The notes under the pieces were generated by a model. That model did not search any database. It saw only the letters and a program-made list of their open reading frames with translations, and had not been told where the DNA came from. Shown here piece after piece: positions 1 to 64,000 of a stretch of DNA of 64,000 nucleotides. Position 1 is the first letter of the stretch; each line of letters starts with the position of its first letter. The position numbers were made by a program, and so were the translations under genes. Source of the stretch: Rheinheimera sp. MMS21-TC3 (lineage in GTDB: Bacteria; Pseudomonadota; Gammaproteobacteria; Enterobacterales; Alteromonadaceae). The stretch covers positions 1,302,001 through 1,366,000 of the forward strand of contig NZ_CP135084.1 in assembly GCF_032229285.1 (NCBI RefSeq), given 5' to 3'.

Positions 1-1
1 T

Positions 2-577
2 GTTAAGCACCAAGTTAAACTTAATGAGGGGTGGATATTATTAATTGAGCCATCAAGCATTTTAGGCTTGAGTTTAAAAAGGCTATTAGGTAGTTCTGGG
101 GTTATTTCAATTAATAATATGGTTAAACGCTATAGTGTGGCGGCTACACCTATTCTACAACCAATAGCTGAAATCTCACAGTTGTTTGAACAGCTAAATA
201 TTGATGTGAATTTTGCCGTAAATGACCAACAAATTACGGATAATCGTATCCAAAAGCTAATGGATAAATTAAATTTATGTTTATTGGATGAGTGTCAAAA
301 ACCTGCAAATTGGCGCGCGGCTAATGTGGCGGCCGAGCTTTATTTATCTGAAAGTCGTTTTTTGCATTTATTTAAGCAGCAATTAGGTGTTGCATGGCGT
401 CCCTATTTAAGATGGCGTCGTTTATCTTGTGCTTGTAATGCTATTGCTAAAGGCGCCTCTGTCACTGAAGCTGCTTATATTGCTGGTTTTTCTGATGGAC
501 CACACTTAAGTAAAACGTTTAATTCAATGTTTGGCCTAACAATTACTGACGCAAAAGCAATATTTTTTAAAGACTAG
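2..577 (+). CDS. AraC-family transcriptional regulator, 5' end cut by window edge
   Basis: The reading frame is open from base 2 to a TAG at 577, with no in-frame stop before the first possible start, so the gene begins outside the window. The C-terminal ~100 residues have the two-helix AraC/XylS DNA-binding pattern, including 'AAELYLSESRFLHLFKQQLG' and then 'EAAYIAGFSDGPHLSKTF', the second recognition helix region. The N-terminal ligand-sensing part is only partly present and has no recognisable effector signature. It lies directly upstream of, and on the same strand as, the acyl/sulfur biosynthetic cluster, with a 75-nt gap, so it is a plausible regulator of that cluster. That link is inferred from position only. 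Confidence 0.85.
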   Translation, partial: VKHQVKLNEGWILLIEPSSILGLSLKRLLGSSGVISINNMVKRYSVAATPILQPIAEISQLFEQLNIDVNFAVNDQQITDNRIQKLMDKLNLCLLDECQKPANWRAANVAAELYLSESRFLHLFKQQLGVAWRPYLRWRRLSCACNAIAKGASVTEAAYIAGFSDGPHLSKTFNSMFGLTITDAKAIFFKD

Positions 578-652
578 CTAGTTTATACATGTGAAAAATT
601 AACAAACCATTAAAATCACGGCATCTTTTGGTTGGCAAAATGGATGTTTTTA

Positions 653-1828
653 ATGGAATTACATAACGCATTAAAAAAAGCAGGACTAGATCCTGTTAAA
701 GTAGCATTATCGTCAGTTAAGCAATTATATGCTATGACTGAGTCACAACTGTTAGAGTTTAAATATTCGCTTATAGCAGATGCTTTTCAGTTTCATTATT
801 CAAATAATGCCTTCTATCGTTCAGCTTGTGAAGATAAACATATAACACCAGAGGTTATAAAATCAGCTGATGATCTAATTAAAATTCCACTCATTCCTAT
901 TAATTTATATAAAGCTAATGATAGCCATAAATTATTATCTAAAAGCTTAAAGAGCATTGAGCTTGAAATGCGTAGTACCGGTACTTCAGGTATCCCTAGT
1001 GTTTCACGTCGCTGTAGCGAAACAGTTGATAATGCTATTTTGGGTATTTATGCCATGTATCGGGAGTTCTTTGAGATATCTAAAGGCGCCGGTTTATATT
1101 TATGCCCATCTAATGAAGAAATTCCTGAAATGGGGATGATAAAAGCGCTAAATATGATGGCAGGGATGCTAGATACCCATCAGTTTATGGTTAAAAATGA
1201 AAGCTTTGCACCTGAAGATGCATTAGAGCAATTAGCTAGATGGGAAAATAAGTTTGATCGACACATTATTGGCCCACCATTTTTAATTAACCGCTTTATT
1301 CGTTACTTAAAAGCGACTAATAAAAAAATTAAACTAGACAAGAACACCTTAATTATCACTTTAGGTGGCTGGAAGCGCTTTAGCGGTGAAATGCTTTCTA
1401 GAAAAGAATTTAATGATGAATGTATAGAGTTCCTTGGTGTACAGCAGAATCAAATTCGTGACATTTATGCATTAGTTGAATCTAACGTTGTTGCTATCGA
1501 TGATGAGCACGGTGTTAAACATGTCTCTCCCTATATACACTTTTCTGTACGAGATCCTAAGCGTTTAGAACAAGAGGTTGCCATCGGTGAAGTGGGGCAA
1601 TTGGCTATTCTAGACCCATTATCTTGCTCAACCCCAGGATTTATTTTGACTGAAGACTTAGTGCGCTTGCTACCTAAAAAGCAAGGTGACCTTCGCAGTG
1701 GTCAGCGTGTTGAATATGTTATGAGATTACCTGAATCTTTAGAGTTTGGCTGTTGTGCAGTAAATCTTGATAAACAACTTGATGATACTGAAGAGCTCCA
1801 TACAGAAACTTGTCCTGTTATCGCTTAA
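653..1828 (+). CDS. LuxE-like acyl-protein synthetase (PaaK/LuxE adenylating family)
   Basis: A 391-residue protein of the LuxE family. These enzymes activate a carboxylic acid with ATP and pass the acyl group to an enzyme thiol or carrier. The phosphate-binding loop STGTSG is at about residues 108-113, and the LuxE-typical LGGWK segment is at about 237-241. ATG 653 is chosen because it follows a GGA at suitable spacing; an in-frame ATG 644 and TTG 632 are alternatives. The usual partner, a LuxC-type fatty acyl reductase, is absent from the visible cluster, so an aldehyde product is not implied. It is the first gene of the cluster, 55 nt before the IscU-like gene. Its substrate is unknown. 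Confidence 0.8.
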   Translation: MELHNALKKAGLDPVKVALSSVKQLYAMTESQLLEFKYSLIADAFQFHYSNNAFYRSACEDKHITPEVIKSADDLIKIPLIPINLYKANDSHKLLSKSLKSIELEMRSTGTSGIPSVSRRCSETVDNAILGIYAMYREFFEISKGAGLYLCPSNEEIPEMGMIKALNMMAGMLDTHQFMVKNESFAPEDALEQLARWENKFDRHIIGPPFLINRFIRYLKATNKKIKLDKNTLIITLGGWKRFSGEMLSRKEFNDECIEFLGVQQNQIRDIYALVESNVVAIDDEHGVKHVSPYIHFSVRDPKRLEQEVAIGEVGQLAILDPLSCSTPGFILTEDLVRLLPKKQGDLRSGQRVEYVMRLPESLEFGCCAVNLDKQLDDTEELHTETCPVIA

Positions 1829-1883
1829 GTTTTAAATGTTTCTTGTATAAGCACCTAAATTTACATTTAAATCCAGGTGCTTA

Positions 1884-2276
1884 ATGAAAAAAGATATAGG
1901 TACCTTAATGTACAACGATATTATTATTAAGAACTTTACTGAACCACATAATGTAGGTGATTTAGAAAGTGCAGACTATGAAATAGAGATTGGTAATCCG
2001 GTTTGTGGTGACCGAATTAAAGTGCAATTGCTTGTAACTGATAAGGTTATAAATAAAGCAGTGTTTAGGGCTTGGGGCTGTGCCACTTCAGTAGCAACTG
2101 CAAATATCTTTTGCAGTTCAATTGCTGGCGAAGCGTATGACAATATTTCTCAGCGACAGCCTTTAGAAATAGGGCAAATGCTTGGAGAGCTAGAGCCATC
2201 ACAACAACATTGTGTAGAAATATTAGTAGAGCTACATCAAAAGTTAGCTGACACCATCAGTAGCGGAGTTGTGTAA
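1884..2276 (+). CDS. IscU/NifU-like iron-sulfur (or sulfur) scaffold protein
   Basis: A 130-residue protein matching the IscU fold family. The three conserved cysteines are present: C41 in GNPVCGD (with D43), C66 in WGCATS and C110 in QHCVEIL. The spacing is like that of E. coli IscU (37, 63, 106). The second motif is degenerate, with GCATSVA where housekeeping proteins have GCGSAIA. AGGTG precedes ATG 1884 at good spacing. The gene overlaps no neighbour but ends only 1 nt before the cysteine desulfurase start, so the two are surely co-translated. No IscA, HscA, HscB or ferredoxin gene accompanies it, so this is not a housekeeping isc operon. It may assemble a cluster for one pathway or relay sulfur. 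Confidence 0.85.
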   Translation: MKKDIGTLMYNDIIIKNFTEPHNVGDLESADYEIEIGNPVCGDRIKVQLLVTDKVINKAVFRAWGCATSVATANIFCSSIAGEAYDNISQRQPLEIGQMLGELEPSQQHCVEILVELHQKLADTISSGVV

Positions 2277-2277
2277 G

Positions 2278-3462
2278 ATGGATCAGCAACATATTTCTGG
2301 TTATTTTGACTATAACGCAACTACACCAATTTCTGATGAAGTTGCGCAATCTATGATCCCTGTACTTACACAGTTTGCAAATCCTTCAAGTAGTAATAGT
2401 TACTCAATATTATGTAAAAGTGCAATTGTTGAAGCTAGAGAGCAAATTGCAAGATTAATTAATACTAAAAAAGAAAAAGTGTTTTTTACATCTGGCGGCT
2501 CTGAAGCAAATAACTGGGCAATTAAAGGCGTATTACTGCAGCATATAAAAAAACCAGGGCATATTATTACTACTGCTATCGAGCATGCCTCCGTGCTGGA
2601 TACCATTAGGTATTGTGTAGAAAGCTTTGGCTTTGAGGTTACTTATTTAAAACCAGACGAACAGGGAGTCATTAGGCTCAAAGACTTTCAAGATGCACTT
2701 AGAGCAGACACTCAACTTATAAGCATCATGTACGCCAATAATGAGACCGGCGTAATACAACCGATTGAAATTATATCTAGATTAGCTAAAGAAAAAAATA
2801 TTCCACTCCATGTTGATGCAGTACAAGTGATCGGTAAACGAAAAGTTGATGTAGAAAGTTTAAACATAAACTACCTGTCTATTTCGGCTCATAAGTTTTA
2901 TGGGCCTAAAGGTGTAGGTTGTTTATATATAAAAGATGTTAATAGCATAGGGCCATTAATTCACGGTGGTGGTCAAGAGCAATCTATGCGGTCTGGCACA
3001 GAAAACCTTGTTGCTCTAGTAGGAATGTCTAAAGCGGCTCAAGAGGCATCACTAAATGTAGCACAGTGGGATAAAGATAATTGGCAGTGTAAGCAGCATA
3101 TGATCAATTTACTTAAGTTGGCGCCAATAGAGATTAAATTTAATGGCCATATTGGTTTTGCCGCTGCGTTATCAAATACCTTAAATATCTCAATAAAAGG
3201 GGTAAGAGGGGAGGCATTAGCTGCTCGAATGGAAATGCTACACAATTATATTTTTTCAATAGGATCAGCGTGTAGTAACAATAAAACTAAAAAATCATCA
3301 CATGTTTTACAGGCAATGAGCATGCAGGAAGAGGATATACAAAACTCAATTAGAATTAGTTTTGGTCGTTTTACCTCAATCCAAGCAGTAGAAAAGTTTA
3401 TAGAAACTTTGATTATAGAAGCCCAAAAATTATTAATTATAAGTGGGAGTCGTCATGGTTAA
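2278..3462 (+). CDS. cysteine desulfurase (IscS/NifS family, PLP enzyme)
   Basis: A 394-residue class-V aminotransferase-fold enzyme that removes sulfur from cysteine as an enzyme persulfide. Visible landmarks are SGGSEAN (PLP phosphate region), His103 in IEHAS, HVDAVQ (PLP-binding Asp), the Schiff-base lysine at about residue 206 in SAHKFYGPKG, and the persulfide cysteine at about 332 in GSACSN. ATG 2278 is preferred over an in-frame TTG at 2269 because GGAG lies about 10 nt upstream. It follows the IscU-like gene immediately and overlaps the acyl-AMP ligase by 8 nt, tying sulfur mobilisation to acyl activation. The family call is secure; the sulfur acceptor is inferred to belong to this cluster. 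Confidence 0.93.
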   Translation: MDQQHISGYFDYNATTPISDEVAQSMIPVLTQFANPSSSNSYSILCKSAIVEAREQIARLINTKKEKVFFTSGGSEANNWAIKGVLLQHIKKPGHIITTAIEHASVLDTIRYCVESFGFEVTYLKPDEQGVIRLKDFQDALRADTQLISIMYANNETGVIQPIEIISRLAKEKNIPLHVDAVQVIGKRKVDVESLNINYLSISAHKFYGPKGVGCLYIKDVNSIGPLIHGGGQEQSMRSGTENLVALVGMSKAAQEASLNVAQWDKDNWQCKQHMINLLKLAPIEIKFNGHIGFAAALSNTLNISIKGVRGEALAARMEMLHNYIFSIGSACSNNKTKKSSHVLQAMSMQEEDIQNSIRISFGRFTSIQAVEKFIETLIIEAQKLLIISGSRHG

Positions 3463-5137
3463 CAGCAAAGGTAAATATGTCTTATTAATGGATGCAATTA
3501 AAGACTATGCTAATAACCAGCCGGAACATACCGCTTGTGTTTTTCAAACTAGAGGTATTGAAACAGCTAAAAAATTAACTTATCAAGAGTTGATTTTAGC
3601 CGTTAACACTAGAGCCAAGTTATTAATTTATTTAGGTTATCAGCATAAATCAGTAGCTTTACTTTATCCTACCGGACTTGATTTTGTTATCAACTTTCTT
3701 GCTTGTTTATTAGCAGGGGTTATAGCTGTTCCGCTTAATGTTACCCGTAATGCTAAGCAGTTAGAGCGAACAATTAACATAATTGAAGATGCAAATGTTC
3801 AAGCGATACTAACAACAGAAGATACTAAAATCATGCTATCTGAGCAGTTAGCAGAATTACTGCTAGCAGATTCGTATGCTGTGGCTTGGATAACTGAAAA
3901 CACTGCTGGTAATGATAATGTTAGCTTGCCAAATATTAAGCCAAGCAGTCTTGCCTTTATTCAATATACATCTGGCTCAACAAGTAACCCTAAAGGGGTG
4001 ATGGTTAGCCACGATAATGTTGTCAATAACATGGAAGCCATTAAGCAAGCTTGTAGCAATAAGCATGGGGTAGTTATAGGAGGTTGGTTACCACAATTTC
4101 ATGATATGGGATTGGTAGGCCATATGTTGCATCCCTTGTATATGGGCGGCACTTATATCTTTATGCCACCTATGAACTTTATACAGCGGCCTAGTCGCTG
4201 GTTGCACTTAATATCGCACTATAAGATAGAGTGTTCAGCATCACCTAACTTTGGCTTTGAACATTGTGTTAATTTAATAAGTGATAAAGAAGATTTATCA
4301 GACTTAGATTTAAGCTGTTGGAGAGTTGCTTTAAATGGCTCTGAACCTGTAAGCGAAACAACTATGTCTGCTTTTGCTGAAAAGTTTGCAGCCTATGGCT
4401 TTAATGCAAATTCATTTTTTCCTACCTATGGCATGGCAGAAACGACTCTCTTTGTATCAGGAGGGCCACATAGTCGTGGTGTTTCAACAGTAACATTAGA
4501 TAAAGAACCGTTTACTCAAGGCAAGATTATAGACGCTGAAACCGGCATAGATATTGTTAATTGTGGTGCTATTGCCGCAAGTTTAACGGTAAAAATTGTT
4601 AATCCTGAAACATTAGTTAGCTGCAATGATAATACTATTGGTGAAATCTGGGTATCCGGAAGTTCAGTAGCAAAAGGCTATCTAAACAACCCAATAAAAA
4701 ACCAGTCAGACTTTAATGCGCAGGTTATTCCGGCTGATGGTAAACGTTATTTACGAACTGGTGATTTAGGCTTTATTAAGTCAGGAATGCTTTATGTAAC
4801 AGGCAGAATTAAAGAATTATTAATTGTTCGAGGTAGGAATTTATATCCTTATGATATTGAACGGACTTGTAATAGTTATCAATTTTCTTCAGGTGGTAAC
4901 GGTAGTTCAGTATTTACTTATCAGCAAGATAATAAAATAAAATTAGCTGCGATTATAGAAATAAAAAAGCGGGCTTTGGCAACAGAAGATCATGTTCAAA
5001 TATCAAATGATATTAAATCTTTAGTATTTATGCAGCATGAAATTGCATTTGATAAATTGTTGCTGGTAAAACCTGGCACCATTCCTAAAACGACTAGTGG
5101 CAAAATTAAGCGTTCAGCTTGTATAGATCTTATTTAA
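3455..5137 (+). CDS. fatty acyl-AMP ligase (FAAL)
   Basis: A 560-residue adenylate-forming enzyme. The ATP loop YTSGSTSNPKGV lies at about residues 171-182. The FAAL-type motif 'LPQFHDMGLVG', the 'YGMAETTL' motif and the C-terminal 'LRTGDLGF' and 'GRNLYPYDIE' motifs are all present. FAALs differ from acyl-CoA ligases in transferring the acyl adenylate to a carrier protein, here very likely the ACP encoded next. ATG 3455 has GGGAG five bases upstream and overlaps the end of the desulfurase gene. The chain length of the fatty acid cannot be read from sequence. Confidence 0.93.
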   Translation: MVNSKGKYVLLMDAIKDYANNQPEHTACVFQTRGIETAKKLTYQELILAVNTRAKLLIYLGYQHKSVALLYPTGLDFVINFLACLLAGVIAVPLNVTRNAKQLERTINIIEDANVQAILTTEDTKIMLSEQLAELLLADSYAVAWITENTAGNDNVSLPNIKPSSLAFIQYTSGSTSNPKGVMVSHDNVVNNMEAIKQACSNKHGVVIGGWLPQFHDMGLVGHMLHPLYMGGTYIFMPPMNFIQRPSRWLHLISHYKIECSASPNFGFEHCVNLISDKEDLSDLDLSCWRVALNGSEPVSETTMSAFAEKFAAYGFNANSFFPTYGMAETTLFVSGGPHSRGVSTVTLDKEPFTQGKIIDAETGIDIVNCGAIAASLTVKIVNPETLVSCNDNTIGEIWVSGSSVAKGYLNNPIKNQSDFNAQVIPADGKRYLRTGDLGFIKSGMLYVTGRIKELLIVRGRNLYPYDIERTCNSYQFSSGGNGSSVFTYQQDNKIKLAAIIEIKKRALATEDHVQISNDIKSLVFMQHEIAFDKLLLVKPGTIPKTTSGKIKRSACIDLI

Positions 5138-5159
5138 ATAATGTAATTAAGGATAGTTT

Positions 5160-5432
5160 ATGAATAATATATTTTGTAAAGACACACTAATATCTAAAAT
5201 TGCAGAATACGTAGCGGAAAGAGTCGACGGATTTTCTAAAGACCTGCATATAGATACTTCATTTTCACGGTTAGGCTTGGATTCAGCAGCTCATGTGCAG
5301 TTGACGGCTGTTATTGAAGATTACTTGCAAACCGATGTATCACCTACTTTAGCATTTGATTACCCAACAATTAATGCCTTAGTTAATTATTTGGTTAATG
5401 AATCACAGAATAATATTAATAAGGCCTCTTAA
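5160..5432 (+). CDS. acyl carrier protein of the acyl/sulfur cluster
   Basis: A 90-residue carrier protein. Ser42 in LGLDSAAHVQL is the phosphopantetheine attachment site, and the following helix is typical of PKS/NRPS-type carriers associated with FAALs ('LAFDYPTINALV'). AAGGA precedes ATG 5160. It is only 22 nt after the FAAL gene and 4 nt before the monooxygenase start. It probably holds the acyl chain while later enzymes act on it. The EntD-like phosphopantetheinyl transferase at the cluster's end would activate it. Confidence 0.93.
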   Translation: MNNIFCKDTLISKIAEYVAERVDGFSKDLHIDTSFSRLGLDSAAHVQLTAVIEDYLQTDVSPTLAFDYPTINALVNYLVNESQNNINKAS

Positions 5433-5436
5433 TATA

Positions 5437-6507
5437 ATGCAAATATTTGATGCTGTTATTATCGGTGCTGGCCAATGTGGTTTGTATACGGCTAAAAAGT
5501 TACAAGATGATAATAAACATTATGTCGTATTAGAGCGACATGCTGTAGGACAGGTTTGGCTGCGACGTCTGGAAGGGATGCGTTTATTTACCTCTCGTCA
5601 ATTTAGTCAATTACCTGGCTTAACCTTTACAGGAGATGGCAATGGTTTCCCTGATGTAAAAGAAATGGCTAATTATTTGAAAGCATATGCGGCAAAATTT
5701 AAGCTGAATATTCGGGAAAACGCAGAAGTTGAAACTCTGACTAAAGTTGACGGTAAATTTTTAATAACCTTGCAAGGTGGCCAAGAAATACAGGCTAAAA
5801 CAGTTATTAATGCAACAGGTTCTAACCAAGTACCTATTGTACCAGAAATGAGTAAGTCATTATCTGAACACATTATCCAGTATACAGCCGATATAACATC
5901 ATTAAATACAATAATAGATAATAGCCGTGTAGTGGTCGTTGGAGATGGTGCCACCGGCCGGCAAATTGCCGCTAGGTTAGCGAATAGGTGTCAAGTAGTC
6001 TTGGCTACTGGTTCGAGTAGAGGCTTACCGCCTAATACTATTCTGGGTAAAGATATATTTTGGTGGTTAAAAAAGATTGGTATTTTAGATGCTAGCAATA
6101 CTAGTTTAGTCGCAAAAATATTAAAGAAAAGAAACCCTGTTCCCTGTGCCGAGTTTAATAATACAAAACTAAAAAAACTAGGCGTTACAATTAAGCCAAG
6201 AGCAATAAACTGCGATAAAGATACTATTATTTTTAAAGATGGTGAGATTGAAAATGTCGATATTGTAATTTGGGCGGTGGGATATAAAGATGAAACTAGT
6301 TGGCTAAAAATTTACAGCTGTTTTAATAAAGATGGTTTTATTCATGATAAAGGAGTGACGCCAGAGCCAGGTTTGTTTGTTATTGGCCGCAAATGGTTGA
6401 GTAGTCGTGGTTCTGAGTTGATATTGGGTGTGGAAAAAGATGTTAACTCTTTGATGTTAGATTTTTATGATTTTGAAAATAAAAATTTAGATAAGGTGAA
6501 GTCATGA
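5437..6507 (+). CDS. flavin-dependent monooxygenase / FAD-NAD(P)-binding oxidoreductase
   Basis: A 356-residue class B flavin monooxygenase-like protein. The FAD fingerprint GAGQCG is at residues 10-15, a second Rossmann motif GDGATG for NAD(P)H is at about 169-174, and NATGSN precedes it. It is shorter than typical N- or S-oxygenating FMOs (~450 residues). ATG 5437 follows the ACP stop by 4 nt; a longer in-frame start at 5398 would overlap the ACP gene and lacks a Shine-Dalgarno sequence. Its stop overlaps the exporter start as ATGA. It may oxygenate a heteroatom (N or S) of the carrier-bound product; that is inference from the family and context. Confidence 0.85.
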   Translation: MQIFDAVIIGAGQCGLYTAKKLQDDNKHYVVLERHAVGQVWLRRLEGMRLFTSRQFSQLPGLTFTGDGNGFPDVKEMANYLKAYAAKFKLNIRENAEVETLTKVDGKFLITLQGGQEIQAKTVINATGSNQVPIVPEMSKSLSEHIIQYTADITSLNTIIDNSRVVVVGDGATGRQIAARLANRCQVVLATGSSRGLPPNTILGKDIFWWLKKIGILDASNTSLVAKILKKRNPVPCAEFNNTKLKKLGVTIKPRAINCDKDTIIFKDGEIENVDIVIWAVGYKDETSWLKIYSCFNKDGFIHDKGVTPEPGLFVIGRKWLSSRGSELILGVEKDVNSLMLDFYDFENKNLDKVKS

Positions 6508-8837
6508 ATAATACCTTTATGTATAAACTATTAAATTCAAAATTTAATATTTGGTTACTTTCCTTAACGCTATTGTTTACGGTGGTATCTATTGTTGGCT
6601 TGAAAGATATTGGTTTAGCTAGTGATTATAAAATTTTCTTTGATCAAGATGATAAAGACTTAAAGATATTAGAGACTATGGAAAGTCGATATAGTACTAC
6701 TGATAATGTTTTTATTATGATTAAAGCTAAAGAAAATAGTATTTATAATACTAATACGATTAAATTGATTTATGATCTTAGCCAAGCTTTATGGCAAGTG
6801 CAGCATGTCAGCCGAGTGGATTCATTAACAAATTTCCCTTATAGCCGAGCAGATGGTGATGATATTGTTATTGAGGAGTTTGTGTATGAAGCTGAGCAAA
6901 TTACTCCAGACTATGTACAACAAGTAAAGCTTGCTGCAGAAAAGGAACGGGATCTTGTTGGTAGTTTAATAAGTGCAGATGGTCAATATAGTGCAATTAA
7001 TATTACTACCCTTTTACCTGGGGATGACCATAAGTTAGAAACATTAGCCGTAAGCGCTGGTATTGATCAGCTAGTAGAGAAGTTTAGGTTAACTCACCCT
7101 GAGCATGAGTTTTATGTAACGGGTTTAGTCGCAATGAATAGTGCATTCTTTGTAGCAGCTAAGAGCGACTTTACAACATTAATCCCGTTAATGATTGTAT
7201 TTGTTTTAATTGCTGCTGGTATCATATTAGGCTCTATCCAAGCTGCGTTTTGTATATTAACAGTTTTGCTATTATCTATGTTAGGGGCATTAGGTTTAGC
7301 CGGTTGGTTTGGAATAAACTTATCTGCACCTTCTATATCTGCACCTATTATTATGTTCACAGTAATAGTTGCATCTAGCATTCATATTATAAGTTATGTT
7401 AAACGCCAACTGATGAAAGGTGATTCTCAGTTACAAGCCGTTCTATCTTCATATAAACATAATACTAAACCAGTAATAGTCAGTCATTTAACTACTATTA
7501 TTGGATTTTTAGCAATGAATGCGAGTGACTCTCCACCATTTAGAGATTTGGGTAATATTGTCGCTTTTGGTGTTATGTTTTCATTGTTACTGTCTTTTAC
7601 AGTAACGCCTACATTACTTTTAAAAGTAAAGTTGTCTAATAAAGAAAGTTACTCGGTAAAAGTATTTCAAAATATGCACTGGCTTTCTAGTTTTGTAATA
7701 TCAAGAAAAAAGCAGATACTTTATATCGTAGTACCTTTAACATTAATATTTTCTGGATTGAGTTTTTTAAATAAAGGTAATGATGATTTAATTAAATACT
7801 TTAATGAGTCTGTACCTTTTAGATTTGAATCAGAAGTTATAGATGAGCAATTTTCAGCTTTGTATAATATTGGTTACTCTTTAGATAGTGGCCAAGCAAG
7901 TGGAGTATTTTTAGTAGAGTTCCTTGAATTTACTGAAAAGTTTGATAATTGGTTGATGCAGCAACCTGAGGTTATGATTACCAATAGTCCTTTGCATAGA
8001 ATAAAGCAACTCAATCGATTAATGAATAATGATGATCCTAATTTTTATATTATACCTAGCAGTCCCACTATGGCTGCGCAACACTTTTTGTTATATGAGA
8101 TGTCGCTACCTTTTGGTAAAGATGTAGGAGATATGCTTAGTTTTGATAAGTCTGCATTAAAGCTTACCGCTAGATTACGTAATAGTAGCTCTGTAGAAAT
8201 GATTAAGTTTGAACAAAAAGTTGTAAGTTGGATAGATAACAATAAACCAAACTTTATTAACTATACTTATTCAAGCCCTTCTTTGATTTTTGCTCATATA
8301 GGCCAAACAAATATTTTAAGTTTACTAAAAGGAGCTTTTTTAGCCTTTATTGTTATCTCAATAGCTTTATCTTTTGTTTTTAGATCATTTTATATTGGAG
8401 TATTAACTTTAATACCTAACTTGCTACCTGTCGGTATGGCTTTTGGCTTTTGGTACTTTATTCAAGGTGAAATATCTATGGGATTAGCTGGTGTTTCTGC
8501 AATGGCAATAGGGATTATTGTAGATGATACTGTCCATTTTTTATATCAATATATTAATGGTTTAAAGAAAGGGTTAACGCCAGAAGAAAGTGTTAAATAC
8601 ACTTTTGATCGAACCATGGGGGCAATAGTTATTAGTTCTATATTATTGGTTATAGGTTTTTTATTGCTGTCTTCTTCTTCATTCGAAAAGAATGCACAAA
8701 TGGGATTGTTAACCAGCGGTACAATAGTTTTAGCCTTATTATTTGATTTAGTTGTGTTGCCAGTATTGGCAATGCGCTTTATTCGTAATGTTCCATCACA
8801 TTCAACAGAGAATAAGCTTAGGAGTGAAACGATATGA
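6504..8837 (+). CDS. MMPL/RND-family exporter (COG1033 type)
   Basis: A 777-residue inner-membrane protein with the RND/MMPL layout: one N-terminal membrane segment (about residues 13-33), a large periplasmic loop, a block of membrane helices at about 225-375, a second periplasmic loop, and a last block after about residue 610. The second block contains 'GIIVDDTVHF', the acidic proton-relay segment common in this family. MMPL-type proteins export lipids and hydrophobic molecules. The gene is coupled by 4-nt overlaps both upstream and to the LolA-like gene, so it is probably the transporter for the cluster product. It is unrelated in sequence type to the AcrB-like pump at 12.4-16.6 kb. Confidence 0.88.
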   Translation: MNNTFMYKLLNSKFNIWLLSLTLLFTVVSIVGLKDIGLASDYKIFFDQDDKDLKILETMESRYSTTDNVFIMIKAKENSIYNTNTIKLIYDLSQALWQVQHVSRVDSLTNFPYSRADGDDIVIEEFVYEAEQITPDYVQQVKLAAEKERDLVGSLISADGQYSAINITTLLPGDDHKLETLAVSAGIDQLVEKFRLTHPEHEFYVTGLVAMNSAFFVAAKSDFTTLIPLMIVFVLIAAGIILGSIQAAFCILTVLLLSMLGALGLAGWFGINLSAPSISAPIIMFTVIVASSIHIISYVKRQLMKGDSQLQAVLSSYKHNTKPVIVSHLTTIIGFLAMNASDSPPFRDLGNIVAFGVMFSLLLSFTVTPTLLLKVKLSNKESYSVKVFQNMHWLSSFVISRKKQILYIVVPLTLIFSGLSFLNKGNDDLIKYFNESVPFRFESEVIDEQFSALYNIGYSLDSGQASGVFLVEFLEFTEKFDNWLMQQPEVMITNSPLHRIKQLNRLMNNDDPNFYIIPSSPTMAAQHFLLYEMSLPFGKDVGDMLSFDKSALKLTARLRNSSSVEMIKFEQKVVSWIDNNKPNFINYTYSSPSLIFAHIGQTNILSLLKGAFLAFIVISIALSFVFRSFYIGVLTLIPNLLPVGMAFGFWYFIQGEISMGLAGVSAMAIGIIVDDTVHFLYQYINGLKKGLTPEESVKYTFDRTMGAIVISSILLVIGFLLLSSSSFEKNAQMGLLTSGTIVLALLFDLVVLPVLAMRFIRNVPSHSTENKLRSETI

Positions 8838-9646
8838 AATTAAAGAATATGTTGTTAGCATTATTTATTGTTACGCTTAGTTTGGTTTCAAACTTTACTA
8901 ATGCTGAAAATATAGCAGCAAAAAAGGGTTATGATATAGCCTTAACTCTTGAGAATAGGGATAACGGCTTTAAAGATAGCAGTGCCAAATTAACTATGAG
9001 ATTAAAAAATGGACTGGGCGCTGAGGCGCTTAGAGAGCTGGACATAAAAATATTAGAAGACTCTGACGAGGGAAATAAAACACTTATCATATTTGATTTT
9101 CCAGTGGATATAAAAGGAACTTCACTATTAACACATCCTAAAAAGGCGCGTTCAGATGACCAGTGGTTATATTTACCCGTTGTAAATCGTACTAAGCGTA
9201 TTTCTTCAAGAAATAAATCGGGTTCATTTATGGGAAGTGAATTTTCATTTGAAGATATGATTAGTAAGGATGTGGATGATTTTAATTATAATTTTATTAG
9301 TACTGAACCTTGCAATAATTTAGAAGGTGTTGCTAGCGAATTTCAATGTGATGTTATTGAAAAGTTTCCTCTTGATAAACACTCTGGCTATAGCAAACAA
9401 AAACTATGGATTGAGCAAGATAGTAATAAGGTTTATAGAATTGAATACTATGATCGTAAAAAATCATTACTGAAAGTTTTAACTGCCAGTAATTTTAAAC
9501 TATATCTTGATAAATATTGGCGCGCTAATGTAGTTAATATGCACAATGTTCAAACTGATAAAGTAACGGTTTTAGAATACAACTCAATATCATTCTCTTC
9601 TGGATTAAATGATAATGATTTCCATCGTAGTGTTCTGGGAGATTAA
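8834..9646 (+). CDS. LolA-like outer-membrane lipoprotein-sorting protein
   Basis: A 270-residue secreted protein with a Sec signal peptide (about residues 1-24, cleaved near FTNA-EN). The body resembles the LolA-like 'outer membrane lipoprotein-sorting protein' family often encoded beside COG1033-type RND proteins, e.g. 'YLPVVNRTKRISS' and 'GSEFSFEDM'. LolA-fold proteins shield lipid chains across the periplasm. It starts within the exporter stop codon (ATGA). Inference: it carries the hydrophobic product from the RND protein toward the outer membrane. Confidence 0.8.
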   Translation: MKLKNMLLALFIVTLSLVSNFTNAENIAAKKGYDIALTLENRDNGFKDSSAKLTMRLKNGLGAEALRELDIKILEDSDEGNKTLIIFDFPVDIKGTSLLTHPKKARSDDQWLYLPVVNRTKRISSRNKSGSFMGSEFSFEDMISKDVDDFNYNFISTEPCNNLEGVASEFQCDVIEKFPLDKHSGYSKQKLWIEQDSNKVYRIEYYDRKKSLLKVLTASNFKLYLDKYWRANVVNMHNVQTDKVTVLEYNSISFSSGLNDNDFHRSVLGD

Positions 9647-9678
9647 GGTTGTTCTCACTGGTATTATTAAGAAATGTT

Positions 9679-10857
9679 ATGCTTAAATCGCGTTACATGT
9701 TTCTATTTATGGCATTAGTTTTATTAAGCATTAAAGCTAATGCCGATACTATATTTGATTTTATTGATTTAGATTTAGCTACAACAAGTAGATACTACTA
9801 TGTGGCGGCTGAGGGTGATTCAAATAATAAATATAGTAAAGGGTTTAAGGCAGAAGCAAAATTTAATTATAAGTATGAAAATATAAGGTTTAACGGTTTG
9901 GCTTTTACTAATTGGGATAGCACTGATGACTCTCGGAGTTATTCTAATATTAGACAAGCAAATATTTATGTTAACAATAATATTTTTACTTTTGGTTTAG
10001 GTGTTGATACTTTCTTTTGGGGAGTGTCTGAATCTATTAATGTGGTAAATGTATTAAATCAATCCGATATTATGGAAAGCCTTGACGGTAAAGTTAAATA
10101 TGGCCAAACCTTTGTTTCTATTAATACTCGATTTTCTAATGGTGATTTTAGCTTTTATTATTTGCCTTTGTTTCAAGAGCAAAGCTTTCCTGAGCGGCCA
10201 TCCTATGGCTTGGCAATATCTAAAAATGCAGTATTTGAACATGATAAAAAGAGAGGTGGAATTGCTGCTCGAGGTTTATTTTATTTTGACCGCCTAGAGT
10301 TTGCTTTATCCTATTTTAAGGGAACTAGACGTAGTGCTTTATTGGCCCGTCATGCAACGGAAATGGCAGTATTAACACCATATTATATCCAAACTGTGAA
10401 CTATCTTGTTGACGGTGTATATATAGCAGAAGACTTTACCCTTAAGTTTGAAGCTAAAACGGGGCTAGAACAAAACGCTGGTTTTACGACTTTTAATTTA
10501 GGCATAGAGTACCCCAGTTATGCATTTTCAAAACTGGTTGAAGAAGTTATTTTTATTGCAGAATATGCGTTTGATGATAGAAAGTTAAGCGCAGAAACAC
10601 ATGGCCAAAATGATATTTTTTTAGGGGGTAAGTTTAACTTTGGCTACAGCGAGCAAGGTAATGTGCGCTTTTTATATAGTTATGATTTTGACTATCGTAG
10701 TCAGTATGCAGAGTTAAGTTATGAATACAGGCTCAATGACTATTTTAGGTTTAAAGCCAAGGCACTCAAAGTTTTATCGGCACCAGAACGAGACCAACGT
10801 TTATATGCACTTTCAGGTGAAGAATTTATTAACTTGAGTTTGCATTATGCTTTTTAA
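9679..10857 (+). CDS. putative outer-membrane beta-barrel protein of the export module
   Basis: A 392-residue protein with a signal peptide (MLKSRYMFLFMALVLL..., cleaved near KANA-DT) and a body of alternating aromatic/polar strands ending in an aromatic residue (LSLHYAF), as in outer-membrane barrels. It resembles the DUF1302-like proteins that travel with RND plus LolA-like genes; I am not certain of the exact family. ATG 9679 gives a clean signal peptide; an upstream in-frame TTG at 9649 would spoil it and has its AAGG directly abutting. It sits after the LolA-like gene as the likely outer-membrane endpoint of export. Confidence 0.7.
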   Translation: MLKSRYMFLFMALVLLSIKANADTIFDFIDLDLATTSRYYYVAAEGDSNNKYSKGFKAEAKFNYKYENIRFNGLAFTNWDSTDDSRSYSNIRQANIYVNNNIFTFGLGVDTFFWGVSESINVVNVLNQSDIMESLDGKVKYGQTFVSINTRFSNGDFSFYYLPLFQEQSFPERPSYGLAISKNAVFEHDKKRGGIAARGLFYFDRLEFALSYFKGTRRSALLARHATEMAVLTPYYIQTVNYLVDGVYIAEDFTLKFEAKTGLEQNAGFTTFNLGIEYPSYAFSKLVEEVIFIAEYAFDDRKLSAETHGQNDIFLGGKFNFGYSEQGNVRFLYSYDFDYRSQYAELSYEYRLNDYFRFKAKALKVLSAPERDQRLYALSGEEFINLSLHYAF

Positions 10858-10891
10858 TGTATGTTATGTTTAGAGCTAACCGTTTTATGAG

Positions 10892-11575
10892 TTGGAATTG
10901 ATTGCTTTACCTAGTTTTCAAGAAATAATTTCGCATAGAGTTGAGTTAAGTATCATTCATGATCTTAACTATCAAAAAAAACTACTCGGTCATAATCTTT
11001 ATTTACCTAAGCAAATGCAGTCTCTGCTTTTAAAGCGTAAATGTGAATTTTTAGCTGGAAGATGGTGTGCAGTTAAAGCTATGCAACTATTAGGAGTACA
11101 GGGAGTCAGCCAGCCTTTAATAGGCAAATATAATGAACCAGTCTGGCCAAAAGGGGTAATGGGGAGTATTAGCCATACCCATAGAACAGCCGTTGCAATT
11201 ACAATACATACTCATTCCCAGATCCAAGGGATAGGTATAGATCGCGAAAAACTAATTAATATAGCTATGGCAAACCGGTTTGCCAATAAAATACTTTCTG
11301 CAAAAGAGCAGACCTTGGGTTGTGCGTTTTTTAATTTTGAGTTATTTGTTACTATTGGTTTTTCCTGCAAAGAAGCATTGTTTAAAGCCATATTTCCACA
11401 GATCCTGCGAGTTGTTAATTTTGACGTTGCTCAGATCACTCAGATAAATTTAAAAGATAAAATGGTTGAGTTAACTATAAAACAAAATTTGAGTGAAAAT
11501 TTATATATAGGACGAAAAGTCCAAGCCTTTTACCAAGAGTTTTCAGGCGCAATAGAATCTTATGTAATTGTTTAA
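10892..11575 (+). CDS. 4'-phosphopantetheinyl transferase, EntD type
   Basis: A 227-residue transferase that moves phosphopantetheine from CoA to a carrier-protein serine. Diagnostic motifs are GSISHTH (residues 91-97), GIGIDRE with the magnesium-binding Asp/Glu (113-119) and FSCKEALFK (157-165). It uses TTG 10892; the next in-frame ATG would remove the N-terminal third. It is 34 nt after the outer-membrane protein and on the same strand. It closes the cluster and presumably activates the ACP at 5160-5432, since PKS/NRPS-like carriers are poorly modified by AcpS. Confidence 0.92.
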   Translation: MELIALPSFQEIISHRVELSIIHDLNYQKKLLGHNLYLPKQMQSLLLKRKCEFLAGRWCAVKAMQLLGVQGVSQPLIGKYNEPVWPKGVMGSISHTHRTAVAITIHTHSQIQGIGIDREKLINIAMANRFANKILSAKEQTLGCAFFNFELFVTIGFSCKEALFKAIFPQILRVVNFDVAQITQINLKDKMVELTIKQNLSENLYIGRKVQAFYQEFSGAIESYVIV

Positions 11576-11863
11576 AGTTTATGTCTATAACTGGCGTCTG
11601 TAGGGTATACATAACAGCAACTACACCTTTTGGTGAGCTCAGAATGGCAATAGCGCCGCCAGTTTTCCTAGGCGTTAGCGCAAGGTAACCCTTTGAACAA
11701 TGTAGCGAGGTGATTATATGGCTCTAATCCGTTGATGTTTTTTTACGGTTTCAAAGATGCTGAACTCGGAGAAAGAGCAGTTGCAGAAGGTAGAAAAACA
11801 GGCCGCTTAAAATGGTCAGTGGTGATAACTAACTTGAAAACACTGAGCTTTTAGCTGTATAAA
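11576..11863. other. non-coding gap after the acyl/sulfur cluster
   Basis: About 290 bases separate the cluster from the convergent DUF3087 gene. The stretch contains one short frame (11735-11854, 39 codons, ATG) with no recognisable family; I do not count it as a gene. No clear intrinsic terminator is visible. It marks the transition from the A+T-rich cluster to DNA of more balanced composition. Confidence 0.5.
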
Positions 11864-12370
11864 CTAAAACTGTTGTAAAATTTGCTCGTTATAATCATCA
11901 GGGTTTAGACTTACCTGATATTTTTCAGCTAAGCGATCTAGTTCTAATTGGGCAAGGCTTAGCTCTTCCATACTTATAGTATTATCGTCTAAATTCCATA
12001 ATAAACGTGAGCCAGCATAACTGTATTGTATAGCTACTAGTGCATCTATATTACCAGCTTGGCTAGCAGCTTTTAACTTAGGCATTTTGCGGGTTATTTT
12101 GTTTAGAGCTTGTTTTAAATCCCACACATATACTACTTCTGTCATAAAAGGATGGCTGCGGTATTTATTTAATAACCAGCCAATAGTGATTGTGGTTACT
12201 ACTACACCAAGCAAGTTCCAATGAAAATGGCTGCCACTGTCATCCGGAAACAGCAAAATAAGTGTTTGAGCTATGGCTAAACTGCCTATAACTAACATAG
12301 CAATACAGCCGGTAATAACACGGTTTAAATGCTTACGGTATCGCGCTTTATCAATTTTAATCAGTTGCAT
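11864..12370 (-). CDS. DUF3087 family membrane protein
   Basis: A 168-residue protein with two predicted membrane segments (about residues 16-40 and 48-66, 'CIAMLVIGSLAIAQTLILLF' and 'LLGVVVTTITIGWLL'), followed by a soluble C-terminal helical part. It matches my recollection of the DUF3087 family of marine gammaproteobacteria. Function is unknown. It lies 29 nt downstream of the RND permease on the same strand, but such proteins are also found alone, so a role in efflux should not be assumed. Confidence 0.7.
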   Translation of the reverse strand: MQLIKIDKARYRKHLNRVITGCIAMLVIGSLAIAQTLILLFPDDSGSHFHWNLLGVVVTTITIGWLLNKYRSHPFMTEVVYVWDLKQALNKITRKMPKLKAASQAGNIDALVAIQYSYAGSRLLWNLDDNTISMEELSLAQLELDRLAEKYQVSLNPDDYNEQILQQF

Positions 12371-12399
12371 AGTGAGTTAAAACCATCCCGTAATATTAG

Positions 12400-15300
12400 T
12401 TAATCTTTGCTTGGCTTAGCTTTGCGTAAGTTGTCGCCAAGTACCAGCATGCAGGGCGTTAAAAATAGCGTTAACAAAGTAGCAAAAGTTAAGCCTCCAG
12501 CAATGGCGCTAGATAACTGAGTCCACCACTGTGTTGATGGTGCCCCAAAGCCTAAGCTTGGTTCTAGTAGGTTAACGTTTAGAGCCAGCACCATAGGCAT
12601 TAAACCTAAGACTGTAGTGACAGAGGTTAGCAACACCGGGCGTAAGCGTAGGCAACCTGTTTCTAATGCTGCCTCTAATGCAGATAAACCACTACTTCGC
12701 ATTTCATTATAAGTATCAATTAAAACAATATTGTTATTTACAACTATGCCGGCAAGGCCAATAATTCCCATACCTACCATAACAATACCAAAGCTTTGGC
12801 CGTTAATAAGTAAGCCTAATAATACGCCAGCAGTAGAAAACACTATGGCCGATAATACTAACAAGCTTTGATACCAGCTATTAAACTGCACCAGCAGAAT
12901 CATTAACATTAAAAAGATAGCAGTTGCAAAAGCGCCCATTAAAAAGCTCATAGCTTCTTGCTGATCTGCACTTTCACCAGCAGTTTTAACTTTAACATTT
13001 TCTGGCAGTTTAATATCACTGGCCAGCAGTGCAGTTAAGCGCTCACTGACCTGTGCGCCCAGCGCGAGGTCACTTTTAATAGTAATAGCACGATTACCAT
13101 CAATACGTTTAATTACACTGGTTTTGGCTGCAGGTACTAACTGAATAAAGTTACTAAGCGGCACTTGGCCCCTAGGGGTTTGAATAGTTAAGCTGCCTAG
13201 TTGATCTAAGGATCGCCATTGCTCTGGAAACCGTACTCTTATATCTACTTCATCACTGGCATATTCTGGCCTAAATTTAGCTAGCAATAAACCATTACTG
13301 ACCATTTGCACAGCATTACCAACGGTTAAAACATCAGCGCCAAAGCGGGCTGCGGCAGCGCGATCTACTTCTATGCGCCATTCAATGCCGGGTAAGCTGC
13401 GATCATCTTGAATATCAACAAAACCGCCCATTTTCTCCATTTGTTGAATAATTAGGCTAACAGCTTGTTCAGTCGCATGAGGATCATCACTGCTTACTTG
13501 CAGCTCTATTGGTTTACCTGCAGCTGGGCCTTCTTGCTGTTGGCGAAACTCTAGAATAATCCCCGGTAGATCCTGGGTTAGGCTGCGCATATCATTTAAG
13601 ATTGCATCTGCTTTGCGTCGTTCAAACCAGTCGATAAACTGAAATTGCAAAATACCAATAACATCGGGGGCTAACTCGCCACTGCTACTGGCTAACGAAC
13701 GAGCATATAAGGCTTTAACTTCGGCTAAACCTAATAAGCGTTGCTCAACTTGCTTTAATAAAGCATCTTTTTCATAAATCGACATATCGCCACGGGCTCT
13801 TACCCAAACCTGAGCCGACTCGGGCTCTACTTTGGGGAAAAACTCCATGCCATAATTATATTTACCATAGGCAACAAAAATAAGTGCCATAGCGGCCAGT
13901 AATCCGGTTAAAGTTTTGCCAGGGTGGCGTAATAACCGGCTAAGCAAAGTACGATAAGCTTTACCCGCAGTAGTCGCCTTTACCTGATGCGGGCTAGACT
14001 GGACGCGGCCAATACCGCCCATAACTGGCAGAAAAATAAGTGCCATAAACATAGAGGCGACTAAACAAAGGATCACCGTTGCCGGTAAGTACTTCATAAA
14101 TTGACCAACAACCCCAGGCCAAAATAATAACGGCATAAAAACTACAACAGTAGTAGCAGTAGAGGCGATAATAGGCCAAGCCATACGGCCTGCCGCATTA
14201 GCCCAAGCTTGTTTAGGTCTTTGCCCTTCACTTAGGTTTCTATCGGCTAGCTCACTTACTACTACAGCACCATCAACTAGCATGCCGGCAACTAAAATAA
14301 GGGCAAACAGCACGATAATATTCATGGTATAGCCAAGGGCGAAAATCATTAAAATTCCGGCGAAGAAAGCACCAGGAATAGTAATCCCTACAAGCACTGC
14401 CGAGCGTACACCCATAGTTGCTACAATTAAAATCAGAACTAAAACCACAGCGGCCAATACATTATTAAGTAAGTCAGACAGCATGTTTTTGACTTCTTTA
14501 GACTGATCCATAATGTAGTTAATATGTATACCCTCTGGAAACAGAGTACTGGCTTGGTCAATTAATGCTTTGGTTTGTTCTATGGTAGAAATAATATTAG
14601 CGCCAGAGCGTTTTTTTACTTCTAGCACTACGGCAGGTTGGCCATTTATACGGGCAAAGCCAAGCGGATCTTTAAAGCTACGGCTAATAGTAGCAACATC
14701 GCCAAAAGTAATAACAGTATCGCCGTCAACCTTAATTGGCATGGATAACACATCATTTAAATCTTCAATAACACCCGGCACTTTCATGGCTAAGCGGCCA
14801 GCACCTGTGTCTAAGCTACCGGCAGCAACTAATCTATTATTATTAGATACCAGCCTAAATAGTTGCTGGTAATCAAGGCCATAGCCTTCAAGCACTTGGG
14901 GATCAACCACAATTTCTAATAAGTCTTCACGATCACCGCCAATATCTACCTCTAGCACTTCAGGGATAGCTTCAATATTCTCTTGTAGTTGTCGTGCTAT
15001 ATACACCAGTTGGTTTTCAGAGATGGGCCCAGATAAACCTATGGAAAGTACCGGAAATAACGCAACGTTAATTTCATTGACAGTAGGCTCATCTGCTTCA
15101 CTGGGTAACTTAGCGCGTGCGGCATCAACTTTAACCCGAACATCAGCCAAAGCTTGCTCGGCATTAAAGCCAGCATCAAACTCTAGCATTACCGAGGCAT
15201 GGCCCTCGCTAGAGGTCGAGGTCATCTTTTTAATGCCTTCAAGCGAGCGCAACTCGTGCTCCATAGGCCGAACTAATAACCGCTCACCATCTTCAGGGCT

Positions 15301-15465
15301 AATGCCATCAAGCGACATTGAAACATACATCATGGGTATGGCAACGTCGGGGTTGGCTTCTTTAGGTATTGTTTTATAGGCGGTAATGCCGGCAATAAAT
15401 AAAAATAACAGCAGCATTAAACTGGCGCGGCTGCGACCAATAGCGGCTTGGATTATGGCGTTCAT
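12400..15465 (-). CDS. RND efflux permease (AcrB/HAE family)
   Basis: A 1021-residue inner-membrane pump subunit with the typical duplicated architecture: membrane helix 1, porter domain, helices 2-6, then a repeat. Helix 4 carries the proton-relay acidic residues in 'GMLVDGAVVVSELADR'. The C-terminal half has 'GLAGIVVNNNIVLIDTYNE', where Asn replaces Asp as in some AcrB-like divisions. It overlaps the adaptor gene by 4 nt (ATGA), so the two are translationally coupled. No outer-membrane channel gene is adjacent; it probably uses a TolC-type channel encoded elsewhere. Substrate unknown. Confidence 0.93.
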   Translation of the reverse strand: MNAIIQAAIGRSRASLMLLLFLFIAGITAYKTIPKEANPDVAIPMMYVSMSLDGISPEDGERLLVRPMEHELRSLEGIKKMTSTSSEGHASVMLEFDAGFNAEQALADVRVKVDAARAKLPSEADEPTVNEINVALFPVLSIGLSGPISENQLVYIARQLQENIEAIPEVLEVDIGGDREDLLEIVVDPQVLEGYGLDYQQLFRLVSNNNRLVAAGSLDTGAGRLAMKVPGVIEDLNDVLSMPIKVDGDTVITFGDVATISRSFKDPLGFARINGQPAVVLEVKKRSGANIISTIEQTKALIDQASTLFPEGIHINYIMDQSKEVKNMLSDLLNNVLAAVVLVLILIVATMGVRSAVLVGITIPGAFFAGILMIFALGYTMNIIVLFALILVAGMLVDGAVVVSELADRNLSEGQRPKQAWANAAGRMAWPIIASTATTVVVFMPLLFWPGVVGQFMKYLPATVILCLVASMFMALIFLPVMGGIGRVQSSPHQVKATTAGKAYRTLLSRLLRHPGKTLTGLLAAMALIFVAYGKYNYGMEFFPKVEPESAQVWVRARGDMSIYEKDALLKQVEQRLLGLAEVKALYARSLASSSGELAPDVIGILQFQFIDWFERRKADAILNDMRSLTQDLPGIILEFRQQQEGPAAGKPIELQVSSDDPHATEQAVSLIIQQMEKMGGFVDIQDDRSLPGIEWRIEVDRAAAARFGADVLTVGNAVQMVSNGLLLAKFRPEYASDEVDIRVRFPEQWRSLDQLGSLTIQTPRGQVPLSNFIQLVPAAKTSVIKRIDGNRAITIKSDLALGAQVSERLTALLASDIKLPENVKVKTAGESADQQEAMSFLMGAFATAIFLMLMILLVQFNSWYQSLLVLSAIVFSTAGVLLGLLINGQSFGIVMVGMGIIGLAGIVVNNNIVLIDTYNEMRSSGLSALEAALETGCLRLRPVLLTSVTTVLGLMPMVLALNVNLLEPSLGFGAPSTQWWTQLSSAIAGGLTFATLLTLFLTPCMLVLGDNLRKAKPSKD

Positions 15466-16556
15466 GCTTTAGTCCCTGCCGCCTGTGTTTGTAATTGCAC
15501 TTGAACTTTAGCGCCGGCCTTAACAAAGCCAGCACCTTGGGTAATTATTTGCACCCGATCGGGCAAGCCGCTCACTTGGGCGCCGTCGTTAGTTGCAGAT
15601 AAAATTTGTACTGGATAAAACTCTACTTGCTGTTGCTCATTGACGACTGCCACAGCTAAATTACCTGTGCTGTCTAGGCTAAGTAGGGCAGGTGAAATAA
15701 AATGGGCAGGCACTGGCGCTAATTGCACTTCGACAGTGGCACTACCGCCGGCTATGCGCCATAACTCTGGGTTGGGCACTGTTACTTCAATATAAAAACT
15801 GCGGGTAGCTGTATCAGCGGTATAACTGATAAAACTAAGCTTACCGCTAAGTTCTCGGCCGTCTAACAAGCGTAACTTTACCGCTTGGCCTTGCTGCAAT
15901 GCTGCTATATGTTGCTGCGGAATTTGTGCGCTGACTTTTAACTGGTCAATTTGCACCAGTTGCATTAAATCTGTGCCTACTTGAACCACATCTCCCAGTT
16001 CAATATGACGGCGATCAACCACACCATTAAAGGCCGCTATAGGCTGAATTTGGCTAAGGGCTAATTGTGCGCGTTGATACTCAGCTTCTGCTTTTGCCAA
16101 TTCACTTTCTAAGCGGGTTAGTTCAGTGGCAGATAAAAACTTAGCTTTACCTAAGGTACGAGCACTAGCTAACTCATCTGTTTTTAAGGTTAAATTTGCT
16201 TTAGCTTGCTTTAATAGTGCAGTACGACCTTCATCAGATAAACGTAGTAACTTATCACCTTGCGCCACTTTATCGCCTTGTTGTACTAACAACTCAGTGA
16301 CAGTACCGGCTTGCTGAGATTTTATGCTGACATTGCGCCAAGGCATAATATGGCCTTGAGCCACTTGGGTTAGCTGGTAAGGCGAAGCTTGTGACCAGCG
16401 AGTTTCAACTAATGGTAATTGTTCGGCTGCTATTTGCTGCTCAGCTGGCGGCTGTTGTTTAGCGCTGTAGTTATCACCACTAAGCAACCATAATAGTAGT
16501 ACTACCGCGATAATAATGGCGATAAAAACAGGAGAAGCAGCGAGCTTTTTAAACAT
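15462..16556 (-). CDS. RND efflux periplasmic adaptor subunit (MFP/HlyD family)
   Basis: A 364-residue membrane-fusion protein: an N-terminal anchor (residues 10-27), a lipoyl-like half motif ('VTELLVQQGDKVAQGDKLLRL'), an alpha-helical hairpin (about 118-160), the second lipoyl half ('FNGVVDRRHIELGDVVQVG') and beta-barrel/membrane-proximal domains. It bridges the permease to an outer-membrane channel. It is first in a two-gene operon with the permease. No regulator gene adjoins it. Confidence 0.92.
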   Translation of the reverse strand: MFKKLAASPVFIAIIIAVVLLLWLLSGDNYSAKQQPPAEQQIAAEQLPLVETRWSQASPYQLTQVAQGHIMPWRNVSIKSQQAGTVTELLVQQGDKVAQGDKLLRLSDEGRTALLKQAKANLTLKTDELASARTLGKAKFLSATELTRLESELAKAEAEYQRAQLALSQIQPIAAFNGVVDRRHIELGDVVQVGTDLMQLVQIDQLKVSAQIPQQHIAALQQGQAVKLRLLDGRELSGKLSFISYTADTATRSFYIEVTVPNPELWRIAGGSATVEVQLAPVPAHFISPALLSLDSTGNLAVAVVNEQQQVEFYPVQILSATNDGAQVSGLPDRVQIITQGAGFVKAGAKVQVQLQTQAAGTKA

Positions 16557-16715
16557 GAGCGTTCCTTGGTGAAATAGCAGACAGTTATAATGGCAGCTTA
16601 ATTGAGCTGAGAATACCTATATCAAGGAATACCAGCAAGCTGATAACTGTAAGTAAGTTTTGCGATCTTAACATGAAGTTATAAGCAAAGTGGTTATAGT
16701 TAAATAAAGCACGGC

Positions 16716-16747
16716 AAAAAAAAGCCCCTGTTATGCAGAGGCTTTTT
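16716..16747 (-). terminator. intrinsic terminator after the TonB-dependent receptor gene
   Basis: AGCCCCTG and CAGAGGCT pair around a 5-nt loop with one mismatch. On the minus strand the hairpin is followed by a run of eight T (16715-16722 region). It lies 15 nt downstream of the receptor stop. Confidence 0.8.
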
Positions 16748-16761
16748 ACCACAGGCTATAA

Positions 16762-18840
16762 TTAGAAGCTGTAACTTATACCTAGTTCAAAAGAACGCTC
16801 TGGGCCAACATAAATACCTTGGCGTAGACCTGTTATGTAACGTTTATCTGTTAGGTTTTTAACCGAGCCAAATAGTCGAGTATTGTCAGCTAAGTTATAT
16901 TGTGCAGTTAAGTCTAGTACCGTGTAAGAAGGCATTAAGCCACCCCAGATCCCACCGGCTGCATTTGCTGGTATATCAACTCTATTGCTGGCATCACCAT
17001 ATTGCTCGCCACGGTGATGGGCTGTTAATGCTGTACTTAGTTTTTCGTGTTGATAATTTAGCGCTAGATTTGCAATGATTTTGGGTGCATAAGGCAAACG
17101 ATTACCTTGATTATCACCACTAGTAAACTCTGATTTTGGCACCCAAGTAGCGTTAGTATCGATACTAAAACCGCCACCTAGCTCATAACCTAACATAAAT
17201 TCCATGCCGTAATGTTCAGTTTTACCGCCATTAGATTGTGATAAATTAGGATCGCTATTGCCAGTAACAACTTGATTATTAAAGTTCATTAAAAATGCGG
17301 CAACCTCATAATTAACTGCACCTTGTTTACCGCGTAAGCCTAATTCATAGTTGGTAGAGCGCTCACCATCTAGTTGCTGATCGGTCAAGCCATCTAAGGC
17401 TACGCCGTTAGACGCTGGCGAAAATGCCCGATATACACCACCATATAACTGGGCAGATTGGCTTAAGTTATAAGTTAAACCAACACCTGGTAAATACTCA
17501 GTGTTACTGGTTTTAGCCGTAGCATTATTATCGGTTAATATAATTCGCTTTTGCTCATAAGACTCGACCCGTAAGCCGGGTGTTATGGCAAGGCTATCAC
17601 TTAATTCAATTCTGCTTTGGGCATAGCCAGCGACACTGTTGGCAGAGTCGATAATATGTCTATCATTAACACCCGTTCTATCTGCACTGCGCACGGCTCT
17701 AATGCGAGTATCATTGGCTTCTTCTTGCATAAAACGCAGACCAAACTCACTGCTACTAAGCAGACCAAACAGGTTATGATCAATGCTTAAACGCGTTTCG
17801 ATACCTTTACGATCAAAGGTGCGATTATTACCGGTTAAGCTATCGGTATACACCCAGCGGCCTGCTGTGTTAGAGGCTGCTGTATCAACATTATAACGCC
17901 AGTAATCACGGCTAACTTCGCTCCAATATGCCACTGTCTTTAAAGTTGCTTGGCTAGAAATAGACCATTCGTGGTTAATATCAAAAGCGGTTCGGTCAGT
18001 TAAAAAATAATCGTCTGGGGCAGGGTTGTAGTCGGCACCGGCATTATAATCGCCAAGTAATAAACCACGATAAGAAATATTGGCATCATTTTCATAACGC
18101 GATACTTTAATGCCTAGCTTTTGATTATTAGCAAAAACAACTCCAGCTTTAGCCATAATATCGGTCATTTCATAGTCTTTATCCATATAGCCATCACTAC
18201 TAGCATGGGTAGCCACTATGCCGGCAAAAGCATCGCCAGAAGTTGTTTTACCGCCAGCTTCAATATTAACTTCTTGCATATTAAACGAGCCAGCGCGCGC
18301 AGTTAACTTAACACCATCATCAGGAGTTTTGGTTTGATAATTTACCACACCGCCAATGGTAGAAGGGCCATAGCGCAAAGATGCCGAGCCTTTTAATACT
18401 TCAACTTGTTCTACCCGCTGAATGCGAGGATTAAAATAACGATCGTTACCTACAAATAAACCAGGGGCTACTGGCACGCCATCTTCTAGCATTAGTGATT
18501 TTGATTCGCTGGCAGATAAACCACGGATGCCAAAATTGGCGACAATAGCGGTTTCTTCTTCACTTTTAATATTAATACCAGGAATACGGCGCAGAATATC
18601 TTCAGTAGATAATGGCTGGATTTGCTCAATTTGTTTGCGATCCACTATAACGACAGTACCGGTTTGCTCTAATAAAACAGGCACAGAGTCACCCACAATT
18701 CGGATAACTTCTAAAGTAGGCATAATGGTTTTTCGCTCAACTTTAGCTTCACTCGTAACAGTTTCTTGCTGAGCTAAGGTGCTTAGCGATACAAAGGCTA
18801 GGGTTACCGCTACCGATAAGCGAGACAAGTTAGTCCGCAT
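16762..18840 (-). CDS. TonB-dependent receptor, probable ferric-chelate uptake
   Basis: A 692-residue outer-membrane receptor with a signal peptide (cleaved near LSTLA-QQ), an N-terminal plug domain with 'STEDILRRIPGINI' and 'GIRGLSASESKSLMLEDGVP', a 22-strand-type barrel, and the C-terminal aromatic ending ELGISYSF. It imports a large iron complex or other nutrient with TonB energy. Two Fur-box-like sites lie upstream (18859-18874, 18901-18923), supporting iron control. No siderophore enzymes or ABC importer are adjacent, so the ligand is unknown. Organisation of the plug is reminiscent of FecA-like receptors. Confidence 0.92.
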   Translation of the reverse strand: MRTNLSRLSVAVTLAFVSLSTLAQQETVTSEAKVERKTIMPTLEVIRIVGDSVPVLLEQTGTVVIVDRKQIEQIQPLSTEDILRRIPGINIKSEEETAIVANFGIRGLSASESKSLMLEDGVPVAPGLFVGNDRYFNPRIQRVEQVEVLKGSASLRYGPSTIGGVVNYQTKTPDDGVKLTARAGSFNMQEVNIEAGGKTTSGDAFAGIVATHASSDGYMDKDYEMTDIMAKAGVVFANNQKLGIKVSRYENDANISYRGLLLGDYNAGADYNPAPDDYFLTDRTAFDINHEWSISSQATLKTVAYWSEVSRDYWRYNVDTAASNTAGRWVYTDSLTGNNRTFDRKGIETRLSIDHNLFGLLSSSEFGLRFMQEEANDTRIRAVRSADRTGVNDRHIIDSANSVAGYAQSRIELSDSLAITPGLRVESYEQKRIILTDNNATAKTSNTEYLPGVGLTYNLSQSAQLYGGVYRAFSPASNGVALDGLTDQQLDGERSTNYELGLRGKQGAVNYEVAAFLMNFNNQVVTGNSDPNLSQSNGGKTEHYGMEFMLGYELGGGFSIDTNATWVPKSEFTSGDNQGNRLPYAPKIIANLALNYQHEKLSTALTAHHRGEQYGDASNRVDIPANAAGGIWGGLMPSYTVLDLTAQYNLADNTRLFGSVKNLTDKRYITGLRQGIYVGPERSFELGISYSF

Positions 18841-19183
18841 AACAACTCCAAATATTAAGAATGAGAATTAGAACGGGCGCATTAGAACACGGACCTTAAT
18901 GCGAATCAATATCATTACTAATGTTTTTTTAAGTAATAAGCCACTTTTTATTTATGCCACTTAACAGTAGCTATTAGTTGTCACTCAGATGTGATGTGCT
19001 AAGCAGACTGTAAATCTTTATCAAATAAAGCGAATAGGGCTAATTTGGCCTATATTGCTACTTTTTTATGCGAAATTAGCCAGAAATAACAGATATTGGC
19101 AGTTATCTGTTGCACATCCATGTAGAATGCACTTTTAAAAGCTAGTTCAGCTTTTACACTAGTACATATTTGTAGGAAAATTG
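18841..19183. other. intergenic region between divergent receptor and DUF6172-like gene
   Basis: This 343-base gap holds the Fur-like sites, a 9-bp inverted repeat GGCTAATTT/AAATTAGCC (19038-19046 and 19073-19081), and a 7-bp hairpin AAAAGCT/AGCTTTT with a 5-nt loop (19137-19155), 28 nt before the plus-strand start codon. No gene is visible in it. Confidence 0.5.
18859..18923 (-). promoter_or_regulatory. Fur-box-like sites upstream of the TonB-dependent receptor
   Basis: Read on the minus strand, 18904-18923 gives TAGTAATGATATTGATTCGC, close to the GATAATGAT-AATCATTATC consensus. A second, weaker site, GAATGAGAATTAGAAC, is at 18859-18874, 19 nt from the receptor start codon. Similarity was judged by eye. 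Confidence 0.55.
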
Positions 19184-19489
19184 ATGAAAAAGACCTTCGC
19201 TTTAACCCACCCCAAACATAAACCGGCTCGTTGGGTAGAGGCAATTAAACATGAAATTAAAAAGTACCTTAACCGCGAGCGGCGTAAACCTCTGCCAGCA
19301 GGTATGGACTACTGGACCTTTGATTGTCGCTTTGGTGCTTCTGAGGAAGAAGCAGTAGAGATTTTCACATCTGAAATCAAGCAACATATTGATGCTGCTG
19401 TGGCGCAGAACTTATCAGGCTTCTATGTCGAAATACTGGCCAGAGCCTGTAACCATAAGCCGAAGGCAAGTGCTGAAGTAAGTGACTAA
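19184..19489 (+). CDS. DUF6172-like small conserved protein
   Basis: A 101-residue, basic, soluble protein (many K, R and H, with 'REERRK'-like runs near residue 30). It resembles a small conserved gammaproteobacterial family (DUF6172 as I recall it). ATG 19184 is preferred over the overlapping TTG 19181, with AGGA about 8 nt upstream. No catalytic motif is visible and the function is unknown. It precedes the rhlE gene by 45 nt on the same strand and may be co-transcribed with it. Confidence 0.65.
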   Translation: MKKTFALTHPKHKPARWVEAIKHEIKKYLNRERRKPLPAGMDYWTFDCRFGASEEEAVEIFTSEIKQHIDAAVAQNLSGFYVEILARACNHKPKASAEVSD

Positions 19490-19534
19490 TTTTCTTTTCA
19501 TTATAGACTGTAGCTATTCTACAGAGGATCTCTT

Positions 19535-20803
19535 ATGCAATTTTCATCTTTAGATTTAGCTCCAGGTTTACAACGCGCACTTGAGCAGTGTGGTTACAAC
19601 GCCATGACACCCGTGCAACAGCAGGCCATAGTGCCCGCGCGGCGCGGTAAAGACTTACAAGTTACGGCACAAACAGGTACCGGTAAGACGGCCGCTTTTG
19701 CTATTCCTATCTTACAACGCATGCTAGATAAGCCAAAAACAACAGTAGCAAGCAGGCCACGGGCATTAATTCTAACGCCAACCCGTGAATTAGCCGAGCA
19801 ATTAGCCGACACTATAGCGGGGTATGCCCAGTTTACTGCTATAACCGTTACTGCCTTATATGGTGGCGTTAAAATGGGTGGCCAAGCTAATAAACTTACA
19901 GCCGGTGTCGATATTGTTATCAGCACGCCAGGCCGTTTGTTAGAGCACATGACACTGGGCAACGTTATTTTAACTGAAGTTGAATTTGTGGTGCTAGATG
20001 AAGCTGACCGTATGTTAGATATGGGCTTTATTGCCGATGTTATGAAGCTAATACAGCAAACAGCCCAAACTCGGCAAACTTTGCTGTTTTCCGCTACCAC
20101 ATCACCTGCAGTAAATGAGCTGTCGCATAAAATTTTAAAAAATCATCAGCAAATTCGAGTAGCGAAAATAAACAGTACTGCGGATACAGTAAACCACGTG
20201 GTTTACTCAGTAGAAGAAAACCGTAAAATAGAACTATTTGAACAACTATTAGCAGAAAAAAATTGGTTTCAGGTGTTAGTCTTTACTAGCACTAAAGAGC
20301 AAGCTGATCGCCTATTAGCAGGCCTGCAAAAAAGTAAAGTTAATGCGGCTGTTTGCCATGGTGACAGAAGCCAAGGTGCAAGACGTCGCGCTATTGCAGA
20401 TTTTAAATCAGCTAAACTACAAGTATTAATAGCTACCGAAGTTGCAGCACGTGGTTTAGATATTCAAGGTCTTGATTATGTAGTTAACTTTAACTTACCT
20501 TATTTACCTGAAGATTATGTGCATCGCATTGGCCGTACCGGCCGTGCTGGCGCTGCAGGTGATGCTATCTCTTTTGTTAGCCGTGAAGAAGAACAAAGCT
20601 TAGAGCGGATCCAAAAACTAATAGGTACTAAGATTAAACGTATTATCAAGCCAGGTTTTGAAGTGAGTAATCGTGAGTCTTTACTTAAAAGCATTTCACG
20701 TAAAGTGCTTAGCGGTCGCTCAAATAAAGCCAGCGAAACCTTTATCGACCTTGAGAACACCGGCAAAGCTAAGCCTAAAAGCAAGCCGCGCAGTAGCAAA
20801 TAA
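19535..20803 (+). CDS. rhlE: DEAD-box ATP-dependent RNA helicase RhlE
   Basis: A 422-residue helicase with all core motifs in order: Q motif region ('YNAMTPVQQQAIVPA'), AQTGTGKTAAF (Walker A), PTRELAEQL, DEAD in VVLDEADRMLDMGF, SAT in FSATTS, 'ATEVAARGLDI' and HRIGRTGRAG. The short basic C-terminal tail and overall length fit the RhlE group, which acts in ribosome assembly and RNA turnover. GAGG precedes the ATG. Downstream DNA is a long gene-poor stretch leading to the genomic island, and an intact terminator is not visible. Confidence 0.92.
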   Translation: MQFSSLDLAPGLQRALEQCGYNAMTPVQQQAIVPARRGKDLQVTAQTGTGKTAAFAIPILQRMLDKPKTTVASRPRALILTPTRELAEQLADTIAGYAQFTAITVTALYGGVKMGGQANKLTAGVDIVISTPGRLLEHMTLGNVILTEVEFVVLDEADRMLDMGFIADVMKLIQQTAQTRQTLLFSATTSPAVNELSHKILKNHQQIRVAKINSTADTVNHVVYSVEENRKIELFEQLLAEKNWFQVLVFTSTKEQADRLLAGLQKSKVNAAVCHGDRSQGARRRAIADFKSAKLQVLIATEVAARGLDIQGLDYVVNFNLPYLPEDYVHRIGRTGRAGAAGDAISFVSREEEQSLERIQKLIGTKIKRIIKPGFEVSNRESLLKSISRKVLSGRSNKASETFIDLENTGKAKPKSKPRSSK

Positions 20804-21066
20804 TTTTAACAAATAAAAAAGCCGCAATTGAACAAAGAGGAGCTAAATTTCATAGAAGGCCATAGCCGAATAGTCGTAGTCTAATTAACTGGACAAAAGC
20901 AGCATAAAAAACAGTTGTAACAGGCGTATGTGTTTTTGAGGAGTAATCTGTATTATTTTATGGGGTAGTTACACCCCCAAAAAAGCATGCCAATTATATC
21001 AGAACTCATATAAACCTCCTTTTAATTAGTGATTCAGATTAATGTTAAAGCTTGGGAAGATCAATA

Positions 21067-21092
21067 TGAAAAGCCCCTAACTAACGGGGCTT
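21067..21092 (-). terminator. hairpin terminator
   Basis: A perfect 7-bp stem AAGCCCC/GGGGCTT with an 8-nt loop, followed on the minus strand by TTTT. It lies 33 nt downstream of the small minus-strand ORF at 21125-21346 and is the main support that this ORF is transcribed. Confidence 0.6.
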
Positions 21093-21124
21093 ACAACTGC
21101 TTTTTAAATAGTTCGGATGTAATT

Positions 21125-21346
21125 TTAAAAAAAATTTCTAAGCCGACCAATTTTCACTAATCTCTTTAACTTTTCTTCATCGTTATCCCTATGTATAGGG
21201 TTAACTTGTTCGTTGTGACAATACAAGTCTAAGTTTAAATAAATGGGCGGCTCTTTGATTCCCTGATCTATAAATTTCTGAATACCTTCATCCATGCAAT
21301 TAACCATCAAGTATAAAACCATTGCAGATATGACCAATTTTTGCAT
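21125..21346 (-). CDS. small hypothetical protein (73 residues), doubtful
   Basis: A 73-codon frame with a hydrophobic N-terminus (MQKLVISAMVLYLMVNC, possibly a signal or membrane segment) and a charged C-terminus ('RDNDEEKLKRLVKIGRLRNFF'). There is no recognisable family. A hairpin terminator lies directly downstream, but no good ribosome-binding site precedes the ATG. It sits in the gene-poor flank of the island and may be a leftover of mobile DNA. Confidence 0.35.
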   Translation of the reverse strand: MQKLVISAMVLYLMVNCMDEGIQKFIDQGIKEPPIYLNLDLYCHNEQVNPIHRDNDEEKLKRLVKIGRLRNFF

Positions 21347-21714
21347 TTTATTGTGGCTAAATTAAGGCACAACAGACTGTTTATTTATGGTGGTGGTCAA
21401 GAAAAAGTTTTCAGAGATTTCTTATTTTAGGCACCGAAAATTGTTATGGATTTTGAGGTGGTGGTCACAAAAAAATTGCTAGGGTGGTGGTCAAAATTTA
21501 ATTTTTTATAATTAGTCAAAAACGGCTTTGGGCACTTGGGCACAGATTCGGGCACAACTGGAGAAAAAATGAGCTGAAATTTCGGTTTGTTTAAGAAAAT
21601 TTAACGCGAGAAAGGCGTGAGAAAGATTAAATATGCTAAATAACTCTTGTTACTTTTGTGCTTGTTTTCAGTAGGTTACTGAGTTTTTTGAGTTAAAAAG
21701 AAGGGAGAGAGAAT

Positions 21715-21763
21715 TGGTGCGTCCTAGTGGACTCGAACCACCGACCCCCACCATGTCAAGGTG
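21715..21763 (+). repeat. left attachment repeat: 49-bp tRNA-Val 3' fragment
   Basis: Identical over 49 bases to 38330-38378. Starting from TGG, the complement of the tRNA CCA end, it covers the acceptor 3' strand, T arm, variable loop and anticodon 3' side of tRNA-Val, then diverges. It lacks the 5' half, so it is not a functional tRNA gene. Confidence 0.95.
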
Positions 21764-22100
21764 TTCTTGATAAATCACTATAAACAACATTTCCTATTAA
21801 AACAATGTATTAAGCATAGATCTTGTTTCTAATAGTTGGCCGATATTGCTTGTTATTTTCAACATCTGTTACCTTATTGTTACCAAGGAAGGGGCGGTAA
21901 GCAACTGATATGAAAAAGATCCTATTAAATGCAGCGAGAATAAAGCTAGGAAGAATATGCAGGAACCCATTCTCTTTCCTGTATCACTGAACAAACTAAT
22001 TAAAAAATTCTAATGTTAGTTTCCTGTGGCTGATACCGCTGATACACAACAATCTTTATCATACGTTGGCACTAAGCATTTTTCAGCACTAATGAATGGA
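21764..22100. other. non-coding left end of the island
   Basis: About 340 bases between the left attachment repeat and the LysR gene. I see no ORF, no clear hairpin and no integrase remnant in it. Confidence 0.5.
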
Positions 22101-22991
22101 TTAATTGAATTTTTCTACCAAAAAGTCAATCATTGCCCGTACCTTAGCAGGCTGGCTGCGACTAGGGTGAAACAACAGATGTAGGCCGCCAAGATCAATA
22201 TTGGGTTGATGCAGTGTGATTTCCCGTAACTGCCCAGTTGTCAGGGCATGGCGTACAATAAAATCTGGCTGATAAATAACACCTTGCCCACCAATAGCGG
22301 CAACCAACAAAGCATCGCCACTATTTGCCTGTAAATTTCCCCTCACTGTGACTTTATATTCGCCATCGCGACCAAAAGCCCACTGACCATTTCGTTGCAT
22401 AGCTGAAAGGGTATAACTTAGACAATTGTGCTGCGCTAAATCGCTACTTTGCTGCGGTGTCCCGTAACGTTGAAGATACTCAGGCGCGGCACAAAGACGC
22501 ATCGGACAATTGCCTAGACTACGACTTTTAAAATTGCTATCACTTAACCGTCCAATCCGTAACGCTAGATCCCAGCCATCAGCCAGAATATCCTGCTGCT
22601 GGTCGCTTAAACCCAGCTCAATTTCGACCAGGGGATAGCGCTGACTAAACGCTGGGAGCAGGGGGGCAATATAGTGGTTGCCAAAAGACAGTGGAACGTT
22701 CATGCGCAAGAGTCCAATCGCTTCGCTGCTTAGGGCCGTCACTTCGGCATCGGCCTCCGCTACTTGCTGCAAGATTTGTCGACAAGAATTGAGGTAATCA
22801 GCACCAACATCGGTGAGACGTAATTGCCGAGTCGAGCGGTGTAACAACTTAAGACCCAGCCGCTCTTCTAGTGCATCCAGATATTTGGCCGCCATGGCGG
22901 GTGAAAGTTTTAATGCGCGTCCAGCTGCTGAAAGGCTACCTCGGTTGACGGCTTCTACAAAAATTTGCATGCTGGTTAAGCGATCTAGCAT
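22101..22991 (-). CDS. LysR-family transcriptional regulator
   Basis: A 296-residue LTTR with an N-terminal winged helix-turn-helix ('MQIFVEAVNRGSLSAAGRAL' to 'LLHRSTRQLRLTDVG', residues 8-65) and a periplasmic-binding-protein-like effector domain. It is divergent from the extradiol dioxygenase-like gene (102-nt gap). That gap contains a GTTA...TAAC dyad at 23034-23053, a possible T-N11-A type site. It therefore probably controls the dioxygenase-SDR pair. The effector is unknown. It resembles the large LTTR subgroup in which regulators sit next to oxidoreductases they control. Confidence 0.9.
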   Translation of the reverse strand: MLDRLTSMQIFVEAVNRGSLSAAGRALKLSPAMAAKYLDALEERLGLKLLHRSTRQLRLTDVGADYLNSCRQILQQVAEADAEVTALSSEAIGLLRMNVPLSFGNHYIAPLLPAFSQRYPLVEIELGLSDQQQDILADGWDLALRIGRLSDSNFKSRSLGNCPMRLCAAPEYLQRYGTPQQSSDLAQHNCLSYTLSAMQRNGQWAFGRDGEYKVTVRGNLQANSGDALLVAAIGGQGVIYQPDFIVRHALTTGQLREITLHQPNIDLGGLHLLFHPSRSQPAKVRAMIDFLVEKFN

Positions 22992-23093
22992 TAATTTCTC
23001 ACTATGAGTAAAAACAGTTATTAGTTTCGGCTTGTTATCGCATTAATATTAACAGGTTAAACTGGAACCATCTAATTATAGGAGATAGCCACG

Positions 23094-23915
23094 ATGACTG
23101 AGCCAATACAAAACATTGTGATACAGCCAACATATTTTATCCCGCATGGTGCAGGCCCATGCTTTTTTATGGATTGGAACCCGTTAACCACTTGGCAAAA
23201 TATGTCAGTTTTTTTAAGCAGCATCTCAAAAGAGTTGCCGGAAACGCCAAAAGCTATCCTACTCATCTCCGCACACTGGCAAGACGATGTTTTCGCACTA
23301 ACCGCTTCTGCCAACCCTGGATTGATTTATGACTACTTCGGTTTTCCTGAATCGACCTATAAGTTGACTTATCCTGCGCCCGGTGCACCTGAGTTGGCAG
23401 CGACTATTGCCAAACTCATCAGTGAAGCGGGCTTGCCTTGTCGCTTGGATGAGAACCGCGGTTTTGACCATGGCGTTTTTATCCCGCTAAAACTGATGTT
23501 TGCCACCGCAGAGATCCCAGTTGTACAGCTATCTCTAAAACGTGAGCTTGATGCAGCTACTCATTTGCAGTTAGGCGCAACCCTTGCTTCGCTGCGTGAG
23601 CAAGGGGTACTGATTATCGGCAGTGGCATGAGCTTTCACAATATGAGTGGCTATGGCGACCCGCGTTATACCGCACCATCTGAAGTATTTGATCGCTGGC
23701 TCACGGATAGCATTAAGGCAGAGTCCTCGGAGCGACTCATCCGGTTACAGCAATGGCAAGGGGCACCCTGTGCGCAGGATTGTCATCCACGGGGGGCTGA
23801 AGAACACCTGTTGCCGTTAATGGTGGTTGCGGGGGCTGCGGGGACGTCATCTGGTCGCAAAGTGTATTCAGAAAACGTGCTGTGCACACAGTTGTCAGCA
23901 TTTCGATTTGGTTAA
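23094..23915 (+). CDS. class III extradiol dioxygenase-like protein (DODA/YgiD family)
   Basis: A 273-residue protein of the LigB/DODA superfamily. Conserved histidines lie at H18 (IPHGAG), H61 (ISAHW), H126 (GFDHGVF), H231 and H238 (HPRGAEEHLLPL), fitting the metal ligands and active-site histidines of 4,5-DOPA dioxygenase/YgiD proteins. Such enzymes cleave catechol-type rings next to the hydroxyl pair; some members have other substrates. AGGAG precedes ATG 23094. It is followed 17 nt later by an SDR. Its presence beside an ortho-cleavage pathway may mean a second aromatic or quinone substrate is handled; the true substrate is unknown. Confidence 0.85.
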   Translation: MTEPIQNIVIQPTYFIPHGAGPCFFMDWNPLTTWQNMSVFLSSISKELPETPKAILLISAHWQDDVFALTASANPGLIYDYFGFPESTYKLTYPAPGAPELAATIAKLISEAGLPCRLDENRGFDHGVFIPLKLMFATAEIPVVQLSLKRELDAATHLQLGATLASLREQGVLIIGSGMSFHNMSGYGDPRYTAPSEVFDRWLTDSIKAESSERLIRLQQWQGAPCAQDCHPRGAEEHLLPLMVVAGAAGTSSGRKVYSENVLCTQLSAFRFG

Positions 23916-23932
23916 TTATAATGGAGTAATCT

Positions 23933-24727
23933 ATGCAAATTGATTTAACCGCAAAACAGGCCCTGGTTACTGGCGCTTCGGCTGGAATTGGTCTAGCTAT
24001 TGCAAAAGGCCTAGCTGCTGCTGGCGCTGATGTCACCCTAGTAGGGCGTGATAGCGGCCGCTTAGATCAGGCAGCGGCAGCACTAAGAACATTAAATCTT
24101 AAAGGTGATATCGCGACAGTTGAAGCAGATGTTTCAACGGCTGAGGGATGTAATCAGCTACTGGTTCAGCTACCGGTAACGGATATTTTGATTAACAATC
24201 TGGGCATTTACAGTGCAGTACCATTTTTTGAAATCAGCGATGACGACTGGCTGCAAATGTTAGAGGTGAACCTGCTGAGTGCTGTACGTTTAAGTCGTCA
24301 TTATGCCAAAGGGATGCAGCAACGCTGCTGGGGGCGGATACAATTTATCTCCAGCGAATCAGCCCTAAATATCCCTGCTGAAATGGTGCATTATGGCGTA
24401 AGTAAAGCAGCTATGCAGGGGTTATCACGTGGACTTGCTAAAGTACTGGCCGGTAGTGGTGTCACCGTAAATAGTATTCTGCCAGGCCCAACCCGCACCG
24501 AGGGTGCCATTAAGATGATGACCGGTTTAGCTGCCGGTCGCGGCGTCAGTGTCAGTGAGATGGAAAAACTATTCCTAGCCGAAAACCGGCCATCCAGTTT
24601 ATTACAGCGCTTTGCAACGGCAGACGAAGTAGCCAATTTGTGCGTGTACGTCGCTTCCGAGCAGGCCAGTGCGACAACCGGAGCGGCGCTTAGGGTAGAA
24701 GGCGGTATTGTTGAAAGTATTGTTTAA
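23933..24727 (+). CDS. short-chain dehydrogenase/reductase
   Basis: A 264-residue classical SDR with the cofactor motif TGASAGIG (about residues 14-21), NNLG (about 89-92), the catalytic Ser in FISSES and the YGVSK pair (about 154-158). It oxidises or reduces a hydroxyl/carbonyl group with NAD(P)(H). It is closely spaced after the dioxygenase-like gene and probably co-transcribed. Substrate unknown; the extended helix region with 'GRGVSVSEMEKLF' is typical of SDRs from oxidoreductase gene cassettes rather than FabG. Confidence 0.9.
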   Translation: MQIDLTAKQALVTGASAGIGLAIAKGLAAAGADVTLVGRDSGRLDQAAAALRTLNLKGDIATVEADVSTAEGCNQLLVQLPVTDILINNLGIYSAVPFFEISDDDWLQMLEVNLLSAVRLSRHYAKGMQQRCWGRIQFISSESALNIPAEMVHYGVSKAAMQGLSRGLAKVLAGSGVTVNSILPGPTRTEGAIKMMTGLAAGRGVSVSEMEKLFLAENRPSSLLQRFATADEVANLCVYVASEQASATTGAALRVEGGIVESIV

Positions 24728-24745
24728 ACAAAGCCTGAGCTTACA

Positions 24746-24784
24746 GCCCCACCTGTCAGTGCGTAATGCGCTGACAGGTGGGGC
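24746..24784. terminator. long perfect hairpin after the SDR gene
   Basis: A 14-bp perfect stem, GCCCCACCTGTCAG/CTGACAGGTGGGGC, with an 11-nt loop, starting 19 nt after the SDR stop. There is no T run on either side, so it is either a factor-dependent or weak terminator, or an mRNA-stabilising hairpin. Confidence 0.55.
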
Positions 24785-24986
24785 AGGCAGCGTTGATCGT
24801 ACTGCCATTATTTCAGCTTTCACCCTTCGCTGATTTAATCGACTTTGCTGCACTTGGCGCGTTGGTAGCATTTTTTGGCCGTTTTGCTGCTGCTTACCCG
24901 CCAGATGAGTCAGCATAGTACTTAACGGTACTATAGTACTAAAATCTTTCATTCTGTTAGCTAACCGTTTTTAACACCGGACTTTT

Positions 24987-25901
24987 TCATAGCTCTTCAC
25001 GTATATAGTGGATCTGTTCTGCATCGTAAACTTGATAAACATTCTGGAGCAAGACTTTCAAGTCATCAGATTGTTCACCTAAGCGAATACTCATAATCAC
25101 TGGTGAGATGGCACGTTTTTCATCTAACTCTAAATAAGTTACATCTTGCCGAATAAAAGCTCGCATACTGCTAGGAACTATTGTCATACCTTCACCTGCA
25201 GCGACTAAACCAATAGCAATCTGTAGTTCACGCACTTCGATTACTTTGTTGGGTGATAAACCGCGATCATGAAACAAGGCTAAAACTTGATCGGCAAAAC
25301 TGGGGCGAGGTTGCTTTGGGAAGACTAATAAAGGTTGCTCAATCAGATCTTTTAAGGTTAAATTTTGTGCGTTTTTTATTAAATAATGGGCTGAGGGCAA
25401 GGCAACCATAAGAGACTCTTCCCTTAATAAAATACGTCGTATGCTGGGATCTTCTACTCTTAAACGACCAAAACCAACATCAATTTTTCCGGATTTTAAG
25501 GCTTCAATTTGTTGAGAAGAAGTCATTTCGTGCAAGGTTATTTCTACAGACTGATGCTGTTCTCGAAATTGACGAATAATGCGCGGCAGTAAGCCGTAAA
25601 GCGTAGTCGCTACAAAGCCAATCGATAGACTGCGTTCAATTTTACCCACCCGCTGGGTCATAGTTTTAATTTCAGCTGTCTTTGCCAGCATTTTCTTGGC
25701 ATGGCTAAAGAGAAATTTACCGGCTTCGGTCAGTTGTAGCGGTCGGCTAGTACGATCAAATAAAATCACCCCTAACTCATCTTCTAGTAGCTGGATTTGC
25801 CGGCTAAGAGGTGGCTGAGCAATAAAAAGCCGTTTAGCTGCTCGGGTAAAGTTTTGCTCTTCTGCCACTGCTACAAAATAACGTAATTGTCTTATGTCCA
25901 C
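24987..25901 (-). CDS. catM: LysR-family regulator CatM/BenM-like
   Basis: A 304-residue LTTR strongly resembling CatM/BenM/CatR, muconate-responsive activators of catechol and benzoate genes. The start [22 protein letters not shown] is characteristic; the HTH spans residues 18-65 and the effector domain follows. The start is GTG at 25901, in the place of the usual family start. It is divergent from catB, and the intergenic region contains the ATAC-N7-GTAT recognition sequence. It is expected to sense cis,cis-muconate (and possibly benzoate) and to activate the catB-to-pcaD run while repressing itself. Confidence 0.88.
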
Positions 25902-25906
25902 TCTTT

Positions 25907-25933
25907 ATACCTTTTAGGTATCAATTTGATACC
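25907..25933. promoter_or_regulatory. CatM/BenM operator between catM and catB
   Basis: ATAC-N7-GTAT occurs exactly at 25907-25921, matching the known BenM/CatM recognition sequence. An overlapping perfect dyad, GGTATCAA-T-TTGATACC, is at 25917-25933. The site is 5 nt from the catM start codon and about 70-97 nt before catB, the usual geometry for divergent LTTR control. Confidence 0.75.
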
Positions 25934-26003
25934 AACATAGTGTTGGATAGCGCTTAAGAGCTGAAGTATCGTTAATTACCACATTCAATTATACCGAAAC
26001 GAT

Positions 26004-27116
26004 ATGATCAGTGCTATAGAGACAATTTTAATAGATATTCCAACCATCCGTCCACACAAGTTGTCGGTTGCCACGATGAATACCCAAACTTTAGTGTTGG
26101 TAAAAATCAGTACCGAAGACGGCCTAGTTGGTTGGGGTGAAGCTACTACAATTGGTGGCTTAAAGTATGGCGACGAAAGTCCTGAAAGCGTCAGAGTGAA
26201 TATTCAACAACATATCAGCCCTTTGTTATTGCAGCAAGATGAGAAACGGGTCGGTGGCTTGATGAATAGGCTACGCAAGCAAATCCGCGGTAACCGCTTT
26301 GCCAAGTGCGCAATTGAAACGGCGTTATTAGATATTAATTCGCAGCGCTTAGGCGTGCCAATGAGCGAGCTGCTAGGTGGCCGTTTACGTGACAGTGTTC
26401 CCGTACTTTGGACTCTCGCTAGTGGTGATACGGCCAACGATATTGCAGAAGCACAAATGATGTTAGATCTACGTCGACACAATAGCTTCAAACTAAAAAT
26501 TGGTTTAAATAGCATTCAGGAAGACGTTCGACATGTTTTGGCGATTAAAAAAGCCCTTGGCGATGACGTCAGTATCCGGGTTGATGTTAATCAGGCCTGG
26601 TCTGAACTGCAAGCAACGACGGCTATCGCCCAGCTACAAGATGGCGGCATTGATTTAATTGAACAACCTCTAAAAGCTGAGAATAGACGCGGCATGGCAC
26701 GTTTAACTGAGCGTTTTTCGGTAGCCATAATGGCAGACGAAACACTAAACGGCCCACAAGACGCTTGGGATGTTGCTCAGCAAAATGCTGCTGATGTGTT
26801 TGCTGTAAAAATTGCGCAATCCGGCGGCTTAACCCAAGCCAAAGAGCTGGCCACTATTGCCCGTCTTTCGGGGATTAGCTTGTATGGCGGCACCATGTTG
26901 GAAGGCGCCATTGGCACCATTGCTTCGGCTCAATTATTTGCCACCTTTGAAGAATTAACATTTGGTACCGAATTGTTTGGCCCCCTACTACTGACGCAAG
27001 ACATTTTAACCGAGCCATTAAAGTATCACGACTTTGCTTTGGAATTACCCACAGGCAAGGGCCTAGGTTTAGCCATCGATACCGACAAAATCGCCGCATG
27101 GCGCCGCCAAGATTAA
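26004..27116 (+). CDS. catB: muconate cycloisomerase
   Basis: A 370-residue enolase-superfamily enzyme converting cis,cis-muconate to (+)-muconolactone. Family features: the second Lys of the KLKIG motif (about residue 165-169), the metal-binding acidic residues in 'VDVNQAW', 'IEQPL' and 'ADETL', and the 'VKIAQSGGL' lysine region. It is the first gene of the catBCA set and starts 102 nt from the divergent catM start. Benzoate-type (not chloro-) cycloisomerase is likeliest from context. Confidence 0.93.
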   Translation: MISAIETILIDIPTIRPHKLSVATMNTQTLVLVKISTEDGLVGWGEATTIGGLKYGDESPESVRVNIQQHISPLLLQQDEKRVGGLMNRLRKQIRGNRFAKCAIETALLDINSQRLGVPMSELLGGRLRDSVPVLWTLASGDTANDIAEAQMMLDLRRHNSFKLKIGLNSIQEDVRHVLAIKKALGDDVSIRVDVNQAWSELQATTAIAQLQDGGIDLIEQPLKAENRRGMARLTERFSVAIMADETLNGPQDAWDVAQQNAADVFAVKIAQSGGLTQAKELATIARLSGISLYGGTMLEGAIGTIASAQLFATFEELTFGTELFGPLLLTQDILTEPLKYHDFALELPTGKGLGLAIDTDKIAAWRRQD

Positions 27117-27127
27117 GGAGTTATAGC

Positions 27128-27418
27128 ATGTTATTTCAAGTACGTATGGATGTAAAAATCCCGAGTGACTTAAATCAAGACGTTGTTGATGATTTAAAAG
27201 CACGAGAAAAAGCGCTAGCACACCAGTTACAGCAAAGTGGTAAGTGGCGGCATCTTTGGCGCATTGCTGGCCAGTATGCCAATACCAGTATTTTTGACGT
27301 TAGCGGCAATGAAGAGTTACACAATTTGCTGCTGTCTTTGCCATTGTATCCATTTATGCAGATTGAGGTTACCCCACTTTGCAGGCATCCATCCTCAATT
27401 CATCAAGATGATTGTTAA
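27128..27418 (+). CDS. catC: muconolactone delta-isomerase
   Basis: A 96-residue protein (family usual length ~96) that moves the double bond of muconolactone to give 3-oxoadipate enol-lactone. Start MLFQVRMDVKIP is diagnostic, with the conserved region 'KWRHLWRIAGQYAN' and the ending 'PLYPFMQIEVTPL'. AAGGAG lies 7 nt before ATG 27128. It is 11 nt after catB, in the same transcription unit. Confidence 0.95.
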   Translation: MLFQVRMDVKIPSDLNQDVVDDLKAREKALAHQLQQSGKWRHLWRIAGQYANTSIFDVSGNEELHNLLLSLPLYPFMQIEVTPLCRHPSSIHQDDC

Positions 27419-27460
27419 CAAAAAATTCTTATAAAATAAATTACGATAGGGAACACTACC

Positions 27461-28381
27461 ATGACACATAATGAAATCGACCAGTTAGTAAAAAGCTTCA
27501 TTATTGACGCGGCTCAAGCTGAAGCCAATCCACGCATACAACAAATTGTATTGCGTTTAGTTAGCGATTTATTCAAAGCCATTGAAGATTTAGACCTTTC
27601 CGCTACTGAAGTGTGGAAAGGGCTGGAGTTTCTACAAGAAGCCGGTGGCCGTATGGAACTGGGGCTTATTGCACCGGGTCTAGGTTTAGATCGATTTTTA
27701 GATATTCGTTTTGACGAAGCCGAAGCTAAATTGGGTATCACGGGTGGCACGCCTCGTACTATCGAAGGCCCCCTGTATGTTTCTGGTGCTCCTGTAGAGC
27801 AAGGCTTTGCTCGGTTAGATGATGGCTCAGAAATCGAACAAGGTCAGGTGCTATTCATGCAAGGTACGGTTTTTGGTGCCAACGGTCAGCCACTGCCGAA
27901 CAGTTCTGTAGAAGTCTGGCATGCTAATTTGCTAGGAAATTACTCTTACTTTGATAAATCACAAAGCGATTTTAATCTTCGTCGTACCATCATGACTGAT
28001 GATAATGGCCGTTATCAATTTCAAAGTATTATGCCAAAGGGCTACGGTTGCCCACCTAATGGTAGCACCGCGACTTTACTGGGTTTGTTAGGTCGCCATG
28101 GTCAACGTCCAGCGCATATTCATTTCTTTATTAGTGCTGAAGGTCACCGCAAATTGACGACGCAAATCAATATCGATGGTGATGAGTATCTGTGGGATGA
28201 CTTTGCTTTTGCCAGTCGTGAAGGTTTAGTCCCTGCAGTACAGCAAATCACCGATGCTGCAGCATTGGCTGCACATGGCTTGCAAAAACCTTATGCGTCG
28301 ATTGATTTTGATTTTCATTTAAACGCAGAAGTGGCCGAAGCGCCAACTACAGAAGTCGATCGGCAACGGCCTCAAGCGTAA
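27461..28381 (+). CDS. catA: catechol 1,2-dioxygenase (intradiol)
   Basis: A 306-residue non-heme Fe(III) enzyme opening catechol between its hydroxyls to cis,cis-muconate. The N-terminal helical dimerisation domain is followed by the catalytic beta domain with iron ligands near Tyr161 (LGNYSYFD), Tyr195 (PKGYGCP), His219 and His221 (RPAHIHFF). Length and motif order match Acinetobacter-type CatA. It lies 42 nt after catC. The order catB-catC-catA also occurs in pseudomonads. Confidence 0.95.
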   Translation: MTHNEIDQLVKSFIIDAAQAEANPRIQQIVLRLVSDLFKAIEDLDLSATEVWKGLEFLQEAGGRMELGLIAPGLGLDRFLDIRFDEAEAKLGITGGTPRTIEGPLYVSGAPVEQGFARLDDGSEIEQGQVLFMQGTVFGANGQPLPNSSVEVWHANLLGNYSYFDKSQSDFNLRRTIMTDDNGRYQFQSIMPKGYGCPPNGSTATLLGLLGRHGQRPAHIHFFISAEGHRKLTTQINIDGDEYLWDDFAFASREGLVPAVQQITDAAALAAHGLQKPYASIDFDFHLNAEVAEAPTTEVDRQRPQA

Positions 28382-28470
28382 GTTGTAGCGCAGTTAAACG
28401 TGGCTAACCAGATTCGTTGGCTGCGTTATTTTTTCAACTGTTCGCCCACCGATTATTTAGGTAACAAACC

Positions 28471-29841
28471 ATGTATATAATTGATCCAGACAAACCAATA
28501 AACGAGCGTACCCTGAGCGACTTTTTAATTGAAGATGAAGCTCGTGGTGACCATCGCTTACATCGAAGTGCATTTACAGACCAGCGGCTGTTTGAGCTGG
28601 AAATGAAATATATATTTGAAGGCAATTGGGTTTACTTGGCGCATGAAAGCCAAATTCCAGATACCAACGATTATTACAGTACCCATATCGGCCGTCAGCC
28701 AGTGTTTATCGCCCGAAACAGAGCGGGAGATCTGAATGCCTTTATCAACGCTTGTAGTCACCGTGGTGCCCAATTGTGTCGGCATAAAAAAGGTAACAAA
28801 GCCACTTTTACTTGCCCTTTTCACGGTTGGACCTTTAATAACAGCGGTAAGTTGCTAAAAATAAAAGATCCGGTTGATGCGGGTTACTCGGAATGTTTTA
28901 ACAAAGAAGGCTCGCATGACTTGAAAAAAGTTGCGCGCTTTGAAAATTATCGTGGATTTTTATTCGGCAGCTTAAACCCAGATGTTGCGCCATTGTCTGA
29001 ATTTTTAGGCGAAGCGGCCAAAATCATCGACATGATTGTGGATCAGTCAGAGGATGGCTTAGAAGTATTACGTGGTGCTTCAACTTATACTTATGATGGA
29101 AATTGGAAGTTACAAGCTGAAAATGGTGCCGACGGTTATCACGTTTCAGCGGTACATTGGAACTATGCGGCAACCACTAATCGTCGTAAAGAAGAAGCTG
29201 CTGAGCGCGAAGATAACATCAAAGCAATGGATGCAGGACGCTGGGGCCAACAAGGTGGTGGTTTCTATGCCTTTGAACAAGGCCATATGCTGCTGTGGAC
29301 CCAGTGGGCTAACCCAGAGGATCGTCCTAACTTCCCACGTTATAAAGAGTATACCGACAAGTTTGGTAAATCAGCCGCCGATTGGATGATCCAACGTTCA
29401 CGTAATCTTTGTCTCTACCCTAATGTGTATTTGATGGACCAGTTTGGCAGTCAAATTAGGTTGTTACGGCCTATCAGTGTTGATAAAACAGAAGTGACCA
29501 TTTACTGCATTGCGCCCAAAGGTGAAGCAGCTGACGCCCGTGCTCGGCGTATTCGTCAGTACGAAGACTTCTTTAATGTCAGCGGTATGGCCACACCAGA
29601 TGATTTGGAAGAGTTCCGCGCTTGTCAGCAGGGCTATGCTGGCAAAGTGATGGAGTGGAACGATATGTGTCGTGGAGCCACCCAGTGGATTAAGGGGGCC
29701 GACGATGCCGCTAAACAAATTGGCTTGCAGCCGGTTATGAGTGGTTTAAAAACTGAAGATGAAGGTCTGTATACAGTACAACACAGTTACTGGTTAAAAG
29801 TCATGCAGCAGGCATTAGCAAAAGAAGGCGAAAAAATATGA
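28471..29841 (+). CDS. benA: benzoate 1,2-dioxygenase large (alpha) subunit
   Basis: A 456-residue Rieske oxygenase alpha subunit, part of the enzyme converting benzoate to the 1,2-cis-diol. Rieske ligands are C95, H97, C115 and H118 (CSHRG...CPFHGW). The catalytic iron region '[14 protein letters not shown]' carries the bridging Asp221 and His224/His229. It overlaps benB by 4 nt (ATGA), coupling the subunits. Toluate oxygenase (XylX) is a close relative and cannot be excluded, but linkage to catBCA without a meta pathway favours benzoate. Confidence 0.93.
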
Positions 29842-30344
29842 ATTGCCTAGATAAAAATACGGTTGATTATCATCAACTTTGCGCATTCATATACCGTGAA
29901 GCGCGCTTGCTAGACGATGAGCAGTGGGATGAATGGTTAAACTGTTATCACGATGATGCCCAGTTTTGGATGCCAGCATGGGATGACGATGACACTTTAG
30001 TGACCAATCCCCACACTGAAATTTCGCTGATTTATTACCCGAATCGTTCAGGTTTGGAAGACCGAGTCTTTCGGATTAAAACTGAACGCTCCAGCGCCAC
30101 CATGCCAGATACACGTACTAGCCACAACATTAGCAATATCGAAGTGGTTGAACAACAAGGCGATCTGATTACAGTACGTTTTAATTGGCACACGCTGAGC
30201 CATCGCTACAAAACCACATTTAGCCACTTTGGTATGTCGCGTTATGTTATCGATGTGAGCGGCGATAGCCCGAAGATCTGTGATAAATACGTGGTGTTAA
30301 AAAACGATTATATCCATCAGGTTATTGATATTTACCATATTTAA
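29838..30344 (+). CDS. benB: benzoate 1,2-dioxygenase small (beta) subunit
   Basis: A 168-residue NTF2-fold beta subunit that pairs with BenA in a hexamer. Recognisable segments are '[21 protein letters not shown]' (here residues 15-35) and '[15 protein letters not shown]'. It has no cofactor and serves a structural role. It starts inside the benA stop and is followed 17 nt later by benC, whose start is preceded by AGGAG. Confidence 0.93.
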
Positions 30345-30352
30345 TTACCTAG

Positions 30353-31381
<1,029 letters not shown>

Positions 31382-31382
31382 T

Positions 31383-32162
31383 ATGAGCGCACGTTTTGAC
31401 AATAAAGTTATTATTGTAACCGGTGCAGCTCAGGGGATCGGTCATGGTGTGGCGTTAGCGTTAGCAGCAGAGGGCGCCAAGTTACTCTTGGTTGACCGTG
31501 CTGATTTTCTGTCTGACGTGGTGATTGAAACCGGCTTAGCCGAGAGCGAAATTGCGACAGTGCAAGCCGATCTTGAAACCTGGGCTGGTGCTGAGTTAAT
31601 GCTGCAGGCGGCAATAAACAAGTTCGGTCGGGTAGATGGGCTGATTAATAACGTTGGCGGTACTATTTGGGCCAAGCCTTATCAATATTATCAACCCGAA
31701 GAAATTGAAGCCGAGATCCGACGCTCGTTAATGCCAACACTCTGGTGTTGCCGTGCAGTTCTGCCAGGCATGGTAGCGCAGCAAAGCGGTGTTATTGTTA
31801 ATGTTTCGTCTATTGCCACAAAGGGGATTAACCGGATTCCGTATTCTGCTGCTAAGGGCGGGGTGAACGCGCTTACGGCAAGTTTGGCATTAGAGCATGC
31901 ATCAGATGGCATTCGCGTCAATGCCGTAGCCACTGGCGGTACTGAAGCACCCCAGCGCAAGGTCCCGCGTAATCCAAAACCGCTGAGCAGCGATGAGCAA
32001 GTCTGGTATCAACAAATTGTTGATCAAACTATCGATTCTAGTTTAATGAAGCGTTACGGCAACATTGCTGATCAAGTCAATGCCATATTATTCCTAGCAT
32101 CTGAGCAAGCCGCATACATCACGGGCACTGTGTTGCCCGTGGGTGGTGGTGATCAGGGCTAA
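31383..32162 (+). CDS. benD: benzoate cis-diol dehydrogenase
   Basis: A 259-residue SDR oxidising and decarboxylating the benzoate 1,2-cis-diol to catechol with NAD+. The cofactor motif TGAAQGIG is at about residues 13-20, NNVGG follows, and YSAAKGG carries the catalytic Tyr/Lys. ATG 31383 directly follows the benC stop; an earlier in-frame start would overlap benC and add an unrelated N-terminus. Position and family agree. Confidence 0.93.
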   Translation: MSARFDNKVIIVTGAAQGIGHGVALALAAEGAKLLLVDRADFLSDVVIETGLAESEIATVQADLETWAGAELMLQAAINKFGRVDGLINNVGGTIWAKPYQYYQPEEIEAEIRRSLMPTLWCCRAVLPGMVAQQSGVIVNVSSIATKGINRIPYSAAKGGVNALTASLALEHASDGIRVNAVATGGTEAPQRKVPRNPKPLSSDEQVWYQQIVDQTIDSSLMKRYGNIADQVNAILFLASEQAAYITGTVLPVGGGDQG

Positions 32163-32215
32163 TTTAGCAACAATCCAGATGGTAAATGCCACACGGATTT
32201 AAAGCAGGTGAATAC

Positions 32216-32875
32216 ATGATTGATAAAACTGTCGCGACTACCGCTGAAGCCGTAGCGCAAATTTATGATGGCGCCACGGTCATGATCGGGGGCTTTGGTA
32301 CTGCAGGTCAACCCGCCGAATTAATTGATGCGTTAATTGCGCATGGCGCACGCGATCTGACCATCGTTAATAATAACGCCGGTAACGGTGATACTGGTTT
32401 GGCTGCACTGATCAAGGCGCGGCGAGTGAAGAAAATTATATGTTCTTTTCCTCGGCAGGCGGATTCTTATGAATTTGATGCCCTGTACCGTGCAGGCGAG
32501 ATTGAGCTGGAATTGGTACCGCAAGGTAATTTAGCCTGCCGGATCCAGGCTGCCGGATCTGGTCTTGGTGCCGTGTTTACGCCCACCGGTTATGGCACTT
32601 TAATGGCCGAGGGCAAAGAAACTCGAGAAATTAATGGTAAAAACTATGTGTTGGAGTATCCGATCTACGCCGATTTTGCCTTAATCAAAGCTTTTAAAGG
32701 CGATCGTTGGGGCAACTTAATTTACCGCAAAACGGCCCGTAATTTTGGCCCCATTATGGCCGCAGCGGCCAAAGTGACTATTGCTCAGGTCGCTGAAATT
32801 GTGCCGCTTGGCGAACTTGATGCCGAGCATGTAGTTACTCCAGGCATCTTTGTCCAACAACTGGTTGCAGTATAA
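32216..32875 (+). CDS. pcaI: 3-oxoadipate CoA-transferase alpha subunit
   Basis: A 219-residue CoA-transferase family I subunit A. It has 'VMIGGFGTAGQPAELIDAL' near residue 30 and 'EINGKNYVLEYPIYADFALIKA' in the second half. With PcaJ it moves CoA from succinyl-CoA to 3-oxoadipate. ATG 32216 is chosen for its AGGTG at good spacing and the family-like N-terminus MIDKTV; an in-frame ATG at 32186 is less likely. It starts 53 nt after benD, joining ben and pca genes in one run. Confidence 0.92.
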   Translation: MIDKTVATTAEAVAQIYDGATVMIGGFGTAGQPAELIDALIAHGARDLTIVNNNAGNGDTGLAALIKARRVKKIICSFPRQADSYEFDALYRAGEIELELVPQGNLACRIQAAGSGLGAVFTPTGYGTLMAEGKETREINGKNYVLEYPIYADFALIKAFKGDRWGNLIYRKTARNFGPIMAAAAKVTIAQVAEIVPLGELDAEHVVTPGIFVQQLVAV

Positions 32876-32886
32876 GGAATAATATT

Positions 32887-33558
32887 ATGAGTTATCAATC
32901 CCTAAGTCGCAATCAATTGGCCGCCAGAGTGGCACAGGATATTCCTGAGGGCAGTTATGTCAATCTGGGTATTGGTTTACCCACCCGTATCGCAAACTTT
33001 TTAGATCCAAATAAAGAGATTTTTCTGCACAGTGAAAATGGCTTACTGGGCATGGGACCGGCACCAGAGCAAGGTGCAGAAGATCCTGAATTAATTAACG
33101 CTGGCAAAGAGTTCGTTACTTTGCTGACCGGTGGTTGTTATTTTCACCATGGTGATTCGTTTACCATGATGCGTGGTGGTCATATCGATATTTGTGTGCT
33201 GGGTGCTTTTCAAATTGCTGAAAATGGTGATCTTGCAAACTGGCATACCGGCGCGGCCGATGCCATCCCCGCCGTCGGCGGTGCTATGGATCTAGCGGTA
33301 GGCGCACGTAAAGTATTTGTCACGACCGACCATGTGACGAAAAAGGGTGAGCCAAAAATTGTAAAAAATTGCAGTTACCCTCTAACGGGCGTGGGGTGTG
33401 TCGATCGTATTTATACTGATCTTGCTGTAATCGATGTGACGGCTACAGGTTTAGTGGTTATTGAAATGGTGCCGGGCTTAACGCGCGAGCAACTACAAGC
33501 GCTAACCGCTGCTCCGCTGCAATTTTCTGCTAACTGTGGTCTAGACAAGGAACAATAA
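32887..33558 (+). CDS. pcaJ: 3-oxoadipate CoA-transferase beta subunit
   Basis: A 223-residue family I CoA-transferase subunit B. The catalytic glutamate lies in LHSENGLLGMGPAP (about residue 51), the diagnostic motif of this subunit. 'VNLGIGLPTRIANFL' precedes it. It follows pcaI by 11 nt with AAGGA upstream, and pairs with it as a heteromer. Confidence 0.94.
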   Translation: MSYQSLSRNQLAARVAQDIPEGSYVNLGIGLPTRIANFLDPNKEIFLHSENGLLGMGPAPEQGAEDPELINAGKEFVTLLTGGCYFHHGDSFTMMRGGHIDICVLGAFQIAENGDLANWHTGAADAIPAVGGAMDLAVGARKVFVTTDHVTKKGEPKIVKNCSYPLTGVGCVDRIYTDLAVIDVTATGLVVIEMVPGLTREQLQALTAAPLQFSANCGLDKEQ

Positions 33559-33561
33559 TCG

Positions 33562-34785
33562 ATGAACGATGTATTTATTTGTGATGCTATTCGCACCCCT
33601 TTTACCCGTTTTGGTGGCGCTCTAGCCCAGGTTAGAACAGATGACTTAGCGGCAGAGCCAATTAAAGCCTTAATGTTACGCCAGCCCCAGGTTAATTGGC
33701 AGCAATTAGATGATGTGATATATGGTTGCGCCAATCAGGCGGGTGAAGATAACCGCAACGTCGCTCGGATGGCGGCGCTATTGGCTGGCTTACCAATAGA
33801 GGTACCAGGCACTACCGTAAACCGTTTATGTGGCTCGAGTCTTGATGCCATAGCGATTGGTGCGCGAGCGATTAAAAGTGGTGAGCAACAATTAGTGCTG
33901 GCGGGCGGGGTTGAAAGCATGTCTCGGGCACCTTTTGTGTTGGGCAAAGCCGATAGCGGTTTCTCTCGGAACCAGAAAATGGAAGATACCACTATTGGCT
34001 GGCGCTTTATTAATCCGCTGATGGCCGAGTTACATGGCGTCGATGCGATGCCTGTTACGGCAGAAAATGTGGCTGAAGATTTTAATATCAGCCGAGACGA
34101 TCAGGATGCCTTTGCTTTACGAAGTCAGCAACGTGCTGCACGAGCGCAGCAAGTAGGTATTTTTGCCGACGAAATTGCCCCAGTCGTGATCCAGCAGCGT
34201 AAAGCTGATTCAATCACGGTCAGTGACGATGAACATTTACGACCAAACACAACGCTTGCAGCGCTACAAAAACTTAAGCCTGTAGTGAAAGCTAATGGCA
34301 CGGTGACAGCGGGGAATGCGTCAGGGGTTAATGATGGTGCCTGTGCCATATTATTAGCATCACCAAGTGCCATCGTTACGCATAACTTAACACCACGAGC
34401 ACGAATTTTAGGCACAGCCGTCGCCGGTGTAGCACCGCGGATCATGGGGTTTGGGCCGGCACCCGCGGTAAAAAAAGTGTTGGCACTCACCGGATTAAAT
34501 TTGTCGCAGATGGATGTCATTGAACTTAACGAAGCTTTCGCGGCACAAGCGCTAGCGGTGACGCGAAATCTCGGACTAGCTGACGATGCGGCACAAGTTA
34601 ATCCTAATGGCGGCGCTATTGCTTTAGGTCATCCGTTAGGTGCATCAGGTGCCAGATTAGTGATGACGGCTTTGCATCAGTTAGAGCGAACGGGTGGGCG
34701 TTATGCGCTATGCACCATGTGTATTGGCGTGGGACAGGGCATTGCGATGATTATTGAACGAGTGGAGGCAGATAATGTTGCTTAA
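33562..34785 (+). CDS. pcaF: 3-oxoadipyl-CoA thiolase
   Basis: A 407-residue thiolase cleaving 3-oxoadipyl-CoA to succinyl-CoA and acetyl-CoA. Active-site Cys90 (NRLCGSS), the GHPLGASGAR histidine and the C-terminal cysteine in TMCIGVGQG are all present. 'RTPFTRFGGALA' at the N-terminus is typical of PcaF/PaaJ-type thiolases. It starts 3 nt after pcaJ and overlaps pcaD by 11 nt. Confidence 0.94.
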   Translation: MNDVFICDAIRTPFTRFGGALAQVRTDDLAAEPIKALMLRQPQVNWQQLDDVIYGCANQAGEDNRNVARMAALLAGLPIEVPGTTVNRLCGSSLDAIAIGARAIKSGEQQLVLAGGVESMSRAPFVLGKADSGFSRNQKMEDTTIGWRFINPLMAELHGVDAMPVTAENVAEDFNISRDDQDAFALRSQQRAARAQQVGIFADEIAPVVIQQRKADSITVSDDEHLRPNTTLAALQKLKPVVKANGTVTAGNASGVNDGACAILLASPSAIVTHNLTPRARILGTAVAGVAPRIMGFGPAPAVKKVLALTGLNLSQMDVIELNEAFAAQALAVTRNLGLADDAAQVNPNGGAIALGHPLGASGARLVMTALHQLERTGGRYALCTMCIGVGQGIAMIIERVEADNVA

Positions 34786-35551
34786 AACTGACGATAAAGT
34801 GCAGTTGTTTTACCAATGTAGCGGAGATCCGGCCAATCCTGCATTGTTATTCTCAAACTCACTAGGCACCGATTGGCAGATGTGGCAACCGCAAATTGAG
34901 GCATTAAGCCGGCATTTTTATGTTATCAGTTATGATACGCGTGGCCATGGTGCATCAGATAAACCCGTTGGGCCTTATACATTGACTCGATTAGGCCAAG
35001 ATGCTCTTTGTGTTTTAGGGGCGCTGAATATTAAAAAAGCCCATTTTTGTGGCATTTCAATGGGTGGCTTAACGGGTTTATGGTTGGCTATTTATGCCCC
35101 TGAGCGTTTTTCGCGTATCGTGGTGGCCAATACTGCGGCTAAAGTTGGCCAAACTGAAGCTTGGCTCAATCGAGCGGCGATGGTACGACAGCAAGGGATG
35201 GTTGATTTAGCCAAAAGTGCGCCACAACGTTGGTTTACCGAGCGCTTTATTAACAACAATAATACGCTGGTTGCAAGCTTGACCGCAACTTTAGCTCAGC
35301 AAGATGCTGAAGGATATGCAGCATGTTGTGAAGCACTGGCTGAAGCGGATTTGCGAACGAGTTTAACTAAAATTACTATACCGCTGCTGGTGATTGCTGG
35401 TAATGCCGATCCGGTAACTACTGTGGCGGATGCAAAGGATATTTGTCAGGCTTGCCCAAGTGCCCGTTTACTGAGCTTAAAAGCGTCACATATTTCCAAT
35501 TTAGAGCAACCCTCAGCCTTTAATCAGGCCTTAAAAGGCTTTTTGCGCTAA
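34775..35551 (+). CDS. pcaD: 3-oxoadipate enol-lactonase
   Basis: A 258-residue alpha/beta hydrolase that opens 3-oxoadipate enol-lactone, the CatC product. The nucleophile Ser is in GISMGG (about residue 93), the oxyanion region is 'SLGTDWQMW', the acid is in AGNADPVT, and the His is in SHISNLEQP. ATG 34775 has GGAGG upstream and overlaps pcaF by 11 nt. It completes the pathway genes; enzymatically it acts before PcaIJ although it is encoded last. Confidence 0.93.
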   Translation: MLLKTDDKVQLFYQCSGDPANPALLFSNSLGTDWQMWQPQIEALSRHFYVISYDTRGHGASDKPVGPYTLTRLGQDALCVLGALNIKKAHFCGISMGGLTGLWLAIYAPERFSRIVVANTAAKVGQTEAWLNRAAMVRQQGMVDLAKSAPQRWFTERFINNNNTLVASLTATLAQQDAEGYAACCEALAEADLRTSLTKITIPLLVIAGNADPVTTVADAKDICQACPSARLLSLKASHISNLEQPSAFNQALKGFLR

Positions 35552-35981
35552 CCGGCTTATCTAACAATGATTGTATTTTTTATAAGGCGTTAAAACAGCA
35601 TACTTCTTTAGTCATTTTTACGCTTTGCGCATGTAAATAAAGCGCAAGGCGAGTTCACGCTTTTCTCGTTCAAATAATGCATATTATCGATGTAAACAAC
35701 AAAGTTATAAGAAATTGTATTTTTCATTTATTTAAAATCTCTTAACTTTTAGATCCTGAGGGATAAGAATATCTCATTGAATGCAGTGCAAATATAATGC
35801 TCAGTGCAATAGAAGGATTGTTGTCAAAACGTGCTAAGGCGAATGACCGAGTCGGCAACAAGTTTTCCTGAATATAATGTTTGTGACCTATTCAAGTCTC
35901 ATAATAATAAGTGGATTGGTGAAGCAAAAGCTGCTACTGCGACTTTGTTACAATAGCAGCTTCTAGCTAAATTTTACTGGT
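35552..35981. other. non-coding gap between pcaD and the convergent efflux gene
   Basis: About 430 A+T-rich bases without a credible ORF. The only structure I can support is the hairpin at 35928-35962. No terminator with a T run is visible directly after pcaD. Confidence 0.5.
35928..35962 (-). terminator. hairpin after the NodT-like gene
   Basis: A perfect 9-bp inverted repeat AAGCTGCTA/TAGCAGCTT with a 17-nt loop. On the minus strand it is followed by TTTT, 20 nt downstream of the efflux factor stop. The large loop makes the terminator call tentative. Confidence 0.5.
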
Positions 35982-37343
35982 TTAAGCTTTAACCCCTCCA
36001 CCTAAAGCCTTAAGTAAAAACACTTCATTCTTTAGTTGCAACAAGGTTGTTTGTAACAATTGCTGTTCTGCAACTAATAGGCTGCGACGCGCATCTAAAA
36101 CCGGGAAAAAACTGTCGATACCCGCTTGATTACGCTCATCTGCCAGCGTTACCAGTTTGCGTGCTGTCGCAACTAACTGCTGTTGGGCAAGAACTTGTTC
36201 GGTTAGATGATTGTGAGCGGTTAAAGCATCCTTTACTTCTCGAAATGCTTGCTGAATACTCTTTTCGTAAGCTGCTACCCGGATATCTTGCTGTACTGTT
36301 GCAAAGTCGTGGCTAGCGTCCAGACGACCACCGGTAAAGATCGGCAGACTTATCTGTGGCAGAAAGCGCCAACTGCCAGAGCCGGCACTAAACAAATCAT
36401 CTAACGCTCGGCTACTAGTGCCGGCAGCCGCAGTTAGCCTGATACTTGGATAATAAGCTGCTCTGGCTGCTGCAACATTGGCGTTAGCGGCATAAAGGCG
36501 TTGTTCTGCAGCCTGAATATCCGGTCGTTGCAATAAAACGTCTGCTGATAACTCAGCAGGTAGTTTGGGCAGGGCCGGAAAATCTGCAGGCAGAATATTG
36601 TCCGGTAATGCCGTACCTAGCAAGAGTTCAAGAGCGTGTTGTTCTTGTTTTAGTAATCGTTGGTAGACGATAAGTTCAGCCTGGGCCTGGTTAACCAATA
36701 GGCGTGCTTGCTGCACAGCAACAGATGATGTGATGCCTTCTGCTGCCAGCGACAGTTGCAAATTTAAATTTTCACGGTAGTTAGCCAAAGTTTCGCTCAG
36801 CAAATTGGATTGTTGCTGATAGCTCAATAAGCTCAGCCATGATGTAGCGACATCGCTAATCAGGGCTAATTTTACGGTGCGTTCATCTGCCATGCTGGCC
36901 AGATATTCGTTTAAAGCAGCTTGTTCTAAGTTTTTTATCCGGTCAAACAAGTCTAGTTCATAAGCCACCAATCCCAGCTCTAAGGCCGATTGCTGGCTAA
37001 TGCTATTGTTACTGCCGACAGTAATAGGTGTGCGTTGTCGGGAGAATTCAGCTTGAACGGCGACATCAGGCAGTCGATCACTTTGTCGGATCTGATATTG
37101 AGCACGAAAGGCTGCACTTTGTAATGCGGCTTGGCGCAAATCTTGGTTATGGTCTAGAGCCATAATAATCAGTTTATTAAGCTCTGGGTCCTGATAAAAA
37201 CTTTGCCAGTCAGCCTGAACCTGCACAGCGCTAGTTGCTGCGACATTCACCGGCAGCGGTGGCAGGGTATTCTCTGGCGTATGACTACAAGCCGAGATGA
37301 TGGCGACACTAAGCAGCAATAACGGGAAACGAATAGATCTCAT
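35982..37343 (-). CDS. NodT-family outer-membrane efflux lipoprotein
   Basis: A 453-residue TolC-like outer-membrane factor of the OprM/NodT type. It has a lipoprotein signal with lipobox ISAC (Cys19), two OEP repeats, and the conserved 'LLQRPDIQAAEQRLYAANANVAAARAAYYPSI' region (about 265-296). It forms the exit duct of an RND pump. It starts 4 nt after the stop of a truncated RND permease on the same strand, so the adaptor and most of the permease have been lost. Whether the protein still works with another pump is unknown. Confidence 0.9.
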   Translation of the reverse strand: MRSIRFPLLLLSVAIISACSHTPENTLPPLPVNVAATSAVQVQADWQSFYQDPELNKLIIMALDHNQDLRQAALQSAAFRAQYQIRQSDRLPDVAVQAEFSRQRTPITVGSNNSISQQSALELGLVAYELDLFDRIKNLEQAALNEYLASMADERTVKLALISDVATSWLSLLSYQQQSNLLSETLANYRENLNLQLSLAAEGITSSVAVQQARLLVNQAQAELIVYQRLLKQEQHALELLLGTALPDNILPADFPALPKLPAELSADVLLQRPDIQAAEQRLYAANANVAAARAAYYPSIRLTAAAGTSSRALDDLFSAGSGSWRFLPQISLPIFTGGRLDASHDFATVQQDIRVAAYEKSIQQAFREVKDALTAHNHLTEQVLAQQQLVATARKLVTLADERNQAGIDSFFPVLDARRSLLVAEQQLLQTTLLQLKNEVFLLKALGGGVKA

Positions 37344-37347
37344 TTAT

Positions 37348-37656
37348 TTAATCCTGTGTGTTGATTACAGTCGGGTTTGCGTTTTTATCTTTAGCTGCAA
37401 AACTGCCAGTAATAACCGCAAAGAATAGCGGTACAAAAAATACTGCTATGAAGGTAGCCGCCAAGGTGCCACCGACCACACCCGTTCCTATTGCATGCTG
37501 ACTGCCACTGCTAGCACCTGTGGCGATAGCTAGCGGTAGCACGCCAAACACAAAAGCCAATGAGGTCATAATAATAGGGCGGACCCTCAGTCTGGCGGCT
37601 TCTGTTACCGCCTCGAGTAGACTGCGCCCTTGTTTTTCATAAAGATCTTTGGCAAA
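37348..37656 (-). pseudogene. C-terminal fragment of an AcrB/MexF-type RND permease
   Basis: About 102 codons, open from just after an in-frame TAA at 37657-37659 to the stop at 37348. The translation runs [16 protein letters not shown]... then '[20 protein letters not shown]' and '[20 protein letters not shown]', which is the last membrane portion of HAE-type RND permeases (normally ~1040 residues). Roughly nine tenths of the gene is missing. It directly precedes the outer-membrane factor gene, as in mexEF-oprN-like operons. The break coincides with the IclR fragment on the other strand. Confidence 0.88.
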
Positions 37657-37877
37657 TTAGCTTACTTGCTGAGCTTACTCAAATTGCTGAGCAAGGTTAT
37701 GCAGTGGACCATGAAGAGTTTGCCGCCGGCGTGTCAGGATTCGCAGTAATCGTGAATACCTATCTAGGGCAATATGCTCTTGCTGCTGTTGTGCCCAGTT
37801 TCAGGACAAAAGATCAGCAACGGTTAGTAACAGCGTTACAGGCATGTAAAGCACAGATAGAAAGAAAATTAGCCTAA
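37652..37877 (+). pseudogene. C-terminal fragment of an IclR-family regulator
   Basis: In the plus frame ending with TAA at 37875-37877, about 75 codons read like the C-terminal effector-binding domain of IclR regulators: 'ELTQIAEQGYAVDHEEFAAG' followed by 'VSGFAVIVNTYLGQYALAAV' and a helical end 'ALQACKAQIERKLA'. The DNA-binding domain and about two thirds of the gene are absent. IclR-type proteins (PcaR, PcaU, CatR types) often control aromatic pathways, so this may be a lost pathway regulator. It abuts the RND fragment at ~37.65 kb. Confidence 0.75.
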
Positions 37878-38057
37878 TAAACTATTTAAACCATATCAAG
37901 GTTGGTATACCGCCTGAAAACTGAGTCTCTATATAATTTATTTTCCGGAAATAGTTGATTTCTACAATTTGCTTAACCAAAGCAGTTGCTCAGAAAATAA
38001 TGAACTAAGTAGAGGACAATTTGTTGTGTAACTACCCCGTAAAAAATTCTTCTTATG

Positions 38058-38080
38058 TGGCCGCTAAGCGGCCATTTTTT
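38058..38080 (+). terminator. intrinsic terminator near the island's right end
   Basis: TGGCCG/CGGCCA stem with loop CTAAG, followed by six T. No intact gene lies directly upstream on the plus strand, so it is probably a remnant of deleted DNA. Confidence 0.8.
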
Positions 38081-38290
38081 ATAAAAAATTAAAGTTGTGC
38101 CAAACTTAGGTAGTGGTCATAAAACTTTTAAATGTGCTACGTGAAAATATTTATTTTGGTCACAGATTGGTCACAAAACACATTTTGTTGCAATTAAAGG
38201 TAATGATGTGTTGAAGCTAAAGCTAAGGGATTGTTTGAAATTTTAATTTGGCAGGATATAAAATCAAGAATGTTCAGTATGTTAGAAAAC

Positions 38291-38318
38291 AAAAAAGCCG
38301 CTTTAAAAGCGGCTTTTT
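38291..38318 (-). terminator. bidirectional terminator after tRNA-Val
   Basis: A-run, GCCGCTTT/AAAGCGGC palindrome and T-run on both strands, 11 nt from the tRNA 3' end. It should end transcription of the minus-strand tRNA. Confidence 0.85.
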
Positions 38319-38329
38319 GTTTGAATTTA

Positions 38330-38406
38330 TGGTGCGTCCTAGTGGACTCGAACCACCGACCCCCACCATGTCAAGGTGGTGCTCTAACCAGCTGAGCTAA
38401 GGACGC
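38330..38406 (-). tRNA. tRNA-Val (anticodon GAC), CCA encoded
   Basis: The minus strand folds as a complete 77-nt tRNA: acceptor GCGTCCT/AGGACGC, D arm AGCTCAG...GAGC, anticodon stem CCACC/GGTGG with loop TTGACAT (anticodon GAC, valine), T arm with GGTTCGAGTCC, discriminator A and an encoded CCA. It is very similar to E. coli tRNA-Val(GAC). Its 3' 49 bases are duplicated at 21715-21763, making it the integration target of the island. Confidence 0.97.
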
Positions 38407-38531
38407 ACATTTTTGATATTGCTTGTTGCCTGTCGGCTAACAACCGCGGCTATGTTAGGTCGCGACTGGATTAATGGCAAGTGTTTTTCAATTTCTTTAG
38501 CTTGTTTGGTGCATTTTTAAGCAGTAGAGGC

Positions 38532-39542
38532 TTAATTAGCAGCTGCCTGCAATGTAATGGGGCAGCTGTTGTTTAGCTGCTGCCACCATTGCACATGGTG
38601 CTGGAGTTGCTGGCGCATCACATTATGGCTGGCAATAAAACGTTGCTCTAGCATGGGCGATAGTGGGCTTTGTTGATACAAGTTGCTAATAAGCGGAATT
38701 AACTGCTGCTGATATTGATCTAATTGGCCAATATAAACCTGAATTTTTACGAGATAATACTTTTGAAAAACATTCGCTAATATTGTTAGCTGCTCGGTTT
38801 CGCGTTGGTTGGGGCAAAGTGAGTAAGTAGAAATGGGCTGCAGCAGACTGTTAAGCTGCTGTAATTGTTGACCACTTACACGCAGGCTGTATTGTAAACG
38901 GCCAATAAAATTATATTGATACAACTGCTGTAATTGCTGTTCGATATTAATGTCGCTGGCATCAGCCCAATTTTGTTGTTCAATATAGGTTTTAAGTTGA
39001 TTTAATTTGGTTAAGGCTTGCCAGGTTTCTGTAAAACCCGCTGCTTGCACAGGTAAGGTTTGCGAGGTGCCTATTAGCTCTTTACGTAAAGTGGTGTCGG
39101 TATACAGCATATTTTGTAGTGAAATAGCTATATCAGCTTGTTTATCACGGTAAGCTTGTTGTAGGGTTTGTTGAAGCTGGCTGTCTTGCCAAGGTTGCTT
39201 TAAGCAGCGATCTAAAGCGTTTAATAAGCGCAGCTCATAGTTTAACAATTTACTTGGGCTGTATAGTCGGCCTAAGCTGCTATTTCGCTCACCTATTAAT
39301 TGATCTAAGCTGCATTGCCTAGTGGTATGAGCATCGGCTAAGTCAAGGCGAATATCTGCAGGAGATTGTTTTAAATCACGCACAGCGACTAAAGGCTCTA
39401 CGGGCACTAAGGTTAGTGGTTTAGGCTCTAGTTGTAATACTCGAGTTAGTCGTTGCTGGTAATCTTCTAACTGCTGCTGACCGCTATTATCGCTACAAGC
39501 AACTAAACTAATTAGCAGAAGTGGCAATAGCAATGCCTTCAT
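38532..39542 (-). CDS. DUF3080 family lipoprotein
   Basis: A 336-residue protein with a lipoprotein signal (lipobox LVAC, Cys16) and a long glutamine-rich helical body ('LQQTLQQAYRDKQADIAISL'). It matches the DUF3080 family, as I recall it, of Alteromonadales and Vibrionales. No catalytic motif is visible; it is probably a periplasmic-side membrane lipoprotein of unknown function. Its start overlaps the end of the MATE gene by 35 nt, so it is likely expressed with the exporter. Confidence 0.75.
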   Translation of the reverse strand: MKALLLPLLLISLVACSDNSGQQQLEDYQQRLTRVLQLEPKPLTLVPVEPLVAVRDLKQSPADIRLDLADAHTTRQCSLDQLIGERNSSLGRLYSPSKLLNYELRLLNALDRCLKQPWQDSQLQQTLQQAYRDKQADIAISLQNMLYTDTTLRKELIGTSQTLPVQAAGFTETWQALTKLNQLKTYIEQQNWADASDINIEQQLQQLYQYNFIGRLQYSLRVSGQQLQQLNSLLQPISTYSLCPNQRETEQLTILANVFQKYYLVKIQVYIGQLDQYQQQLIPLISNLYQQSPLSPMLEQRFIASHNVMRQQLQHHVQWWQQLNNSCPITLQAAAN

Positions 39543-40887
39543 TTTCTAACCTTTTTATTGTTTTAATTAATGTGTAAGCCATTAACGCTGCGGCGACAGA
39601 TAAGCCCGCGATAATGCCAAGCCAAAAACCATGTGGCCCCATTGCCGGTACTATCCAGTCGGTTAGTCCCAGTATAGCACCTAGGCCAAAACCGATTGGC
39701 CAGTAGGATACTAAGGTAATATAAAACACAGGCTTAGTGTGTTTTAAACCGCGTAAGGCACAAGCTGATACCACTTGTATGGCATCAGATAACTGATAAA
39801 AACAGGCTAAAATTAGTAGCGAGCTGGCAAGGGCAATAACTGTTGGATCTGGCGAATATAGCCCTGCAATTTTGTGGCGAAATAAAAACGTTAAACTAGC
39901 AATAACGAATGACATGGTCATAGCTAGCACGACAGCGGTAGAAATAGATTTCTTTAACTCTTTTAAGTTCTTTTGGCCTACTAAATGGCCTACCCGTATG
40001 GTAGTGGCCATGCCAAGACTGAGTGGCAGCATAAAGATGATGCCGCTGAAGTTTTGTGAAATTTGATGGCCGGCAACCATAACTGGGCCTAAGTGGACTA
40101 TTGCCAGTGGAATACAAGCAAATAGGGTGACCTCAAAAAACAATGAAAATGCAATAGGGGTACCAATGGTAATAATTTGCCAACAATCTTTTAAGTTAAC
40201 CTTATAACTTGCTGGATGTTGACGATATTTACGTGCTGCTTTATTTAGCCAAGCGTAAATCATAACGGCGATAAACATGGCCGTAAAAACTAAGGCTGTG
40301 GCCACGCCACAACCGGCACCACCCATAGCCGGCATGCCTAGCTTGCCGTAAATAAAGATATAATTAGCGGGTATATTAACTAAAATACCGACAAAACTGA
40401 TCCACATACTGGCTTTGGTGTTACCTATACCTTCAAAGAAGCTGCGCATCACCATATAACCGGCAGCAGGAAGTAAACCAAAGCTAACATAGTAAAGGTA
40501 GTCTAAAGATTTTTGCCGTAACTCGGCTTCCATTTGCAGCAAGTCGATAGGGTATTGCACAAAAAGCATAACAACAAATAAAGCTGCAGCTAATGCCATG
40601 GCTAAATACATAGCCTGCACAGTAAAGTGGGTAACGGGTTTATGTTGATTATTGCCATAGTGCTGGGCCACTATAGGCGTTAAGGCTAATATTAACCCTT
40701 GTAAGGTTAATATAACTGGCAGCCATAAACCGGAAGCAACGGCGATGGCCGCCATATCAACAGCACTGTAGCGACCTGCCATAACGGTATCAACAAAATA
40801 CATTAGGGTTTGTGTTAGTTGGGCTATTACAATAGGGCCGGAAAGTTTTAAGATGGTTCTGGCTTCAAACCGAGAAAAGGGTAGCAT
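39508..40887 (-). CDS. MATE-family multidrug/Na+ antiporter (NorM-like)
   Basis: A 459-residue membrane protein with about 12 hydrophobic segments and the duplicated MATE organisation: 'FVDTVMAGRYSAVDMAAIAV' in the first half and 'VAGHQISQNFSGIIFMLPLS' in the second. NorM-type proteins export cationic drugs in exchange for Na+ or H+. It is divergent from the riboflavin synthase gene with a 54-nt gap, the arrangement seen in many Alteromonadales and vibrios. Confidence 0.9.
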   Translation of the reverse strand: MLPFSRFEARTILKLSGPIVIAQLTQTLMYFVDTVMAGRYSAVDMAAIAVASGLWLPVILTLQGLILALTPIVAQHYGNNQHKPVTHFTVQAMYLAMALAAALFVVMLFVQYPIDLLQMEAELRQKSLDYLYYVSFGLLPAAGYMVMRSFFEGIGNTKASMWISFVGILVNIPANYIFIYGKLGMPAMGGAGCGVATALVFTAMFIAVMIYAWLNKAARKYRQHPASYKVNLKDCWQIITIGTPIAFSLFFEVTLFACIPLAIVHLGPVMVAGHQISQNFSGIIFMLPLSLGMATTIRVGHLVGQKNLKELKKSISTAVVLAMTMSFVIASLTFLFRHKIAGLYSPDPTVIALASSLLILACFYQLSDAIQVVSACALRGLKHTKPVFYITLVSYWPIGFGLGAILGLTDWIVPAMGPHGFWLGIIAGLSVAAALMAYTLIKTIKRLENEGIAIATSAN

Positions 40888-40941
40888 AGTGACTTTTTCT
40901 TAAGGCTATAAAGGCGAGCAATGTAGCATAATAGAGGGTAT

Positions 40942-41568
40942 ATGTTTACTGGAATAGTGCAAACCAAAGCTTTGGTGACAGAAATACACGACCAAGTACA
41001 ATTTCGTCGGCTTAAACTAAGCGTTGATCTTGAGTTTTTAAAGCAATTAGCGCGTGGCGCTAGCATTGCAATTAATGGTGTGTGTTTAACGGTTACCGAG
41101 TTTGACTCAGCAGCGGGCTGGGTCTGTTTTGATGTAATAGCAGAAACCTTAAGCAAAACCAATTTAGGTGCCATTAAACCACAGCAACAGGTTAACTTTG
41201 AACGCTCATTAACCTTTGGTAGTGAAATAGGCGGTCACATTGTTTCTGGCCATATTCAAACTACAGCAACTATCACAGAGCTAGTTAAAGACAGCCATAA
41301 CTGTTTTATGCGCTTAGCTGTTGCGGCTGAATTTATGCCATATATTTTAAGTAAAGGTTTTATTGCCGTTGAAGGTTGTAGTTTAACCGTAGGTGAGGTT
41401 CAGGCTGAGGGCTTTAATTTGCATTTAATACCAGAAACTTTAGCCATAACCACGCTGGACCAAAAACAAATAGGCGATAGGGTCAATATTGAGATAGATC
41501 AGCAAACACAAACTATTATAAAAACAGTTGAGCGTATTATGGCGCAACGTTTTAACCAGCATAATTAA
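40942..41568 (+). CDS. ribE: riboflavin synthase, alpha subunit
   Basis: A 208-residue enzyme (typical ~200-215) made of two similar lumazine-binding domains. The N-terminal MFTGIVQ and the repeated 'GASIAINGVCLTV' and 'GFIAVEGCSLTVGEV' segments are diagnostic. It converts two 6,7-dimethyl-8-ribityllumazines into riboflavin plus a pyrimidine. GAGGG precedes the ATG. There is no room for an FMN riboswitch in the 54-nt upstream gap. Confidence 0.95.
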   Translation: MFTGIVQTKALVTEIHDQVQFRRLKLSVDLEFLKQLARGASIAINGVCLTVTEFDSAAGWVCFDVIAETLSKTNLGAIKPQQQVNFERSLTFGSEIGGHIVSGHIQTTATITELVKDSHNCFMRLAVAAEFMPYILSKGFIAVEGCSLTVGEVQAEGFNLHLIPETLAITTLDQKQIGDRVNIEIDQQTQTIIKTVERIMAQRFNQHN

Positions 41569-41599
41569 TAGTATAGTTGCTGATGAGTAGTAAAAACTA

Positions 41600-41794
41600 C
41601 TAGTAATATTGCTCATCATCAGCATCGATAAAAACTTGAATACTGCGATGCTGCTCGTCTTTATGTACCCTAATATGAATTGGGTTGCAGCAATTACTGC
41701 AATCCTCCACATAATCTTGGTCGTCATCGGTAACTTCAATCGTTAACTGCATAGGGTAGCCACAAAAAGGGCAATCTATATTGCGATTTAACAT
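41600..41794 (-). CDS. CPXCG-motif cysteine-rich protein
   Basis: A 64-residue protein with two zinc-ribbon-like cysteine pairs, CPFCG (residues 8-12) and CSNCC (about 32-36), and an acidic C-terminus. It belongs to the small CPXCG cysteine-rich family. Function unknown, probably zinc binding. AGGAG precedes the ATG on the minus strand. It lies 22 nt downstream of the pteridine reductase gene, and the two may be co-transcribed. Confidence 0.85.
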   Translation of the reverse strand: MLNRNIDCPFCGYPMQLTIEVTDDDQDYVEDCSNCCNPIHIRVHKDEQHRSIQVFIDADDEQYY

Positions 41795-41816
41795 AGTGTT
41801 CTCCTTAGCTTAGCTA

Positions 41817-42578
41817 TTAAGCTTTATTGGCCCCTCCTAAACTACGGCCACCGTCTACAGCAATAATTTGGCCTGTTATGTAAGGCGCTTGCACTAAAAA
41901 TAGCAGAGTTTGGGCAATATCGGTTGGATCGCCTAAACGATTTAACGGTATTTGTTGCAAAATAGCGGCTTTTTCATGTTCAGCCAATGCCGGTGCACCC
42001 TCGCTTGGCCATAAAATAGCCCCTGGAGCTATGCCATTTACTCTTACTGTAGGTGCAAGTTCTCGCGCTAGCGACTTGGTCATCATTTTTAAGGCTGCCT
42101 TGGCCATACAATAAATACTGTACTCTTGTAGCGGCTTGTCGGCATGAATATCTACCATATTAATAATAACGCCATTATGTTTAGTTAACTCTGGCACTAA
42201 AGCTTGGCTTAAAAAGTAAGGTGCTTGTACATTGCTGCCAACTAAGTCATGCCAATTAGCTTGGCTGGCTGTGGCGATAGGGGTGGGATAAAAGCTAGAA
42301 GCATTATTCACTAACACATCTATTCGGTTAAAGCAGGCTAAGCTAGCTGCCGCTAAAGCTTTAATTTGCTGCGGTTCAAGTAAGTTAGCGCTAACAACTT
42401 TGGCGCTATTTGGCCGTTTCTGGTTTAACCGCTTGGCTAAGGCGTTAGCGGCATCTATAGACTGATGACAATGAATAATGACTCTATAACCAGCATGATG
42501 CAGGGTTTCAATCATTTTTCGGCCTAATCGCTTGGCGCTGCCCGTGACCAGAGCAACATTTTGTTGGTTACTGTGCAT
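41817..42578 (-). CDS. pteridine reductase (SDR family)
   Basis: A 253-residue SDR with the arginine-containing cofactor motif TGSAKRLG (residues 12-19), which marks pteridine reductases rather than FabG (TGxxxGIG). The catalytic region is 'MVDIHADKPLQEYSIYCMAKAAL' with Tyr/Lys as YCMAK. It probably reduces dihydropteridines with NADPH (FolM/PTR1-like). It is divergent from thrS, 300 nt away. Confidence 0.82.
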   Translation of the reverse strand: MHSNQQNVALVTGSAKRLGRKMIETLHHAGYRVIIHCHQSIDAANALAKRLNQKRPNSAKVVSANLLEPQQIKALAAASLACFNRIDVLVNNASSFYPTPIATASQANWHDLVGSNVQAPYFLSQALVPELTKHNGVIINMVDIHADKPLQEYSIYCMAKAALKMMTKSLARELAPTVRVNGIAPGAILWPSEGAPALAEHEKAAILQQIPLNRLGDPTDIAQTLLFLVQAPYITGQIIAVDGGRSLGGANKA

Positions 42579-42775
42579 AAATAGCTCTCATAATAAAATT
42601 TATAGCTGCAGTATATAATATTCTACTCTTGTCGTTCATTATGCTTAAAAACGTTTAATAAGAAGTAAATTAATAGGCTTTGTTAGGGCTGTCTGCTGGA
42701 AGATATAGGCCAATTATGTTAGTATGGCACCTCACCACGTAATAATCCTTTCAGTTATTATGCCCGGTTTATCAA

Positions 42776-42866
42776 ATGGCTTCTTGTATAAGCCATCAAT
42801 TGATTTACTGCATAGTGACTGTTCTATTGTTTAACAAGTGTCCCTTGGTGTGGGCCACCACTGTAT
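42776..42866 (+). promoter_or_regulatory. thrS leader with two threonine anticodon-arm mimics
   Basis: A hairpin at 42776-42796 has a 7-bp stem ATGGCTT/AAGCCAT and a 7-nt loop CTTGTAT: U33, UGU at positions 34-36 and A37, as in a tRNA-Thr anticodon loop. A second hairpin has a CCC/GGG stem around loop TTGGTGT (42845-42851), giving anticodon GGU at -32 to -30 from the ATG. E. coli ThrRS represses its own mRNA by binding similar arms (domains 2 and 4) upstream of thrS. Confidence 0.6.
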
Positions 42867-42878
42867 TAAGGAAGTAGC

Positions 42879-44789
42879 ATGCCAGTTATTACACTGCCTG
42901 ATGGCAGCCAGCGCTCGTTTGATCACGCCGTTTCAGTTTTAGATGTTGCCAAAGATATTGGTCCAGGCTTAGCCAAAGCGACTATTGCCGGTAAGGTAAA
43001 TGGCCAACTTGTTGATGCTTGTGAAAGCATAGAAACGGATGCCACCTTAAGCATTATTACAGCTAAAGATGAAGCGGGCATTGAGATTATCCGCCACTCT
43101 TGTGCCCACTTATTAGGCCACGCTATTAAACAACTTTGGCCTAATGTGAAAATGGCCATAGGCCCAGTAATAGACAAAGGCTTTTATTACGACATCGATT
43201 TAGATCGCCCTTTGACTACTGAAGATTTAGCTACGCTTGAGACGCGGATGAAAGAGCTAGCGAAAACAGAATATGACGTAGTTAAACACAAAGTAAGCTG
43301 GCAAGAAGCCTACGACACCTTTAAGGCCCGTGGCGAAACTTATAAATTAGAAATTTTAGAACAAAATGTCAGCCGTGATGATCAACCTGGTTTGTATCAT
43401 CATGAAGAATATATTGATATGTGCCGTGGCCCTCATGTGCCTAACATGCGTTTTTGCCAACATTTTAAAATAATGAAGTTTGCCGGTGCTTACTGGCGTG
43501 GCGATTCTAAAAATAAAATGTTACAGCGTATTTATGGCACAGCTTGGGCAGATAAAAAACAATTAGCCGCGTATTTATTACAGTTAGAAGAAGCAGAAAA
43601 GCGTGACCATCGTAAAATTGGTAAAGCCTTAAACTTATTCCACTGGCAAGAAGAAGCGCCAGGCATGGTATTTTGGCATAATGATGGTTGGACTATCTTT
43701 ACCGAATTAGAACGTTTTATTCGTGAAAAACTTCGCTCTTACGATTATGACGAAGTAAAAGGTCCATTAATGATGGATCGCACCTTGTGGGAAAAATCAG
43801 GTCATTGGGATAAATTTGCTGACAGCATGTTTACCACTGAGTCAGAAAAACGCGAATATGCTATTAAACCTATGAACTGTCCAGGTCATGTACAAATATT
43901 TAATCAAGGTTTAAAGTCTTACCGTGATTTACCATTGCGTATGGCTGAGTTTGGTTGTTGTCACCGTAACGAACCATCGGGATCGCTGCATGGCTTAATG
44001 CGAGTGCGTGGCTTTACTCAAGATGATGCTCATATCTTCTGTACTGAAGAACAAATTGTTGCTGAAGTTGGCGGCTGTATTGATATGGTATACGAAACCT
44101 ATAAAACCTTTGGTTTCGAAAACATTGAAGTAAAACTATCAACACGTCCAGAAAAACGTGTCGGCTCAGATGAAATTTGGGATAAATCAGAAAAAGCTTT
44201 AGCTGAAGTATTAAATGCAAAAAATATTGAATTTGCTTACTTACACGGTGAAGGTGCTTTTTACGGCCCGAAAATTGAATTTACCTTGCATGATAGTTTA
44301 GGCAGAGCGTGGCAATGTGGTACAGTACAGTTAGATTTCTCTATGCCAACACGTTTAGGCGCAACTTATATTGCCGAAAGTGGTGAAAGACAAGTTCCTG
44401 TAATGATTCACCGTGCTATTTTAGGATCATTAGAGCGTTTTATTGGTATACTAATTGAAGAATATGCAGGACAATTCCCAACTTGGTTAGCACCTAATCA
44501 GGTTGTAGTAATGAATATTACGGATAATCAAGCCGAATATGTGCAAGAATTGATGAAAAAATTGAAATCTCATGGAATTAGAGTCATAAGTGACTTGAGA
44601 AATGAGAAGATAGGCTTTAAAATCCGCGAGCACACGCTGAAGCGTATTCCTTATCTTGCCGTTGTTGGTGATAAAGAAATGGAATCAGGTGAAATTGCCC
44701 TGAGAACGCGTAAAGGCGAAGACTTAGGTAAACTGACTATTCAAGCTTTTATAGATAAAATTACAGCTGAAATAGCAGACCGAGTCTGA
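42879..44789 (+). CDS. thrS: threonyl-tRNA synthetase
   Basis: A 636-residue class II synthetase (E. coli 642): TGS domain (1-62), editing domain with '[15 protein letters not shown]' and 'CRGPHVP', catalytic core with '[21 protein letters not shown]', 'MNCPGHV' (zinc Cys), '[10 protein letters not shown]' (motif 2) and '[15 protein letters not shown]' (motif 3), then an anticodon-binding domain. AAGGAAG precedes ATG 42879. It heads the thrS-infC-rpmI-rplT group. The leader hairpins suggest translational autoregulation. Confidence 0.97.
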
Positions 44790-44831
44790 CACATTAGTGT
44801 CATATAAGAATAATTTCTGGAGGAACATACT

Positions 44832-45374
44832 ATTAAAGTAGGAAAGAAAACATTACCGGCCAACCGTCCTAACAGGATAAATGAAGAGATTAATCTGCCA
44901 GAAGTGCGATTAATTGGTATGGAAGGTGAGCAGCTGGGCGTCGTGACAACGGCTGAAGCAATTCGGTTAGCTGAAGAAGCTGCTGCTGATTTAGTAGAAA
45001 TTAGCCCGACAGCTGAACCGCCAGTCTGTAAGTTGATGGACTACGGTAAGTTCCTGTTCGAGAAGAGCAAAGCTCTGAAAGAACAAAAGAAGAAGCAAAA
45101 ACAGATCCAGATTAAGGAAATAAAATTCCGGCCTGGAACTGATGAAGGCGATTACCAGGTAAAACTACGCAACCTGCGTCGCTTCATTGAAGAGGGTGAC
45201 AAAGCTAAAGTAACACTACGCTATCGTGGTCGTGAAATGGCGCATACTGATATAGGCATTGAAATGTTAAATCGGATTAAAGAAGATTTAGCTGACATAG
45301 CCGTGTGCGAATCTTTCCCTTCACGGGTGGAAGGTCGCCAGATGATCATGATGCTGGCCCCAAATAAGAAGTAA
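44832..45374 (+). CDS. infC: translation initiation factor IF-3, AUU start
   Basis: A 180-residue IF-3. The N-terminal homology ('RPNRINEEI') begins only if translation starts at ATT 44832, which has GGAGG at 44818-44822; the first standard in-frame start (GTG 44904) would lose 24 residues. AUU is the known infC start in enterobacteria, used for IF-3 autoregulation. The rest matches the family: '[19 protein letters not shown]', '[20 protein letters not shown]', '[10 protein letters not shown]'. It follows thrS by 42 nt. Confidence 0.96.
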
Positions 45375-45486
45375 TAGGTGCATTCAAGTATAAGTAGATA
45401 TTTTTACATCAATTTATTTTGTTGTATTAGTGTCTATTTATCGCCTTATTATTCGTTTTAATTTAACAATGCGAGTTTATAAAACT
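45375..45486 (+). promoter_or_regulatory. rpmI leader, candidate L20 control region
   Basis: This 112-nt A+T-rich gap lies between infC and rpmI. In E. coli the equivalent region binds ribosomal protein L20 and represses rpmI-rplT. No diagnostic structure can be confirmed by eye, so the call rests on position. Confidence 0.3.
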
Positions 45487-45684
45487 ATGCCAAAGATGAA
45501 AACCAATAAAGGCGCCGCGAAACGTTTCAAAAAAACGGGTTCAGGTGGCTTTAAACGTAAGCAATCACACCTTCGCCACATTTTGACGAAGAAGTCTTCT
45601 AAGCGTAAGCGTCAGTTAGGTCCAAAAACCTTAGTCGCTAAAGTCGATGTACCGGGCGTAGCTCGTTGCATGCCGTACGCATAA
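45487..45684 (+). CDS. rpmI: 50S ribosomal protein L35
   Basis: A 65-residue, very basic ribosomal protein starting [18 protein letters not shown], the invariant family N-terminus, which fixes the start at ATG 45487 rather than an in-frame upstream start at 45430. '[12 protein letters not shown]' is near the end. It lies 16 nt before rplT. Confidence 0.97.
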
Positions 45685-45700
45685 TAATTAGGAGTCTGAC

Positions 45701-46057
45701 ATGCCAAGAGTAAAACGTGGTGTAACGGCGCGCGCGCGTCATAAGAAGGTGTTAAACCAGGCTAAAGGTTACTACGGTGCCCGCAGTCGTGTTTATCGTG
45801 TTGCTTTCCAGGCTGTTATTAAAGCCGGCCAATATGCTTACCGTGACCGTCGTCAACGTAAGCGTCAGTTCCGTCAATTGTGGATTGCGCGTATTAACGC
45901 TGCATCACGCATGAACGGTTTGACATATAGTCGCTTCATTGCTGGCTTGAAAAAAGCTTCGATTGAAATCGATCGTAAGATTTTAGCTGATATCGCTGTA
46001 TACGATAAAGTGGCATTTACTGCACTTGTTGGTAAAGCGAAGCAAGCTTTAGCTTAA
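45701..46057 (+). CDS. rplT: 50S ribosomal protein L20
   Basis: A 118-residue large-subunit assembly protein. It starts [18 protein letters not shown] and has '[20 protein letters not shown]', both diagnostic. AGGAG precedes the ATG. A strong terminator follows directly, so the operon ends here and pheST, which follows in many gammaproteobacteria, is not adjacent. Confidence 0.97.
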
Positions 46058-46072
46058 TATTGTTAAGCTAAT

Positions 46073-46100
46073 AAAAAGGCACCTTAGGGTGCCTTTTTTT
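46073..46100 (+). terminator. intrinsic terminator after rplT
   Basis: AAAAAGGCACC/GGTGCCTTTTT stem with a short loop and a seven-T tail, 15 nt after the rplT stop. The A run on the other side lets it serve the convergent lipoprotein gene too. Confidence 0.93.
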
Positions 46101-46126
46101 ATACTGACTTTACAAGCAAATAATGC

Positions 46127-47251
46127 TTAATTAGTAGCTGCTGAAAACTGTAATACCACTCGGTTATTTTTAAACAGCTGCAGTTTTTTACCATTAATTT
46201 CAGCGCGATCTGCATTTTGCAGGTTTTCTAGAAAGCGTTGCTCTTCTTTATTTCCTGTTGTGCAGACTTTACGTGTGCTCGCCAAAGGTTGCACATTTAA
46301 TAGGCTAGCCTGTTGCTTATACTTGCCACTAAAGTTGTTACAACCGGAAAAGCCATAAACAGTATCAGTATCTGTAAAAACCACTTTAATTTTTAATTGT
46401 GCTGGAATTTTACTATTGGCAAATTTATCGGCACGCCACACTATGCCTTTGTAATTATCTGGTGTCACATTTTTTGCACAATTAGCTTCTGGCCAAAACT
46501 GGTCAAATGAATCTATAAATAACTGATTAGGCTGTTCATCTTGGCCTTTACGACCAACTAGCGTAGCAATAACGGCCTGATGTTTTAATTTATGATTTTG
46601 CTGGTACTGGCGCATTACTGGCAAATGATGTTGGGTGTTAGCCACGGTAAAAGATTCACCAGTTGTACAGCTAGTAAAGGTCGCTATATTATTATGTAAT
46701 TGATAACTGCCTAATAAAGCTTGGCGAGTATCTAGCTTCTTGAACTCAGTATCACGCGGTAACTGGTATAAAGGGTTATTAAGAATAGGTTGGCCATTTA
46801 AACCCAGCATAGTAATTGTATTGGGGGTTACAAAGTGAAAACCAGGTAAGTTCTCTTGCTGATTAACTAAATGTAAATTACGGTTTTCTAACAGCCAAAT
46901 ACCTTTAACTATGTTTACATAGTCACGCTCTAAGTATTCTTGACGAGCTTCAAAGCGGCCATCGCGAAATAAATTAATATGATAGCTAATACCAGGACAG
47001 TCAGCACAAGGTAGTACCCCGATAAAAGACATATCCGTATTAATGGTAATAAGCGTTAACTCTGTTGGCTGCTCTGGTATTGCCGTCGCTGTAGTAGATG
47101 AGTCATCAAGAGCAGGAGTTGTAGTTTGATCAACTTTCTGCTGCTCGGGTTCAGGTTTATTTACCGCAGCGGGAGATAGTTTATCAACTGATGGCGGTAA
47201 AGGTGTACAAGCGGATAATAATAGCGCGCTAATTAATAAACGCTTTTTCAT
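46127..47251 (-). CDS. NlpE-like / META-domain lipoprotein
   Basis: A 374-residue lipoprotein (lipobox LLSAC, Cys15) with a low-complexity P/T-rich linker to about residue 65. An NlpE N-terminal-like domain follows with 'FIGVLPCADCPGI' (CxxC at about 82-85). The C-terminal META-like region has 'VYGFSGCNNFSGKY'. NlpE senses envelope stress and adhesion in E. coli via Cpx; META domains occur in HslJ-type heat-induced lipoproteins. The two-domain combination suggests an outer-membrane stress lipoprotein. It is convergent with rplT. Confidence 0.8.
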   Translation of the reverse strand: MKKRLLISALLLSACTPLPPSVDKLSPAAVNKPEPEQQKVDQTTTPALDDSSTTATAIPEQPTELTLITINTDMSFIGVLPCADCPGISYHINLFRDGRFEARQEYLERDYVNIVKGIWLLENRNLHLVNQQENLPGFHFVTPNTITMLGLNGQPILNNPLYQLPRDTEFKKLDTRQALLGSYQLHNNIATFTSCTTGESFTVANTQHHLPVMRQYQQNHKLKHQAVIATLVGRKGQDEQPNQLFIDSFDQFWPEANCAKNVTPDNYKGIVWRADKFANSKIPAQLKIKVVFTDTDTVYGFSGCNNFSGKYKQQASLLNVQPLASTRKVCTTGNKEEQRFLENLQNADRAEINGKKLQLFKNNRVVLQFSAATN

Positions 47252-47321
47252 CTAAAATTCCTAAGTAAAATTTTTATCATTATATCGGAAATATTTAATA
47301 GGATTAACTAATAAATACCTA

Positions 47322-48200
47322 TTAAGGAATAGAGTGGATAATTTGCCGTAATTTAGCAGCACTGTCTTCTGGGTATTGCTGCATAAAGCAATGATCACCT
47401 TCAACTTGTTCAAGTATTACAGCAGAGTTACGTTTTTGCCATCGGTTAACCGCAGTCTTAATAAAACTATAGCTGTGTTTAGCATAAAGTATAAATACGG
47501 CTGGGCAAGGTTTAGCCAGTTGCTGCCATAATAGCTTGGGGTAAGATGAAAAAATTTCAGCTTCGCGCTCTGGTAAACATTTTAAACTTAAACCCTCAGC
47601 CGATGGCTTTAACGCATGATCGACATAAGCGGCCAGAGACTCGGGCTGCCAATGCTTAAACATACCTCTATTTTTGAAGTAAGCTAAGGCTGTTTCACGA
47701 TTTGGCCAATGTTGTCTGCGCCGTAAAGCTGCTTTAGCTAAAGGATTTCTATGATACAGCTTAATGCCATTAAGTGTTGCCATTACAGCAATCATGGCCG
47801 GTGTAAATAATACCGGATCTAATAAAATAATAGCCTTAAAAGGGCTAGGTTGTTCGCTGTGTATTAGCGCCGTAAGTACGCCGCCAAAGCTATGACCAAC
47901 ACCAAATACAGCAACCTCAGGATACAAGTCGGCATGAGCTAACCAGGCTTGTTTTGCATAGTCTGCACTTAGATTCCAGCCAACAAAGCGTCCACCATGA
48001 TCGCTATCGCCATGGCCCTGTGCATCGGATAAAAATAAATCAAAATCGCCAACTAGCTGCTGCAGCATAGGTTGGTACATGGCGCTACAAAAGCCATTAC
48101 CATGTAATATATGTAGCACAGGCTTGCCACTTGGTTTGCTACGCTCTCCCCTTAAAATAAAACCAGAAGCCGTAGTAAAAGACCAAGGTATTAATTGCAT
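47322..48200 (-). CDS. alpha/beta hydrolase
   Basis: A 292-residue serine hydrolase-fold protein. The oxyanion motif is HGNG (about 33-36), the nucleophile Ser104 is in GHSFGG, the candidate acid lies in the segment near 'LYAKHSYSF', and His is in EGDHCF near residue 271. No signal peptide is seen. The substrate is unknown; it resembles generic lysophospholipase/esterase-like hydrolases. It lies downstream of upp on the same strand with a 39-nt gap, so possibly co-transcribed. Confidence 0.85.
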   Translation of the reverse strand: MQLIPWSFTTASGFILRGERSKPSGKPVLHILHGNGFCSAMYQPMLQQLVGDFDLFLSDAQGHGDSDHGGRFVGWNLSADYAKQAWLAHADLYPEVAVFGVGHSFGGVLTALIHSEQPSPFKAIILLDPVLFTPAMIAVMATLNGIKLYHRNPLAKAALRRRQHWPNRETALAYFKNRGMFKHWQPESLAAYVDHALKPSAEGLSLKCLPEREAEIFSSYPKLLWQQLAKPCPAVFILYAKHSYSFIKTAVNRWQKRNSAVILEQVEGDHCFMQQYPEDSAAKLRQIIHSIP

Positions 48201-48239
48201 AAATAGAATTCCTTTAGTCAGTTTTAAAGTGTAACGAGT

Positions 48240-48866
48240 TTATTTAGTACCAAATAGTTTATCGCCGGCATCACCTAAGCCTGGCAAAATATAACCCTGT
48301 TTATTTAAACCTTTATCTATAGCTGCAGTATATAAAGCGACATCAGGATGGGCTTTTTCTAAAGCAGCAATGCCCTCAGGAGCTGCAACTAAGACTAAGG
48401 CTTTTATGTGTTTAGCACCATGTTGTTTTAATAAATCGATAGTGGCTATTAGTGAACCACCGGTGGCTAACATAGGATCAATGATTATCGAGAGTCGCTT
48501 ATCAATATCTGCTGCCAGTTTATTAAAGTAAGAAACAGGTTGTAAGGTTTCTTCATCTCGATAAATGCCAACGACACTAATACGGGCGCTGGGTAACAGC
48601 TCTAATACACCATCTAACATGCCTAAACCTGCCCTTAATATTGGCACTATAGTGACTTTTTTACCTTGAATACGTTGCACTTCAATAGGGCCATTCCAGC
48701 TTTGAATGGTCACGGTTTCAGTAGCAAAGTCTTTAGTGGCTTCATAGGTAAGTAAACTGCCTAGCTCGTTGGCTAATTGTCTAAATTGTCGAGTACTAAT
48801 ATCAGCAGCGCGCAATAGACCAAGTTTATGTTTAACTAGGGGGTGATTTACTTCAACCAATTTCAT
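48240..48866 (-). CDS. upp: uracil phosphoribosyltransferase
   Basis: A 208-residue pyrimidine salvage enzyme (family 208-209) making UMP from uracil and PRPP. Visible: '[12 protein letters not shown]' at the N-terminus, '[17 protein letters not shown]', the PRPP loop 'DPMLATGGS' (about 131-139) and the uracil-binding '[17 protein letters not shown]' end. No uracil permease gene is adjacent. Confidence 0.97.
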
Positions 48867-49033
48867 GTTTTTGTTATCCTCGAGCTAATATTACTAACCT
48901 GTAAGCTTTATTGGTAGTAATGGTAAGAAAGCCGCTAATATCGATGCCTAAAACCAGTAAAGGCTAATGCATTATACAGTAGCAAACAAATTTAAATTAT
49001 CATCTTAACAATAATCATAAATGGGATATTACA

Positions 49034-51256
49034 ATGCGAATTAATATGGTCGGCTGTCTATTTGCAGTATTTTTGTTAATTGGAGGGACAATGGCACAGG
49101 CAACACAATTAGAATTAGCCCGATTATTTGCAGATCCTGCTTTAAGCGGTACTACTCCTCGCTCTTTGGCTATGGCACCAGATGGTAGCCGAGTGACCTA
49201 TTTAAAAGGTAAGGCTGATGACGCTGATAGATTAGACCTATGGGAGTATCATATTAAAGATGCAGAGCATAGGCTGTTGGTTGATGCCGATAGTTTAGTG
49301 TCAGGGGCAGAAGTATTATCGGATGAAGAAAAAGCACGCCGGGAAAGAATGCGTTTATTTGCCTCTGGCATTATTAGTTATAGCTGGTCCAAAAATAGTG
49401 ATGCCTTATTGTTCCCATTAAATGGTGATCTTTATTATTACCAATTAAGTACGGCTAAGGCGCAAAAACTGACCGACACCGATGAATTTGAAACTGATGC
49501 TAGCATTTCGCCTACAGGTAAAAAAGTGGCCTTTATACGCCAGCAAAACCTGTATATTTTAGATATTGCAACAGGTAAAGAAACCCAGCTAACCCACGAT
49601 GGCGGTGGTGTTATTAAAAATGGGATGGCCGAATTTGTCGCGCAAGAAGAAATGGATCGGATGACAGGCTATTGGTGGTCGCCTGATGATAGCAAAATTG
49701 CTTTTACCCGTATTGATGAAAGCGCAGTTGCCGAAGTGGTGCGCAATGAAATTTACGCCGATGAAATAAAGCTGTTTAATCAGCGCTATCCTTATACAGG
49801 TACGGCAAATGTTAGTATTAAACTTGGCGTGATTGATCTTAATACGGCAAAAACGACTTGGATCTCGCATGGTGAAAATGACGATATTTATCTACCACGG
49901 GTGCAGTGGACAGACTCTAGCCGTTATCTAAGCTATCAGTGGCAGAATAGACAACAACAACAGTTAGAGCTGCGTTTAGTTGATTTAGCCAACAATAACC
50001 AACAGCAAACCTTAGTAACAGAGCGCAGTGATACATGGCTGAATTTACACCATGACTTGTATTTTTTGCACAATAACAGCGGCTTTATTTGGGCTTCAGA
50101 GCGCGATGGCTTTAAGCATTTATATCATTACGACTTTAGCGGTAAGCTTATTCGTCAGTTAACGCAAGGCGACTGGGTGGTCGATGAAGTAGCTGCAATT
50201 GATGAAGCTAAAGGCCTGCTCTATTTTAGCGGCCGCAAAGATACGCCATTAGAGCGCCATTTATATCAAGTTAGTTTAAAAAGTGCAGATATTAAGCGCT
50301 TAACTGAAGCTAATTATGATCATGCTGTGGTTATGCCAAAGCAAGCGAATAGCTTTATTGATAGTTATTCTAATGTAACCTCACCGAGTAAAGTGGCGCT
50401 TAGAGCTTTAGATGGCAAAGTCCTTACTTGGTTAGAGCAAAATAAGCTTAACGCTCAACATCCACTTACTCGTTATCATAGCGATTTAGTGGCGCCTAAA
50501 TTTGGTACGCTTAAGGCTGAAGATGGTCAAACATTACATTATCGGTTATTTGCACCTAAGCAATTTGAGAAGGGTAAACAGTACCCTGTTATTGTTAGTG
50601 TTTATGGCGGACCCCATGCTCAACGGGTAACTAATAGCTGGAGTGCGCGAGATCTCTATTTACATTATTTAGTTCAACAAGGCTATTTAGTGTTTCAGCT
50701 TGATAATCGTGGTTCTTATAATAGGGGTAAAGCCTTTGAAGACCCAATCTACAAAAACTTAGCCAGCATTGAAATTGCCGATCAAATTTGCGGCGTAGAG
50801 TATCTACGTACTTTACCTTATGTTGATGCTAAGCGTATTGGCATCTATGGCCATAGCTATGGTGGCTATATGGCCATTATGGCCATGTTTAAAGCCGGTG
50901 ATTACTTTGCTGCTGGTGTTGCTGGCGCTCCGGTAACAGATTGGGCTTTATATGACACTCACTATACCGAGCGCTATTTAGGTCATCCTAAGCAAAATGC
51001 ACAAGGCTATAAACAAAGCGCAGTGTTCCCTTATGCCGATGGTTTAAAAGGTGGCTTATTAATTTATCACGGCATGGCAGATGACAATGTGTTATTTACT
51101 CATAGCACTAAGTTATATAAGCAATTACAAGATAAAGGCTTAAGCTTTGAAATGATGAACTACCCAGGCAGCAAGCATTCTATGTTTGGCCAGCCAGTAC
51201 AAACCCATTTACATCAAACGATTACTGAGTTTTTTAATAAACACTTTATGCAGTAA
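49034..51256 (+). CDS. S9 family dipeptidyl peptidase IV-like protease
   Basis: A 740-residue secreted or periplasmic serine peptidase with a signal peptide (about 1-24, cleaved near AQAT), a DPP-IV beta-propeller domain (about 30-480) and a C-terminal hydrolase domain. The catalytic triad is Ser608 (GHSYGG), Asp683 (GMADDNV) and His716 (GSKHSMF). 'AEFVAQEEMDRMTGYWWS' carries the paired Glu of DPP-IV that bind the substrate amino terminus, indicating Xaa-Pro-type dipeptide release. It stands alone. Confidence 0.92.
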   Translation: MRINMVGCLFAVFLLIGGTMAQATQLELARLFADPALSGTTPRSLAMAPDGSRVTYLKGKADDADRLDLWEYHIKDAEHRLLVDADSLVSGAEVLSDEEKARRERMRLFASGIISYSWSKNSDALLFPLNGDLYYYQLSTAKAQKLTDTDEFETDASISPTGKKVAFIRQQNLYILDIATGKETQLTHDGGGVIKNGMAEFVAQEEMDRMTGYWWSPDDSKIAFTRIDESAVAEVVRNEIYADEIKLFNQRYPYTGTANVSIKLGVIDLNTAKTTWISHGENDDIYLPRVQWTDSSRYLSYQWQNRQQQQLELRLVDLANNNQQQTLVTERSDTWLNLHHDLYFLHNNSGFIWASERDGFKHLYHYDFSGKLIRQLTQGDWVVDEVAAIDEAKGLLYFSGRKDTPLERHLYQVSLKSADIKRLTEANYDHAVVMPKQANSFIDSYSNVTSPSKVALRALDGKVLTWLEQNKLNAQHPLTRYHSDLVAPKFGTLKAEDGQTLHYRLFAPKQFEKGKQYPVIVSVYGGPHAQRVTNSWSARDLYLHYLVQQGYLVFQLDNRGSYNRGKAFEDPIYKNLASIEIADQICGVEYLRTLPYVDAKRIGIYGHSYGGYMAIMAMFKAGDYFAAGVAGAPVTDWALYDTHYTERYLGHPKQNAQGYKQSAVFPYADGLKGGLLIYHGMADDNVLFTHSTKLYKQLQDKGLSFEMMNYPGSKHSMFGQPVQTHLHQTITEFFNKHFMQ

Positions 51257-51281
51257 TTAACAAAACAAACACTCAGTATTC

Positions 51282-51329
51282 AATACCAAGTTCCTAGGCT
51301 GCTATAGCTGCGACTAGGCACTTGGTATT
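51282..51329 (+). terminator. long imperfect hairpin after the peptidase gene
   Basis: A 16-bp stem with one mismatch (AATACCAAGTTCCTAG and CTAGGCACTTGGTATT) and a 16-nt loop, 25 nt downstream of the peptidase stop. The T tract is poor, so it may be a weak terminator or another structured element. Confidence 0.5.
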
Positions 51330-51389
51330 CTTAGTGCCTACCATTATTATCTTTACAGATTAATAAGACTAATAACCCTAGCTTAGCTC

Positions 51390-51436
51390 TTGACAGGACT
51401 TAACTTCAAACGTACATTTAAAACACCTGTTTAAAT
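51390..51436 (+). promoter_or_regulatory. psrA promoter and operator
   Basis: TTGACA (51390-51395), a 17-nt spacer and TACATT (51413-51418) form a strong sigma-70 promoter. A perfect dyad ATTTAAA-N7-TTTAAAT (51416-51436) overlaps the -10 and contains AAAC-N4-GTTT, the core reported for PsrA sites. This fits autorepression. Confidence 0.65.
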
Positions 51437-51449
51437 CACGGTGAATTGG

Positions 51450-52136
51450 ATGTCTGCAAACCAAAGTACCCAGCAAAAAATACTTGATGCTGCGCAAAGT
51501 CTGTTTGCTGAAACGGGATTTAATGGTACCTCGTTGCGGCAAATTACGAGTTTAGCTGAAGTTAATTTAGCAGCGGTCAATTATCATTTTGGCTCCAAAA
51601 AAGAACTGATCCAAGCTGTATTACAGCGCTACCTAGTAAAGTTAATGCCAAGATTAGAGCAAGAATTCTCGGTATTACTAACCAGCAAGTCACCGGTATC
51701 TATAGATAAGGTATTGTCTGTATTTGTTCAGCCATTATTAGAGTTAAATAATATCTATCCACATGGTACGCAAATATTTTTACAGTTATTAGGCCGTAGT
51801 TATACTGATGTGCAAGGCCATTTGCGCTGGTTTTTTAATCAGCAATATGGCCATGTTTTGTCACAGCTTACCAAGCTTATGCAGCAAGCTTGCCCAGATT
51901 TACCAGCGAGTCAGTTATTTTGGCGGCTACATTTTTCATTAGGTACTATAGTTTTTACTATGGCCTCTAATGAAGCTTTAACTGAAATAGCTGAAGCAGA
52001 TTTTAAAGAAAAAATAGATATAGAAGGGGTGATTTTACGTTTGCTTCCTTACTTATCAGCGGCTATAGCAGCCCCAAACCCTATTGTTACTCCAAAAAGT
52101 CAAACCTTGCCAATAACGGCAAGCGAAGGAAGGTAA
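51450..52136 (+). CDS. psrA: TetR-family fatty-acid regulator, PsrA-like
   Basis: A 228-residue TetR protein. The N-terminal HTH 'GTSLRQITSLAEVNLAAVNYHFGSKKELIQAVL' is nearly the same as in Pseudomonas PsrA, and the C-terminal domain keeps PsrA-like segments ('FLQLLGRSY...QGHLR', 'LFWRLHFSLG'). PsrA binds long-chain fatty acids and controls beta-oxidation genes. ATG 51450 is preferred over GTG 51441. The gene stops 1 nt before fadE starts, strongly suggesting one transcript that PsrA itself controls. Confidence 0.85.
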   Translation: MSANQSTQQKILDAAQSLFAETGFNGTSLRQITSLAEVNLAAVNYHFGSKKELIQAVLQRYLVKLMPRLEQEFSVLLTSKSPVSIDKVLSVFVQPLLELNNIYPHGTQIFLQLLGRSYTDVQGHLRWFFNQQYGHVLSQLTKLMQQACPDLPASQLFWRLHFSLGTIVFTMASNEALTEIAEADFKEKIDIEGVILRLLPYLSAAIAAPNPIVTPKSQTLPITASEGR

Positions 52137-52137
52137 T

Positions 52138-54447
52138 ATGATCGTATTAATAGTTTTATTAGTTGTAATAGCAATAGTTTTTGGTGTGCCAGATATTCGC
52201 CGAAACTTTATTACTAAACCTATTTTTAGTATGTTTAAACGCATTTTACCGCCGTTATCTGATACCGAGCGCGAAGCTATGGAAGCAGGTGATGTCTGGT
52301 GGGATGGTGAGCTTTTTAAAGGTAAACCCGATTGGAAAGTTTTACATAACTACCCTAAGGCTGAGTTAAGTACAACAGAGCAAGCCTTTATGGATAATCA
52401 GGTTGAAACTTTATTAGCCATGCTTGATGACTATAAGATCGTTCAAGAAGATCGTGATTTACCGCAAGAGGTTTGGGATTATATTAAGAGCGAAGGCTTT
52501 TTCGCCATGATTATTCCAAAGGCCTATGGTGGTCGTGAGTTTTCAGCTATAGCTAACTCTACTATTGTTTCACGTATTGCTACGCGTAGTATCTCGGCTG
52601 CAGTTACCGTTATGGTGCCAAACTCATTAGGCCCTGGTGAGTTACTTATGCATTATGGTACCGAAGAGCAAAAACAGCAGTGGCTACCAAGTTTAGCTAA
52701 GGGGACTGATGTACCTTGTTTTGCTTTAACTGGCCCTGAAGCTGGCTCTGATGCTGGTGCTATCCCAGATTTAGGTATAGTTTGTAAAGGCGTGCATAAC
52801 GGTGAAGAAGTTATTGGGATCCGTTTAAATTGGGATAAACGTTATATTACTTTAGCACCTATTGCGACTGTGTTAGGCCTAGCCTTTAAATTGCAAGATC
52901 CAGAAGGCTTATTAGGTGATAAGCCTGATTTAGGTATCACTTGTGCCTTAATTCCAACTAGCCATCCAGGCGTTGAAATTGGTGACCGCCACTTTCCTAT
53001 GAATTTAGCTTTCTTAAACGGTACTACTTACGGTAAAGATGTATTTATTCCGTTAGATTGGATTATTGGTGGTCCTGATTATGCAGGGCGCGGCTGGCGT
53101 ATGTTAGTTGAGTGCTTATCGGCAGGCCGCGGTATTAGCTTACCAGCATTAGCGACTGCTACGGGACATGTTGCTACACGTATGACAAGCGCTTATGGCT
53201 TTGTCCGTCAACAGTTTGGCTTGTCTATTGGTAAGTTTGAAGGTGTACAAGAAGCCATGGCACGGATAGGTGGCTTAACTTATAGCTTAGAAGCTATGAG
53301 GGTAATGACTGCTGGTGCTATTGATATGAATTTAAGCCCAAGTATTGTTACAGCAATTGCCAAATATCATATGACTGAAATGTCGCGAGTAGTAATGAAT
53401 GATGCCTTTGATATTCATGCTGGTCGTGCCATTCAGCTTGGGCCAAAAAACTATTTAGCGCATGGCTATATGGGCATACCGGTTGCGATTACTGTTGAAG
53501 GTGCGAATATTCTAACTCGCAACCTAATGATTTTTGGCCAAGGTGCAACTCGCTGCCATCCTTATGTGTTTGCAGAACTTGAAGCTGCCTCTAATCCTGA
53601 TTCTGAACAAGGTTTAAAGCAGTTCGATGGCTTATTAGTTAAGCATATAGGTTTTGCTTTAGGTAATACGTTTGGTGCTTTATGGCAAGGTATAACGGCT
53701 GGGGCATTTAATAGTGCGCCGGTGTCAGGTGAAACCGCACGTTACTATAAACAGCTTAGCCGTATGAGCCGAGGCCTTGCTTTGAGTGCTGATTTCTCAA
53801 TGCTTATTTTAGGTGGTGACTTAAAACGCCGTGAAATGCTTTCAGCAAGATTAGGTGATGTATTAAGTCAGTTATATATAGCATCGGCCGTATTAAAGTT
53901 CTATGAAGATAATGGCCGTCAGCAATGTGACTTACCTTTTGTTCACTACAGTATTCAACTAGCTTTATTTGAAATAGGTCGTGCTTTTGACGGTTTCTTT
54001 GCCAACTTCCCAAACCGCTTTGTGGCTAGATTATTAAAAACATTAATCTTTCCATTTGGTATTGGCTATAAGATGCCTAAAGATCAAGTTGCGGTGGATA
54101 TTTGTAATGCGCTAGCCAAACCAGGTGTATTGCGGGATCGTTTAACACACTTATGTTATATCGGCGAGTCAGAGCAAGACGCAACAGGTTTAATGGAACG
54201 GGCATTTATTGCCATGTATCAAGCTCAGCCTCTGATGAAGAAAATTTCACAAGCGCAAAGAGAAGGTACTTTAGAGCGAAAACTACCACTAGCCCAAACG
54301 ATTGAGCAAGCATTAGTAGCTAATATTGTCACTGCGAAGGAAGCAGAGCAGCTGCAAAAAATGAACCTATTACGTTTTGATGCCATTAGCGTGGATAGTT
54401 TTAAAGCAGGTGAATTAACCGCTACCGGTTTAGGCGATAAACATTAG
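52138..54447 (+). CDS. fadE: acyl-CoA dehydrogenase FadE
   Basis: A 769-residue long acyl-CoA dehydrogenase (E. coli FadE 814) with an N-terminal membrane segment (residues 2-17) and then the ACAD core: 'FFAMIIPKAYGGREFSA', 'CFALTGPEAGSDAGAIPD' and 'NILTRNLMIFGQGATRCHPY'. A C-terminal extension (DUF1974-like) is present. It catalyses the first step of fatty-acid beta-oxidation. It directly follows the PsrA-like gene and is closed by a strong terminator. Confidence 0.95.
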   Translation: MIVLIVLLVVIAIVFGVPDIRRNFITKPIFSMFKRILPPLSDTEREAMEAGDVWWDGELFKGKPDWKVLHNYPKAELSTTEQAFMDNQVETLLAMLDDYKIVQEDRDLPQEVWDYIKSEGFFAMIIPKAYGGREFSAIANSTIVSRIATRSISAAVTVMVPNSLGPGELLMHYGTEEQKQQWLPSLAKGTDVPCFALTGPEAGSDAGAIPDLGIVCKGVHNGEEVIGIRLNWDKRYITLAPIATVLGLAFKLQDPEGLLGDKPDLGITCALIPTSHPGVEIGDRHFPMNLAFLNGTTYGKDVFIPLDWIIGGPDYAGRGWRMLVECLSAGRGISLPALATATGHVATRMTSAYGFVRQQFGLSIGKFEGVQEAMARIGGLTYSLEAMRVMTAGAIDMNLSPSIVTAIAKYHMTEMSRVVMNDAFDIHAGRAIQLGPKNYLAHGYMGIPVAITVEGANILTRNLMIFGQGATRCHPYVFAELEAASNPDSEQGLKQFDGLLVKHIGFALGNTFGALWQGITAGAFNSAPVSGETARYYKQLSRMSRGLALSADFSMLILGGDLKRREMLSARLGDVLSQLYIASAVLKFYEDNGRQQCDLPFVHYSIQLALFEIGRAFDGFFANFPNRFVARLLKTLIFPFGIGYKMPKDQVAVDICNALAKPGVLRDRLTHLCYIGESEQDATGLMERAFIAMYQAQPLMKKISQAQREGTLERKLPLAQTIEQALVANIVTAKEAEQLQKMNLLRFDAISVDSFKAGELTATGLGDKH

Positions 54448-54467
54448 TTTTAACTATTAGCAATCAT

Positions 54468-54495
54468 AAAACGCCAGCAGATGCTGGCGTTTTTA
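54468..54495 (+). terminator. intrinsic terminator after fadE
   Basis: AAAACGCCAGC/GCTGGCGTTTT stem with a 4-nt loop (AGAT) and a T run, 20 nt after the fadE stop. It separates core metabolism from the exosortase-associated genes. Confidence 0.93.
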
Positions 54496-54621
54496 ATATA
54501 TATAGCATGAAGTTAAATAATTAATGCTAGTGTGGTGCGATTAAATAATCTTAAATAAAAGCACAAGTAAACCATAAATTCATCTACACTTAAGCTATGT
54601 AAAAGCTGTAATGGATATAAT

Positions 54622-55386
54622 ATGGATAACTTATCTTTAGCTGAAAATTTTGATCAATATTTTGAAGTTAAATTTGCTAATACCAAGCAGTTGCGTGAAG
54701 AATCCTATCGGATCCGTCATTCGGTATATTGTGATGAGCTAGAATGGGAACCTAAGCAACAAGATGGTAAAGAAAGCGATGAGTGTGATGATTATTCTTT
54801 CGCATTGTTGCTAGTACATAAAAGAACAGGTCAATATGCTGGTACAGCGCGCTTAGTTATCCATCCACCTAATGAGCCTGATAAAAAACTACCTTTTGAG
54901 CAACACTGCCTATCTTCTATCTGGTCTGAAGTCATTAATTTAGCAGACTTTCCTCGTGGTGGTTTTAGTGAAATATCACGGCTGGCTGTACCTGAAACTT
55001 TTCGCCGCCGTGCCGGTGAAAAAAACATGCCTTTTGTGATAAATGACATTAGTTTACAGTCAGATGTATTTTCTGAAGAAGAGCGTCGTAACTTTCCTAA
55101 TATTGCCATTGGGTTATATTTAAGCATTATAGCTTTAGCTGAAATGTGCTTACATTTAGCTATGTTTGTAGTAGCAGAACCACGTTTAAATAAGCGACTT
55201 AATCGCATCGGCTTTTTATTTGAACAGATAGGTGATGAGCATGATTTTCATGGTAATAGAGCATTGTTTTACTTGCCAAGAGAGAAGTTTACTTCAGAGC
55301 TTAACCCAGAAATACTGGAACTATATTCTTTACTAGAAAAACAATTGAAGCAGCAGATGTTCTTGCTTCCTTATCTTAATAGATAA
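54622..55386 (+). CDS. PEP-CTERM/exosortase-associated acyltransferase (FeeM-like N-acyltransferase)
   Basis: A 254-residue GNAT/autoinducer-synthase-fold protein. The N-terminal 'EESYRIRHSVYCDELEWEP' and 'GTARLVIHPP', then 'EISRLAVPETFRRR', match the exosortase-associated acyltransferase family related to FeeM N-acyl amino acid synthases and LuxI-type enzymes. Family members use acyl carrier proteins as acyl donors. It lies 13 nt before the ThiF-nitroreductase fusion, and an ACP plus acyl-CoA ligase occur in the same locus. The acceptor amine is unknown. Confidence 0.87.
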   Translation: MDNLSLAENFDQYFEVKFANTKQLREESYRIRHSVYCDELEWEPKQQDGKESDECDDYSFALLLVHKRTGQYAGTARLVIHPPNEPDKKLPFEQHCLSSIWSEVINLADFPRGGFSEISRLAVPETFRRRAGEKNMPFVINDISLQSDVFSEEERRNFPNIAIGLYLSIIALAEMCLHLAMFVVAEPRLNKRLNRIGFLFEQIGDEHDFHGNRALFYLPREKFTSELNPEILELYSLLEKQLKQQMFLLPYLNR

Positions 55387-55399
55387 AAGGGTTATCTTT

Positions 55400-57364
55400 A
55401 TGACGAATGCTGCATTTAATTACTTTAATGCCTTTTCACGAAATATTGGCTGGTTAACGTTAGCGGAGCAAGCACTATTAGCGACTAAAACCGTCGCTAT
55501 AGCGGGCTGTGGTGGTGTAGGGGGAGCACACGCGGTAACACTGGCCAGATTGGGAGTGGGCCGTTTTCACTTGTCTGATTTTGATAGTTTTGAAATTGAA
55601 AACTTTAATCGCCAAGCAGGGGCAAAAATGTCAACACTGGGCGAGTCTAAATTAGATACAGTGGTCAAAATGGTTTTGGATATTAATCCAGAAGCTTATA
55701 TTAGTACTTTTTCTGAAGGTATTAATGAGCAGAATATTGAAGAATTCTTAAGTGGGGTTGATGTCTATATAGATGGTTTAGATTTTTTTGCATTAAAAAT
55801 AAGAAGTTTAATGTTTAAAAAAGCTTATGCTGCAGGAGTGCCAGCTATAACTGCTGCCCCGCTAGGTATGGGGGTATCTAATTTAAACTTTTTACCTGGA
55901 AAAATGACCTTTGAAGAGTATTTCCTATTTGATGGCGCTAGCGAAACAGAGCAGTATTTACGTTTTTTTGTGGGTTTATCACCGGCAAGATTACATAGCG
56001 CTTATTTAGTTGTACCAGAAAGTATTAATTTACCAGAGAGGAAAGGGCCATCCACTATTATGGCCTGTGAGCTTTGCGCGGGCGTCGCCGCTACGCAAGC
56101 TTTAAAGCTGATGCTAAACAGAGGTAAAGTATTAGCCGCGCCACGATGTTTACAATTTGATGCTTATCGTAATAAGTATGTTGTTAGCTGGCGACCTTTT
56201 GGTAATGCTAACCCCATTAATAAGTTAGCTATTCATTTAGGTAAAAAGCATTTACTTAATCAAGCGCCTCAAGCTGCAGCAAAAGTTGCACCTGAAACTG
56301 ATCCGTTATTGTATGTATTAGATAAAGCTCGTTGGGCACCTAGTGGTGATAATACGCAGTGCTGGCGTTTTCGCCGTACGGGCGATTTAAGTTTTGATAT
56401 TTTAGCTAATGACACCCGTGATCACGTCGTTTACGATTTAAATGGTTTTGCTAGTAATATGTCGCATGGCGCTCTGCTGGAGACGATTCGATTAGCCGCG
56501 ACTGAACGAGGCTTTATAGCGCAAATAATTGCTACCGATCGCTCAGTACCAGAGCGGCCAATATATCAGTTAGTTTTAGAACCTGTTTCTGAGCTGAAAG
56601 TTGAACCCTTGGCTGCCTATATAGAAACTCGGACGGTACAGCGCAAGCCTATGGGAACAAGAGCGCTTAGCACAGCAGAGAAACAACAACTAGAAGCTAG
56701 CTTGCCTGCTGGCTTTAAAGTGCATTGGTTTGAAACTAGAGCTGAACGCTGGCAGTTTGCTAAATTAATGTATGGTAATGCTTATACTCGGCTAATAATG
56801 AAAGAAGGCTACGATGTTCATAGCCAAATTATTGATTGGAATAAAAAATTCAGTGAAGACAAAATTCCAGAGCAAGCATTAGGAGTTGATGTTGTTACGG
56901 CCAAAATGATGAAATGGGCGTTAAAAAGTTGGCAAAGATTTGAGTTTTTAGCTAAGTATATGGGGGGTACTATAGCGCCCAGAGTACAGTTAGACTTTAT
57001 GACAGCCTTGCGCTGTAGCGCACATTTTGTATTGTATACAACAGATGAAACACCACTTACATTACCGCATCAAGTAGAAGCAGGTAAGGCATTACAGCGA
57101 TTTTGGTTAACTGCAACAAAGCTACATTTTGGCTTTCAGCCAGAGCAAACACCAGTATTGTTTTCAACTTATCTAAGAGATGGCCTAGCTTTTAGTACTA
57201 ACGAAAAAGCAACTGAAAATGCACGTAAAATGGATGCTAAGTTACAACAGTTATTACCTGAAACTGTATTTAAGAATAAAGTGTTTATTGGTCGGATAGG
57301 CCGTAGCGAACATCCGGAATCACGCTCAATCCGTTTACCTTTAGCAAAATTAATGGTTGAGTAA
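55400..57364 (+). CDS. ThiF-type adenylyltransferase fused to a nitroreductase-like domain
   Basis: A 654-residue fusion. Residues ~1-270 form an E1/ThiF-like domain with the nucleotide motif GCGGVGG (36-42), D60/D62, the conserved 'ENFNRQ' with Arg71, and a single CxxC (C223, C226; 'CELC'). Residues ~300-654 resemble flavin nitroreductases, with 'ARWAPSGDNTQCWRF' (310-324) and a late 'HFGFQPEQTPVLFS'. E1-like domains adenylate a C-terminal carboxylate; nitroreductase-like domains oxidise or reduce with FMN. It is encoded directly after the FeeM-like acyltransferase and ends at a terminator. No ubiquitin-like partner is visible. Confidence 0.82.
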   Translation: MTNAAFNYFNAFSRNIGWLTLAEQALLATKTVAIAGCGGVGGAHAVTLARLGVGRFHLSDFDSFEIENFNRQAGAKMSTLGESKLDTVVKMVLDINPEAYISTFSEGINEQNIEEFLSGVDVYIDGLDFFALKIRSLMFKKAYAAGVPAITAAPLGMGVSNLNFLPGKMTFEEYFLFDGASETEQYLRFFVGLSPARLHSAYLVVPESINLPERKGPSTIMACELCAGVAATQALKLMLNRGKVLAAPRCLQFDAYRNKYVVSWRPFGNANPINKLAIHLGKKHLLNQAPQAAAKVAPETDPLLYVLDKARWAPSGDNTQCWRFRRTGDLSFDILANDTRDHVVYDLNGFASNMSHGALLETIRLAATERGFIAQIIATDRSVPERPIYQLVLEPVSELKVEPLAAYIETRTVQRKPMGTRALSTAEKQQLEASLPAGFKVHWFETRAERWQFAKLMYGNAYTRLIMKEGYDVHSQIIDWNKKFSEDKIPEQALGVDVVTAKMMKWALKSWQRFEFLAKYMGGTIAPRVQLDFMTALRCSAHFVLYTTDETPLTLPHQVEAGKALQRFWLTATKLHFGFQPEQTPVLFSTYLRDGLAFSTNEKATENARKMDAKLQQLLPETVFKNKVFIGRIGRSEHPESRSIRLPLAKLMVE

Positions 57365-57403
57365 AGCTAGTTTAAATATTTAATAATAAAAGAGTTAAGA
57401 CAT

Positions 57404-57431
57404 AAAAAAACCACCTTAAGGTGGTTTTTTT
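57404..57431. terminator. bidirectional terminator between convergent genes
   Basis: A-run, CCACCTTAAGGTGG palindrome and T-run on both strands, between the ThiF-fusion gene and the convergent PEP-CTERM protein gene. Confidence 0.93.
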
Positions 57432-57445
57432 GTTAGCAATTAAGC

Positions 57446-58201
57446 TTAACTTTTACTGCGACGGCTTAAACGTAAACCTAATAACCCTAAACCCAACACC
57501 GCTAAGCTTGCAGGCTCTGGTACTGAGAATGTTTGGTTACCATCATGGCGAATTTCAAAGTGCTGAGTTGAACCCGGAATACCATTATAGTCTGGCGATA
57601 AACCAATAATGTCTTGTAATGTTACTATTAAATCTGAATATACCGCATTATTACCAGCAATATCGTTACCGTTGTAGTAGAAGTAACCTGGGTTAGCAGT
57701 AAACTTTAATTTAATATCACATGAACCAACACCAGTAATGCGGGTTAAACAATCACCAGACACAAATGAGAAAGTACCTAAGTTTGTTGCTGTACCAGCA
57801 TCAAAAGCACCGCTATTTACTGTTGTGTCAGCCCAAAGAGTGGCATTACCACCAGAGAATAATACATCAATTAATGAGCCAGAAGCTTCTGCAGTACCAC
57901 TAAACATATAGTCTAAATACATTTCATAATTTGTTGGTATATAGTTTGGTGAACCAGTGTTTTTAAAGTTAACCATTAAGCTTTGGCCAAACTCCATAAA
58001 GGCATCTGGACCACCGAAAATTGAACCATTACCGTTTGTATCGGTTTGGGTAACATTGGCTGTATCTGGATCCCAGTCAATCTCATTGAACATCGTTGAG
58101 CCTGAACCACCGAAACTGCTGTCGTCAAACGTAATGACCGAGGCATTAACGTTAAACGCTGCCGCTCCTGCTAATGCTAATCCTGCTAATAGCTTTTTCA
58201 T
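57446..58201 (-). CDS. PEP-CTERM sorting-domain protein
   Basis: A 251-residue exported protein with a Sec signal peptide (MKKLLAGLALAGAAAFNVNA) and a C-terminal sorting signal of about 24 residues: VPEPASLA, a hydrophobic helix, then RLSRRSKS. Exosortase recognises such tails, cleaves them and releases the protein to the exopolysaccharide layer. The body is S/T/N/G-rich with no known catalytic motif. A sigma-54-like promoter lies upstream. It is the only PEP-CTERM protein recognised in this window. Confidence 0.93.
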   Translation of the reverse strand: MKKLLAGLALAGAAAFNVNASVITFDDSSFGGSGSTMFNEIDWDPDTANVTQTDTNGNGSIFGGPDAFMEFGQSLMVNFKNTGSPNYIPTNYEMYLDYMFSGTAEASGSLIDVLFSGGNATLWADTTVNSGAFDAGTATNLGTFSFVSGDCLTRITGVGSCDIKLKFTANPGYFYYNGNDIAGNNAVYSDLIVTLQDIIGLSPDYNGIPGSTQHFEIRHDGNQTFSVPEPASLAVLGLGLLGLRLSRRSKS

Positions 58202-58273
58202 AATAAATTCCTTAATAACGTTACAATGACAAGTTTGGGCGTTTCAGCCTTCAACTTACTCTCTTCTTAGTAA

Positions 58274-58289
58274 TGCATAGCCTATGCCA
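58274..58289 (-). promoter_or_regulatory. sigma-54 (-24/-12) promoter candidate for the PEP-CTERM gene
   Basis: The minus strand reads TGGCATAGGCTATGCA: GG and GC separated by exactly 10 nt, as in TGGCAC-N5-TTGCA. Predicted transcription starts about 60 nt before the PEP-CTERM start codon. PEP-CTERM genes are known to be driven by PrsR with RpoN in Zoogloea-type bacteria. Confidence 0.6.
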
Positions 58290-58376
58290 TAGTTTAAAGT
58301 TTGTATTTATCAATGACTTATCTTTTTATACTTTAAGATTTTGGTAAGAGTGTAAAAAAACATGACAACTAAAATT

Positions 58377-58404
58377 AAAAAAGGCCTGTTGTAACAGGCC
58401 TTTT
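58377..58404 (-). terminator. intrinsic terminator after prsT
   Basis: AAAAGGCCTGTT/AACAGGCCTTTT perfect 12-bp stem with a 2-nt centre and T runs, 22 nt after the prsT stop on the minus strand. Confidence 0.9.
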
Positions 58405-58426
58405 AAAATTGTAAATTAAATTAATT

Positions 58427-61186
58427 TTAAGGCAGTAACTTCTCTAAGTCTGATTTACGCTTTAATAACGCTACGTCATTAATAGCTAGCTTATTTAACA
58501 CTGAGGCTGCTTGTTGAGGTTTGCCTGATTTAATTAAGGCTTCAGCATAGTTTAAGGAAACTTCAGCGTTATTAGACCTTACTTGTAACGATTGCTCAAA
58601 CGCTGTTATAGCAGCAGCTAAGTTATTTTGTAATAATAAAACTTTACCATAAGTGTCCAGCACATCGGGATGTTTAGGCGCTTGTTTTAACGCTCTCTCA
58701 ATATAGACTTTTGCTTTATCTAGCTGATTATCTTCAGCGAGTACCCATGCATAATTATTTAGTACAATATAGTTATTGGGCGATTCTTCAAGAATCTCGT
58801 TATACAGCTTAAAGGCTTTATCTTGATCAGATTGTAGTAAAAGGTTGGCATAAAATACCTTTAAGTTACCTTTAACTGGGTGGGTAGCAAAGTGTTGTTC
58901 TAAAAATTGAATGGCTCGTTTATACGAATACTGTTTAGAGTATATTTCGGCAATATACATTGCTGTTTCGTCACTAGGTGCTAATAAATAGCTTTGATTA
59001 AACAGCTCTAACGATGGTGGAATTTGCCCGTCAAGAAAAGTGACTCTCGCTTTTATAAATAAAATATCAGCCTGATTAGCCGCTTCTTTATCTATTGCAT
59101 CAAAGGTTTTTAATGCGGTTTTATAATCTTTATTTTCAGCTAGAAAAATAATTTTACTTTTTAACAGCATTAAATTATTAGGGAACTTTCTTAGTTGCTT
59201 ATCTAGTACTGAGACGGCTTCATTAAAGTTTTTGTTTAGGGCTAAGCCATTAGCATAAAAGAAAGCTGCGTGTAGGTTGTCAGGCGTCAGTTTATACCAT
59301 TGGTCACTTAGTTTAATAACATCTTGGCTATGATTTAACTTTGCGTGAGCGTCAATTAATGTGGCCCAATAACCGCTTGGTGCATAGTCACGATTAATGG
59401 ACTTATGCTCAAGTAAATCAATTACTTTTTGATAGTTTTGCTCTTGATGGTACATTTTAGCAACAGTTAAGCGTAAATTATTGCTTTCTGGGGCATTATC
59501 TAAAATAGATTGACCTTGAACTAACGCCTCTTTAGCTTTACCTTCAGTTTTAGCAAAGGTGTAATATTGCTGTAATGCTGGGACGTAAGTAGGGTGAAGC
59601 TGCATTGTTTTTAACAATAAGGCATTGGCTTTATCGTGATCTTTTTCTGAATAAGCCACTATGGCTTGCAACAGCATAGTAAAAGGATTATCAGCTTTAG
59701 ATTGCTCAGCCTTAGTTAAAAACACTTTGGCATTTGTTGTATCATCTTGCAGTAATGCACTATAAGCTTTTAGATTATAACCAACAATAGCTAGTTCTGG
59801 ATCATCTAACCACTCATCAGCAAGGGCTGAAGCTTTGGCATATTCATGTTGTTTTAGATAACTAATAGCTAACACTATTCTAGCTTGGTTTTGGCTTGGG
59901 TCTAATAGTAGTGCTTGTTCTAAGTCGCGCACCCCCTGCATTTGTTGGCCACCTAAGCCTAATTTAAGCATACCTAAAGTAGTTAAAGAGGTGACATCAC
60001 CTTTAGCGCTTTGCTCATACTTATCAATTAGCTGTTCTGCTGCGGTATTTGAGCCTTGCTTGATTAACTGAAAAGAAGTGTTTGCCAGTAATTTAAGATC
60101 AAGATTGTCAGCAGATTGGTTAAGAAGAATATCTTTTGCTTCATCTGTTTGGCCGGCTTTTAATTGCAAAGAAGCATAGAGACTCTGTAGTGGTGGATAC
60201 TTAGCTAAATTAGCTTGGATACTGTCTAAATGGTAAATAGCTTGGCTTTCTAAATTAAGTTTAAGCGATGATAGTGCTGCAATAATACGGGCGCTATCTG
60301 AGCGCAAGCCATTATTAATAGCCTTTTCTGCATGCTCTTTTGCTAGAGTAAAGTTTTCTTTATCATACTCTAATACGGCTTTTAAATAGTTAGCAAGAGG
60401 CTGGTTAGGATAAGCTTTTAGCAATAGTTTCAACTGATTATCTGCTAAATCGTATTGTTCTGTTTTAACTAGACTTTGGGTTAACATTAATCGAGCAAGA
60501 ATATTATTGGGAACAATCTGCAAATACTCTGTAAAACTGTCGATAGAAGCTAAGCTGTCTTCTTCAGCTAATTGCGATCTGCCCTTTAAAAATAATGCTT
60601 CTTGATAAATTAAACTCTCTTTAGTAATGCTGTCGGCAGTACTTATAGCTTCTATATTATTACGATTAGCAATTAAAAGATGGGCTTGAGATAAAGCGGC
60701 AATATCGGCAAAGTCTTGTTGCGTTGAAAGCTCTGTAAATAAAGAAATAGCGCTATCAGCGTCACCTAACTCTAATTCTGATAATGCCTTATATGTTTTA
60801 ATATATAGGGCTTGTTCAGCAGTTATGCTGTTATCTTCCGTAAATAGCTCTAACACATAAGAGTGATTACCCGCTTGATATGCACTACGGATTAATGGAA
60901 TTGCGACTATTTGGGTTTCAACACCTAAAGAGAAAGCTCGTGTTAACTCTTTCTCTGCCGCAACAGAGTCACCTATTTTTAAATATAATAAGCCTAAGGC
61001 TAATCGATACTCTTTATTCTCTGGTGCTTGCTGAATAGCAGATTTAAGCTCTATAACAGCAGAGCTATATTTTTGTTGCTGAATAAAGCTTTGCGCATCT
61101 GTATAATGTTCAGCAGCTTCTTTACCGCCACATGCTGTTAATAATGACAGCATTAAAGCGGCGGCAATAGTAGTAGATTTTTTCAT
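58427..61186 (-). CDS. prsT: PEP-CTERM system TPR-repeat lipoprotein
   Basis: A 919-residue lipoprotein (lipobox LTAC, Cys19) made almost wholly of tetratricopeptide repeats, e.g. 'FIQQQKYSSAVIELKSAIQQ' near the N-terminus and 'LNNYAWVLAEDNQLDKAKVY' near the C-terminus. Its length and composition match the PrsT lipoprotein always associated with exosortase loci. It likely acts at the outer membrane in polysaccharide or protein export scaffolding. It lies downstream of wecC on the same strand (78-nt gap). Confidence 0.93.
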   Translation of the reverse strand: MKKSTTIAAALMLSLLTACGGKEAAEHYTDAQSFIQQQKYSSAVIELKSAIQQAPENKEYRLALGLLYLKIGDSVAAEKELTRAFSLGVETQIVAIPLIRSAYQAGNHSYVLELFTEDNSITAEQALYIKTYKALSELELGDADSAISLFTELSTQQDFADIAALSQAHLLIANRNNIEAISTADSITKESLIYQEALFLKGRSQLAEEDSLASIDSFTEYLQIVPNNILARLMLTQSLVKTEQYDLADNQLKLLLKAYPNQPLANYLKAVLEYDKENFTLAKEHAEKAINNGLRSDSARIIAALSSLKLNLESQAIYHLDSIQANLAKYPPLQSLYASLQLKAGQTDEAKDILLNQSADNLDLKLLANTSFQLIKQGSNTAAEQLIDKYEQSAKGDVTSLTTLGMLKLGLGGQQMQGVRDLEQALLLDPSQNQARIVLAISYLKQHEYAKASALADEWLDDPELAIVGYNLKAYSALLQDDTTNAKVFLTKAEQSKADNPFTMLLQAIVAYSEKDHDKANALLLKTMQLHPTYVPALQQYYTFAKTEGKAKEALVQGQSILDNAPESNNLRLTVAKMYHQEQNYQKVIDLLEHKSINRDYAPSGYWATLIDAHAKLNHSQDVIKLSDQWYKLTPDNLHAAFFYANGLALNKNFNEAVSVLDKQLRKFPNNLMLLKSKIIFLAENKDYKTALKTFDAIDKEAANQADILFIKARVTFLDGQIPPSLELFNQSYLLAPSDETAMYIAEIYSKQYSYKRAIQFLEQHFATHPVKGNLKVFYANLLLQSDQDKAFKLYNEILEESPNNYIVLNNYAWVLAEDNQLDKAKVYIERALKQAPKHPDVLDTYGKVLLLQNNLAAAITAFEQSLQVRSNNAEVSLNYAEALIKSGKPQQAASVLNKLAINDVALLKRKSDLEKLLP

Positions 61187-61264
61187 TGTTACACTCCTTG
61201 TAGCAAATTGTTTTAGTAAATAGTTATTATTTTGCTAACTAAATAGTGCTCTTATTAAAGAGAC

Positions 61265-62509
61265 TTAACCAAAAATACCTCGAGTATCAATAACTACTTT
61301 ACTCGCGACATCAGTCAAATGTAGAGTTTTAAACTGTTTATGATCAACCAGCACTAGCAATATATTGGCTTTTTCTAACGCTTGAGGTAAGGATGTTAGA
61401 GCATTATCAAAAGCTGCATATTTGTTGGGTAACTTTTTAATATTTGGTTCAACTAATACAATCTCACCAATATTATCATTAAGCAAATGCATGGCTATAT
61501 CTAATGCCGGGCTTTCCCGAAGATCATCAATATCTGCCTTAAAGGCTAAACCTAAACAAGCTATCACTGGTTTTTTAAACTGATCAGCAGCTTGTTTAAC
61601 CTTATTAATCACAAAGTGTGGCTTACTATCGTTAATTTCGCGAGCTTTACGGATAATTTGTGCTTGTTCAGGTGCAGAATCAACAATAAACCAAGGGTCC
61701 ACTGCAATACAGTGACCGCCAACGCCTGGACCAGGTGAAAGAATATTTACCCGAGGATGACGATTAGCTAGTTTAATCAATTCCCAGACATTAATTTTTA
61801 AATGGTCGCAAATCATCGATAACTCATTGGCAAAAGCAATATTGACATCGCGAAAAGAGTTTTCGGTTAACTTGGCCATTTCAGCGGTACGAGCATTGGT
61901 TTTAATGCAATCCCCACGCACAAAAAGACTATACAAATCAATGGCACGTTGCGCACAGCGATCGGTGATGCCGCCGATAATACGATCATTGCTTACTAAT
62001 TCTTGTAAGACTCGTCCCGGTAATACTCGCTCGGGGCAATGGGCTATAAAAACATCGGCATGGTCCATATCCTGATGCGGCATCACTAAATCAGGCCGTA
62101 GCTCGGCTAGCCACTGCGAGATTTTATCTGTGGTACCAACCGGAGAGGTAGACTCTAAAACAATGAGGTTACCTTTTTCAATGACAGGGGCTATAGTTTG
62201 TAATGCTGTTTCTATATAGCTTAAATCTGGCACTTTATCATCTTTAAAGGGCGTAGGAACGGCAATTAAAAAGGCTTCTGCAGCTTCAGGAATTAAAGAT
62301 GCGCGTAACTTACCTGTAGTAACTGCAGCTTGCACTAACATGTCTAAGTCAGGCTCTACAATATGTACTTTACCTTGATTTATAGTAGTAACTGCGTGTT
62401 CAGATACGTCTATTCCTATAACTTCTACGCCGCGTGAAGCAATAACAGCAGCAGTAGGTAAGCCAATATAGCCTAAACCAATAACAGATACGCGTGAAAA
62501 GTTGTGCAT
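61265..62509 (-). CDS. wecC: UDP-N-acetyl-D-mannosamine dehydrogenase / nucleotide-sugar dehydrogenase
   Basis: A 414-residue dehydrogenase making UDP-uronic acid by two-step NAD oxidation. It has the Rossmann motif GLGYIGLPTAAV (residues 11-22), 'ESTSPVGTT', a catalytic Lys region 'MAKLTENSFRDVNIAFANE', the catalytic Cys in 'PGVGGHCIAVDPWF', and 'DDLRESPALDIA'. WecC-type (UDP-ManNAc) is favoured by the pattern. In this locus it would supply an acidic sugar for the exosortase-linked exopolysaccharide. Confidence 0.9.
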   Translation of the reverse strand: MHNFSRVSVIGLGYIGLPTAAVIASRGVEVIGIDVSEHAVTTINQGKVHIVEPDLDMLVQAAVTTGKLRASLIPEAAEAFLIAVPTPFKDDKVPDLSYIETALQTIAPVIEKGNLIVLESTSPVGTTDKISQWLAELRPDLVMPHQDMDHADVFIAHCPERVLPGRVLQELVSNDRIIGGITDRCAQRAIDLYSLFVRGDCIKTNARTAEMAKLTENSFRDVNIAFANELSMICDHLKINVWELIKLANRHPRVNILSPGPGVGGHCIAVDPWFIVDSAPEQAQIIRKAREINDSKPHFVINKVKQAADQFKKPVIACLGLAFKADIDDLRESPALDIAMHLLNDNIGEIVLVEPNIKKLPNKYAAFDNALTSLPQALEKANILLVLVDHKQFKTLHLTDVASKVVIDTRGIFG

Positions 62510-62569
62510 AAAATATCCTTTTTTATACTTAAGCCAGTTTGCTGTAATGGCTTAATTATTATGTGGTAA

Positions 62570-62812
62570 TTAAGCGGTTTGCTTTTGCTCAACAAATGAA
62601 TGTAACTGACCAAAAGTTTCAAAAACTTCAGCAGAGATTTCATCATCATCAATCTGGATACCTAATTGCTCTTCAATTTCAGTAATAACTGAGATTACAG
62701 CCATAGAGTCAAACTCTGGAATGGCACCTAATAGTAAAGTGTCGTCATCAAATTGGGTGTCAATTTGTAGTACTGAGCGTAAGATATCGGCAAGGAAATG
62801 CTGAAGTGGCAT
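62570..62812 (-). CDS. acyl carrier protein of the exosortase locus
   Basis: An 80-residue acyl carrier protein. The phosphopantetheine serine lies in EFDSMAVIS (Ser36) and acidic helices surround it. It is divergent from the acyl-CoA ligase gene and upstream of wecC on the minus strand. Such carriers are standard members of exosortase A loci and may supply the FeeM-like acyltransferase. It differs clearly from the ACP at 5160-5432. Confidence 0.9.
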   Translation of the reverse strand: MPLQHFLADILRSVLQIDTQFDDDTLLLGAIPEFDSMAVISVITEIEEQLGIQIDDDEISAEVFETFGQLHSFVEQKQTA

Positions 62813-62951
62813 AATATTGTTCCTATTAAAGCTAATTAAGTTCCCTGATTTGCAAGTTAACGCTCGATTCAGGTAAAGTGAAACTGAATTTACAAATTAA
62901 AATCGGCTTTATTACAAATTTGATTTATTATTACACATAAAGGGAATGAAT

Positions 62952-64000
62952 GTGAAAGGTCTAACGGACTCTATGACCAAAAATATCCACGATTATATAC
63001 TGCAATCGGCTGTAAAGTATCCAAATCATCCAGCTTTGTATTTTAAATCAAGCAGTTTAACCTATTCTGAGTTAGCTAAGGCTGTAACGCAAACTGCGGC
63101 CTTATTGCTGCAGTCTGATCTTAAGCGATTTGAACGTGTAGCAGTTTATCTGCCTAAGCAGTTTGAAACAGTCAGCGCTATTTTTGGCTGTTCTATGGCT
63201 GGAGGGGTTTTTGTTCCCGTTAATGCTGGTTTAAAAGCGCCACAAGTAAGTTATATTCTGCAAGACTGTAGTGTTAAAGTGTTAATTACCAGCAAAGCTA
63301 GGCTAACTGGTTTAGCTGACGAGCTAGTCAATTGCCCAGATTTAGAAACAATATTTTTAACCGATGCCGATGACAACTCTCCTCAAAAACTGGGGCATAT
63401 TCAGGTACTAGCTTATCATAATAAACCTATAACTTTGGATAAGAGTGTAACTTGCCAAGCTTTAACTGATGCTGATATGGCTGCCATTTTGTATACATCA
63501 GGTAGCACGGGCAAACCTAAAGGTGTTGTGCTTTCTCATCGAAATATGTTGTTAGGTGCCCAAAGTGTTGCTTCTTATCTAGATAATAAGCAACAAGATA
63601 TTATTTTAGCCTTACTACCCCTTAGCTTTGATTACGGGCTAAGCCAACTGACTACGGCTTTCTTAGTGGGGGCTAGTGTAGTTTTATTAGATTTTTTCTT
63701 AGTGCAAGATGTAGTAAGAACGGTAGAAAAGCATCAAGTCACGGCTATAGCCGCTGTGCCTCCATTATGGTCGCAACTAGCAAAGGCTAACTGGCAGCCG
63801 GGTAGTGCAGATAGCGTTCGCTATATCACCAATTCTGGCGGCGCTATGCCGCAAACCCTGTTAGGGCAATTACAGGAAATATTTAATCGAGCAGAACCTT
63901 TTTTAATGTATGGCTTAACAGAAGCTTTTCGTTCCACTTACCTAGAGCCGGCTGAATTAGCTAAGCGGCCAACCTCTATGGGTAAAGCTATTCCAAATGC
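62952..64000 (+). CDS. AMP-dependent acyl-CoA ligase, exosortase A system-associated (3' end cut)
   Basis: The frame stays open to the window end, about 350 codons, lacking the C-terminal third. It shows 'ILYTSGSTGKPKGVVLSH' (ATP loop), 'LLPLSFDYGLSQL' and 'LMYGLTEAFRSTYLEP', matching the exosortase A-associated ligase family. GTG 62952 has AAGGGA at ideal spacing; ATG 62946 and ATG 62973 are in-frame alternatives. It probably loads the neighbouring ACP or makes an acyl-CoA. The expected decarboxylase, exosortase and glycosyltransferases lie beyond the edge. Confidence 0.9.
   Translation, partial: MKGLTDSMTKNIHDYILQSAVKYPNHPALYFKSSSLTYSELAKAVTQTAALLLQSDLKRFERVAVYLPKQFETVSAIFGCSMAGGVFVPVNAGLKAPQVSYILQDCSVKVLITSKARLTGLADELVNCPDLETIFLTDADDNSPQKLGHIQVLAYHNKPITLDKSVTCQALTDADMAAILYTSGSTGKPKGVVLSHRNMLLGAQSVASYLDNKQQDIILALLPLSFDYGLSQLTTAFLVGASVVLLDFFLVQDVVRTVEKHQVTAIAAVPPLWSQLAKANWQPGSADSVRYITNSGGAMPQTLLGQLQEIFNRAEPFLMYGLTEAFRSTYLEPAELAKRPTSMGKAIPN

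Follow-up and report, generated by a model that had tools for sequence, protein, structure and literature searches.

Ten genes on the plus strand, separated by short gaps or overlapping, occupy positions 653-11575 of the window, the 64,000-nucleotide stretch of Rheinheimera sp. MMS21-TC3 analysed here, as the initial annotation had described. They encode, in order, a LuxE-like protein, an IscU-like protein, a cysteine desulfurase, a fatty acyl-AMP ligase (FAAL), an acyl carrier protein (ACP), a flavin-dependent monooxygenase (FMO), an RND transporter, a LolA-like protein, a putative outer-membrane protein and a 4′-phosphopantetheinyl transferase (PPTase). The gap is 55 nt between the LuxE and IscU genes, 1 nt between IscU and IscS, and 34 nt between the outer-membrane protein and PPTase genes, and 4-nt overlaps join FMO to MMPL and MMPL to LolA. 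The ten genes are preceded by an AraC-type regulator of 255 aa (Pfam HTH_18) that crosses the window edge, starting approximately 190 nt before it, and its 3′ part lies at 1..577 on the plus strand; the full ORF corresponds to 11811-12578 of locus L029. The GC content of positions 1-11600 was 34.5%, compared with 41.4% in the 11.6 kb upstream and 41.9% in the remaining window. A promoter scan gave 32 hits, below the shuffle mean of 50.6, and a terminator scan gave 7, at the shuffle level of 6.8.

Using the LuxE profile, we retrieved 37 loci, some of which are close relatives and eight of which come from Xenorhabdus. When the same gene order was looked for across genomes, a check that the initial annotation had proposed, LuxE, IscU, IscS, FAAL, ACP and FMO were all present in the same order and on the same strand in 32 of the 37 loci. 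Loci with this six-gene module belong to alpha-, beta- and gammaproteobacteria and cyanobacteria. A Priestia plasmid carries the same six genes in another order, with the IscS/IscU pair still adjoining LuxE while the other genes are rearranged, and the set is flanked there by genes of CMD and DinB_2, families with thiol-linked members. In addition, the pairwise divergences of the six proteins correlated across 34 loci (r = 0.86-0.97), and for each of the 15 pairs none of 300 permutations was as high. The kept order together with the correlated divergences indicates that the gene set is held together beyond chance. As a control, loci with a distant LuxE had IscU or IscS within approximately 1.5 kb on each side in 0 of 26 cases, and weak FAAL-like matches in 3 of the 26 over the same distance, although this control is weak by itself.

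The ten genes had been taken as one cluster, and in the window they do behave as one unit, but the export genes and the PPTase vary between clades. Since the exporter changes by clade, LuxE, IscU, IscS, FAAL, ACP and FMO look like the biosynthetic core. Beyond this core, the AraC family (homologs in 18 loci, counting the window locus) and the MMPL/LolA/outer-membrane genes, no gene family was common to more than 8 loci, and the families reaching 8 were clade-bound exporter parts, indicating no further enzyme general to the pathway. Clade-specific tailoring enzymes may exist among the genus-only families, many of which occur in Xenorhabdus and Shewanella. Fusions of ACP with FMO (P0193) and of FAAL with ACP (L062) tie these enzymes to the carrier. 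The FMO, which had been given a step in the pathway, belongs to the core in the 32 loci but is dispensable in one lineage: the cluster of Photobacterium lipolyticum lacks it, and the remaining genome sequence examined yielded no FMO of this kind.

The LuxE-like enzyme (653..1828, plus strand; 391 aa), an acyl-activating/acyltransferase protein, matched Pfam LuxE PF04443 with 131.1 bits against a gathering score of 24.9, whereas it reached 150.4 bits of the 550 required by the bioluminescence LuxE equivalog NF052244. The earlier LuxE-like label thus holds for the superfamily and not for the bioluminescence enzyme. An ordinary lux or PaaK locus was ruled out because the ten genes include no lux neighbours and the score lies far under the LuxE cut-off. 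The protein is homologous over residues 33-368 to the LuxE of PDB 7xc6 (2.4e-32), whose GCS aligns over G366-C367-C368; the 7xc6 cysteine over C367 is the one that we take to be the acyl-Cys of LuxE. The cluster enzyme differs by a second cysteine, giving a GCC motif (C367, C368), and by a C-terminal CPVIA tail (C387). GCC was present in 38 of 39 cluster LuxE rows, the remaining row being incomplete, and in none of 45 other LuxE-like rows (43 distinct); the tail, CP[VIL]xx, was present in 35 of 39 and 0 of 45, respectively. RSTGTSG was conserved in 38 of the 39 cluster rows. In the LuxE tree, long branches lead to Halalkalibacter, Desulfococcus, Granulosicoccaceae and Oceanospirillaceae, and the grouping of Halalkalibacter with Desulfococcus may be false.

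The IscU/NifU_N-like protein (1884..2276, plus strand; Pfam NifU_N), with a conserved start at M9 near position 1908, has the ligand set of the NifU_N/IscU superfamily (three Cys, Asp and His) as C41, D43, C66, H109 and C110 in 38 of 38 rows, and the assembly of an Fe-S cluster could therefore still be within its reach. The IscS/NifS-type cysteine desulfurase (2278..3462, plus strand; Pfam Aminotran_5) likewise kept the PLP lysine K209 and the loop cysteine C335, numbered from 2269, in all 38 rows. The pair thus resembles IscS-IscU of the ISC system in its two families and in the retained catalytic and ligand residues, but differs in several respects. The cluster IscU has LEPSQ (L-x-P-x-Q) in place of LPPVK, the Isc chaperone motif that the other IscU of the same genome keeps; it has an extra C77; and it scores 58.4 bits against the cut-off of 192.4 of the ISC scaffold model TIGR01999. 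The desulfurase falls short of both the NifS and IscS equivalog cut-offs (NifS, 369 bits against 531), no chaperone or ferredoxin gene is found among the ten genes, and the fixed partners of the pair are FAAL, ACP, LuxE and usually the FMO. A duplicated isc operon was ruled out for the lack of these two genes and the loss of LPPVK. The genome has another iscSU pair, distinct from that of the cluster (39%/31% identical). C77 is absent in Halalkalibacter and Priestia, and the CP tail of LuxE in Actibacterium, Halalkalibacter, Desulfococcus and Priestia, indicating that neither is essential.

The FAAL (3455..5137, plus strand; Pfam AMP-binding), for which either GTG 3443 or ATG 3455 is a possible start, scored 416 bits with NF004509 (fatty-acid--AMP ligase) and 163 with the CoA-ligase model NF004837, both below their own cut-offs, and its PDB matches include 3pbk (Fatty Acyl-Adenylate Ligase), FadD23 and FadD32. 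These matches favour a predicted FAAL over a CoA-ligase. The ACP (5160..5432, plus strand; Pfam PP-binding) carries Ser42 in a GLDS motif whose G39, L40, D41 and S42 were each present in 35 of 35 rows. The FMO (5437..6507, plus strand; Pfam Pyr_redox_3/FMO-like) has 4usr, 4usq, 4c5o and 4a9w as its nearest PDB entries, and its closest NCBIfam models, MSMEG_0569 and ArsO, both match far below cut-off and give no pointer to sulfur. The EntD-like PPTase (10892..11575, plus strand) matched Pfam 4PPT_N and ACPS, and NCBIfam EntD with 96 bits against a cut-off of 169. Unlike an FAAL-type PKS/NRPS cluster, the ten genes contain no KS or condensation domain by Pfam, and an aryl polyene or PKS cluster was ruled out by the absence of KS.

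The export genes consist of an HAE3-like MMPL/RND transporter (6504..8837, plus strand; Pfam MMPL; TIGR00921 146.6 bits against a cut-off of 351.9), a LolA_like protein (8834..9646, plus strand; Pfam LolA_like 188 bits, DUF1329 39 bits) and a putative outer-membrane protein of 402 aa (9649..10857, plus strand). Nine of the ten families named by the initial annotation were recovered by Pfam; the 402-aa protein has no Pfam match, and its assignment comes from the neighbouring genes and from locus L053, where the gene in its place matches DUF1302. MMPL and LolA are fused in nine loci, including L053. A similar set, comprising an HAE3 RND protein, a LolA-superfamily (DUF1329) protein and a DUF1302 outer-membrane protein, is described for AmeABCD of Castellaniella in excerpts of PMC6394551. 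Compared with that description, no AmeC-like gene was noticed among the ten genes, and the window-type exporter is linked to a biosynthetic core and fused in the nine loci.

The unit thus brings its own FAAL for activation, ACP as carrier, IscS/IscU (apart from the second pair) for sulfur supply, and export genes, in line with what the initial annotation had claimed. Judging from the genes and residues, we give a probability of roughly one half to the reading that the genes serve the synthesis and export of a fatty acyl compound containing sulfur, by way of a LuxE-bound acyl group that becomes a thiocarboxylic acid and is usually S-oxygenated by the FMO. What we observed is which genes are present, how they are conserved, that their catalytic residues are kept and that the exporters are interchangeable; every chemical step is inferred from this. 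FAAL would adenylate a fatty acid and load it on the cluster ACP, made holo by a PPTase, and the LuxE-like enzyme would receive the acyl group on its GCC cysteines, either from ACP or through its own adenylation. The dedicated IscS would draw sulfur off cysteine as a persulfide for relay by the IscU-like protein, whose acceptor in most clades may be the Cys-Pro tail of LuxE. The sulfur would attack the acyl group, and reduction would free a fatty thiocarboxylic acid (RCOSH), which the FMO would oxygenate, most likely at sulfur (giving an acylsulfenic acid or relative) and possibly near ACP; the RND, LolA-like and outer-membrane proteins would export the product. Against this proposal stand, besides the intact IscU ligands, the CP tail and C77 that some genera lack and the NCBIfam matches of the FMO, two further points. 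The ACP-FMO fusion would suit an FMO that works on an ACP-bound chain just as well, with no thiocarboxylic acid involved, and a second activator for a single acyl group is redundant unless LuxE is an acyltransferase.

The intact ligands of IscU, and the usual role of IscS with IscU in Fe-S assembly, also fit a scheme in which an IscU-built Fe-S cluster serves to place sulfur in the ACP-bound alkyl chain, in a lipoate-like manner, and the FMO forms a sulfoxide or thiosulfinate. The same ACP-FMO fusion suggests a carrier-bound chain as substrate for it; however, the gene families that several clades share include neither a radical SAM gene nor one like it and LuxE is left without a clear job, and we regard this scheme as quite unlikely. 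The ligands would serve equally if IscS/IscU were an auxiliary Fe-S supply only, with the cluster making a plain acyl product for export to the outer membrane, and operons can carry helper genes. This reading is unlikely: Pfam finds no Fe-S enzyme among the six core families, the cluster IscU has lost the chaperone motif, another iscSU pair is already in the genome, and IscS/IscU keeps its place as well as LuxE does and remains beside LuxE in the rearranged Priestia set.

Nitrogen hydroxylation is common among FMOs of this broad class, and the cluster FMO has a Pfam Lys_Orn_oxgnase match of 33 bits, which would suit a product that also contains nitrogen, the desulfurase and FMO furnishing the acyl chain with a thioamide, thiohydroxamate or isothiocyanate. 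We consider such a product improbable, as the families shared across clades include no gene for amine activation or amide formation; a cysteine desulfurase does occur in the paulomycin isothiocyanate cluster, but there, in the excerpted text, it is SufS-like and works with a ThiF/MoeZ-like protein (PMC4425429). Finally, LuxE and FAAL, which occur together in all 32 complete loci, might activate two different acids to be joined through sulfur as a diacyl disulfide or thioester-linked lipid. The window cluster has a single carrier protein and lacks a condensing enzyme, and nothing supports this idea directly, which makes it very improbable.

For the thiocarboxylic acid reading, one comparison is with the sulfenicin pathway, in which a flavin-dependent S-hydroxylase reportedly turns a thiocarboxylic acid into an acylsulfenic acid, the same conversion as proposed here for the FMO; sulfenicin is said to be a Streptomyces PKS/NRPS product. 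The thioacid cassette PtmA3/PtmU4 of thioplatensimycin, with relatives in the PDTC, thioquinolobactin and yatakemycin clusters, activates a carboxylic acid and exchanges oxygen for sulfur from cellular sulfur-carrier machinery, using an acyl-CoA synthetase, a type III CoA-transferase and sulfur-carrier proteins, according to excerpts of PMC6006322. Compared with these excerpts, the window cluster uses FAAL/ACP, LuxE, IscU and IscS instead. The known cassette was ruled out because Pfam detects no type III CoA-transferase among the ten genes. Pfam ThiS has no match among the ten, and there is little intergenic room. The paulomycin cluster combines a desulfurase with an acyl-CoA synthase, ACP and PPTase, a likeness to the window, but a cluster of its kind was ruled out because the sulfur relay differs, and the excerpted text contains no LuxE (PMC4425429). 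Photoxenobactin, a Xenorhabdus thiocarboxylic acid, was ruled out as a PKS/NRPS product; in a term search, the survey text from PMC9177418 contained neither 'desulfurase' nor 'LuxE'.

The initial annotation knew of no described pathway with this set, and none of this composition appeared in the open-licence literature searched, including combinations of LuxE, FAAL and desulfurase, or in a term search and two sections of a FAAL review. The six-gene set has the look of a pathway, so far undescribed, that leads to a sulfur-bearing lipid. If so, it would be a class of biosynthetic gene cluster that has been overlooked in at least three phyla, opaque to PKS/NRPS logic, and an additional route to sulfur-bearing lipids, in which an Fe-S scaffold protein has been recruited as a small-molecule sulfur carrier; it would also offer a testable six-gene family with a natural FMO-less variant. 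Somewhat short of even odds, we tentatively suggest that the LuxE-family Cys-Cys enzyme is a thiocarboxylate synthase fed by the IscS/IscU relay, with which proteobacteria, cyanobacteria and bacilli make fatty acylsulfenic acids or related redox-active lipids; this would be a second, independent natural route to thiocarboxylic acids. Sequenced hosts of the cluster include Pseudoalteromonas ostreae, Shewanella kaireitica, Xenorhabdus, Calothrix and Priestia.

Scans against Pfam and NCBIfam bore out the families that the initial annotation had named for nine of the ten plus-strand genes: LuxE (653-1828), NifU_N/IscU (1884-2276), IscS/NifS desulfurase (2278-3462), FAAL (about 3455-5137), ACP (5160-5432), flavin monooxygenase (FMO, 5437-6507), MMPL/RND (6504-8837), LolA_like (8834-9646) and PPTase (10892-11575). 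The remaining gene, proposed to encode an outer-membrane protein (OMP), is present on the same strand (9649-10857, 402 aa) and lacks a Pfam match. The upstream assembly shows a gene for a 255-aa AraC-type regulator, with its start roughly 190 nt outside the window and its end at position 577; it is preceded by a small cytochrome-like gene and apparent heptose-synthesis genes, named by reading their translations. The cluster stretch is AT-rich, with 34.5% GC versus 41.4% upstream and 41.9% downstream.

A LuxE protein search with a limit of E ≤ 0.001 found 438 relatives, of which the top 120 were listed, and a profile built from 20 LuxE relatives detected 37 loci in genome contigs. The gene-order search across genomes that had been called for recovered LuxE-IscU-IscS-FAAL-ACP-FMO, in this order and on one strand, in 32 of the 37, from marine gammaproteobacteria, Pseudomonas, Cellvibrio, Lysobacter, betaproteobacteria, Actibacterium (alpha), eight Xenorhabdus and three cyanobacteria. 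Pairwise distances of these six core proteins correlated at 0.86-0.97 over 34 loci, and for each pair none of 300 permutations was as high, indicating one history largely common to the six. No such cluster was found in a literature search of open-licence PMC papers, in agreement with the earlier statement that no described pathway with this set is known to its author, a result that falls short of proof of novelty. In the excerpted text of a 2025 FAAL review (PMC11837247), none of the terms desulfurase, LuxE, sulfur, thioacid, thiocarboxyl or IscS appears, and the excerpted part of its product table holds no product that we recognised as a thiocarboxylic acid. All the families are known; the combination is new as far as searched.

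Two copies counted in the 32 have a split or short frame. In Calothrix PCC 7716 (L043, 11637-14931), inserted ORFs split the IscS frame, so this copy is probably inactive, and in a Colwellia MAG the FMO frame covers residues 3-208 only and ends 55 nt short of the contig end. One Lysobacter contig, outside the 32, stops just past FAAL. The Desulfococcus contig starts within LuxE and carries LuxE-IscU-IscS followed by opposite-strand genes, with no FAAL found in its last 1.9 kb, and at the Granulosicoccaceae locus a shortened LuxE abuts a transposase gene, after which the contig ends. Halalkalibacter (L067) has the order FMO-ACP-LuxE-IscU-IscS, without a FAAL match within the locus; a GRDB-like ORF and a U32-peptidase family gene flank this version (7908-8411 and 12744-13709).

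PLSDB contained 34 plasmid records matching LuxE, 20 of them distant and 14 from Priestia at about 49% identity; in these 14, a phosphopantetheine-binding gene adjoins LuxE. The single Priestia record read in detail, a Priestia megaterium plasmid (L118, NZ_CP058264.1, 10435-17263), carries CMD-FAAL-FMO-ACP-LuxE-IscU-IscS-DinB_2. The same six parts in a different order point to a functional set. The CMD (AhpD-like) and DinB_2 families include thiol-linked members, and the two flanking genes may serve self-protection.

The neighbours of the core are variable. MMPL, LolA_like and OMP occur as separate genes in the window, in G051 (a relative's genome that carries this LuxE clade) and in 10 of the 37 loci; blastp placed MMPL and LolA in a single ORF in nine loci (Pfam confirmation for one, L053), and MMPL stands alone within the fetched stretch of two. 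An HlyD/MFS pair (families F10 and F11; Pfam for L063 only) adjoins the core in eight Xenorhabdus loci, and HlyD and ABC genes lie past it in Calothrix PCC 7103. The operon-end PPTase was found in the window and G051, and Marinobacterium and Microbulbifer have a PPTase of a different type there; in many loci the examined stretch ends soon past the core, so that a PPTase may lie beyond it. The AraC family is present in 18 loci, the window counted. Besides core, exporter, PPTase and AraC genes, no family was common to more than eight loci, genus-only families being annotated in part. A transglutaminase-like gene (F18; Pfam support in L050 and L057) adjoins the core in L047, L050, L051 and L057, which are beta, Cellvibrio and alpha loci. 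A polyketide-cyclase/lipid-transport domain protein is encoded past FMO at L068 16013-16540 (Pfam for L068 only), and its family also occurs in L039 and L043, that is, in all three cyanobacterial loci.

Residues, numbered as in the window's proteins, were compared across the loci. In LuxE, every letter of RSTGTSG was kept in 38/39 rows, the remaining row starting past the motif. C367 aligns with the Cys of the GC pair in the LuxE of bioluminescence (PDB 7xc6), which we take to be the acyl-carrying Cys; the adjacent C368 is Ser in that protein. The resulting GCC was found in 38/39 rows, the exception being the shortened one, and a CP[VIL]xx tail in 35/39. The shortened row lacks this tail, as do Actibacterium, Halalkalibacter and Desulfococcus, and likewise Priestia. 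As a control, we used 54 LuxE-like rows obtained as by-catch of the genome searches; GCC and the CP tail were each present in 9/9 Xenorhabdus members of the clade and in 0/45 of the remaining rows (43 distinct). In IscU, C41, D43, C66, H109 and C110 were kept in 38/38 and C77 in 37/38, missing in Halalkalibacter and likewise in Priestia; L-x-P-x-Q replaces LPPVK (P105 38/38, Q107 37/38). C335 of IscS was kept in 38/38. The window's genome has a second pair of adjacent iscS and iscU genes, presumably the housekeeping one, which shares 39% and 31% identity with the cluster pair; its IscU carries LPPVK and, at the C77 position, Thr, and its IscS has a C-terminal extension that the cluster IscS lacks.

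From these parts, FAAL and ACP would yield a carrier-bound fatty acyl group, and among the conserved enzymes LuxE, of an adenylate-forming acyl-Cys family, appears the most suitable to hand this group on. IscS and IscU would supply persulfide sulfur. In thiamin and molybdopterin biosynthesis, sulfur is moved onto activated carboxylates. By analogy with these pathways and with thioacid biosynthesis, where the excerpted text of PMC6006322 describes such transfer for a thioacid cassette, the simplest sum of the parts would be a fatty thiocarboxylic acid. As carriers of the acyl group and the persulfide, the GCC site and the tail suggest themselves as candidates.

FMO would be an S-oxygenating tailoring enzyme, a reading favoured because an amine-handling gene is not general to the loci, and sulfenicin work is reportedly a precedent for this step. 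An ACP-FMO fusion (P0193, 456 aa, on a 7.5-kb contig) and a FAAL-ACP fusion (L062) show coupling to the carrier, and they equally allow FMO action on the carrier-bound chain. FMO is dispensable in one lineage: Photobacterium lipolyticum (L054, 10001-19182) lacks only this one of the six core genes, and no such FMO was found in the rest of its available genome sequence. This locus is a natural variant for an un-oxygenated product. FMO relatives at 45% identity are P0212 and P0217, from Photorhabdus bodei and P. luminescens subsp. mexicana.

LuxE was rare: at E ≤ 1e-60 it was found in 3/369 class-sample genomes, one being the window's own, and in 1/398 of the Bacilli-class sample, the query's own genome. 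Among the relatives' genomes, 26/147 had a match at E ≤ 0.001, with the cluster's LuxE clade in the window's own and G051 only and distant LuxE-like proteins in 24. In the LuxE tree, cyanobacteria join marine gammaproteobacteria with support 100/99, and two Photobacterium species sit in separate clades. LuxE of the window is 73-74% identical to its cyanobacterial counterparts. Taken with the lower GC and the occurrence on plasmids, this pattern reads as horizontal spread of the cluster. Full-length LuxE was present in 9/79 Xenorhabdus relatives, the query's own counted; another of these (G165:C1:131804-131950) has a 49-residue LuxE match at 59% identity, which may be what is left of a lost cluster.
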